Assembly: GCA_021161425.1 (NCBI GenBank)
Contig: JAGHAQ010000072.1
Coordinates: forward strand, 1-41,976
DNA length: 41,976 nt
DNA from: Candidatus Tharpella sp.
Lineage (GTDB): Bacteria; Desulfobacterota; Anaeroferrophillalia; Anaeroferrophillales; Tharpellaceae
Direction of reading: 5' to 3'
The translations under genes and the position numbers were made by a program. Below, piece after piece: positions 1 through 41,976 of the stretch. The notes beneath the pieces are model-generated. The model searched no databases, was not told the origin of the DNA, and saw only the letters and a list, made by a program, of their open reading frames with translations. The stretch's first letter is position 1; each line of letters opens with the position of its first letter.

Positions 1-729
1 GATCTGATCTATGCCTGGCCAGGGCAGAGCCGAATCGGTCTGACTCAAGATTTGCGAAAACTTGCGGTTTTAGCACCGGAACATGTTTCGGCTTATTCTC
101 TTTCACTGGAGCCTGGAACCCGGTTGGCGAAAATCGTTGCTGCGGGAGATTTGCAGGTGGTCGCCGAGGATGTTCAGGCCGAGATGATGTGCTTGGTTGA
201 GGAGGGTCTTGGTGAGGCTGGACTCCACCGTTATGAGACCTCAAGTTTTGCCCGTAACCATCATTTTCAGGCTCAGCATAATCTGGCCTACTGGCATCTA
301 TACGATTTTCAGGGGCTTGGGGCCGGCGCCTGTGGGGGCTGGCGCTGCCGGAAAGAGCCTCGGCATTGGGCACAACGCTATTGTAATATTCCTGATCCTT
401 TTGCATATATGCAGCGGCTTGAGCGGGTTAATACCCTGTCGTTTGCCGGAGGCAGTGGTTTTGTGCTTGGGTCTGATTCCTGGTTTGAAAAAGAGATTAT
501 CGATCGTAAAACCTCTTTTATCGAATCTCTAATGATGGGTTTAAGGCTTCGCCAGGGGATTGGCCTGACCGGCTTGAGGGCCGAGTATGGTTCACAGGCA
601 GTTGAAGTCGTGATGCTCCGAGCTCGCAAGCTTCGGGCTGCCGGCTTAGTTGATTGGGACGGTAGTAATTTTTGGATAACTGATAAGGGCTTGCTTATAA
701 GTGATGAGATCTTAACTCAATTACTATGA
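1..729 (+). CDS. hemW: HemW-like radical SAM protein (coproporphyrinogen III oxidase-like), 3' part; 5' end outside window
   Basis: Frame 1 is open from base 1 (DLIYAWPGQSRIGLTQDLRKLAVLAPEHVSAYSLSLEPGTRLA...HRYETSSFARNHHFQAQHNLAYW...GLGAGA), matching the HemW pattern (DLIFGLPGQ, YSLxxEPGT, RYExSxFA, HNLxYW). Confidence 0.9.
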   Translation, partial: DLIYAWPGQSRIGLTQDLRKLAVLAPEHVSAYSLSLEPGTRLAKIVAAGDLQVVAEDVQAEMMCLVEEGLGEAGLHRYETSSFARNHHFQAQHNLAYWHLYDFQGLGAGACGGWRCRKEPRHWAQRYCNIPDPFAYMQRLERVNTLSFAGGSGFVLGSDSWFEKEIIDRKTSFIESLMMGLRLRQGIGLTGLRAEYGSQAVEVVMLRARKLRAAGLVDWDGSNFWITDKGLLISDEILTQLL

Positions 730-777
730 TTGAGGGCTTTGTGAGAAGTGCCCTTAGGCTTTTTACTTAGCCATTCC

Positions 778-801
778 GTGACTTTTACGAACCCATCAAG
801 G
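778..801 (+). repeat. Dispersed intergenic motif GTGACTTTTACGAACCCATCAAGG, copy 1
   Basis: Matches 41527-41550 at about 20 of 24 positions. Confidence 0.5.
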
Positions 802-907
802 TTTTATGATTTGTTTGTCTGGGGTCAAAAATCGGGAGTAGAGTAAAGCTTTAGGTTCGAGAAAGGGCGCCGGTTAGGAAGTGTTCAGGAGGTGTAATGA
901 GCCGGGT

Positions 908-931
908 GGACTTTTTGTGACGTCATCAATG
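908..931 (+). repeat. Dispersed intergenic motif GGACTTTTTGTGACGTCATCAATG, copy 2
   Basis: Same GACTTTTT..ACG..GTCATCAA pattern as 778-801 and 41527-41550. Confidence 0.45.
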
Positions 932-936
932 TTTGC

Positions 937-965
937 TTGACAATTATAGTATGACTGACTACTAT
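937..965 (+). promoter_or_regulatory. Sigma70-type promoter upstream of argS (TTGACA-17-TACTAT)
   Basis: TTGACA at 937-942, 17-nt spacer, TACTAT at 960-965; located in the hemW-argS intergenic region. Confidence 0.6.
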
Positions 966-988
966 CTTCGAGCTCGTTAGATTGGTGA

Positions 989-1018
989 TACCCCTTGGTT
1001 CGTGTCGGGGGTATTTTT
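989..1018 (+). terminator. Terminator-like hairpin in the argS leader
   Basis: TACCCC (989-994) pairs with GGGGTA (1008-1013), followed by TTTTT (1014-1018); lies between the promoter at 937-965 and the likely argS start at 1052. Confidence 0.5.
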
Positions 1019-1051
1019 GTGTTCAGAACGGATGAAAGAGACCGGCGGTCG

Positions 1052-2728
1052 ATGAAAAAAAGAGTTTCTAAATATGTAGAGACGGCGGTTGCTGCGGTTG
1101 CGGCAGCGCGTGGTCTGAATGGTGTGGACCTGCCGGAAATTGGTATAGAGCTGCCGCGCGAAAAAGTTTTTGGTGATTTTTCTTCCAATATCGCCATGCA
1201 GCTGGCCCGGCGTTGGAAGGATAACCCCCGAGCGATTGGCGCAGCCCTTAAAGATGAACTCGACAAGGAGACCGATCTGGCCCGGGTCACGATTGATGGC
1301 CCTGGTTTTATCAATATGACCCTGGAACTTTCCTGCTGGCACTGTCGTTTGCTGGAAATTATCGGTCAGGGTGCTGATTTTGCAATTCTTGATTATGGTC
1401 AAGGCCGACGGGTTCTGGTTGAGTTTGTTAGTGCCAATCCGACCGGGCCGCTACATATCGGGCATGGTCGTGGGGCGGCGGTCGGCGATGTTTTGGCTCG
1501 TCTCTTAAGCCGGGCCGGTTTTACCGTGGATCGGGAGTATTACGTTAATGATGCCGGTAACCAGATGATGGTTCTCGGCCGTTCATTGCGTTGGCGTTAC
1601 CTGGAGTTGTTGGGGCACCGCCAAGGGGAGATCCCTGATGGTTACTACCGGGGGGACTATCTTTTAGAGATGGCGAAAGAGCTTCGCGTCGATCAGGGCG
1701 ATGCTCTGGTTGTCGAAAATATCGACGAGGAAGATGACTCCGGGCTGGAGTTTTTCACCAAATTTGCCGCCGATGCCATCCTCCTTGGCATTCGTGACGA
1801 TCTCAATCTTTTCGGGGTTGAGTTTGAACATTGGACCAGCGAGAAGGAGTTTTTTACTTCGGGCCGGGTCGATGTCGCACTGGCCGACCTCAAGAAACAA
1901 AATGTGCTTTACGAAGAGGAGGGAGCGACCTGGTTTGCCTCCTCTCGTTTCGGTGATGAAAAGGATCGGGTTGTGGTTCGGGCTAATGGTGTAAAAACCT
2001 ATTTTGCATCCGATATAGCCTATCATCGGGAAAAATATGAACGTGGTTACGATTTCCTGATTGATGTCTGGGGGGCGGATCATCATGGCTATGTGCCCCG
2101 TCTCAAAGCTGCAATTGAAGCTTTAGGGAATGAGCCTGAAAGTTTTGCCGCAATTTTGGTTCAGTTGGTCAGCCTCTCGCGCAGCGGAACTCCAGTTCCC
2201 ATGTCGACCCGGGCGGGTGAATTTATTACCCTTGAGGAGGTTGTTAGAGAGGTCGGCAAAGATGCGGCTCGCTATTTCTTTCTGACCCGGAGATCCGACA
2301 GCCATCTTGAATTTGATCTCGAACTGGCTAAATCCAAAAATAATGATAATCCCGTCTATTATGCCCAGTATGCTCACGCCAGGATCTGCAGTATTCTGAG
2401 AAAGATTGAGGAAGAAGGGCTCGAGATTGATGGTGGCAGAGCCTCTTCCGGGGCCTCCTTAACACTTCCCGAAGAGCTTGAGCTGATAAAAAAACTTGAT
2501 GATTTTACGGTTGTGCTTGAGAGTGCCGCGCGCGCTCTAGAGCCGCACCGGGTGACTTATTTCCTTGATGATCTGGCGGCTCAGCTGCACTCCTATTATA
2601 ATCGTAACCGGGTGATAACCGAAGATAGGAAGGTTTCTGGTGATCGTCTTTTGTTGATTACCGCAATTCGCCAGGTGATCAACATCTGTCTGACTCTTTT
2701 AGGGGTTTCATCTCCTGAGAAAATGTGA
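1052..2728 (+). CDS. argS: Arginyl-tRNA synthetase
   Basis: VEFVSANPTGPLHIGHGRGAAVGD motif and class I aaRS features. The ORF track starts at 995, inside the leader hairpin; ATG at 1052 (MKKRVSKYVETAV) is a better start. Confidence 0.96.
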   Translation: MKKRVSKYVETAVAAVAAARGLNGVDLPEIGIELPREKVFGDFSSNIAMQLARRWKDNPRAIGAALKDELDKETDLARVTIDGPGFINMTLELSCWHCRLLEIIGQGADFAILDYGQGRRVLVEFVSANPTGPLHIGHGRGAAVGDVLARLLSRAGFTVDREYYVNDAGNQMMVLGRSLRWRYLELLGHRQGEIPDGYYRGDYLLEMAKELRVDQGDALVVENIDEEDDSGLEFFTKFAADAILLGIRDDLNLFGVEFEHWTSEKEFFTSGRVDVALADLKKQNVLYEEEGATWFASSRFGDEKDRVVVRANGVKTYFASDIAYHREKYERGYDFLIDVWGADHHGYVPRLKAAIEALGNEPESFAAILVQLVSLSRSGTPVPMSTRAGEFITLEEVVREVGKDAARYFFLTRRSDSHLEFDLELAKSKNNDNPVYYAQYAHARICSILRKIEEEGLEIDGGRASSGASLTLPEELELIKKLDDFTVVLESAARALEPHRVTYFLDDLAAQLHSYYNRNRVITEDRKVSGDRLLLITAIRQVINICLTLLGVSSPEKM

Positions 2729-2733
2729 CGGTT

Positions 2734-3438
2734 ATGCTTGAACAGTTAAAAACTATTTTTGTCTTATTCATTGTTCTTTTCGTGGCTTTCGGGGTTGGGG
2801 TTCTTGTTGGTTATAAACTGCCTGAGAATGAGAGCTTTAAACGTTGGAATAATGCCAATAAGGCGATGGTCGAAAAGGCCAGGCCGACAAAAGTTGCCGT
2901 GATGCAGATGCCTGGCTCATTGGTATCTGGTGGCGACCAAGGTAAGGTCGGGTTGCCGCTTTCAAGGTCTCATTCCGATTCCTGCCCTGGTGGGGTCTGC
3001 AAGCTGCCGCCGCTCAATGAAGCGCCAAGCCAACCTGAAGCACCACCGGAGAACAAACTCAACCTGACCTTCTACAAAGAACTCAGTGATAGGCCGACAG
3101 AGAGTGGGGGTTCGCCAATCAAGGTCAAAACAACCCCGTTGGTCGAAAAGAAAAAAACCGCTTCCGTGACTATGAAGAGTAAAAGTCAGGAACCGAAAGC
3201 TGGTGAAGGTTGGGAGCTCAGAATCTGTTCTTTGGCTCAGGAGATCAAAGCTCGTCTGGTTCGCAGCCAACTGATGAAAACCTACCAGAGGGTCGAGATT
3301 GAAGCAGTTCAGGTGGCTGGCAAAGGGACTTGGTATCGGGTCAAAATCAGTAATATTGAAGATCGGGGAGTGGCTGAACGTTACCAGCGGGAACTCATTG
3401 AAACCCATAACTATAAGCCTTTGATTGTCAAACAATGA
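2734..3438 (+). CDS. SPOR-domain membrane protein
   Basis: N-terminal TM segment (IFVLFIVLFVAFGVGVLVGY), Pro-rich linker, C-terminal SPOR-like repeat (WELRICSLAQEIKARLVRSQLMKTYQRVEIEAVQVAGKGTWYRVKIS). Start 2734 (ATG) preferred to 2725. Confidence 0.75.
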   Translation: MLEQLKTIFVLFIVLFVAFGVGVLVGYKLPENESFKRWNNANKAMVEKARPTKVAVMQMPGSLVSGGDQGKVGLPLSRSHSDSCPGGVCKLPPLNEAPSQPEAPPENKLNLTFYKELSDRPTESGGSPIKVKTTPLVEKKKTASVTMKSKSQEPKAGEGWELRICSLAQEIKARLVRSQLMKTYQRVEIEAVQVAGKGTWYRVKISNIEDRGVAERYQRELIETHNYKPLIVKQ

Positions 3439-3472
3439 CGGTTTATGAGTTGTCATTGTTTCATTCTTGACT

Positions 3473-3497
3473 TGTAATTTATAATTCGTAATTTAAT
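3473..3497 (+). repeat. AT-rich dispersed intergenic repeat, copy A (TGTAATTTATAATTCGTAATTTAAT)
   Basis: Near-identical to 21531-21555 (TGTAAGTCATAATTCGTAATTAATA). Confidence 0.45.
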
Positions 3498-3503
3498 TTA
3501 TCA

Positions 3504-3523
3504 GGCGCGTGGCGTCTTTTTTT
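3504..3523 (+). terminator. Short GC hairpin plus T7 upstream of lepA
   Basis: GGCGC-gtg-GCGTC followed by TTTTTTT. Confidence 0.45.
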
Positions 3524-3549
3524 GTATATTGGTAGTGGCGTAAATATAT

Positions 3550-5355
3550 ATGGCTTTATCTCAGAACAATATCCGTAATTTTTCAATCATTGCTCATATC
3601 GACCACGGTAAATCGACGCTCGCCGATCGCCTTCTTGAGATGACTGGAGCGGTCACCTCCCGTGAGATGAAGGAGCAGCTTCTAGACACTATGGATATTG
3701 AACGTGAGCGTGGAATTACGATCAAAGCGCAATCAGTTTGTCTCGAATATAAAGCCGATGATGGTCGGCTTTATCAATTAAATCTGATTGATACTCCCGG
3801 ACATGTCGATTTCTCCTATGAGGTGTCGCGTAGCTTGGCGGCTACTGAAGGGGCGGTACTGGTTGTCGATGCAGCCCAGGGGGTTGAAGCCCAGACCTTG
3901 GCCAATGTTTACCACGCTCTCGATGCTGACCTTGAGATTATCCCGGTTTTGAACAAGATCGATTTGCCGGTTGCCGAACCTGATCGTATAAAACGTCAGA
4001 TCGAGGATGTGATTGGCCTAGATACCTCAGATGCGTTGCTGGTCAGCGCTAAAACCGGTCTTGGTATCAAGGATTTTCTCGAGGCGATTGTTAAGCGGGT
4101 TCCAGCTCCTGAAGGTGTGCGTAACGCCCCTTTAAAAGGGATGATTTTTGATTCCTGGTTTGATCCCTACCTGGGTGTGATTGCTCTGGTTCGAATTTTT
4201 GATGGTGCCATCACTCCGGGTATGAAGATCAAGATGATGTCGACCGATCGCTCATTTGAAGTCCAGCGGGTCGGGAAAATGCGTCCCGCTATGGTTGACA
4301 CCAAAATTCTTGAAGTTGGCGAGGTCGGCTATGTTGTTGCCGGGATCAAAACTGTAGCTGATTGTAAGGTTGGGGATACGATAACCGGACTTATTGAAGC
4401 GACCGCGAATCCTTTTCCCGGTTTTAAGGAAGTTCAACCGATGGTTTTCAGCGGGCTTTATCCGACTGATTCGATTCAGTATGAACCTTTAAGAGATGCC
4501 CTTGCCAAGCTGCGCCTCAATGACGCCTCCTTCACCTTTCAGCCGGAGACTTCGGTGGCCTTGGGCTTTGGTTTTCGCTGCGGTTTCTTAGGCCTGCTCC
4601 ATATGGAGATTATTCAGGAGCGCCTTGAACGAGAGTATCAACTTGACCTGATCACAACTTCGCCGACGGTTGTCTACAAGATCGAGATGAAGGATGGTAC
4701 GACTGTCGAGATTGATAATCCGAGCAGTATGCCGCCATCCGGTGATATTACCCATATCGGCGAACCCATGGTGCGCTGTTCGATCCATGTTCCGAATGAG
4801 TATATCGGTAACATTATGAAACTTTGTGAGGATAAACGAGGAGAACAACAGGAGGTCAGATATCTGGATGAGACCCGGGCCATGATTATCTACGATCTCC
4901 CTTTGAATGAGATCGTTCTTGATTTTTATGATCGTCTCAAATCGTTGACCCGGGGTTATGCCTCTCTCGATTATGAACCCTGTGGCCACCGTCATGCCAA
5001 TCTTGTAAAACTTGATATCATGATTAATGGAGAACTGGTTGATGCCCTTTCAATGATTGTCCACCAGGAGTGCTCTTTCGATCGCGGCCGCGATCTTGCG
5101 GTCAAGATGAAAGAACTGATTCCTCGGCAGATGTTCGAGGTGGCGATTCAGGCTGCTATTGGAACCAAGGTGGTGGCCCGGACAACGGTCAAGGCCTTGC
5201 GCAAAAATGTCACCGCCAAATGTTATGGTGGTGACATTAGCAGAAAACGGAAATTGCTGGAAAAACAGAAGGCTGGTAAAAAACGGATGAAACGGGTCGG
5301 TAAGGTAGAACTACCTCAGGACGCCTTCCTGGCAATTTTAAATATCGATTCCTGA
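3550..5355 (+). CDS. lepA: Elongation factor 4 (LepA GTPase)
   Basis: [41 protein letters not shown] and the conserved LepA C-terminus ([21 protein letters not shown]). Confidence 0.98.
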
Positions 5356-5477
5356 TGAAAAAATAAAACATTCATCTGCGTCGTTCTCTGAAACCCTCGT
5401 CACTGTGGCGTACTGTCTGTACGCCACATTCCTCGGGTTTCAGACGCCTAGCATCTGAACATTTTATTTTGCCATCA
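5353..5477. repeat. ~125-bp nested imperfect palindrome at the lepA stop codon
   Basis: Four perfect nested arm pairs: AAAATAAAA 5360-5368 / TTTTATTTT 5462-5470; GCGTC 5378-5382 / GACGC 5443-5447; CTGAAACCC 5388-5396 / GGGTTTCAG 5435-5443 (the last two share base 5443); TGTGGCGTAC 5404-5413 / GTACGCCACA 5419-5428 with a 5-nt loop. Confidence 0.85.
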
Positions 5478-5523
5478 CAATTTTGACTTTTTACGACTTT
5501 TATATAGAAAAGAGAAAAATATT

Positions 5524-6165
5524 TTGGCTAAAAAAGAGATTAAATTAAAGAAAAGCAAGGGCGGAGTGATTCGCGAATATGCCGAATCGATTGTTGTCGC
5601 AATCCTGATTGCCCTTTTTATCCGAGCTTTTGTCGTTCAGGCCTTTAAGATTCCTTCCGGTTCGATGGAACCGACTCTGTTGGTTGGTGATCATCTGCTC
5701 GTTAATAAATTTATTTACGGGATCAACCTACCCTTTATCGAGCGCAAATTTCTTGTCTATAAGGAGCCGCAACGTGGTGATATCGTTGTCTTTATCTTTC
5801 CCAAAGATAAAAAGAAGGATTTTATCAAACGAGTGGTTGGGGTTCCCGGAGACACGGTTGAAATTCGTCGGAAACAGATATATATTAACGGGGAAATTTG
5901 GGATGATTCTCATGGTGTCTACCGTGATGCCGAGGTCACCGGCCTGGTACCTCGTGATAATTTCGGGCCGGTAGTTGTTCCTCCTGAGCATGTTCTGGTC
6001 ATGGGGGACAATCGTGACCGCAGTTATGATAGCCGTTTTTGGGGCTTTGTGCCTTTTAACCAGATTAAAGGAAAAGCTCTGATTCTCTATTGGTCATGGG
6101 ATAGATTGAGTAAAAACATTGCTGAAAAAGTGCGTTTCAAAAGGATTGGGCAACTGATACATTAG
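5524..6165 (+). CDS. lepB: Signal peptidase I
   Basis: PSGSMEPTL catalytic Ser motif, KRVVGVPGD catalytic Lys motif, MGDNRDRSYDSRFWGFV box. Confidence 0.97.
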   Translation: MAKKEIKLKKSKGGVIREYAESIVVAILIALFIRAFVVQAFKIPSGSMEPTLLVGDHLLVNKFIYGINLPFIERKFLVYKEPQRGDIVVFIFPKDKKKDFIKRVVGVPGDTVEIRRKQIYINGEIWDDSHGVYRDAEVTGLVPRDNFGPVVVPPEHVLVMGDNRDRSYDSRFWGFVPFNQIKGKALILYWSWDRLSKNIAEKVRFKRIGQLIH

Positions 6166-6220
6166 GCCTGATCTATTTGCTGATTGCTCAATTTAGGTTT
6201 AGCTTTACAGGAGAGATGTC

Positions 6221-6562
6221 ATGGCCGAAAAACTTGACCTTGAATTCAGTGAAAGAGGTAGTTGGTTGATTGTGCGTTTTAGAGGTATGATTAACCTGCT
6301 GGTTCGTGATCAGTTGCGTCAACAGGTGATGGTGGAACTGGAAAAACGGCCGGATTGTGATTTGGTTTTCGATCTCTCCGAAGTTAAGGCTATAGATTCC
6401 TCCGGACTTGGGGCGATTTTTAGTTTCTACAAATATCTGAGTGAACGTCAGTCATCTTTGGCTCTAGCAAAGCCTAACCATGATGTTGGTATCCTGCTCG
6501 AGCTGACTCAACTTGATAAAGTCATCAAGATCGAGAAATCGTTAGAGGCCATTACCGGATGA
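6221..6562 (+). CDS. STAS-domain protein (anti-sigma factor antagonist-like)
   Basis: LVFDLSEVKAIDSSGLGAIFSFYKYL matches the SpoIIAA-type STAS core with the DSSGLG serine. Confidence 0.85.
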   Translation: MAEKLDLEFSERGSWLIVRFRGMINLLVRDQLRQQVMVELEKRPDCDLVFDLSEVKAIDSSGLGAIFSFYKYLSERQSSLALAKPNHDVGILLELTQLDKVIKIEKSLEAITG

Positions 6563-6568
6563 AGGACA

Positions 6569-7129
6569 ATGCCGCAGATGAATGAAAACAGGGTATGTGA
6601 ATCTCAGGAAATGGGCCGGATACTGGCTCGAATTGCGGCTGAAATTGTGGCCCGCAATAAAGGTTGTCAAAAACTGGCTCTGGTTGGAATCCTGACCCGT
6701 GGGGTTTGTCTGGCTCGGCGTTTACAGGAAATTATCCGTGAAACTTTTGGTCAGGAGCTGTCTTTAGGGGTACTTGATATTACCCTCTACCGAGATGATC
6801 TCTCACGCGCCACTCATCATCCGGTTTTGCGAAAAACCGAAATTCCCTTTTCCCTTGATGGGGCAACGGTTGTTTTGGTCGACGATGTCCTTTATACGGG
6901 GCGCACGGTACGGGCGGCCATGGATGGCCTGATCGACTTTGGTCGCCCCCAGAGCATTCAATTGGCGGTGTTGGTCGATCGCGGTTGTCGAGAGTTGCCG
7001 ATCTCAGCAGATTATATAGGGGTTGAGGTTCCGGCATCCCCGCAGGATCGAGTTATGGTGCGGGTGGCAGAGAGTGATGGTTTTGATCTTGTGACGGTCA
7101 CTCCACGCTCTGCTTTTCAGGGGGAGTAG
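6569..7129 (+). CDS. pyrR: Bifunctional pyr operon regulator / uracil phosphoribosyltransferase
   Basis: PRTase motif [39 protein letters not shown]; followed by pyrB and pyrC. Confidence 0.95.
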
Positions 7130-7134
7130 GCGAG

Positions 7135-8064
7135 ATGGGATTTAGACGTAAAGATCTGCTGGGTACTCGAGACCTGTCGGCCGTCGAGATCAGAACCCTG
7201 CTTGAAAGTGCCGAATCGTTTAAGGAAATTGCCGAGCGGCCCTTGAAAAAAGTGCCGGCTCTACGTGGGAAAACGGTTGTAAATCTATTTTTTGAACCGA
7301 GTACCAGAACCCGGACCTCTTTTGAGATTGCGGCCAAACGTCTAAGTGCTGATGCTGTTAACATTAGTGCTTCGACAAGTAGTGTGGTCAAAGGCGAGAG
7401 TCTTGTCGATACGGTTGACAATATTCAGGCGATGGCTCCCGATATTATTGTCGTACGGCATAAATTTGTGGGTGCGGCCCATCTTATCGCCGAGCGGATT
7501 GGTGCCAGTGTTGTCAACGCCGGTGATGGTGCCAATGAGCACCCGACCCAGGCCTTGCTCGATCTTTTGACCATCTCGGAACATAAAAAATTGGAACCCG
7601 GTTTGACTGTAGCCATTATCGGTGATATTGCCCATAGCCGGGTCGCCCGTTCCAATATTTGGGCCTTAACTACTTTAGGGATTACGGTCAGGGTCTGCGC
7701 GCCGCCAACGATGCTTCCGAGAGGTCTGGAAGAGATTGCCGGGGTTCGGGTTTGCCGCAGGCCGGAAGAGGCTTTGGAAGGTGCCGATGTTGTGATGATG
7801 CTGAGAATTCAGCTTGAACGACAGGATCGTCTTCTCTTTCCCTCAGTTCGAGATTATGCCAGAATCTTTGGCCTCAACCGTCAACGACTGGAGCTCGCTT
7901 GCCCCGATGCTATCGTTATGCACCCCGGGCCGATGAACCGCGGGGTCGAGATCACCTCTGAGGTGGCTGATGGTAAACACTCAGTGATTCTTAATCAGGT
8001 TAGTAATGGCGTCGCTTTGCGGATGGCGGTTCTCTTTTTACTGGGAGGTCAAGGTCGTGAGTGA
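7135..8064 (+). CDS. pyrB: Aspartate carbamoyltransferase catalytic subunit
   Basis: [43 protein letters not shown]. Confidence 0.97.
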
Positions 8065-9394
8065 AAAAAAATCCTCTCTTTTATTGAAAAACGGCCGCCT
8101 CATCGATGCCGGTCAGAATCTTGATGGCAAGTTTGATATTTTTCTGGTCGACGGTAAAGTCAAAGAGGTCGCATCAGATTTGGACGTTGTTGCCGATCAG
8201 GTTATTGATCTGGATGGATTATGGGTTCTGCCCGGAGCTATTGATCTCCATGTTCATCTGCGGGAACCGGGTTATGAATATAAGGAGACGATTTTAAGCG
8301 GGGCCGAGGCTGCTGTGGCTGGTGGTTTTACCTCGATTGCCTGTATGGCTAATACTTATCCGATCAATGACAACGCGGCCGTAACTCGTTTTATTCTCGA
8401 ACAAGCGCGCTCGGCACCGGCCAAGGTTTTGCCTATAGCTGCAATCAGTAAAGGTATGCAGGGTGAAGTTTTGGTTGAGATGGGTGATCTTGTAGAAGCC
8501 GGGGCCGTGGCTTTCTCTGATGACGGCAAAACCGTGCCCAACTCCAAACTTTTGCGGCACGCTCTGGAGTATGCCTCGCTTTTTGATAAACCCCTGCTCT
8601 GCCACTGTCAGGATGACGCTCTTTTTGCCGATGGCGTTATTCATGAAGGGATGATCTCTGCCGGTCATGGTCTGGCTGGAATTCCCTCTTTGGCCGAAGA
8701 GATCGATATTGCACGAACCATTATGCTGGCCGAATATCTGAAGGTTTCAGTTCATATCTGTCATTTGAGTTCAAGGGGTGGGGTTGAACTGGTTCGGGCT
8801 GCGAAAGCGCGTGGTGTCAGAGTTACGGCCGAAGCGACGCCGCATCATCTTTTTCTTGATGAACGTGCGGTCGTCGATCTGGCGTATCGGGAAGCCCTTG
8901 ATGAGACTGTCAAACCATCGATGCTCTGTTACAATACCAATTCCAAAATGAGTCCTCCGTTGCGTGCGGCCGAAGATGTCGCAGCCTTAAGGCAAGCTCT
9001 GGCCGAAGGGACGATCGATGTTGTCGCCACCGATCACGCCCCGCATGAGGCAACTGAAAAAGCGGTAGAGTATAGTTTGGCCCCCTTTGGTGTTATTGGT
9101 CTTGAAACGGCCCTAGCTCTGGCTCTGCGCCTGGTTCAGGAGGGAGATCTGACGTTGTTGCAGATGGTTGCCCGGATGAGTTTGGCTCCGGCCGCAATTT
9201 TAGGACTTGATGATCGAGGCACGCTTGCTCCCGGTATGGCGGCTGACCTGATGATTGTTGATCCCGAACGTGAGTGGGTGGTTGATCCCGCAAAGTTTCA
9301 ATCCAAGGCTCGCAATACTCCATTTACCGGTTGGCGTCTTAAAGGTCGGGTCATAAAGACCATCGTCGATGGCCGGGTGGTTTTTAGTTCGTAA
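8057..9394 (+). CDS. pyrC: Dihydroorotase
   Basis: [24 protein letters not shown]. Likely GTG start at 8057, overlapping the pyrB stop (GTGAGTGA); the ORF-track start at 8006 lies inside pyrB. Confidence 0.96.
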
Positions 9395-9425
9395 GGCAAT
9401 AGTCAGTATGTCAAGTTAAGAAGAT

Positions 9426-9466
9426 CGAGAAAGCCAAGGACGAAGCCGAAGTCGTCGGCGTTCTCG
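9426..9466. repeat. Intergenic inverted repeat (hairpin) between pyrC and carA
   Basis: CGAGAAaGCC (9426-9435) pairs with GGCgTTCTCG (9457-9466), with nested GACGA/TCGTC. Confidence 0.6.
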
Positions 9467-9491
9467 AATTTAATTTAAGGTACCATAAGTA

Positions 9492-10637
9492 ATGACAAAG
9501 ATGATCAAGCGGGGTAGCAAAGCGGTTTTGTTGCTTGAAGATGGCACCATCTTTACGGGCCGAGCTTTTGGCGCGGCAGGTGAAGTTATGGGTGAGGTAG
9601 TTTTTAATACCAGCCTGAGCGGTTATCAGGAGGTTTTGAGCGATCCCTCCTATTACGGTCAGATGGTGCTCATGACCTATCCTCATATTGGTAACTATGG
9701 TTTCAATGATGAGGATGTCGAGTCACGAAGATGTTTTCTCTCGGCTTTTATAGTGAAAGAGTACTGCTCTTACCCCAGCAGCTGGCGTAGCCAGGGAGAG
9801 GTTGCCGAGCTTATGGCTCGCGATGGGGTAATCGGTTTCGAAGGTGTCGACACGAGGGCTCTGACCCGTCATATAAGAGAGGCTGGAGCCCTGCCCGGAA
9901 TTATCAGTACTGAAGATTTTGATCCCGTATCGCTACTTGCGAAACTTAAAAAATGGCCCGGTATTGAAGGGGTCAATCTGGTTGATGGGGTTACCGTTGA
10001 TAAAGGTTATGAGTGGCACCAGAAGACCTGGAGCCTTGAACATGGCTATCGGGATGAGAACCGGGCCGAGCGCCGGGTGGTGGTTTATGATTTTGGTATT
10101 AAATACAACATTTTACGACTCTTAAAAGAGGTTGGTTGCCAGGTTACGGTAGTGCCGGCCGGAACTCCGGCAGCTGAGATCCTGGAGCTTAATCCGGATG
10201 GCCTTTTTCTCTCAAATGGTCCCGGTGATCCCTCAGCTTTGGGAGGGATTGTAAATGAAGTTCAACGCCTGGTCGGGCGTTTGCCGATCTGCGGTATCTG
10301 TCTTGGTCATCAGATTTTAGGACAGGCCCTGGGCGGCAAAACCTACAAGCTGAAATTCGGACATCACGGGAGTAATCATCCGGTTATGGATCTGACGACC
10401 AAAAAGGTCGAGATTACGTCACAGAATCACGGTTTTTGTGTCGATATTGACTCATTAGGAGATGAGGTCGAAGTGACCCATGTCAATCTTAATGATCAGA
10501 CGGTTGAAGGTTTACGGCATCGACGCTATCCGCTTTTCTCTTTCCAGTATCACCCAGAGAGTTCTCCCGGTCCGCACGATTCTGCCTACCTGTTCAAGCG
10601 TTTCCGGCAATTAATTGATGAAAATTGTGGAAATTGA
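9492..10637 (+). CDS. carA: Carbamoyl-phosphate synthase small subunit
   Basis: LFLSNGPGDPSAL, GICLGHQILGQALGGKTYKLKFGHHGSNHPV (class I glutaminase), FSFQYHPESSPGPHDS. Confidence 0.97.
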   Translation: MTKMIKRGSKAVLLLEDGTIFTGRAFGAAGEVMGEVVFNTSLSGYQEVLSDPSYYGQMVLMTYPHIGNYGFNDEDVESRRCFLSAFIVKEYCSYPSSWRSQGEVAELMARDGVIGFEGVDTRALTRHIREAGALPGIISTEDFDPVSLLAKLKKWPGIEGVNLVDGVTVDKGYEWHQKTWSLEHGYRDENRAERRVVVYDFGIKYNILRLLKEVGCQVTVVPAGTPAAEILELNPDGLFLSNGPGDPSALGGIVNEVQRLVGRLPICGICLGHQILGQALGGKTYKLKFGHHGSNHPVMDLTTKKVEITSQNHGFCVDIDSLGDEVEVTHVNLNDQTVEGLRHRRYPLFSFQYHPESSPGPHDSAYLFKRFRQLIDENCGN

Positions 10638-11325
10638 ATTTACCATTTTCCAAAATAAGATAGGAGCGGTCGTTAATCCAGTCGCCGAGGAGGTAGAGGG
10701 GTTTGGGGCCGTGGGCGGTGGTAAAGATTTCTCGGTGGGCCTGATGAAAATGGCCGATAATCATGATCGAGATATTTCCTTCAAGAAGTTTCGCGCTGCT
10801 ACTCAAAACCTGGGCCGGAATTATCTTTTTAGTGCCATTGTAGCTACGACTGCCATGGGAAAGCCGGCCCGCAATTTTCCAGACCAGGGAGCCGGGCAGG
10901 TTGTCGATTATTCTTAAGGTCCAGGGATGGCGAATGAAGGCACACCAGAGGCGGTAGATGCGGTCATCGGGATTGAGCCGGTCGCCGTGGCCCAGATAAA
11001 TTTCCCGGCCGTCGAGCTTGATGATAGTCTCTTTGCCATAGCAACATCCAATATTTTCGAGATAAGGGCCCCAGGAGATTTCATGGTTGCCGGCGAAAAA
11101 ACTGATTTTGATACCTTTGGCGGAAAGTTTTTCAAGGGCTGCCAGGATCGGGATATAGGCGCTGAAAACGACATCTTGGTAACCGTGCCAAAAATCAAAG
11201 AAATCGCCTAAGATAAAGAGGTTGTCAAGATCGTCGGGGAGATTGTGGAAGAAAGTAATTAGATCCCGGTAAGCTTTATCCTTGGGATTTCTTAAATGGG
11301 CATCAGCCAGAAAAATTGATTTCAT
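10594..11325 (-). CDS. UDP-2,3-diacylglucosamine diphosphatase-like metallophosphoesterase
   Basis: FLADAHLR, FILGDFFDFW, FFAGNHE, YLGHGDRLNPDD, IIGHFHQAHRE metal-binding motifs typical of LpxH-type calcineurin-like phosphoesterases. Confidence 0.85.
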   Translation of the reverse strand: MKSIFLADAHLRNPKDKAYRDLITFFHNLPDDLDNLFILGDFFDFWHGYQDVVFSAYIPILAALEKLSAKGIKISFFAGNHEISWGPYLENIGCCYGKETIIKLDGREIYLGHGDRLNPDDRIYRLWCAFIRHPWTLRIIDNLPGSLVWKIAGRLSHGSRSYNGTKKIIPAQVLSSSAKLLEGNISIMIIGHFHQAHREIFTTAHGPKPLYLLGDWINDRSYLILENGKFNFHNFHQLIAGNA

Positions 11326-11411
11326 GGTTGAGTTTATAACCGTAAAACAATTTCATTGTCAACCGCCAACTTTTTTACCGCAGTCAGTCGTCAGTTAACA
11401 GTAAAACACTG

Positions 11412-14400
11412 ATGATTGTTTTCAAGGTTTACAAATTGCCGAAACGTACTGATTTAAAAAAGATAATGCTGATAGGCTCGGGGCCGATTGTGATCGGTCA
11501 GGCCTGTGAGTTCGACTACTCCGGAACCCAGGCCTGTAAAGCGCTTAAAGAGGAGGGGTACGAGGTCGTACTGGTTAACAGTAACCCAGCAACCATCATG
11601 ACCGATCCCGAATTTGCCGATCGTACATATATAGAACCTCTGACCCCCGAAACGGTCGGGCGCATTATTGCCAAGGAACGGCCGGATGCATTACTCCCGA
11701 CCCTGGGCGGCCAGACCGCTTTGAACATTGGTATTGCACTGGCCGAGAACGGGACTCTGGAAAAATATGGGGTCGAGATGATCGGAGCGACCCTTAACTC
11801 GATCAAAAAGGCTGAAGATCGTCAGCTCTTTAAGAATGCGATGGACAGTATCGGTCTCGATCAACCATGTAGCGGGGTTGCTAAAAGTCTAGACGATGCG
11901 TGGGAAATCCTTGAAAATACCGGTTTCCCGGCGATCTTGCGGCCCTCCTTTACGATGGGTGGCAGCGGCGGTAATATAGCCTATAACGTTGAGGATTTTG
12001 AGAAGTATGTCAAGCGCGGTTTGGAGATCAGCCCGGTGCATGAAATTCTCATCGAAGAGTCGATTGTCGGGTGGAAAGAGTATGAACTCGAAGTTATGCG
12101 AGACCATAAGGACAATGTTGTTATTGTCTGCTCAATTGAGAACTTCGATGCTATGGGAATCCATACCGGTGACAGTATTACGGTGGCTCCGGCCCAGACC
12201 CTGACCGACAAAGAGTACCAAATTATGCGGGATGCGGCGCTCGCCATCATGCGTGAAATCGGGGTTGACACCGGGGGCTCCAATGTCCAGTTTGGGGTTG
12301 ATCCCAAAAACGGTCGCCTGGTTGTGATCGAGATGAATCCCCGGGTTTCACGGAGTTCGGCTTTGGCTTCCAAAGCGACCGGTTTCCCGATCGCCAAGAT
12401 CGCTGCCAAACTCGCAGTCGGTTTCACCCTTGATGAGATTCCCAACGACATTACCCGCGAAACTCCGGCCTGTTTTGAGCCTTCCATCGACTATGTGGTT
12501 ACCAAGATCCCGCGCTTTACGTTTGAGAAATTTCCTCAGGCCGATGCCACCCTGACGACCCAGATGAAATCGGTCGGTGAGGCGATGGCTATCGGCCGGA
12601 CCTTTAAGGAGTCGCTGCAGAAAGCGATGCGTTCGATGGAGATCGACGCTTATGGTTTTGAACGGCAGTTGCCGGCTGAGGCCTACCTCAATACTGTTGT
12701 TGATGGTGCTATTATCGACTTGCTTGAGGAACGTTTACGGATACCCGGGCCGGAACGGCTCTGGTATGTCGGCGATGCTCTGCGTCTCGGATTTGATATT
12801 GAAAAAATCTACGAGATGACCGGTATTGATCCCTGGTTTCTCAATAATATCCGCGAGATTGTTGAGTTCGAGGGGAAGCTTTCGGGCTTGTCATTGAACG
12901 AACTTTCTGAAAGTGATCTGCGGCGGGCCAAGGAGATGGGGTTTGCCGATAGATTTCTGGCTGATCTGTTCAACTGTTCAGAGAATGATATCAGAGAGCG
13001 GCGTATTGCCAAAAAAGTGATTCCGGTCTATAAAAGGGTTGATACCTGTGCCGCTGAGTTTGAGGCCTACACCCCCTATTTCTATTCAACCTATGAATCA
13101 GAAGATGAGACCCGGCCCACGGATCGTAAGAAAGTTATTATCTTAGGCGGTGGTCCCAACCGTATCGGTCAGGGGATCGAATTTGACTACTGCTGTGTTC
13201 ACTGTGCCTTTGCTCTGACTAAAGATGGCTATGAGACCATCATGGTCAACTGCAATCCTGAGACCGTCAGTACCGACTACGACACCTCGGGTCGCCTCTA
13301 TTTTGAACCATTGACCCACGAAGATGTTTTACAGATTGTTGAAGTTGAAAAACCGTATGGCGTAATTGTTCAGTTTGGTGGTCAGACGCCGCTGAAACTG
13401 GCGGCCGGCCTGGAAAAAGCCGGCGTGCTGATTCTCGGTACCTCTCCCGACAGTATCGATCGCGCCGAAGATCGGCGTTGTTTTAAAGAGTTTCTCGAAA
13501 AACTTGAGCTCAAGCAACCTGCCAACGATACCGCAACCTCGGTCGATGAAGCTGTGGCCATTGCCGAGCGCATCGGCTACCCGATCCTGGTGCGCCCCTC
13601 ATATGTTCTGGGCGGGCGGGGCATGGAGATTGTGTTTGAGAGTGAAAGGCTTAAAGGTTACATGCAAAAAGCGGTTGACGTCTCTTTTGATCATCCGGTT
13701 TTAATCGATAAATTCCTCAACAATGCGGTTGAGGTTGATGTCGATGCCGTTTGTGACGGAGAAAGGGTGGTGATCGGCGGCATTATGGAGCATATTGAGA
13801 AAGCCGGTATTCACTCCGGAGACTCAGCCTGTTCTCTGCCGCCTTACTCGCTTTCGGACGAGATTATTGCGGAGATCGCCCGCCAAACCAGGGCGATGGC
13901 TTTTGAACTCAAAGTTAAAGGCTTGATGAACGTTCAGTTCGCAGTGCAGGATAATGAAGTCTATATCATCGAAGTTAATCCGCGAGCATCCCGCACCGTT
14001 CCTTTTGTTGGTAAGGCGACAGGTCTGCCCCTGGCGGCCATCGCCGCCCGGGTGATGGCTGGTAAAAGCCTCGATGAATTGGGTGTTAAAGAGAGCTACT
14101 TGCCGGCTTGGAGCGCCGTTAAGGAGGCGGTTTTCCCCTTCTTGAAATTCCCCGGCGTCGATACCTTGCTTGGCCCGGAGATGAAATCGACCGGTGAGGT
14201 CATGGGCATTGATCGAGATTTCCCTCTAGCTTTTGCCAAAGCCCAGGAGGCGGCCGGTAACCCGCTGCCGCAGAGCGGCTCAGTTTTCTTAAGTATGAGT
14301 GATAAAATCGGTTTGAAAAGTATCGTCGAACCTCTGGCGAAGGCGGGTTTCAGTTTTGTTGCTACGGCCGGTACGTCACGAGCTTTAAGTGAATTGGGGA

Positions 14401-14666
14401 TTGCCAACCGGATGATCAAAAAACAGAAAGAGGGTCGTCCTAATGCTATCGATCTGGTTCTCAATGGTGAGATCGATATGGTTATAAACCTCCCCGGTGA
14501 TGCTCGTTCGCGTGAGGATTCTCTCTATATCAGACGGGTTGCCCTTGATAATGGTATCCCTTATTTTACCACTTCACCCGGAGCTCAGGCCGCCGCTTCC
14601 GCAATCGCCGCTCTAAGTTGTCGTGAAGTCAATCTGCAAGCTATTCAGGATTATCTTGCTGGTTGA
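11412..14666 (+). CDS. carB: Carbamoyl-phosphate synthase large subunit
   Basis: Full-length duplicated ATP-grasp protein: [37 protein letters not shown], second half [31 protein letters not shown]-like C-terminus. Start could also be TTG at 11436. Confidence 0.98.
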
Positions 14667-14731
14667 TGGCTTCTGGGGATTGCATTTTTCATTCTTGCGG
14701 AAGCCGGAATTCAGAATATTTAAATAGTTGT

Positions 14732-14772
14732 AATCGTCGGCACTCTGTTTTTCACCGGAGTGACGATTTTTT
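14732..14772 (+). terminator. Rho-independent terminator after carB
   Basis: AATCGTCggCACTC ... GAGTGACGATT followed by TTTT. Confidence 0.75.
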
Positions 14773-14818
14773 GCGAAGGCATTAACCCTTTTGAAGAAAT
14801 TAAGACGGAGTTTTTTTG

Positions 14819-15310
14819 ATGTGTAGTATGGCCAAAGTGCCGTTCACGCCGGACGGCTACAAAAAACTTAAAGAAGAGCTGAATCAGTTAAAAACGATTG
14901 AACGTCAACAAATTATCCGTGATATCTCCGAGGCCCGAGACCATGGTGACTTAAGTGAAAATGCTGAATATGATGCTGCTAAAAACCGCCAGTCCTTTAT
15001 CGAAGGGCGTATTAATTATCTTGGTGACCGTTTGACCCGGGCTGAAATTATCGATCCAACCCAGATTACCGGTCTCGATCAGGTTATGTTTGGGGTGTTT
15101 GTTACTCTTTCTGATGAAGATAGTGGAGAAGAGGTGACCTATCAGCTGGTCGGTGAAGATGAGGCCGATGTCGAACAGGGTCGCCTCTCGATTGCCGCCC
15201 CGCTGGCTCGAGCTTTGCTCGGTAAAGAGGTTGATGACGATATCTTTTTTCAAATTCCAGCCGGTCAGAAGAACTATCTTGTTCTCGATATCAGCGCGAC
15301 TGCGCCCTGA
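14819..15310 (+). CDS. greA: Transcription elongation factor GreA
   Basis: FTPDGYKKLKEELNQLKTIERQQIIRDISEARDHGDLSENAEYDAAKNRQSFIEGRI. ATG 14819 follows GACGGAG. Confidence 0.96.
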   Translation: MCSMAKVPFTPDGYKKLKEELNQLKTIERQQIIRDISEARDHGDLSENAEYDAAKNRQSFIEGRINYLGDRLTRAEIIDPTQITGLDQVMFGVFVTLSDEDSGEEVTYQLVGEDEADVEQGRLSIAAPLARALLGKEVDDDIFFQIPAGQKNYLVLDISATAP

Positions 15311-15319
15311 CCGTCTCTT

Positions 15320-16069
15320 TTGAGTCCTCGCTCCCGCACCCTTAAGTTGACGATTGCCTATGATGGCACCGAATATCATGGCTGGCAGGTTCAGCCCAAT
15401 GGTATGACGATCCAAGAGCAGTTGGAAGTCGCGGCCTTGCGTTTCTCCGGGGTGCACAACCCGGTATCCGGCTCCGGTCGTACTGATGCCGGGGTTCATG
15501 CGTGGGGTCAGGTTGCTTCATGGTCGTATGCCGGAGAACTTCCCGAAGAGCGGATACAAGCGGCTTTTAATAGTCTCTTGCCCGCCGATATCGCGATTCG
15601 TCGGGTCGAGGAGATGTATCCATCTTTCCATGCCCGTAAATCGGCCCGTACCAAAACCTACCTCTACATTATTGATAACTCTCCCTTTGCCAACCCCTTG
15701 CTGCGCCGCTACGCCTGGCATATTCGTCAACCTTTGAATCTGGAGGCCCTGAACCAGGCGGCCGCCTTACTTGTCGGCCGTCAAGATTTTCTAACCTTTA
15801 AAGCGGCTGACGGGAAAACTGCTTCCAGTTTGCGTACCATACTTCAGGTGCGCTGGTGTCGACGCGGTTCTTACCTTCTCTTCTTTATCAAAGGAGATGG
15901 CTTTCTGAAAAACATGGTTCGTATCATCGTCGGCACTCTCGTAGATTTTGGTCGCGGTAAATACCATCCCCAAAAGATGGACTCCATCATCAGTGCCCGC
16001 CTCCGCACCGCCGCCGGTATCACTGCCCCGGCCCATGGTCTTATCTTACGCTCTGTTGATTACGGTTGA
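15320..16069 (+). CDS. truA: tRNA pseudouridine(38-40) synthase
   Basis: AYDGTEYHGWQVQPNGMTIQEQLE, SGRTDAGVHAWGQVA, FLKNMVRIIVGTLVDFGRGK. Confidence 0.96.
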   Translation: MSPRSRTLKLTIAYDGTEYHGWQVQPNGMTIQEQLEVAALRFSGVHNPVSGSGRTDAGVHAWGQVASWSYAGELPEERIQAAFNSLLPADIAIRRVEEMYPSFHARKSARTKTYLYIIDNSPFANPLLRRYAWHIRQPLNLEALNQAAALLVGRQDFLTFKAADGKTASSLRTILQVRWCRRGSYLLFFIKGDGFLKNMVRIIVGTLVDFGRGKYHPQKMDSIISARLRTAAGITAPAHGLILRSVDYG

Positions 16070-16135
16070 AACCAGGGTGGTGGAGTCATGTGAATTCACC
16101 TCGTAACCTGCGATAGATAAGGATGGGCAAGAACG

Positions 16136-17416
16136 ATGGAAGTGATTTTAGGCTGGTTGGCGGTTGTTTTTTCAGGATTAAGTGTGGTTCTGCTGGTTCT
16201 TGTTTTGAAAAAAATAACCGGTGTTAGCAGGACGGATGTTGGTGAAGTTGTGCGGGAAGAGTGTCGTTTCAGTCGCAGTGAAAGTGCGGAAGATTCACGC
16301 CGGCTGCGTGAAGAAGTGGCGAGGGTGCAGAAAACCGCTAATGAGACTTTGGTTAAGACTGTTAACGAGATTGGTAAGGCGCAACAGGATAGTTTAGTTA
16401 TGGTTGAGACGAGGGTTAGATCATTGGTCGATTCCAATGAGGGCCGTCTGGATAAACTTAGGGAGATTGTTGATACGCAGCTAAAGTCATTGTGGGAAAA
16501 CAATGAGAAGAAACTTGACCAAATGCGGCAGACCGTTGATGAAAAGCTGCAAAGCACATTGGAAAAACGGCTTGGAGAATCCTTTAAACTGGTCAGCGAA
16601 CGGCTTGAGGCGGTGCAGCGCGGCCTCGGGGATATGCAGAAGCTTGCCAATGGTGTCGGTGACCTCAAACGTATGCTGACCAATGTCAAAGCGCGTGGTA
16701 CTTGGGGTGAATTTCAGCTCGGAGATATCCTGGGGCAGATATTGACTCCGGATCAGTTTGCTAAGAATGTCCAGCCGAAAGCTGACTCGGGTGAAATCGT
16801 AGAGTTTGCCATACGTCTTCCGGGGTTGGATGATTTATCGTCAATCTGGTTGCCGATAGACTCAAAATTTCCCCAAGAAGATTACCAGAGACTCTTGGAT
16901 GCAGCTGAAATTGCGGATTCCGATGCCGTCGCAAAATCAACCGCTGCCTTGCTTCGATCAATGCAAAGTTCGGCGAAAGATATTGCCGACAAGTATATTG
17001 ATCCGCCCCATACAACTGATTTTGCGATCATGTTTCTGCCGACCGAGGGCCTCTACTCAGAAGTCTTGCGGCAGCCGGGTATGGTTGAGAAGTTACAGCA
17101 GCAGTACCGGGTTGTCGTGGCGGGTCCCACGACCCTGGCCGCTATTCTGAACAGTTTGCGGATGGGTTTTCGAACCTTGGCTATCGAGAAGCGGTCGAGC
17201 GAGGTCTGGACGGTTCTTTCGGCAGTAAAAACGGAGTTTGGCAAGTTTGAAGAGGTTTTGTCAAAAGTCAAAAAACAGCTCGACACGGTATCCAGCACTA
17301 TTGAAATGACCGGGGTTCGGACCCGGGCGATGGAGCGAAAATTGCGGGATGTTGAGGAGTTGCCGACAGTGGAATCGGCCAAGCTGCTGGGGCTTGATCG
17401 GGTTAGGGAAAAATAA
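16136..17416 (+). CDS. rmuC: DNA recombination protein RmuC
   Basis: N-terminal TM plus coiled coil, then RGTWGEFQLGDILGQILTPDQF, DFAIMFLPTEGLYSEVL, VVAGPTTLAAILNSLRMGFRTLAIEKRSSEVW. Confidence 0.93.
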   Translation: MEVILGWLAVVFSGLSVVLLVLVLKKITGVSRTDVGEVVREECRFSRSESAEDSRRLREEVARVQKTANETLVKTVNEIGKAQQDSLVMVETRVRSLVDSNEGRLDKLREIVDTQLKSLWENNEKKLDQMRQTVDEKLQSTLEKRLGESFKLVSERLEAVQRGLGDMQKLANGVGDLKRMLTNVKARGTWGEFQLGDILGQILTPDQFAKNVQPKADSGEIVEFAIRLPGLDDLSSIWLPIDSKFPQEDYQRLLDAAEIADSDAVAKSTAALLRSMQSSAKDIADKYIDPPHTTDFAIMFLPTEGLYSEVLRQPGMVEKLQQQYRVVVAGPTTLAAILNSLRMGFRTLAIEKRSSEVWTVLSAVKTEFGKFEEVLSKVKKQLDTVSSTIEMTGVRTRAMERKLRDVEELPTVESAKLLGLDRVREK

Positions 17417-17438
17417 TTTATGGTTATTCGAAAGAGGC

Positions 17439-17466
17439 TTGACTTTTATCTTTTTTAGTTTAAAAT
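17439..17466 (+). promoter_or_regulatory. Promoter-like element (TTGACT-16-TAAAAT) upstream of the ABC transporter operon
   Basis: TTGACT 17439-17444, TAAAAT 17461-17466. Confidence 0.5.
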
Positions 17467-17487
17467 TTGGCCGTTTGTTGATAGTGG

Positions 17488-17556
17488 AGAGAGCATCGAG
17501 GGTAGCTTGCGGGGTTTCCGTGCAGTTTTTCGGAGACCTCGATTATTTTGCTCTCT
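17488..17556 (+). promoter_or_regulatory. Structured 5' leader (long stem-loop) of the ABC/Gld-like operon
   Basis: AGAGAGC (17488-17494) pairs with GCTCTCT (17550-17556); ATCGAGG (17495-17501) pairs with CCTCGAT (17537-17543); one-sided bulge TATTTT; inner TCCG/CGGA. Confidence 0.55.
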
Positions 17557-17605
17557 TGGCGAAGGGTAACTGTAATCAGTCGTAACTAATTTTAGGCAGG
17601 AGAGT

Positions 17606-18550
17606 TTGAACGTGATTGAAGTACAGGGTTTGAATAAATTTTATGGTGATTTTCAGGTCTTGAAAGAGCTTGATTTTACCATTAACAAGGGCGAGATTTT
17701 AGGTTTGCTCGGTCCTAATGGTGCTGGCAAGACGACAACCATGCGGATTTTGACCTGTTTTTTGCAGCCTTCATCGGGGACCATCAAGGTCAAAAATTAT
17801 AATATTCTTGATCATCCACTTGCGATCAAGAATATGATCGGATATCTGCCTGAGTCTGCGCCCCTCTACGGTGATATGTTGGTTTACGACTACCTTGCCT
17901 ATGTTGCGGCCATGCGGGGTCTTGATGGCGGGCTTATGGTTAGGCGGATTGCTGAACTGGTTGAACTCTGCGGTCTTAAAGAGGTGGTTCATAAAGCGAT
18001 TCATGAACTCTCCAAAGGTTATAAGCAGCGCGTTGGTCTGGCCCATGCGATGATGGGAGATCCCGAGATTCTGGTTCTTGATGAACCGACTTCAGGCCTT
18101 GATCCCAACCAGATTGTTGAGATCAGGCAACTGATCAAGGAAATTGGTAAAGAGAAAACCGTGGTTTTCTCAACCCATATCTTAAGTGAGGCAGAGGCTA
18201 CTTGTGATCGCGTCGTGATCATTAATCGCGGAGCTATTGTGGCCGATGGGGCGACCGATCGTCTGGTTCGTGAGTTTGGCGGCGGCGCGGTTGTTGATGT
18301 AACCCTGCACTTTCCGGATGCTCAGCTGGTTACGGCTGAGTTGCGGCGGGTTGTCGGGGTTGAACGCCTTGAAGATTTTTCGGAAGTTGGAGAAGGGTTG
18401 GTCAAAATGGCAATTTTCGGTAAGGAAGACGAGGATATCCGGTCAGCCCTTTACCGGGTGATTCGCGAACAAGGTTGGGATCTGCTCGATTTTCACCGGC
18501 GTACCGAAACCTTGGAGAATGTCTTTGCCCAACTGACACGGGAGAATTAA
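17606..18550 (+). CDS. ABC transporter ATP-binding protein (GldA/ABC-2 type)
   Basis: Walker A GLLGPNGAGKTTTMR, signature LSKGYKQRVGLAHAM, Walker B ILVLDEPTSGLDPNQ, H-loop FSTHILSEAEATC. Confidence 0.95.
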   Translation: MNVIEVQGLNKFYGDFQVLKELDFTINKGEILGLLGPNGAGKTTTMRILTCFLQPSSGTIKVKNYNILDHPLAIKNMIGYLPESAPLYGDMLVYDYLAYVAAMRGLDGGLMVRRIAELVELCGLKEVVHKAIHELSKGYKQRVGLAHAMMGDPEILVLDEPTSGLDPNQIVEIRQLIKEIGKEKTVVFSTHILSEAEATCDRVVIINRGAIVADGATDRLVREFGGGAVVDVTLHFPDAQLVTAELRRVVGVERLEDFSEVGEGLVKMAIFGKEDEDIRSALYRVIREQGWDLLDFHRRTETLENVFAQLTREN

Positions 18551-18552
18551 TT

Positions 18553-19257
18553 ATGAGTGGTGCTTTAACGGTTTTTAGAAAGGAGCTCAGAGGTTTTTTC
18601 TTCTCTCCGATCGCCTATATCGTGATTACGACATTTCTGTTACTCTCGGGATGGTTTTTCTTTTCGACTTTCTTTCTCTATAATCAGGCCGAGTTGAGAA
18701 ATTTTTTTAGTCAGTTGCCGATCATTTTCGCATTCATTGTGCCAGCTGTAACTATGCGTCTTTTTTCCGAGGAGCTCAACAGCGGCTCTTTTGAGTTGCT
18801 CTCGACCTTACCGGTCACTGATTCCGGTATTGTTATGGGTAAATTTCTGGCAGCTCTGACCTTTATCGCCTTGATGCTCCTGCCGACGATAGCCTACGCT
18901 TTCAGTGCAGCTCTGCTCGGTGATCTCGACTGGGGCCCGGTATTCGGAGGGTATTTCGGGGCCTTGTTGTTGGCTGGAGCTTATGCCGGGATCGGTCTTT
19001 TGGCCTCATCCCTGACTAAAAACCAGATTGTTGCCTTTATTGTCGGGATGGCGATCTGCTTTATGCTGACGATTTTTGATCGCATGCTCTTCTTTGTGCC
19101 GGAGAGTGTTCTATCAGTCTTTGCCTATCTTGGTTCAACAACTCATTTTCAGAATATCTCGCGCGGGATTATCGATACCCGGGATCTGCTCTATTTCTTA
19201 AGTATAATGTTTCTTGCCCTTTATGCCACCACCTTTGTGCTGAAAGAGAAGAGATAG
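18553..19257 (+). CDS. ABC-2 type transporter permease (GldF-like)
   Basis: KELRGFFFSPIAYIVITTFLLLSGWFF, multiple TM segments; starts 3 nt after the ATPase stop. Confidence 0.88.
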   Translation: MSGALTVFRKELRGFFFSPIAYIVITTFLLLSGWFFFSTFFLYNQAELRNFFSQLPIIFAFIVPAVTMRLFSEELNSGSFELLSTLPVTDSGIVMGKFLAALTFIALMLLPTIAYAFSAALLGDLDWGPVFGGYFGALLLAGAYAGIGLLASSLTKNQIVAFIVGMAICFMLTIFDRMLFFVPESVLSVFAYLGSTTHFQNISRGIIDTRDLLYFLSIMFLALYATTFVLKEKR

Positions 19258-19269
19258 GAGGTTTTTACC

Positions 19270-21504
19270 GTGAAGACGGATAATAGTATGGTAAAAAGCG
19301 GTCTTTTTGGTCGTTATGGCAAACTTTTGCTTTATGTTGTAGTGGTGGTGCTGATCAATCTTGTCGGGGTCAGCCTCTTTACCCGTTTTGATTTGACCGC
19401 CAACCGCGTCTACTCACTTTCGCCGGCCAGTAAAGAGGTGGTTGCCACTCTTTCTGAACCCCTGACCTTTAAAGTCTTCTTTTCGGCCAATCTGCCGGCT
19501 CCCTATAATGGAGTTGAGCGTTATGTGCATGATCTTTTGCAGGAGTATGCTCTGGCCGGTAATAAATATTTTAATTATCAGTTCCATAATCCCGGGGGCG
19601 ATGATGAAACTGCGGTCCAAAACCAGGAAATGGCCCGCAGTTACGGTATTCAGCCGGTTCAGATCAGGGCCATTGAACAGGATGAGGTGAAATTTCAAAA
19701 AGCCTATATGGGGTTGGTTATAATTCATGGTGACCTGGTTGAAAGTATTCCCGCGATTACGACAACCGAAGGGCTCGAATATCAGCTGACAACAGCTATC
19801 CGACGGATGAATAACAAGATCAGCCGACTGTTGGCTTTACCAGAAAAAATCAAGGTCGACCTCTTTCTTTCCTCATCCCTGGAGTTTGTCGGGCCCTATA
19901 TGAACCTTGATAATTTAGACTTGTTGCCGGATTCGATCAGCACTGTGGTTGAGCGTCTTAACGGTCAGCTTTATAATCGACTGGAGTTCTCTTTTTACGA
20001 CCCTTCAAAGGATCTCGAGGCGGCGAAAAAAGCGGTTGAGGGTCAGATTATGGAACTTAAATGGAATGATTTTAGTAACCGTCAGGGGCAGAATATCACC
20101 GGGGATCATGGTTATGCCGGTTTGACGGTCTCTTTTTCTGGCCAGCGTCAGGATATGCATTTGATTTCAGTGGTCAAAGTGCCGATTTTTGGTACCCAGT
20201 ACATGTTGACTCCGCTTGAAGACCTTGAGGTGATGCTCAATATTGCGATTGAGAATGTTATTGGTATCAATGAGAAGATAGCCTATCTGGGTACTCATGG
20301 AACCCTACCTCTACAGGTGGAGCAGGCAATGCCGGGACAGCCCCAACCCGAAGCGGCCTCCAATTTTCATCGATTGCTGGCCCAAGAGTATACCCCTGAT
20401 ATGGTAACTTTGGAGCAGATGAGTTTACTGTCTGGGGTTAAAACCTTAATCATTGTTCGGCCGACGGAAACATTTAACGATTACGAACTCTACCTGCTCG
20501 ATCAATTCCTTCTTCAGGGCAATAACCTGGCTGTTTTCCATGATCCTTTTCAGGAGAAAATGCCGTCCCAGAATATGATGATGATGGGCCAGGGGCCCAG
20601 CTACGAACCTTTATCTACTGGGCTGGAGAAGTTGCTTCTCCACTATGGTGTTGAGATCGGGCAAGCCTATGTCATGGATCAAGAGTGTTTTAAACAGCAG
20701 CTTCCTCAAACCCAGGGTGGCGGCGAACGGGCCCTCTATTTCGCGCCTTTGATTGAAAACCGGAATATTAATAAAGAATATCCTTTTATCCAGGATATCA
20801 AAGGTTTGGTGATGATCAAGGCGGCACCGCTTACGATTGATAGTGAAAGATTGGCGGTGGCCGATATTAAGGCTACAGAACTTTTTTCCTCTTCTGGGAA
20901 ATCCTGGTTGATGCAGGATCGTATAGACTTTAACCCGATGCAGATGCAACCTCCGGGTGATAGTACTAAATTCAGCCGTCACGCTCTGGCCTATCTCTTG
21001 GAAGGATCTTTTACGAGCTACTTTAGCGGCCGTCCGCTACCGGAAAAACCACAGGTGCCCGAAGTTTCGGAGGATTTTGATGAGGAGGATATCAAGGATG
21101 GGGATGAAAAAGAGAGTAAAACCCTGACTTCACTTGTCGAGGAGGGCGGACTTGAGAGTCGCGGCGTACGTCTTGACAAAGGCAAGCCCGGCCGTTTGAT
21201 TGTGGTTGGATCGGCCGATATCCTGCGTAATAATATTGTCGATGAGGGGGGGGTAACCCCCAATGCTCAGCTTTTGATGAATATGGTGGATTATCTTAAC
21301 GACCGCCAGGATCAGGCGGTCTTGCGCAGTAAAACGCAGCGTTTTAATCCGCTGGTCGATATCGCCCCGGAGAGCCGTAGTCTGATCAAAGGTGCTAATC
21401 TGGTGGGGTTGCCGTTGTTGGTCATTTTCGTCGGCTTGCTTGCTTGGTTGAGGCGTGGTGCCCGCCGCCGCAAACTCAAACAAATGTTTGCGGAGAGAAA
21501 ATGA
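19270..21504 (+). CDS. GldG-like ABC-type auxiliary protein (membrane anchored, ABC_transp_aux-like)
   Basis: N-terminal TM followed by FDLTANRVYSLSPASKEVVATLSEPLTFKVFFSANLPAPY; C-terminal TM; operon position. Confidence 0.85.
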   Translation: MKTDNSMVKSGLFGRYGKLLLYVVVVVLINLVGVSLFTRFDLTANRVYSLSPASKEVVATLSEPLTFKVFFSANLPAPYNGVERYVHDLLQEYALAGNKYFNYQFHNPGGDDETAVQNQEMARSYGIQPVQIRAIEQDEVKFQKAYMGLVIIHGDLVESIPAITTTEGLEYQLTTAIRRMNNKISRLLALPEKIKVDLFLSSSLEFVGPYMNLDNLDLLPDSISTVVERLNGQLYNRLEFSFYDPSKDLEAAKKAVEGQIMELKWNDFSNRQGQNITGDHGYAGLTVSFSGQRQDMHLISVVKVPIFGTQYMLTPLEDLEVMLNIAIENVIGINEKIAYLGTHGTLPLQVEQAMPGQPQPEAASNFHRLLAQEYTPDMVTLEQMSLLSGVKTLIIVRPTETFNDYELYLLDQFLLQGNNLAVFHDPFQEKMPSQNMMMMGQGPSYEPLSTGLEKLLLHYGVEIGQAYVMDQECFKQQLPQTQGGGERALYFAPLIENRNINKEYPFIQDIKGLVMIKAAPLTIDSERLAVADIKATELFSSSGKSWLMQDRIDFNPMQMQPPGDSTKFSRHALAYLLEGSFTSYFSGRPLPEKPQVPEVSEDFDEEDIKDGDEKESKTLTSLVEEGGLESRGVRLDKGKPGRLIVVGSADILRNNIVDEGGVTPNAQLLMNMVDYLNDRQDQAVLRSKTQRFNPLVDIAPESRSLIKGANLVGLPLLVIFVGLLAWLRRGARRRKLKQMFAERK

Positions 21505-21530
21505 AAATTACGAGCTCTCAGTTCACAATT

Positions 21531-21555
21531 TGTAAGTCATAATTCGTAATTAATA
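21531..21555 (+). repeat. AT-rich dispersed intergenic repeat, copy B
   Basis: TGTAAGTCATAATTCGTAATTAATA, near-identical to 3473-3497. Confidence 0.45.
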
Positions 21556-21571
21556 ACTGGATGGTAAGCTT

Positions 21572-22534
21572 ATGAAAAAAGAGTATATTCTGTTAGTGGT
21601 CGCAATTCTCGGTCTTGGAGCCCTGCTTTTCTATCAGAAAAAAGGGCGCACAAACTATCAATTGCCGGAATTGTCGGTTCTGGAAGAGGCTGCGGACCGG
21701 CTCGTTCTTGAGAAGGATGGACAGCTTATAGAGCTTCGCTTAGCTGACGGCAAATGGGTGGTCGGGTCGCAACAATATCGGGCCAATACCGTTCGCGTTG
21801 AAAAGATGATTGCTGAGATCAAAGGTCTCAAACTGACCGCTTTGATCTCGGAGAAGGAAAATTATCAGCTTTATGAGCTGACCCCTGAAAAAAAACTTAA
21901 GGTTGCGCTCTATAGCGCCGATCAACTCCTGCGGGAACTTCAGATCGGGAAAAACAGTGCTTCATTACAGCAGACTTATGTGATGTTCAAGGGTGATCCT
22001 AAAGTCTATCAAGCTTTGGGTAACTTGAAGAGTAATTTTTTTACAACCATTGCTGAATTGCGTGATAAAAAGGTTCTTAAGATTGCCGGAGAAAAGCTGG
22101 CAGGTCTTGAAAAAATTGTTTTGCAGCGGCAGGTGGATGGGAATAACCAAATACTTAGCATGGTCAAGGTCAATCTTGAACCGGTCAATGGTGCAAAAAC
22201 AGATCAAGCTCCGGTTGCCGGCTGGCAGCAGGAGAATGGGGTGCCGGTAGCGGCTGATGCGGTTGCCGAGCTCCTCAAAAACCTCTCTGACCTGCAGTGT
22301 GAAGGTTTTATCGAGGATCGTCAGGCGGCAGCGTTCAGTGATCCTTTTTATCGAGTCGTCGTTCGGGGAGCGGGGGAAGAGTTTTCGCTTGATCTCTTGG
22401 CTCCAGAAGAGGGTAAATACCCGGCCCTCTCTTCTCAGTCTTATTATCCTTTCTGGCTGCCGGGCTGGCGGGCGGAGAAGGTTGTTAAGGAGTTTGCGGT
22501 TTACACTGGCTCCGAGAAGAAGGCTGGCCGATAA
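21572..22534 (+). CDS. DUF4340-like protein of the Gld-like ABC cluster
   Basis: N-terminal TM/signal anchor, repeated LxLxDGKWVV-type segments, last gene of the ABC/GldG cluster. Confidence 0.7.
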   Translation: MKKEYILLVVAILGLGALLFYQKKGRTNYQLPELSVLEEAADRLVLEKDGQLIELRLADGKWVVGSQQYRANTVRVEKMIAEIKGLKLTALISEKENYQLYELTPEKKLKVALYSADQLLRELQIGKNSASLQQTYVMFKGDPKVYQALGNLKSNFFTTIAELRDKKVLKIAGEKLAGLEKIVLQRQVDGNNQILSMVKVNLEPVNGAKTDQAPVAGWQQENGVPVAADAVAELLKNLSDLQCEGFIEDRQAAAFSDPFYRVVVRGAGEEFSLDLLAPEEGKYPALSSQSYYPFWLPGWRAEKVVKEFAVYTGSEKKAGR

Positions 22535-22579
22535 AGCTTAACTCAAATTGTCAAAATATCTTTTTAGCCACGAAACACA

Positions 22580-22620
22580 TGAAAATCACGAAAAATCTTT
22601 TGTGCGTTTCGTGATTTTCA
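22580..22620. repeat. Perfect 14-bp inverted repeat (TGAAAATCACGAAA / TTTCGTGATTTTCA)
   Basis: Arms 22580-22593 and 22607-22620 with 13-nt loop; intergenic, no trailing T-run. Confidence 0.8.
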
Positions 22621-22707
22621 TAGTTAAAGGGAGATGCCGGAATATATTTTATTAGTCTTTTTGGTTCTGGTTTTGTTGGGTTAGAATAATATGGAATTTG
22701 AACTCTC

Positions 22708-24048
22708 TTGCGAAATAATCTATGGTTAATTTGGTGGGCCCGTCTTTCTAGGGGCAGTGTGCCTTGGACGCGCATTCTACTTGCGGGGGCGGTTTTCCTG
22801 GTGCTGGCAGGGTTTGTCTTCCTTTTTCCCGGACGACAAAGTAAATCGGTGCCCATGCTGTTTGCCAAAAACTTCATTTCTCCCCTTGAGCCGGCAACAT
22901 GGCAGCAGTCTCTTAAGCCAGGAAAGCTCTCCGGACTGCTTTCCGACAACTTCTTTTCTGCTCTGCCACCCACATCGGTGATCAGCTCAACTTTTGAAAC
23001 CGGTCCGGCGCTGAAAGTTTTTACAACCATTGATGAAAAGTCACAGCTTAACTTGCTGAAGTTGTTGCGGCGCTATCATCCCCAGCTCGGGGCCGGTGTG
23101 TTGGTGAACTTGAAGACCGGGGCGATAGAGGCGATGGCCTATTATCGTCATGCCGATGAGAATGGGAGTATCCTGCCGCAAGAGTCCGGTAACCTCTGTT
23201 TAAATTCTTCGTTTCCGGCAGCATCATTATTCAAAATTGTGACCGCTTATGGGGTGCTGGAGAGAGAGGGCCTGACCCGGAATACCAGGTTTCCGGTAAT
23301 CGGTAGGTATCATACCCTTTACAAATATCAGCTTGGACTGGGTAAGTCTCGCTATCGTTACCAGCCTTCCGAGGTCTCTTTCGAGAAGGCTTTCGCCTGT
23401 AGTGTCAACCCGGTATTCGGCAAATTCGGAATTGACTATTTCCCTGCGCATGAACTTTTGCAGCTCGCGGAAATCTTCGCTTTCAACCGTCCGCTAAGTT
23501 TTGACTTGTCGGTTTCATCAAGTGTTGTGCGGGCCTCAGATACGGCGTATCAACGGGCCGAGACGGCCAGCGGATTTATTGGTACGACGACTCTTTCACC
23601 TCTGCATGCGGCTTTGATTGCCGGTGCGCCATTGTCTCCCGGGAAATTAATGCGGCCCTTTGTTATTGATCGGGTAATAGCTGAAAACGGGGCCGAGCTC
23701 TTCTATCGCCAGGAGCGTCAATCGAAGTTTCAGCTGGTTGATGAAAAGGCTTGCGCCGAGCTTGTTGCGATGATGCAGGCGACGGTCAAATATGGAACTG
23801 CAAGTAAAGCTTTTAAGCATCTGAAGAAAAAAAGGTCTTATCAGAACTGGGAGGTTGGTGGTAAGACTGGTAGTCTTGATATGCCTAATAGTGACCGGCG
23901 TTGCGAGTGGTTTGCCGGTTTTGGCAGGGATCTAAAAAACGACCGTGAGGTAGCGGTTGCTCTGGTTCTGGTTCATGGGGAGAAAAGGACAATAAGTTCG
24001 GGCTATATTGCTGCCGAATTGCTGGCCGGGGCTTTAAGGGGGAAATGA
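22708..24048 (+). CDS. Penicillin-binding protein, transpeptidase domain only
   Basis: N-terminal TM; SLFK (SxxK), SVN (SxN) and KTG (GGKTGSLD) motifs in order. Start is uncertain (TTG). Confidence 0.85.
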   Translation: MRNNLWLIWWARLSRGSVPWTRILLAGAVFLVLAGFVFLFPGRQSKSVPMLFAKNFISPLEPATWQQSLKPGKLSGLLSDNFFSALPPTSVISSTFETGPALKVFTTIDEKSQLNLLKLLRRYHPQLGAGVLVNLKTGAIEAMAYYRHADENGSILPQESGNLCLNSSFPAASLFKIVTAYGVLEREGLTRNTRFPVIGRYHTLYKYQLGLGKSRYRYQPSEVSFEKAFACSVNPVFGKFGIDYFPAHELLQLAEIFAFNRPLSFDLSVSSSVVRASDTAYQRAETASGFIGTTTLSPLHAALIAGAPLSPGKLMRPFVIDRVIAENGAELFYRQERQSKFQLVDEKACAELVAMMQATVKYGTASKAFKHLKKKRSYQNWEVGGKTGSLDMPNSDRRCEWFAGFGRDLKNDREVAVALVLVHGEKRTISSGYIAAELLAGALRGK

Positions 24049-24054
24049 AAATGG

Positions 24055-25014
24055 TTGCTTACAATGCCTTCTGAAAAGTTGAGACATCCGTTGTGGGTGA
24101 TGGGCAAACCCTATTACGATTTAAAGAGTTACTATCTGAACCATTTTGCCGAACGGGTCTACAAGGTTCAGATTGATGCCGGTTTTACCTGTCCTAACCG
24201 GGATGGCAGTCGTGGGTGGGGTGGCTGTAGCTACTGCGATGGACGGGGCTCTCAATTGCGTCAGCAGGGACCGTTGCCGAGTGTCCGTGAACAGCTTGAA
24301 GAGGGTAAACGACTCTATAAAAGATTACGTCAGGCGACCCGTTTTGTCGCTTATTTCCAGACGTTTACCAATACCTATGCGGAGTTACCAAAGCTTCGGC
24401 AACTCTATGAAGAGGCTCTTTCGGTCGACGAGGTAGTCGGTTTGTCGGTTGGTACCCGGCCCGATGCCATAACCGAGGAGGTGGTTGAGTTGCTGGCCGG
24501 GTTCAGCTCCGATTATGATGTCTGGATCGAATATGGTCTGCAGTCGATGCATGCCGAAAGTCTTGAGAGAATCAACCGAGGACACTCTCTGGAAGAGTTT
24601 GTTAAGGCGGTCGAGATGCTTTCCGGCAGCGGCATTAAACTTTGTGTGCACTTGATAATCGGCCTCCCATGGGAAAGCCGGGAGATGATTTTTCAGACCG
24701 CCGACTTTGTCGCTGGTCTGCCGGTTGACGGGGTTAAGATTCACTCTCTTCTGCTCCTTAAGGGAACCCCTCTCTATACAGATTTTCAGGCCCAACCTTT
24801 TTCTTTGCTGGATCGGGCCGAGTATGTCAGCCGGGTGGCCGGTTTTCTCGAACGATTGTCACCGGAAGTCGTGATCCAGAGGTTGACGGCCGAAGGTTAT
24901 CGGGATATTTTTGTCGCTCCTGACTGGGCTCGCAACAAGTTGCAGGTTTTGCAGCATCTGGACCGTTACCAGAAGGAACATGGTAGTTGTCAGGGCAGAA
25001 TGTGGTCTGAGTGA
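24055..25014 (+). CDS. TIGR01212-type (YtqA-like) radical SAM protein
   Basis: KVQIDAGFTCPNRDGSRGWGGCSYCDGRG cysteine cluster, FQTFTNTYAELPKLRQLYEEAL, HLIIGLPWESREMI, GVKIHSLLLLKGTPL. Confidence 0.9.
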   Translation: MLTMPSEKLRHPLWVMGKPYYDLKSYYLNHFAERVYKVQIDAGFTCPNRDGSRGWGGCSYCDGRGSQLRQQGPLPSVREQLEEGKRLYKRLRQATRFVAYFQTFTNTYAELPKLRQLYEEALSVDEVVGLSVGTRPDAITEEVVELLAGFSSDYDVWIEYGLQSMHAESLERINRGHSLEEFVKAVEMLSGSGIKLCVHLIIGLPWESREMIFQTADFVAGLPVDGVKIHSLLLLKGTPLYTDFQAQPFSLLDRAEYVSRVAGFLERLSPEVVIQRLTAEGYRDIFVAPDWARNKLQVLQHLDRYQKEHGSCQGRMWSE

Positions 25015-25117
25015 TTAATATACTAAGGGTAGTTCCAGGTTTTTGCTGTGAAACCGATGCTTTTTTGGGAATCGGTGAGGTTTTCTCGGGTGGGGAAAGA
25101 TTTTTTCGCAAAAAACA

Positions 25118-25147
25118 TTGACAGCTGAAATAACCGTATGGTAGTTT
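25118..25147 (+). promoter_or_regulatory. Promoter-like element TTGACA-18-TAGTTT upstream of the small ORF-zapB-zapA operon
   Basis: TTGACA 25118-25123; TAGTTT 25142-25147. Confidence 0.45.
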
Positions 25148-25177
25148 TTATTTAAGAACAAACGGAAATAGTTGGTG

Positions 25178-25372
25178 ATGGAGTCTTCAGGATTGACGGA
25201 CAAGACCAGATATCGAGCCGGGGAGCAGCCCCGACGTTATGGTTGCCGGGATTATTCCCTCGAGATGCAGCTCCTGCAGCTCAAAAAGAGAGAACTCTTG
25301 GTGAGTGGCCAGAGGGAGCGCCAACAAATCGAGGCTCGGATAAGAGAGATCGAGGACCAGTTAGGGATGTGA
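25178..25372 (+). CDS. Small charged hypothetical protein (~64 aa)
   Basis: ORF MESSGLTDKTRYRAGEQPRRYGCRDYSLEMQLLQLKKRELLVSGQRERQQIEARIREIEDQLGM; predicted C-terminal coiled coil; upstream of zapB-like and zapA. Confidence 0.55.
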   Translation: MESSGLTDKTRYRAGEQPRRYGCRDYSLEMQLLQLKKRELLVSGQRERQQIEARIREIEDQLGM

Positions 25373-25431
25373 GCGGGCTTGTAGATTTTGCCGCAGGGTC
25401 GTCCCGGTCATTAAGTTCAGAGAAGTTATTT

Positions 25432-25716
25432 ATGGAAAATGGTATGGAAAGTTTTGTCCGTTTGGAAAAAAGGACTTTGGCTTTAGGTCAGTGTTATCGG
25501 GAGGTTCTTGCAGAACGGGATCATTTGCAGCAAGTGGTTGAAAAACAGGCCCAGTCCCTGGCTGAGTTTGAGGCCAAAATAAACAGTCAGGATGATGTTT
25601 TTGCGGCAGTTGATGCAAAGATGGTCGAGTTGTTGCGGCAGATAGACAACTATCTTCCTGAAGAGAGTCAGGACCCTGGGAACGAGCAGGTTTTACCTGG
25701 AATGCATGGTAGCTGA
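25432..25716 (+). CDS. Small coiled-coil protein, ZapB-like
   Basis: Internal ATG at 25432: MENGMESFVRLEKRTLALGQCYREVLAERDHLQQVVEKQAQSLAEFEAKI; overlaps the zapA start. Confidence 0.6.
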   Translation: MENGMESFVRLEKRTLALGQCYREVLAERDHLQQVVEKQAQSLAEFEAKINSQDDVFAAVDAKMVELLRQIDNYLPEESQDPGNEQVLPGMHGS

Positions 25717-25999
25717 GAAAAATAGCGTTACGATAACTATTCGTGGCAAGAAATATCCACTTCGTACTGAAGCTGACAGTCAGCGTGTGCAGCAGGTGGT
25801 TGAGTTTGTAAATCACCGACTTGATGAGCTCGATCATCAAGTCGGCATAAAGCACAAGACCGGAGTTTCTGATATCAGATTGGTGATGCTGGCTCTTTTG
25901 AATATCGCGGATGAGTGTCTTACTCATCAACAGAATCTTGGCGAGATAAAAGAGCGATCGGAAGACTTGCTGGCCGAGATATCTTCTCTTGAATTGTGA
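25706..25999 (+). CDS. zapA: Cell division protein ZapA
   Basis: VTITIRGKKYPLRTEADSQRVQQVVEFVNHRLDEL...DIRLVMLALLNIADECL matches the ZapA family. Confidence 0.88.
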   Translation: MVAEKNSVTITIRGKKYPLRTEADSQRVQQVVEFVNHRLDELDHQVGIKHKTGVSDIRLVMLALLNIADECLTHQQNLGEIKERSEDLLAEISSLEL

Positions 26000-26011
26000 A
26001 AAAGTGTTTGT

Positions 26012-26222
26012 GTAATCCTAGTGAGGTAATATATAGTTTGCTCCCCTGAGTTATACGTGATAAGTGAACATTTTTTTGAGCCAACACCTTTTATTTACAG
26101 GGTGGTCTTTTAAATCCGGTGTGAACTACCCCTTGGGGACAGTCCTGAAGGATTTATGATCACCAATATTAAAATTTAAGGTTCAAAGAAAGCACCTACA
26201 CGGTAACCTGGGGGGGATCGAT
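26012..26222 (+). ncRNA. ssrS: Probable 6S RNA (boundaries approximate)
   Basis: Directly downstream of zapA; CCCCTGAG at 26043-26050 (6S central-bubble-like motif); long irregular rod with GGTGGTC 26101-26107 / GATCACC 26158-26164 and AAATCC 26112-26117 / GGATTT 26150-26155; 3' side CACCTACACGGTAACCTGGGG; a partial closing pair ATC..AGGT / ACCT..GAT. Not confirmed by a covariance model. Confidence 0.55.
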
Positions 26223-26252
26223 GGGTCTGCCGAAAGGCGACTCCCGGTAACG

Positions 26253-26294
26253 CCGTCAGGCTGTGCGTTGAGCATGACCTGACGGTTCGTTTTT
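26253..26294 (+). terminator. Hairpin plus T-run downstream of the putative 6S RNA
   Basis: CCGTCAGG (26253-26260) / CCTGACGG (26278-26285) followed by TTCGTTTTT. Confidence 0.55.
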
Positions 26295-26475
26295 GAATGT
26301 ATTAAGCGGGTTGCTAGGAGCAATGATTTTTTGTTACTCCAATTGCCCGATTGAGATAGATAGAGAATCGAAGAGCTGTTCCTTTATCATAATAATAAGG
26401 GTGCAGATGAGTAAAAAAGTCTTTTTTAAGCCGATGACAGTTCAGGTTGAAGCTTCGATATGGTGACATTAAGTT

Positions 26476-26551
26476 CAAGGGTTAGTTATGAACGAGACTA
26501 TAGTATATGGTTTTATCACCTATTATCTCGAACGAATTTAAAAAACCCTTG
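26476..26551 (+). ncRNA. Candidate structured RNA element, long interrupted stem-loop
   Basis: CAAGGGTT 26476-26483 / AACCCTTG 26544-26551 enclosing CGAGA 26493-26497 / TCTCG 26526-26530 and ATA/TAT, GGT/ACC. Confidence 0.4.
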
Positions 26552-26648
26552 ACGACTCTGGTTCAAAGTTGATGTTTCCTCTGGCACTACTGCGATACTG
26601 TTAAAAGCTGATTTTAAATAGGTTTGTGGGGCCTAAGATCGTTGTCGG

Positions 26649-26722
26649 GTCTCCTCCGAACCGAGACTGGCAAAAGGTTAGTTGATGGGTGGGTAACTCT
26701 TTTCGGCCAGCCCTTCTTTTTT
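26649..26722 (+). terminator. Tandem hairpins ending in a T-run upstream of rny (possible sRNA 3' end or rny leader terminator)
   Basis: GTCTC 26649-26653 / GAGAC 26663-26667, then CTGGC-AAAAG-g-TTA ... TAA-ct-CTTTT-cg-GCCAG (26667-26710) followed by CCCTTCTTTTTT. Confidence 0.5.
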
Positions 26723-26902
26723 GACCTTTGTTCCTCTCCTCTCCTTTCTGATCTCTTCTTTTCTCTTTCTCCGGGCAGGTTTTAGCTATAAGCCGCACTG
26801 TTTCGCAGGGCGGATAATTTTCTGTTGTAACCGACAGGAAGCTGTTGTTAGTGTATGGCTTAAGCCATCTTTGATGATAGCTATAAAGGGGAGTTTTTTA
26901 AT

Positions 26903-28456
26903 ATGGAATTAATGCTTACATATGTCATTGTCGCATTGGTAGCAATGGTCGCAGGTTTTCTGGTCAATCGTAAGGTCTCCGAAAAAAGTAATGAAGTATC
27001 CCGTAAGGAAGCTGATTTGCTGATTAATGAAGCTCGTAAAGAGGCTGATCTGTTGCGTAAAGAGGCGGCCTTGCAGGCTAAGGATGTTGTCTTGAAGGCC
27101 AAGTCTGATTTTGAATCGGATATGGTCGAGCGCCGTAAAGAGATGCAAGGGCTGGAGAAACGTTTGCTCAGTAAAGAGGAAAGCCTGGAAAGACGGGTTG
27201 AGAATGTCGACAAGAAAGATGATGATCTTGGTCGTCGGGAACAGAGTCTGATTCAGCGAGATAAAAATGTTCAAGTTAAGGAGAAAGAGGTTCAAGGGGT
27301 TTTGCAGCAAGAGAGGGATGAGCTTGAAAGCATCGCTGGCCTGACTCAGACCGAAGCTAAAGAGACCTTGATGAAGTTGATGGAGGATGCGGCCAAGCAT
27401 GAATCGGCCAAACGAGTTAAGCAGATTGAGGATGAAGCCAAGGAAACATCCGAAAAACGGGCGGTAAAGATTATTGCCCAGGCGGTTCAGCGTTATGCCG
27501 GTGACTATGCTACTGAGCGGACGGTTTCGGTTGTGCATCTGCCTGGTGATGATATGAAAGGTCGAATCATTGGTCGTGAGGGTCGTAATATCCGGGCCAT
27601 TGAAGCAGCTACCGGGGTTGACCTGATTATTGACGATACTCCTGAAGCGGTTATTATATCATCTTTTGATCCGGTACGCCGGGCTGTGGCCAAAAATGCT
27701 CTTGAACGTCTAATTTGTGATGGTCGTATTCATCCGGCCCGGATTGAAGAAGTTGTCAATAAGGTTCAGGGTGAGATCGATTTGACCATTAAAGATGCTG
27801 GTGAAAAAGCGATCTTTGATTTAGGTATGCACGGTATGAACCCTGAATTGATTCGCATGATCGGGCGTTTGAAGTATCGAACCAGCTACACCCAAAATAT
27901 CTATGAGCACTCTTTAGAGGTTGCTTTTATCTGCGGCATGATGGCTGATGAATTAAAACTCCCCAACAAGACGGCTCGGCGGGCCGGTCTTCTCCATGAC
28001 ATTGGTAAAGCCATGGATCATGAGATTGAGGGCTCCCATGCGGTTATCGGAGCCGATTTTGCCAGGCGTCATGGCGAAGCTCCAGAGATTGTCCAGGCGA
28101 TCGAGGCTCATCATGGTGATGTTGAGATCAAGCATCCCCTTGATGTTCTGGTGCAGGCCGCCGATGCCCTCTCCGGGGCCCGGCCGGGAGCTCGTAAAGA
28201 GATGCTTGATGCCTACATTAAACGTCTTGAGGCCCTTGAAGATATTGGTAACTCCTTTAAAGGGGTTGAAAAAACTTTTGCCATTCAGGCCGGTCGTGAT
28301 GTGCGGGTGATGGTCAATCATGAGGATATCAGCGATGCAGACGCGGTCGTTTTGTCGCGTGATATTGCCGGAAAAATCGAGAAAGAGCTGACCTATCCCG
28401 GACAGATTCGGGTGACTGTGATTCGTGAGACCAGGGCTTTCGGTGTGGCCAAATAG
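26903..28456 (+). CDS. rny: Ribonuclease Y
   Basis: N-terminal TM, long coiled coil, KH domain [33 protein letters not shown] domain [22 protein letters not shown]. Confidence 0.97.
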
Positions 28457-28471
28457 GCGGGGATCAGGTTA

Positions 28472-29260
28472 GTGATCAAGTTACTTTTTATTGGTGATAT
28501 AATCGGTCGGCCCGGTCGTCAGGCGGTCGCTTCGCTATTGCCCGGCCTCAAGAACGAGCATGCTTTTGACCTGGTGATCGCCAACGGTGAAAATGCTGCC
28601 GGCGGTTTTGGTCTGACCCCAAAAATAGCAGATGAGATTTTCGGGTTGGGCATTGATGTCATTACCAGTGGCAACCATATTTGGGATCAGAAGGAGATCG
28701 AACCTTACCTGCGACAGAATTATCGGCTCTTGCGGCCAGCTAATTATCCGGTCGATGATCTTGGCAAGGGTGCAATTGTGGTTGAGCTTGAGCGACGGCC
28801 GCAGATTAAAGTCGGGATTATAAATCTGGCTGGCCGGGTTTTTTTGGGGCCGGCTGATTGTCCTTTTCGCACAGGACGTGACCTGGTGGCGCGACTAAAA
28901 ACCGAGACTTCTATTATTGTGGTTGATTTCCATGCTGAAGCAAGCTCTGAGAAAACTGCTCTTGCTACTTTCCTTGATGGGCAGGTCTCTCTTTTTGTGG
29001 GGACACACACCCATGTGCAGACTGCTGATGAGAGAATCTTACCCCGAGGTACCGGCTACATAACTGATGTCGGGATGGTAGGTGGCCGAAACTCGGTGAT
29101 CGGCATGAAACCTGATCGTGTAATAGAGAAGTTTCTTAATGGTAAACCGCAACGTTACGAGGTTGAAAAGAAAGAGCCCTGGTTGTCGGCGATCATCGCT
29201 GAGATTGACGAAGACAGCGGGCAGGCGAGATCTCTGCAGCGTTTGCAAATTCCTGCTTGA
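28472..29260 (+). CDS. ymdB: YmdB-family metallophosphoesterase (TIGR00282)
   Basis: LLFIGDIIGRPGRQAV, VIANGENAAGGFGLT, TSGNHIWDQKEI, VVDFHAEASSEK, GTHTHVQTADERILPRGTGYITDVGM; follows rny. Confidence 0.95.
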   Translation: MIKLLFIGDIIGRPGRQAVASLLPGLKNEHAFDLVIANGENAAGGFGLTPKIADEIFGLGIDVITSGNHIWDQKEIEPYLRQNYRLLRPANYPVDDLGKGAIVVELERRPQIKVGIINLAGRVFLGPADCPFRTGRDLVARLKTETSIIVVDFHAEASSEKTALATFLDGQVSLFVGTHTHVQTADERILPRGTGYITDVGMVGGRNSVIGMKPDRVIEKFLNGKPQRYEVEKKEPWLSAIIAEIDEDSGQARSLQRLQIPA

Positions 29261-29269
29261 TCATGTATT

Positions 29270-29301
29270 AAAAAAGGACGGTTTCTGTACCGTCCTTTTT
29301 T
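29270..29301. terminator. Bidirectional-looking Rho-independent terminator after ymdB
   Basis: AAAAAAGGACGG tttctgta CCGTCCTTTTTT. Confidence 0.9.
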
Positions 29302-29332
29302 AATGTGTTGATTGCGATGGCGAGGTTGACCG

Positions 29333-29656
29333 ATGCGAGTAGGTGATTTACAGCAAATCATGTTGCAGACAGATACGGTAGGCAAAGTCCAGCAGCAGGG
29401 GGCGCATGGGGCTGAGGTTGAGCAAAGTAAACTTGCGGCTCAGCAACTGGCCGAAGCGAAGGAGAAAGAGAAGCAGGTTCAATCCATGGAGTCGGCCGAT
29501 ACGGTTTTGATCAGGGATCGTGAGACACGTCGGGATGATAAAGATCAAAGTGATAATGATGAACCGGGTGCCGATTCTGGAGCCGGGGGAGAAACAAAGC
29601 CAGAGTCCGATATGCTTCCTGGCCAAGCCGGAAAGCATATAGATATCAGGGTATGA
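29333..29656 (+). CDS. Small hydrophilic, acidic hypothetical protein (107 aa)
   Basis: Open ORF MRVGDLQQIMLQTDTVGKVQQQGAHGAEVEQSKLAAQQLAEAKEKEKQ..., Gln/Glu/Asp rich; ends 4 nt before the convergent GTPase gene. Confidence 0.6.
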   Translation: MRVGDLQQIMLQTDTVGKVQQQGAHGAEVEQSKLAAQQLAEAKEKEKQVQSMESADTVLIRDRETRRDDKDQSDNDEPGADSGAGGETKPESDMLPGQAGKHIDIRV

Positions 29657-29660
29657 TCTC

Positions 29661-31790
29661 CTAGTCACGAAGCTCATCAAGCAGTGTCTCTATTCTTTTA
29701 AGCTCTTCTGTTTTTATGGCAGTTGTCAGTCGGTCGTCGCCGGCAAGTTGTTCGGAGTGTTCCAGAGCCATTTCCGTACTTGTCAAAAGGTCGATAAAAA
29801 AGGTGCTTGTCAGCTCACGACATTCTTCAATATGGTGACGCAGGAAGGCGTATTTGAGTTGCTCTCGAAAGTTTCCCAGCCAGCGAGGTAACTCTTTAAG
29901 AGTTGCCTTTTTCAGTTGTTGTCCATACTCTTCGCCAAGTGGTCGGCGATTTTTAAGGCGGGTTATTTTTTTGCTCCAGAGCACGGCCAGGTCGTGAATC
30001 TTGTCGATAATGGCGAAACGTTCTTCGGCTTGACTGATCATCGTAAACTCTGGCATCTCTCCGTCGATTTTAACCGGTAACGGGAGCTCCTCCTGAGTGG
30101 CACTCTCCTTTCCGATAAGGTTGTCGCAGAGAATAAAAAGCGGAGCACAGCCATTTAACAGGCGCTCATTGATCTCCTGGTGTAAAGATGCCAAGAATTT
30201 TACGGTCTCGATAACCACCCTCTCTCTGAGTTGAGGTGGAATGGTGATCTGAAAGTGGTTGTCGATGATTCGAACCGGGGTTAATGGGTTGCGGCTTTTT
30301 TCCGGCAAGAGCTCAAGAGGAGGATGATAACTGTCAATTATCCGGCTCAAATATCTGTGCAGGCTGTTGCCTCCCTTATCATTTAGCCAATTCGTGATTC
30401 TAATATAGCTGTATTTCTCGATATCGGTACAGATTCCGGTAATGATACGCTCGGTCTCTTTGAGGATAGCATCGATTTTATGACGGTTGGCATGTTGGCA
30501 GGTTTGGTCTGAGCTTAACGTATCATCCTCTGTTGAGAGTCGGGTGAGTTGGTTTGCAATCAGGCGTTGTGTGCTGCCGACAATCTGTTGTAGGCGTTTT
30601 TCACTGTGTTGTAGCAGCGCAGTGGTGGCCTCATTTTCCCCCAGATCAATCAGGCGGTTCAGAAAATCTTCCGCACCTTTGGTTGAGGTTGCAAGTTTTT
30701 CGCCTTCCTCCTGCCATCGCGCAAAACGTTGTTGACAGGCTTTATTTAATTGGGCAAAGATTTCCGGCCGGGACCAGAAAAGGGCAAGTGCTGAGAAAGC
30801 ATAGAGCGGTTGGGTGAAGCCCAGTTCCCGCAGCTCTTCAGTGCAGCGATCAATTATGGTTCCAAGTTCTTTTTTGTTGGGATGTTCATCAAGGTCGAGG
30901 TTTATAACGAAGAGCAGGCGTTCTTCCAGGCCTAGTTCTCGCAGATGTTCGAGCAATTGATAGTCGGCCTGACGCAGACCGATACGGCTGCTGATAACAT
31001 AGATAAGGGCCGGGCTTTCACCAAGCTGCTGGACGATAACGCTCTGATGACTGGGGTTGGGGGTGTCTAGGCCGGGCAGGTCTCGTAAAGCCAGGTATGG
31101 GGGTAGTAGTTTAAGGGCGGCCTTGATCTGGATGCCGAGCAGGTAAGGGGATAGGGTCTCATCGCGGATGAATAGTCGATAACGATGATCGTCGGGGTTG
31201 TTGATTATGAAATCAAGTTGTTGGTTAAGGTAATGCTCGGCAACCTTCTCCGCGCCATTGATGAGGTTACGTAAGAGGCGATAGGATTCGTTGAAAATGC
31301 CGTGTCGGGTAAGAGTGCTACGGTGTTGGTAATTATTGAGCAGGGCATCAATTTGCAAGCGGTCGCCCGCTTTGAAAAGAGAGAGTTGGCGCTCACCTAA
31401 ATCATCACTGAAGAGTAGGTTGACGGCCTGGGCAAACATTTCATTGATGGTGGTTTCGGGCTGCAGTTCAATGTGAGCGGAAAAGTTTTTGCCGGTACTT
31501 ACGGTTGTGGGGAAACTGGTGGTTATGCCGGCTCCGGTTGGCAATAGGTCGGCTCCGGCCAGGGTGTTTATGAGGGTGCTTTTGCCCGATTTGACCGGAC
31601 CTATGCAGGTGACGGGTAAGCTAAAGCTGGTGCGTAAGTCAGCCAAAGTCGTAAGGGTCTGGCGCCAGCGTTGCAGGTGGTTATTGCCTTGCGGCCAGTC
31701 GGTTTCAAGCTTTGCAAGAATGTTGTCAAGTTTTTTTGTTCTGGCACTGAAGGTTTTTGCCGGTTCGTTGTCGAGGCTGTTTTTGGTCAT
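29661..31790 (-). CDS. Dynamin-like large GTPase
   Basis: ~709 aa; P-loop CIGPVKSGKSTLINTLAGADLLPTGAGITT, switch II LRDLPGLDTP, long helical C-terminal part. ATG at 31790 (MTKNSLDNEPAK) preferred to the track start at 31853. Confidence 0.8.
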   Translation of the reverse strand: MTKNSLDNEPAKTFSARTKKLDNILAKLETDWPQGNNHLQRWRQTLTTLADLRTSFSLPVTCIGPVKSGKSTLINTLAGADLLPTGAGITTSFPTTVSTGKNFSAHIELQPETTINEMFAQAVNLLFSDDLGERQLSLFKAGDRLQIDALLNNYQHRSTLTRHGIFNESYRLLRNLINGAEKVAEHYLNQQLDFIINNPDDHRYRLFIRDETLSPYLLGIQIKAALKLLPPYLALRDLPGLDTPNPSHQSVIVQQLGESPALIYVISSRIGLRQADYQLLEHLRELGLEERLLFVINLDLDEHPNKKELGTIIDRCTEELRELGFTQPLYAFSALALFWSRPEIFAQLNKACQQRFARWQEEGEKLATSTKGAEDFLNRLIDLGENEATTALLQHSEKRLQQIVGSTQRLIANQLTRLSTEDDTLSSDQTCQHANRHKIDAILKETERIITGICTDIEKYSYIRITNWLNDKGGNSLHRYLSRIIDSYHPPLELLPEKSRNPLTPVRIIDNHFQITIPPQLRERVVIETVKFLASLHQEINERLLNGCAPLFILCDNLIGKESATQEELPLPVKIDGEMPEFTMISQAEERFAIIDKIHDLAVLWSKKITRLKNRRPLGEEYGQQLKKATLKELPRWLGNFREQLKYAFLRHHIEECRELTSTFFIDLLTSTEMALEHSEQLAGDDRLTTAIKTEELKRIETLLDELRD

Positions 31791-32000
31791 AGTTATCAGT
31801 TTAAAGTCAAGAAATAGAGTGTTTTTCGGGCGAACCCGACTTTCTGGGCGCAATTTGCGAGATTTTTGCTGGTTAATTAACGAGAATTGGGTCAGGTCGG
31901 GTGTTGTTTGTGTTTGATTGATAAAATATTATGGCACAATGATGGAGTTGATGCAAGATGTAAAATGATTTGTAAAGAATATCCCGGGGCTATTTTCTGC

Positions 32001-32030
32001 TTGACAAAGAGGTGCTTGATAATGTACAAA
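32001..32030 (+). promoter_or_regulatory. Promoter-like element TTGACA-18-TACAAA upstream of the tRNA
   Basis: TTGACA 32001-32006; TACAAA 32025-32030; tRNA begins 24 nt later. Confidence 0.45.
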
Positions 32031-32053
32031 ACGCGGCTTGTCTAAGCTGTTGC

Positions 32054-32126
32054 GGGCCCATAGCTCAGCTGGAAGAGCCACCGGCTCATAACCGGTAGGT
32101 CCCTGGTTCGAACCCAGGTGGGCCCA
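32054..32126 (+). tRNA. tRNA with CAT anticodon (elongator tRNA-Met or lysidine-modified tRNA-Ile2); CCA not encoded
   Basis: Cloverleaf GGGCCCA-TA-GCTC-AGCTGGAA-GAGC-C-ACCGG-CTCATAA-CCGGT-AGGTC-CCTGG-TTCGAAC-CCAGG-TGGGCCC-A. Confidence 0.95.
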
Positions 32127-32259
32127 TTGACTGTGAAAGGATATTTCCTCCAGGGTTTTTGAGAAGAGATGCCGATTGTCGGAAATTTATCTATCTACTA
32201 TATATATGCCGGTCGTGACTTTGCCACTAAGGTTGAGTCTCAGGCGAACGGAAAGATGA

Positions 32260-32289
32260 AAGTGCACCCCAAGAAGGTGCACTTTTTTT
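32260..32289 (+). terminator. Rho-independent terminator downstream of the tRNA
   Basis: AAGTGCACC cccaagaa GGTGCACTT TTTTT. Confidence 0.9.
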
Positions 32290-32308
32290 GTTGTTGGGGT
32301 TCCCTCTT

Positions 32309-33460
32309 ATGAGTCCTGTTGCGGGCGTCTATAATCAGATCAGTCACGGTACCTTGATCGATTATCTTAACGCGAAGATCCCGCCTGAATTGTGTGAGTC
32401 TTGGGATAATTGCGGCCTGCAGGCCGGTAGTCGACAGTGGCCGCTTAAGGGGATACTCTGTTGTCTTGACTTCTCTCCGGCCGTAGTTACCGAGGCGCTT
32501 GCTGTCGGCGCCAACTTCATTTTAAGTCATCATCCACTCCTCTTTAAGCCTTTAAAAAGATTGGATATTGATCTCTTTCCAGGTAACCTTCTCCATCAGG
32601 TTTTGACCGCCGGTATAACCCTCTTCAGCGCTCATACCAATCTTGACATTGTGGCTGGAGGGGTTAATGATCATTTAGCCAGGTTGCTTGGCGTGACCGA
32701 CTGTTCGCCTTTGATATCGCATTTCGAGGAACTCTACAAGTTGGTGACCTTTGTTCCTCCCGTCGATGCTGAACGGGTTGGAAATGCTCTGTTTGCCGCT
32801 GGGGCCGGGCGGTTGGGCGCTGGTCGCTATAGTGAATGTTCATTCCGTTCCCCCGGGGTCGGGAGTTTTAAGCCTGCTCCCGGGTCATCGCCCAAAGTCG
32901 GTGAAGTAGGCAGAATTAATCTAGTTGATGAGATTCGTCTTGAAACTGTGCTTGACAAGAGCTTGCTGGTAAGCGTGTTGGGAGCTTTGTATCAGGCTCA
33001 TCCTTATGAGGTTCCGGCTTATGATCTCTATCCCATGCAGCTTCCAAAAGGTACTTGTGGGTCGGGCCGGGTTGGTATATTGGAAGATGATATGACCTTG
33101 GCGGAATTTGCCGGTTTTGTTAAGCGGCAGCTTGGGATCGATTCCCTGCGGCTGGTTGGTAATGAACCTGTGCGTAAGGTCAAAAAGATAGCTTTTTGTG
33201 GCGGCAGTGGTTTTTCCCTTTACAAGCAAGCACGCGCGGCTGGAGCTGATCTCTTTATTACCGGAGATTTGAAATATCATGAGGCCCGTGAGGTTTTCGA
33301 GCAGGATGGAATTCCGATTCTTGATGCCGGCCATTTTGCGACGGAAAAACCTGTGCTGGAGGTTTGCGCCGCCTGGTGCCGTGAATTTATGTCAGATTAT
33401 AATGTGTCGATGGCGGTCACTATCTCTCAATCTGAGCGGGAACCCTGGGTATCTTTATAA
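32309..33460 (+). CDS. Nif3/DUF34-family protein with central insertion (YqfO-like)
   Basis: ESWDNCGLQAGS, ILSHHPLLFKPLK, LFSAHTNLDIVAGGVNDHLA, KKIAFCGGSGFSL, ADLFITGDLKYHEA, DAGHFATEKPVLE. The track start at 32288 (TTG) lies in the terminator T-run; ATG 32309 preferred. Confidence 0.92.
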   Translation: MSPVAGVYNQISHGTLIDYLNAKIPPELCESWDNCGLQAGSRQWPLKGILCCLDFSPAVVTEALAVGANFILSHHPLLFKPLKRLDIDLFPGNLLHQVLTAGITLFSAHTNLDIVAGGVNDHLARLLGVTDCSPLISHFEELYKLVTFVPPVDAERVGNALFAAGAGRLGAGRYSECSFRSPGVGSFKPAPGSSPKVGEVGRINLVDEIRLETVLDKSLLVSVLGALYQAHPYEVPAYDLYPMQLPKGTCGSGRVGILEDDMTLAEFAGFVKRQLGIDSLRLVGNEPVRKVKKIAFCGGSGFSLYKQARAAGADLFITGDLKYHEAREVFEQDGIPILDAGHFATEKPVLEVCAAWCREFMSDYNVSMAVTISQSEREPWVSL

Positions 33461-33518
33461 AGTTCGTTTATATTTTTGTTGACAGGTAAAAAATCAGATT
33501 TTACAGGAGGAGAAAACG

Positions 33519-34238
33519 TTGGAAAAACAGATGCAGCTGCTTTGGGAGCTTCAAGAGATCGATGCAGGACTGGACAAGATTCGTGATGCTCAGGAGAGTT
33601 TTGCCCCTAAACTTGACAATATAAAAGAGGACATTGCGTTGCTGGAAGATGCCGCTCAGGAGTATCAGCAGGAGCTGGCAGCTAAAGAGGTAGAGCGTCG
33701 GGATATTCGGGATGTGGTGGAGCGTCTTAAAGGTCTGATTGCGCAATCAAAAGAGAAAATTACCCAGATCTCAAATAATAAAGAGTATTTTGCAGTATTG
33801 AAAGAGCTCGAACATAATCAGAAATCAGTCGAAAAACAGGAGGTTGAGCTTCTCGGATTAATTGAGGAGATTGATTCTATCAAAGAGCAGATTGCCGATA
33901 ATGAGAATGAGTTGACGGCAAAGCACGATGCTATGGCTAAAGAAGAAAAGGCAATTTCTAATAAAACAGCTACTCTTGAAAGGAAGATCAAGGCTGGAGA
34001 GAAGGGTCGTCAGGCCAAAGCCAAAGAAATTGATGAGATTTTCCTACGCCGTTATCAGCGTATCCGTAGGCGCTTTAATAATGCCGTAGTGCCGGTCGAA
34101 AATGGAACTTGTCGAGGTTGTAATGTGAATGTTCCTCCTCAGGTCTACATCGATCTTTTGAAAGGCCTGGAGTTGATGAATTGTCCCAACTGTCAACGCA
34201 TTATGGTTAATCGTAACGATGTTGACAGTGAAAAATAA
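33519..34238 (+). CDS. Coiled-coil protein with C-terminal C4 zinc ribbon
   Basis: N-terminal long coiled coil; C-terminal CRGCNVNVPPQVYIDLLKGLELMNCPNCQRI. TTG start preceded by AGGAGGAG. Confidence 0.9.
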   Translation: MEKQMQLLWELQEIDAGLDKIRDAQESFAPKLDNIKEDIALLEDAAQEYQQELAAKEVERRDIRDVVERLKGLIAQSKEKITQISNNKEYFAVLKELEHNQKSVEKQEVELLGLIEEIDSIKEQIADNENELTAKHDAMAKEEKAISNKTATLERKIKAGEKGRQAKAKEIDEIFLRRYQRIRRRFNNAVVPVENGTCRGCNVNVPPQVYIDLLKGLELMNCPNCQRIMVNRNDVDSEK

Positions 34239-34260
34239 CAAAGATAGCAAGACTGAAAAG

Positions 34261-34696
34261 TAGGCCGGAGTAGGCTGGATGATCGCTGGTGACTCTCCCC
34301 GCAGGCGTGAGGAGAGGCGCGGGAGGAAAGTCCGAACACCACAGAGCAGGATGCTTCGTAACGCGAAGTCCTGGTGACAGGCAGGCAAGTGCCACAGAAA
34401 ATAGACCGCCCTCGGTGTTAGCCGAGGGTAAGGGTGAAACGGTGAGGTAAGAGCTCACCAGTGCCGATGGTGACATCGGTAGCTTGGTAAACCCCATCCG
34501 GTGCAAGGCCAAATAGGTTTCGTTGTCTTCTTTATGGAGATTGAGGCGGCTCGTCTCAAGTGATTTGCTGGTGACAGCAGATTCGGCGAAGCGGGTAGGC
34601 TGCTTGAGGTTGCGAGCAATTGTAACCCTAGATGAATGGTCATCACTTCCGCTTGGCGGAAGCACAGAATTCGGCTTACAGGCCTGCTCCGGCCTA
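34261..34696 (+). ncRNA. rnpB: RNase P RNA (bacterial class A)
   Basis: P1 helix TAGGCCGGAGTAGGC / GCCTGCTCCGGCCTA; GAGGAAAGTCCGAACACCACAGAGCAGGATGC, GACAGGCAGGCAAGTGCCACAGAAAATAGACCGCC, AAGGGTGAAACGGTGAGGTAAGAGCTCACCAG, GGTAAACCCCATCCGGTGCAAGGCCAAATAG, AATGGTCATCACT..ACAGAATTCGGCTTACA. Confidence 0.98.
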
Positions 34697-34723
34697 TTTT
34701 TTGTTTGAAGGTATCAAAATGTT

Positions 34724-35101
34724 ATGACTGAGCTAAACATTAATGACCTTATGGGTGGTGATCGGCGTCAATTTTACCGGGTGGCACCATCTGTCGAAGA
34801 ACCGATTGTTATCAAGATTGCCGCCGGAGCCTTTCCTCTGATTGAAATCAGTGGCGGGGGCTGTCGTTTGCCGATTGCTGTCCACTCAAAGCTCTCTGAT
34901 TATGATATTCTGGATCTGTGTTTGCCCGGAAAGAGTGCTCCGATCCATGTTAAAATACGCTTTGTGAACAAGGGAGAGAAGACTTTTAGTGTTGAGTTTG
35001 TTGACCTTGATACGGCCATGCGCAAGGAGATCTGTAGCTATGTTCGGGCGCGTGAAATTGAACTTGTCCGCCGTTTCCGCGCGCCAGCCGTAATGGCTTA
35101 G
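34724..35101 (+). CDS. PilZ-domain protein (candidate c-di-GMP binder)
   Basis: DRRQFYRVAPS (RxxxR box) and IEISGGGCRLPI (D/NxSxxG-like box). Confidence 0.75.
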   Translation: MTELNINDLMGGDRRQFYRVAPSVEEPIVIKIAAGAFPLIEISGGGCRLPIAVHSKLSDYDILDLCLPGKSAPIHVKIRFVNKGEKTFSVEFVDLDTAMRKEICSYVRAREIELVRRFRAPAVMA

Positions 35102-35188
35102 TAAAAGTTCTTAATGTCGTGACAACTCCTCGAGTTTTACAAGGATGTGCCCCTGGGATGCTATATAGCTGGGCCCTTTACAAAGTCA

Positions 35189-35773
35189 TTAGCTGTCGGC
35201 TTCGATCACTTCCGCCTCTAAGCCATTATTTTTCTTGATCGCTTCTTTTGCCAGTTTCCTGCCGAAAGCCAGTGCCTCCTTATTCAGTTTTTCAGTGCCA
35301 TCCGGCACCCTGGCGCTGACCGCAGCCTGCAAAGCTTGGATGGAGACCACCTTGGTCGTCTCGCAAATAACCCCCAGTGCAACTATATTACTGAAAAGCT
35401 CTTTGCCGAACTTCTCGCGAGTGCGTGAGGATATGGGAATTGCCAGGGCGCTACTCGTCGGAATCTGGTTTACATAGGTTGTGTCGACGATGAAAATGCC
35501 CCCGGCTTTCAAGTCGAAGGAGTATTGGTCACTGGCTTTTTGACTCATCGCCAGCAGAATGTCAACCCAGGTCGCTTTCGGAAAATAGATTGGGCCATCG
35601 GCGATGATGATTTCGGCCCGGCTCGCGCCGCCCCGCGCCTCAGGACCATATGATTGGCTCTGGACGACATTTTTATTATCTAAAATCGCGGCTTCAGCGA
35701 GAATGATGCCGGCGGTAATCAATCCCTGACCACCGCTGCCTGCTAGTCTTATTTCGGTTTGAGTCTGCTTCAC
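35189..35773 (-). CDS. korC: 2-oxoacid:ferredoxin oxidoreductase, gamma subunit
   Basis: RLAGSGGQGLITAGIILAEAAI...QSQSYGPEARGGASRAEIIIAD; operon with alpha/beta subunits. Confidence 0.9.
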   Translation of the reverse strand: MKQTQTEIRLAGSGGQGLITAGIILAEAAILDNKNVVQSQSYGPEARGGASRAEIIIADGPIYFPKATWVDILLAMSQKASDQYSFDLKAGGIFIVDTTYVNQIPTSSALAIPISSRTREKFGKELFSNIVALGVICETTKVVSIQALQAAVSARVPDGTEKLNKEALAFGRKLAKEAIKKNNGLEAEVIEADS

Positions 35774-36615
35774 TCCGGTTTCCCTTTGGCTTGGTTTTGC
35801 GCCTGTTCTATAATAGTGTCGTACTGTTCGCAGAACTCCGGCAGATCTTTTTCTATGAGAACACCAGTGACAATCCGTCCTTCGAGTTCTTTGGGGCTCA
35901 TCTTGTCGGCCCGACTTTTATCCACGGCCACCTCCTTTTGCCATTTCAACATTTCTACGGCACTGCCTTTGTGGTTGATGCGGCCGTATGTGGTTGGGCA
36001 GTGAGTGATGACCTCGACTACGGAGAACCCTTTGTGCAGGATCGCTTTTTTGATGATATTCTGGAGTTGCAGGACGTGGTAGCTGGTTGTACGGCCGACA
36101 AAGGTGGCACCGGCTGCTTCAACCAGGGCTGAGATATTGAATGGTCTCTCGATATTGCCGAGTTTGCAGGTGTAGGCTTTATCGCCATGGGGTGTGGTTG
36201 GGCTGTACTGGCCTCCGGTCATGCCGTAAATATAATTGTTGACGATTATGGTGGTAATGTCAATATTACGGCGGCAGGCATGGATTAAGTGGTTGCCACC
36301 GATTGCGGTGGCGTCACCGTCACCGGTGGCGACCAGCACTTTTAGTTCCGGTCGGGCCAATTTCAGGCCGGTTGCAAAGGGCAAAGCTCGGCCATGGGTC
36401 GTATGCAGGGTGTTGAAGTCGACGTAGACCGGGGCTCGTCCAGTACAGCCGATGCCTGAGACGAAAGCGATATCATTTTTGTCGATAGCTAGATCGTCGA
36501 TAGCCCGCAGCATATTTCCCAGGATCGTTCCGATGCCGCAACCGGGGCACCAGATATGGGGGAATTTCTTGCTGTGGCGAAAATATTTGTTGACCAGTTG
36601 ACTGTTGCTGATCAT
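35770..36615 (-). CDS. korB: 2-oxoacid:ferredoxin oxidoreductase, beta (TPP-binding) subunit
   Basis: WCPGCGIGTILGNMLRAID, GIGCTGRAP, HTTHGRALPFATGLKLARPELKVLVATGDGDATAIGGNHLIHACRRNIDITTIIVNNYIYGMTGGQYSPTTP. Confidence 0.94.
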   Translation of the reverse strand: MISNSQLVNKYFRHSKKFPHIWCPGCGIGTILGNMLRAIDDLAIDKNDIAFVSGIGCTGRAPVYVDFNTLHTTHGRALPFATGLKLARPELKVLVATGDGDATAIGGNHLIHACRRNIDITTIIVNNYIYGMTGGQYSPTTPHGDKAYTCKLGNIERPFNISALVEAAGATFVGRTTSYHVLQLQNIIKKAILHKGFSVVEVITHCPTTYGRINHKGSAVEMLKWQKEVAVDKSRADKMSPKELEGRIVTGVLIEKDLPEFCEQYDTIIEQAQNQAKGKPE

Positions 36616-37754
36616 CGTACCATTCCTTTGACTGTTTTAACGATTTCATCCGGGGCGATGATTGTGCCGTTGACCCGATTGAGTTTCTCAATTACCGCCT
36701 TGCCGGCGTTGACTCGCAATACTTCACGATAGATTTGGCCCATATTGAGTTCCGGGACGAGAATGGTTTTGAGTTGCGGCAGATAATGCTCTATAGCGAA
36801 GCGTGGAAAAGGCCAGAGCGTGCCGAGTTTGATCAGGCCTACCTTGATGCCTGATTTACGTAACTGCTCCAATGCCGAACGGGCAGACAGAACCATGCAA
36901 CCGTAGGCGATAATAGCATGTTCGGCGTCCTCCATTAATTCGTAATCAACCAAGCAGATTTCACGAAAACCGCGTTCGATCTTGCTGAAAAGGCCGCGAA
37001 TATTATCGCGGGCTTCGCTGGGGTTGGTGGTGGGAAAGCCTTTGGCATCATGCACCAAGCCGGTAATGTGGTAGCGGTAGCCGTCGCCGAAACTGGCCAT
37101 TGGTGCAACCCCGGTGGCGGAACGTTCGTAAGGCAGATACCATTCCGGTGGCATGTTAGGTTGAACCCGGTTGACTCGTTCGACCATGGATCGGGGCGGC
37201 AGATTGACTCGGGCACGCATATGGCCGATGACCTCGTCCATCAAGACGATGACCGGATTGCGGTATTTTTCGGAGAAATTGACCGCTTTAATGGTGTAGT
37301 GAAAGGCCTCTTCAACACTGGATGGGGTCAGGACAATGATAGGATGGTCGCCGTGGGTGCCCCAGCGCGCCTGCATGACATCCCCTTGTGAAGGGCTCGT
37401 CGGTAGACCAGTTGAGGGGCCGACCCGCATGACATTGACAATTACCAGAGGGATCTCGGTCAGGCAGGCAAAGCCTAAGTTCTCCTGCATCAGGGAAAAT
37501 CCCGGTCCAGAGGTTGCGGTCAGGGTTTTTCGGCCTCCGATGGAGGCTCCGATGATGGCGGCGATACTGCCGATTTCGTCCTCCATCTGGATGAACTTGC
37601 CTCCGGTCTCCGGTAGACGATCAGATAGAATCTCGGCTATCTCCGTCGATGGGGTGATCGGGTAGCCGGCGAAAAAACTGACTCCGGCGGCTAAGGCTCC
37701 TTCCGCGACGGCCTCGTTGCCCTGCATTAATTGGTAGGAGGTTTTTTTACTCAT
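36612..37754 (-). CDS. korA: 2-oxoacid:ferredoxin oxidoreductase, alpha subunit
   Basis: GNEAVAEGALAAGVSFFAGYPITPSTEIAE, FIQMEDEIGSIAAIIGASIGGRKTLTATSGPGFSLMQE. Confidence 0.94.
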   Translation of the reverse strand: MSKKTSYQLMQGNEAVAEGALAAGVSFFAGYPITPSTEIAEILSDRLPETGGKFIQMEDEIGSIAAIIGASIGGRKTLTATSGPGFSLMQENLGFACLTEIPLVIVNVMRVGPSTGLPTSPSQGDVMQARWGTHGDHPIIVLTPSSVEEAFHYTIKAVNFSEKYRNPVIVLMDEVIGHMRARVNLPPRSMVERVNRVQPNMPPEWYLPYERSATGVAPMASFGDGYRYHITGLVHDAKGFPTTNPSEARDNIRGLFSKIERGFREICLVDYELMEDAEHAIIAYGCMVLSARSALEQLRKSGIKVGLIKLGTLWPFPRFAIEHYLPQLKTILVPELNMGQIYREVLRVNAGKAVIEKLNRVNGTIIAPDEIVKTVKGMVR

Positions 37755-38017
37755 TGTTTCTCCTCCCTGGAGTCAGCAACCGGTCTGGCTTCCTCGACGT
37801 TGATGGCAAAGTCGGGGCAACGGATTTCGCACATGTGACAGGCGATGCACTTTTCAGGGGCTTTGGCAAAGACTCGGCTGTTTTCATCCATGGACAGCAC
37901 CTCTTTGGGGCAGAAGGCGACACAGATGCCGCAACTTTTGCACCAGTCGGAAAATATCGTAATTTGGGGATGGCTTTCAAGGGTTAATTCTTTGCGCTTG
38001 TCGTTTTTTGAACCCAT
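37751..38017 (-). CDS. korD: 4Fe-4S ferredoxin-type delta subunit of the oxidoreductase
   Basis: CKSCGICVAFCPKEVL and CIACHMCEIRCPDFAI; 4-nt overlap with korA. Confidence 0.92.
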   Translation of the reverse strand: MGSKNDKRKELTLESHPQITIFSDWCKSCGICVAFCPKEVLSMDENSRVFAKAPEKCIACHMCEIRCPDFAINVEEARPVADSREEKQ

Positions 38018-38080
38018 GGTTTTTTCAGTTCTATAGATTTATAGTTAATAGTTGGTAAATTGACTAAGACTCAAATTGCT

Positions 38081-39181
38081 TTACTTGGTTAACTTTTTTG
38101 GTTCATAGACGCAGTAGGGTTCTTCAGCCATGTAGTTACCGGTTGCCTCAAAAGCCCGGGCCCGGCAGCCGCCGCAAACCCTTTTGTATTCACAAATGCC
38201 GCATTTTCCCTCGAGGGCGTCGTAATCCCGCAAGCGAGTGAAAACCTGAGACTCCTCCCAGATCTTCTGGAAGTTGGTTTCAAGAATGTTGCCGGCCTTG
38301 GCTTCGAGATAGCCGCAGGGTTGGGCATCACCGGTATGGGAGACAAAACAGAAGCCGATACCTCCCAAACAGCCGCGGGTGACGGCATCCAGGCCATGGG
38401 TCTTGAAGGTTACTTTCTTACCATCAGCCTTGCTGCGTTGCCGTAAGATACGCATGTAGTGGGGAGCACAGGTCGCTTTGAGCTGGAGGGAAACCTTGTC
38501 GCGCTGGTCGTAAAACCAGTTTAAGGTTCTCTCATACTCTTCAGCCGGGATCTCCTGCTCTTCGAGCTCTTTACCACGACCTGTGGGGACCAACAGAAAG
38601 ATGTGATGAGCAACAGCTCCCAGTTTGACCGCGAGATCGAGAATCGCCGGAATTTCCGTAAGATTGAGTTTGGTAATGGTCGTGTTGATTTGAAATTCAA
38701 GGCCGTTATCGCGGGCATAGTCCAAGGCTCTCAGAGAATTGGCGAATGCGCCTTTGACCTGACGGAAATTATCATGGGTCTCGGCATTAGCACCATCCAG
38801 GCTGACACTTATTCGTTGGATACCGCTGGCGATCATGCATTTGATACTACCCTGGTCAACTAAGGTGCCGTTGGTCGCCATAACCATGCGCAGTCCCAGT
38901 TTAGTACCGTAGGCGGCCAGTTCATAGATATCATCTCGCAGCATCGGTTCACCGCCGGTCAGGATGATGACCGGTTTGCTGAAGGAGGCAACGGTATCCA
39001 GGAAAGAGAGAGCTTGTTTGGTGTCCAGTTCACCCGGGTAAGGGCCTTTTTCAGCTGAGGCCCGACAGTGGATACAAGAGAGGTTGCAACTTCTGGTGGT
39101 TTCCCAGGCGATCATTCGCAATTCCGGAATCTCTTTTTCAATGGGATGTTTGGGGGCTGTTTTTTCGTTTTCTGGGTGCAT
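38081..39181 (-). CDS. Radical SAM/SPASM protein, AhbD-like (heme b synthase of the siroheme-dependent pathway)
   Basis: Radical SAM CNLSCIHC; GGEPMLRDDIYELA; C-terminal GFCFVSHTGDAQPCGYLEAKAGN and CGICEYKRVCGGCRARAFEATGNYMAEEPYCVYEPK, resembling AhbD/NirJ-type proteins. Confidence 0.75.
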   Translation of the reverse strand: MHPENEKTAPKHPIEKEIPELRMIAWETTRSCNLSCIHCRASAEKGPYPGELDTKQALSFLDTVASFSKPVIILTGGEPMLRDDIYELAAYGTKLGLRMVMATNGTLVDQGSIKCMIASGIQRISVSLDGANAETHDNFRQVKGAFANSLRALDYARDNGLEFQINTTITKLNLTEIPAILDLAVKLGAVAHHIFLLVPTGRGKELEEQEIPAEEYERTLNWFYDQRDKVSLQLKATCAPHYMRILRQRSKADGKKVTFKTHGLDAVTRGCLGGIGFCFVSHTGDAQPCGYLEAKAGNILETNFQKIWEESQVFTRLRDYDALEGKCGICEYKRVCGGCRARAFEATGNYMAEEPYCVYEPKKLTK

Positions 39182-39384
39182 GCTGGATTACCTTGAGATT
39201 TGCAGTCAAACCAGGTTGTTCGGTTGACATGGTTAGTAGTTTCCATTATTGGTTAAGCGTGATCGCCAGCATAAACTATGGTAGTAGCTTTTGGCAAGAA
39301 AAATGTAGTTATTTTACTTGTGGGCCGGTAATTTACCTCTTCTTAACCTTGTTTTTGCTTTTATATCAAGGGCTCGATTTATTT

Positions 39385-40161
39385 ATGTCTCAAGCAAACC
39401 CTTTTTTGCTTTCGGAATGGCGGGCCATGATCTTGGCAGCCGGCTTTGGCACTCGTTTAAAACCCCTGACCGAGTGGATGCCGAAACCCCTGATCCCAGT
39501 TGCGGGGATGCCGCTGTTGGCGCTCTCTCTTAAGCGTTTCAGAAAACTTAAACCACGGATTCTGGTGGTTAACGGGCATCATCTCTCTGGGCAACTAGAG
39601 ACTTTTTTGCGGCAATCATCTTATGGTTTTCAGCAAACCGAGTATCTTTATGAGCCTTTGATCCTGGATACCGGAGGGGCTGTCCGCAACGCTTCACGCT
39701 ATCTGCGCGGCCCTTTCTTTGTGACGGCAAATGCTGATATTGTCAGTGATATTCCTCTGCATGAGGCCGTTGCTCAACATCTTAAGCGTCGGGCCCTGGT
39801 GACTATGCTGCTCCATGATCGGGCCCGCTATAATCAGGTTGAAGTTGACCCTAAGGGACGAATCATGGGCTTTGGCCGTTCCCAGGTAGCCTCCGGAAAT
39901 CGGATTTTAGCCTATACAGGTATTCAGATCTGTTCTCCTTTGCTACTTGATTTGATGGAGCGGGAATCCGACCGTCCGTTTTCTCTGATCACTTTTTACA
40001 ATCGCCTTCTGGTGGCCGGCCGGCTTGATATCTTAGGCCATGTTGTGGATACGCAGAGCGACTATTATTGGCGGGATGTTGGAACCCCGGACGATCTTAT
40101 TGCAATTGAGCATGATTTAAGCAATGACACAGGCCTTGCTGCCAGATTGGGAATTATTTAG
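39385..40161 (+). CDS. Sugar-1-phosphate nucleotidyltransferase (MurU-like)
   Basis: MILAAGFGTRLKPLTEWMPKPLIPVAGMPLL; YRDVGTPDDL-type end (WRDVGTPDDLIAIE). ATG 39385 preferred to 39193. Confidence 0.85.
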   Translation: MSQANPFLLSEWRAMILAAGFGTRLKPLTEWMPKPLIPVAGMPLLALSLKRFRKLKPRILVVNGHHLSGQLETFLRQSSYGFQQTEYLYEPLILDTGGAVRNASRYLRGPFFVTANADIVSDIPLHEAVAQHLKRRALVTMLLHDRARYNQVEVDPKGRIMGFGRSQVASGNRILAYTGIQICSPLLLDLMERESDRPFSLITFYNRLLVAGRLDILGHVVDTQSDYYWRDVGTPDDLIAIEHDLSNDTGLAARLGII

Positions 40162-40163
40162 TT

Positions 40164-41477
40164 TTGTACGTTATCTATAATATTGTACTTTGCACTTTAC
40201 TGCTGCTGCTCTGGCCGGGTTTGTTGTGGTATATGCATCGGCGACAGGGGAGTTTAGAGGGCTTAAGAGAGCGTTTGGGCCGCGGCTGGCCGCAGCAGCA
40301 ATCTAAGTCTGGAGGAGAATCCCGAACCGTCTGGTTTCATGGGGCATCGGTTGGTGAAGTACAGATGTTGGTGCCGCTGATTCGGGCCTGGCAGAAACGG
40401 CATCCGGAAACCGAGCTATTACTGACGACGATGACCTTGACCGGTCGCCAAACCGCCAAAAGGCTTTTTCCTGAAGCCCGAGTTGTGTTGTTGCCGCTTG
40501 ATTTGCCGGGTTTATGGACCCTTTTTTTTCGCCATTTCCAACCCACATGTCTGATTATCGCCGAGACCGAACTCTGGCCCAATCTGTTCCATTATGCCGG
40601 TCGTCAAGGACTGCCTTTGGCTCTGGTCAATGCCCGACTCTCTTTGCAAAGCTTCACCCATTACCAGTTTTGCCGGTTTTTTACCAGGTCCATGTTTGCA
40701 AGCCCTGTCGTCGTTGTGGTTCAGGATCGAGTTTCGGGTCAACGTTTCGCAGAACTCGGCACATCTCCTGAACGGATTGTTTTAAGCGGCAATATGAAAT
40801 TTGATCTGCTTCCCCACGAAAATAGTGAGGAGCAAACCCTCTATCAGAATCTCTTTGCTGACGAAATTCCGGTTGTCGTGGCCGGGTCTACGCATCCCGG
40901 GGAAGAGGAGATGATTCTTAACGTCTGGGAAAAATGTGCTTTACAATCTCCTGAAATTTTCAAGTCCGCTTGCCTGGTGTTGGCTCCTCGTCATCCGCAG
41001 CGTTTTGCCGAGGTGGCGGATTTTCTGACCTTAGGGGAGGTCGATTTTCTGCGTTTTTCATCCCTTAAAGAGAGATCGCCATCCGTCACTTTGCCGAAAA
41101 TACCGTCGGTTTTGTTGCTCGATACCCTTGGTGACCTGATTTACTTTTATCGTCTGGCCCGTTTTGCGATTATTGGTGGCACCCTGGTTCCCGGGATCGG
41201 TGGCCATAACCCCTTAGAGGCAGCGGTTTTTGCCAAAGCGGTCGTTCATGGCCCCTATACTGCTAATTTCAAAGATGGTTTTGGTTATCTTGATGATCAG
41301 GGCGGGGGGCTGTTGGCCTCCAGCCAGGGGGAGTTGGGTGATTTTTTCAATCGATGCTTGCGGGAGCCCCGCTATGCTCAAGATGAGGGCCTTAAGGCGG
41401 CCGCCACCGTGCATCGGCATCGTGGAGCGGTGAGCCTAACTCTAGCCTTTTTGGAACAATCTTTTGGGGTGTCATAG
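40164..41477 (+). CDS. waaA: 3-deoxy-D-manno-octulosonic acid (Kdo) transferase
   Basis: VWFHGASVGEVQMLVPLIRAW, AETELWPNLFHYAGRQGLPLALVNARLS, VVAGSTHPGEEEMIL, PRHPQRFAEV, GGTLVPGIGGHNPLEAAVFAKAVVHGPYTANF. Confidence 0.95.
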   Translation: MYVIYNIVLCTLLLLLWPGLLWYMHRRQGSLEGLRERLGRGWPQQQSKSGGESRTVWFHGASVGEVQMLVPLIRAWQKRHPETELLLTTMTLTGRQTAKRLFPEARVVLLPLDLPGLWTLFFRHFQPTCLIIAETELWPNLFHYAGRQGLPLALVNARLSLQSFTHYQFCRFFTRSMFASPVVVVVQDRVSGQRFAELGTSPERIVLSGNMKFDLLPHENSEEQTLYQNLFADEIPVVVAGSTHPGEEEMILNVWEKCALQSPEIFKSACLVLAPRHPQRFAEVADFLTLGEVDFLRFSSLKERSPSVTLPKIPSVLLLDTLGDLIYFYRLARFAIIGGTLVPGIGGHNPLEAAVFAKAVVHGPYTANFKDGFGYLDDQGGGLLASSQGELGDFFNRCLREPRYAQDEGLKAAATVHRHRGAVSLTLAFLEQSFGVS

Positions 41478-41526
41478 GAAGATAAAGTTTGACTTTTTCA
41501 CTCTCATTTCGTTACAATCAAAGACT

Positions 41527-41550
41527 GTGATTTTTACGAAGTCATCAAGG
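41527..41550 (+). repeat. Dispersed intergenic motif GTGATTTTTACGAAGTCATCAAGG, copy 3
   Basis: Matches 778-801 and 908-931. Confidence 0.5.
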
Positions 41551-41603
41551 CCACTTCTTAAATCTGTGGCCAGGTTGGAAATTATATTGAAAGGAAAACT
41601 TTT

Positions 41604-41976
41604 ATGGCTAAATTAAATAATGGAATGACCTATAAGGACGCTGGGGTCGATATCAAAGCTGGTAACCGCTTGGTTAAAAATATCGCTCCTTTGGTGAAGG
41701 AGACTTTTCGACCTGAAGTACTGGCCGATATCGGTGGTTTCGGAGCGCTTTTCTCTCTGCGGGTGGAAAAATATCGTGATCCCGTGCTGGTCTCTTCCAC
41801 CGATGGTGTTGGAACCAAGCTGAAACTCGCTTTTTTAGCAGATAAACATGATACTATAGGTATCGACCTGGTGGCCATGGTGGTTAACGATATTGTGGTT
41901 CAGGGGGCCGAGCCTCTTTTCTTTCTTGATTACCTGGCAACCAGTCGACTGAATGTTGAGCGTGCTACCGAGATCA
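41604..41976 (+). CDS. purM: Phosphoribosylformylglycinamidine cyclo-ligase, 5' part; runs off the window
   Basis: Translated by hand: [52 protein letters not shown]...[15 protein letters not shown]...[27 protein letters not shown]. Absent from the ORF track because it has no stop in the window. Confidence 0.95.

Follow-up and report, generated by a model that had tools for sequence, protein, structure and literature searches.

A conserved structured RNA between 6S RNA and rny in Candidatus Tharpella, a probable modular leader of the RNase Y gene

Few feedback points are known to set the global rate of mRNA decay, and leaders of ribonuclease genes belong to these. In Escherichia coli, the rne5 element (RF00040) is part of the 5′ UTR of the RNase E gene, and the hairpins of this leader are used for feedback. 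The E. coli 6S gene follows zapA and precedes a protein gene (ssrS-ygfA). The locus described here resembles this arrangement in that 6S RNA is encoded between zapA and a protein gene, but differs from it in the identity of the downstream gene, which here and in all 30 phylum loci sampled is rny. In Bacillus subtilis, rny is autoregulated partly via its 5′ UTR and also via the early ORF; this UTR of 160 nt is cut at several positions that follow no defined motif (PMC10303841). RNase Y is described as cleaving AU-rich single strands in the vicinity of structure, at a G or near one (PMC10303841).

The zapA-6S-rny locus and its relatives

The window (the whole stretch of DNA analysed, 41,976 nucleotides from Candidatus Tharpella sp.) belongs to an assembly that is 63% complete. 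It contains a 903-nt gap (26000-26902) flanked, according to Pfam, by zapA (PF05164, 53.8 bits) and rny (PF12072, 191.5 bits; KH and HD domains), with ymdB (PF13277) next after rny. The window also encodes a dynamin-family GTPase (PF00350) at 29661-31853 on the - strand, opposite rny and ymdB, a tRNA at 32054-32126 and a class A RNase P RNA (308.5 bits) at 34267-34694, whereas no tRNA or tmRNA was found in 25000-28000. As the original prediction held, there is no credible long ORF in the gap. Neither of the two ORFs tested (53-57 aa) has a Pfam match and the homologous gaps carry frame-breaking indels, so that a protein-coding gap was rejected.

The class as sampled comprises 22 genomes in two families. 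Homologous gaps were taken from congeners, from other genera of the family and from the second family of the order, with at most 12 sequences per element within the genus. Wherever a contig spans the locus, relatives from the genus, the family and the order retain the arrangement zapA-6S-gap-rny, with gaps that measure 736-1250 nt; the locus of one genome, G012, is divided between two contigs at a repeated insert. The features of the window referred to below are as follows.

26040-26218, + strand: 6S RNA (ssrS), Rfam RF00013
26219-26247, + strand: hairpin B1, directly 3′ of 6S, folding in 11/11 homologs despite sequence change
26252-26294, + strand: hairpin B2 (26252-26286) and degenerate U-tract, from folding and conservation
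26307-26349, + strand: P5 stem, CGGGU..GCCCG, with variable inner hairpin; mean z -2.6 in 11 homologs
26350-26375, + strand: purine-rich conserved single strand, AUUGAGAUA..AGAGAAUYGAAGAG, from alignments
26376-26427, + strand: P6 hairpin (26376-26406), spacer AUGNGNAA and small P7 hairpin, from folding, covariation and model R2
26476-26552, + strand: long interrupted stem-loop, clade-restricted and weakly supported
26607-26620, + strand: box D, GCUGAUUYUARAUA, conserved in alignments
26621-26662, + strand: P4 helix, from covariation in clade B and model R3
26663-26677, + strand: conserved single strand GAGACUGGCAAAAG, from alignments and R3
26684-26722, + strand: weak terminator-like hairpin and T-run; mean z -1.05
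26712-26771, + strand: polypyrimidine tract (55/60), from composition
26793-26813, + strand: P1 hairpin, from covariation with P2 and model R1
26812-26822, + strand: linker GGAUAAUUUUC between P1 and P2, a candidate nuclease site
26822-26837, + strand: P2 hairpin, both-sided changes in 4/6 pairs
26840-26882, + strand: P3 hairpin, ending just 5′ of the Shine-Dalgarno sequence, from folding
26885-26893, + strand: Shine-Dalgarno sequence of rny, AAAGGGGAG
26903-28456, + strand: rny (RNase Y), PF12072, KH/HD domains

The 6S RNA proposed in the original prediction is placed by Rfam at 26040-26218 with 65.7 bits against a gathering cutoff of 46.4. The match is full length (model positions 1-187 of 187) and confirms, at the level of sequence and model, the identity of this segment; 6S was also found by Rfam in 14 of 14 relative loci scanned. 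A cmscan search of the gap to E<=10, which the original prediction had recommended, recovered 6S and no other match over cutoff, the single further listing being a chance P31 match of 15.6 bits, far under its cutoff. Likewise, 6S alone was detected in 14 homologous loci searched with Rfam at E<=1, with no catalogued cis-regulatory element or riboswitch.

Across the phylum, rny lies downstream of 6S in every one of the 30 6S loci sampled (L074-L103), and the two are spaced by roughly 130 to 1240 nt. This makes the linkage a general one, whereas the long structured spacer is not: the structured leader described below was found in this family alone. A structured 6S-rny spacer common to the phylum was also considered and proved unsupported, with a mean z of -1.2 over 14 spacers. 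Several compact 6S-rny spacers of other families (L083, L091, L102 and L080) fold well on their own, with z of -2.1 to -3.8, and inspection by eye identified a GGAGGUAAA motif within complementary flanks in L083, L091 and L095. This arrangement is possibly an unrelated rny leader. No description of the linkage came up in a targeted literature search that combined 6S RNA with ribonuclease Y, zapA and Geobacter. The linkage itself raises the question of whether transcription control is coupled to mRNA decay.

Structural modules downstream of 6S RNA

Each module was folded separately in up to 11 homologs and compared with dinucleotide shuffles, a procedure that requires anchors but no base-by-base alignment, and the middle region (about 26430-26606) served as internal control. 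Covariation was scored against 500 shuffles, not with R-scape, and partners were also slid as a control. As the sequences are related, the shuffle counts overstate significance; as the structures were derived from the same sequences, the slid controls lean toward the structures drawn. Held-out tests are the stronger evidence. Covariance models were made of P1/P2 (R1, genus only), P6/P7 (R2) and P4 (R3, clade B only); all three locate their elements in the 6S-rny gap only and recovered held-out relatives in place.

The best-supported structure is the three-hairpin element P1-GGAUAAUU-P2-P3 (26793-26882), directly 5′ of the rny ribosome-binding site. GGAUAAUU is kept in 14 of the 14 homologs where the element was read, and the mean z in 11 homologs is -2.6 for P1 and -3.95 for P2 together with P3. 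Within P1/P2, 96.2% of cells are paired, both-sided changes occur in 7 of 13 pairs and the covariation score is 0.429, compared with 0.272 for shuffled (0/500) and at most 0.22 for slid partners. R1 yields one strong, rny-proximal match (63-82 bits) in 12 of 13 genus genomes, most of which had served to train the model; no other score in the order exceeds about 21 bits. Loci from outside the genus, 27 kb in all, provide an independent test of R1: they contain only two matches, of 12.2 and 9.3 bits, both of which fall at the orthologous site in held-out genomes of a second genus. The rny-proximal element was undetected in family f2, and none was convincing elsewhere in the phylum. Weak R1 matches of 23-26 bits elsewhere in the phylum, checked in part, were treated as chance because the three that were fetched lacked rny.

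At the opposite end of the gap, B1 and B2 together reach a mean z of -6.7 in 11 homologs. The terminator-like hairpin of the original prediction (26253-26294) withstood comparison, as it beats shuffles in the window sequence (z -3.1), and B2 is kept in 12 of 12 genus sequences examined, with 99.4% of cells paired. Changes in B2 are mostly absent or one-sided, and since the hairpin is nearly invariant, its support comes from conservation and stability, not from covariation. The U-tract is missing in several relatives. We read B2 as a putative terminator-like or 6S 3′-processing hairpin. For P6, the mean z is -3.5, and the covariation of P6/P7 amounts to 0.352 versus 0.264 for shuffled (1/500) in a crude alignment. 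R2 recovers both L014, a sequence unused in the model (29.4 bits), and L011 from a third genus (14.6 bits), each in place; a search of 297 phylum genomes outside the genus gave nothing convincing.

The P4 helix has a mean z of -2.6, strong in clade B and mixed in clade A. In clade B, 97.2% of cells are paired and covariation is 0.567 versus 0.407 for shuffled (0/500), with slid partners at 0.22 or below. The clade B model R3 finds three clade A members in place (26-32 bits), among them the window at 26607-26714 (26 bits), and locates L011, of another genus, in place as well (21 bits); across the order no further match was observed at E <= 0.1. Box D may also pair over a long range with the 3′ side of P7. 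This helix outscores all control segments in 6 of 11 species, but a species' own and cross-species partners barely differ, so the pairing is suggestive only.

Two structures of the original prediction stood in part. The long interrupted stem-loop (26476-26551) is a real inverted repeat with arms 86% complementary (z -2.2), yet it is weak and limited to part of one clade: of 5 alignable sequences, 4 are predicted to adopt its topology, z ranges from -2.4 to +0.9, a single compensatory change was seen by eye, L004 has it deleted and the second clade has no counterpart. The tandem hairpins (26649-26722) show no excess stability over shuffles (z +0.33), but they overlap conserved features, as the segment holds the 3′ arm of P4, the conserved single strand GAGACUGGCAAAA and the weak terminator-like hairpin, whose T-run recurs in several but not all relatives. 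The original prediction did not list P5, P6/P7 or, most importantly, the P1-P2-P3 element beside the rny start.

The middle region displays no significant structure (mean z -0.85). Consensus folding of clade A concurs, with z of about -8 for B2, an alifold z of -11.9 for P1-P3 and a flat middle. The homologous gaps of up to 12 congeners, and those of further genera in the family, show conserved structures 3′ of 6S, with clear covariation in P1/P2 and in P4 (measured in one clade) and moderate covariation in P6. Alignment of relatives for synteny and covariation, as the original prediction had proposed, revealed both conservation and covariation, the reverse of the outcome that it had named as speaking against it. 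As far as sequence comparison can tell, about 680 nt 3′ of 6S are uncatalogued in Rfam, folded and kept by relatives, and we have little doubt that the gap beyond 6S holds a real conserved structured RNA.

A probable cis-acting leader and its alternatives

Beyond 6S, the long regulated rny leader of the original prediction is the best-supported reading: in relatives, the element with the strongest covariation extends to the Shine-Dalgarno sequence of rny, and no convincing copy was found elsewhere in the genomes searched. Because P1-GGAUAAUU-P2-P3 ends at this site and is found nowhere else, a role in cis on rny is likely, and we are fairly confident that the structured RNA acts in this way. 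On balance we favour the fuller reading, in which 6S is followed by a modular structured 5′ leader that would confer cis-acting, post-transcriptional control on rny. The gap is here assumed to be transcribed as one leader; its transcription as leader, its cleavage and the feedback are what we infer.

The modules appear to be separable. Both P6/P7 and the middle region are missing from L004. The G012 gap is broken at two places by MITE-like copies with ends TAACTATTCAGC, and in G007 and G011 a diverged copy has box D on one side and the GAGA strand on the other. Taken together, the inserts and the deletion make one indivisible leader unlikely. In G012, P1-P3 is intact shortly 3′ of a MITE-like copy and so appears to work alone beside rny. 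Copies of the MITE-like family are mostly 126-150 bp long with ends TAACTATTCAGC/GCTGAATAGTTA, number up to 33 with exact ends in one genome, and occur in G011, G007, G008 and other congeners, including the 6S-rny gap of at least three (homologous gaps L014, L005 and L006); the end sequence is absent from the window.

Modules of this kind might instead be one or more independent trans-acting sRNAs between 6S and rny, with only P1-P3 as the rny leader, an explanation that we consider unlikely. Of the additional sRNAs suggested by the original prediction, what stands is that P4 plus the T-run could form a separate small transcript, for example P4-GAGACUGGCAAAA-terminator of about 100 nt starting just after box D. 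Among the modules upstream of P1-P3, P4 covaries best; a conserved single strand comes next and then, in several relatives, a hairpin with T-run, and box D sits where a -10 element would be. Promoter evidence, however, did not emerge: no -35-like hexamer was seen by eye at fixed spacing 5′ of box D, and a pattern scan for sigma-70-like sites finds no promoter-like site there. The terminator is also weak (mean z -1.05), with the T-run missing in some relatives, and in L005 and L006 the MITE-like insert separates box D from the GAGA strand.

An attenuator or riboswitch-like leader, in which the upstream modules would respond to a ligand or protein and act on the terminator near 26684-26722 or on sequestration of the Shine-Dalgarno sequence by the pyrimidine tract, seems to us more doubtful still. 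The order of sensor-like structure, terminator-like hairpin, pyrimidine tract and Shine-Dalgarno sequence would suit it. No other 60 nt on either strand of the window are as rich in pyrimidines as the tract, which is partly complementary to the rny Shine-Dalgarno sequence in the window and in several species; it could sequester that sequence or serve to load Rho. This complementarity is mostly not above composition-matched shuffles and amounts to a trend only, no Rfam riboswitch matches, and the modules were not found before other genes, unlike most metabolite riboswitches. That 6S alone is functional and the other hairpins are chance folds or relics of terminators in a spacer free of constraint is highly improbable, for despite the unstructured middle (about 26430-26606, mean z -0.85) and compact spacers elsewhere in the phylum (about 130-300 nt) that are mostly no more structured than shuffles, covariation and held-out recovery of P1/P2, P4 and P6 largely refute it.

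For the cis-acting rny leader, we propose that RNase Y abundance is most likely governed post-transcriptionally by the P1-GGAUAAUU-P2-P3-Shine-Dalgarno module. In this view a nuclease would enter at, or recognise, the AU-rich linker between two hairpins, P3 would hold the adjacent Shine-Dalgarno sequence in a defined context, and free RNase Y, the likeliest cutter of the linker, would shorten the life of its own mRNA. Being single-stranded in the predicted fold, AU-rich, hairpin-flanked and begun by a G, the linker fits the preference of RNase Y (PMC10303841). RNase E/G is encoded in 22 of 22 genomes and RNase J scores over cutoff in 17 of 22, so that the cutting nuclease could be another. RNase feedback as the mechanism, which the original prediction had suggested in the form of RNase Y autoregulation, is put forward tentatively. 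The B hairpins, P5, P6/P7, P4 and the weak terminator may tune 6S 3′-end formation and the transcription that reaches rny. A point against the leader reading is that B2 and the weak terminator might cut rny off from the modules upstream. A bolder view would couple 6S, as global regulator of RNA polymerase, and synthesis of the decay enzyme RNase Y in one transcript by an uncatalogued modular RNA family of ~680 nt, with 6S processing and RNase Y level set together via nuclease sites in the shared leader; we regard it as speculative and improbable.

Comparison with described ribonuclease leaders

Like rne5, the gap carries hairpins in the probable leader of an endoribonuclease gene, which makes that element a candidate for a system that may work alike; it differs in the gene concerned, and RF00040 is unmatched in the gap and in 14 homologous loci. 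A defined, covarying rny leader would provide a candidate RNase Y substrate outside Firmicutes. The B. subtilis rny 5′ UTR (PMC10303841) is the leader of the same gene and likewise combines a hairpin and a nearby AU-rich single strand, with a strong Shine-Dalgarno sequence after them. In contrast to that UTR, the element described here, known from sequence, combines covarying hairpins with an invariant GGAUAAUU, belongs to another lineage and lies behind 6S RNA.
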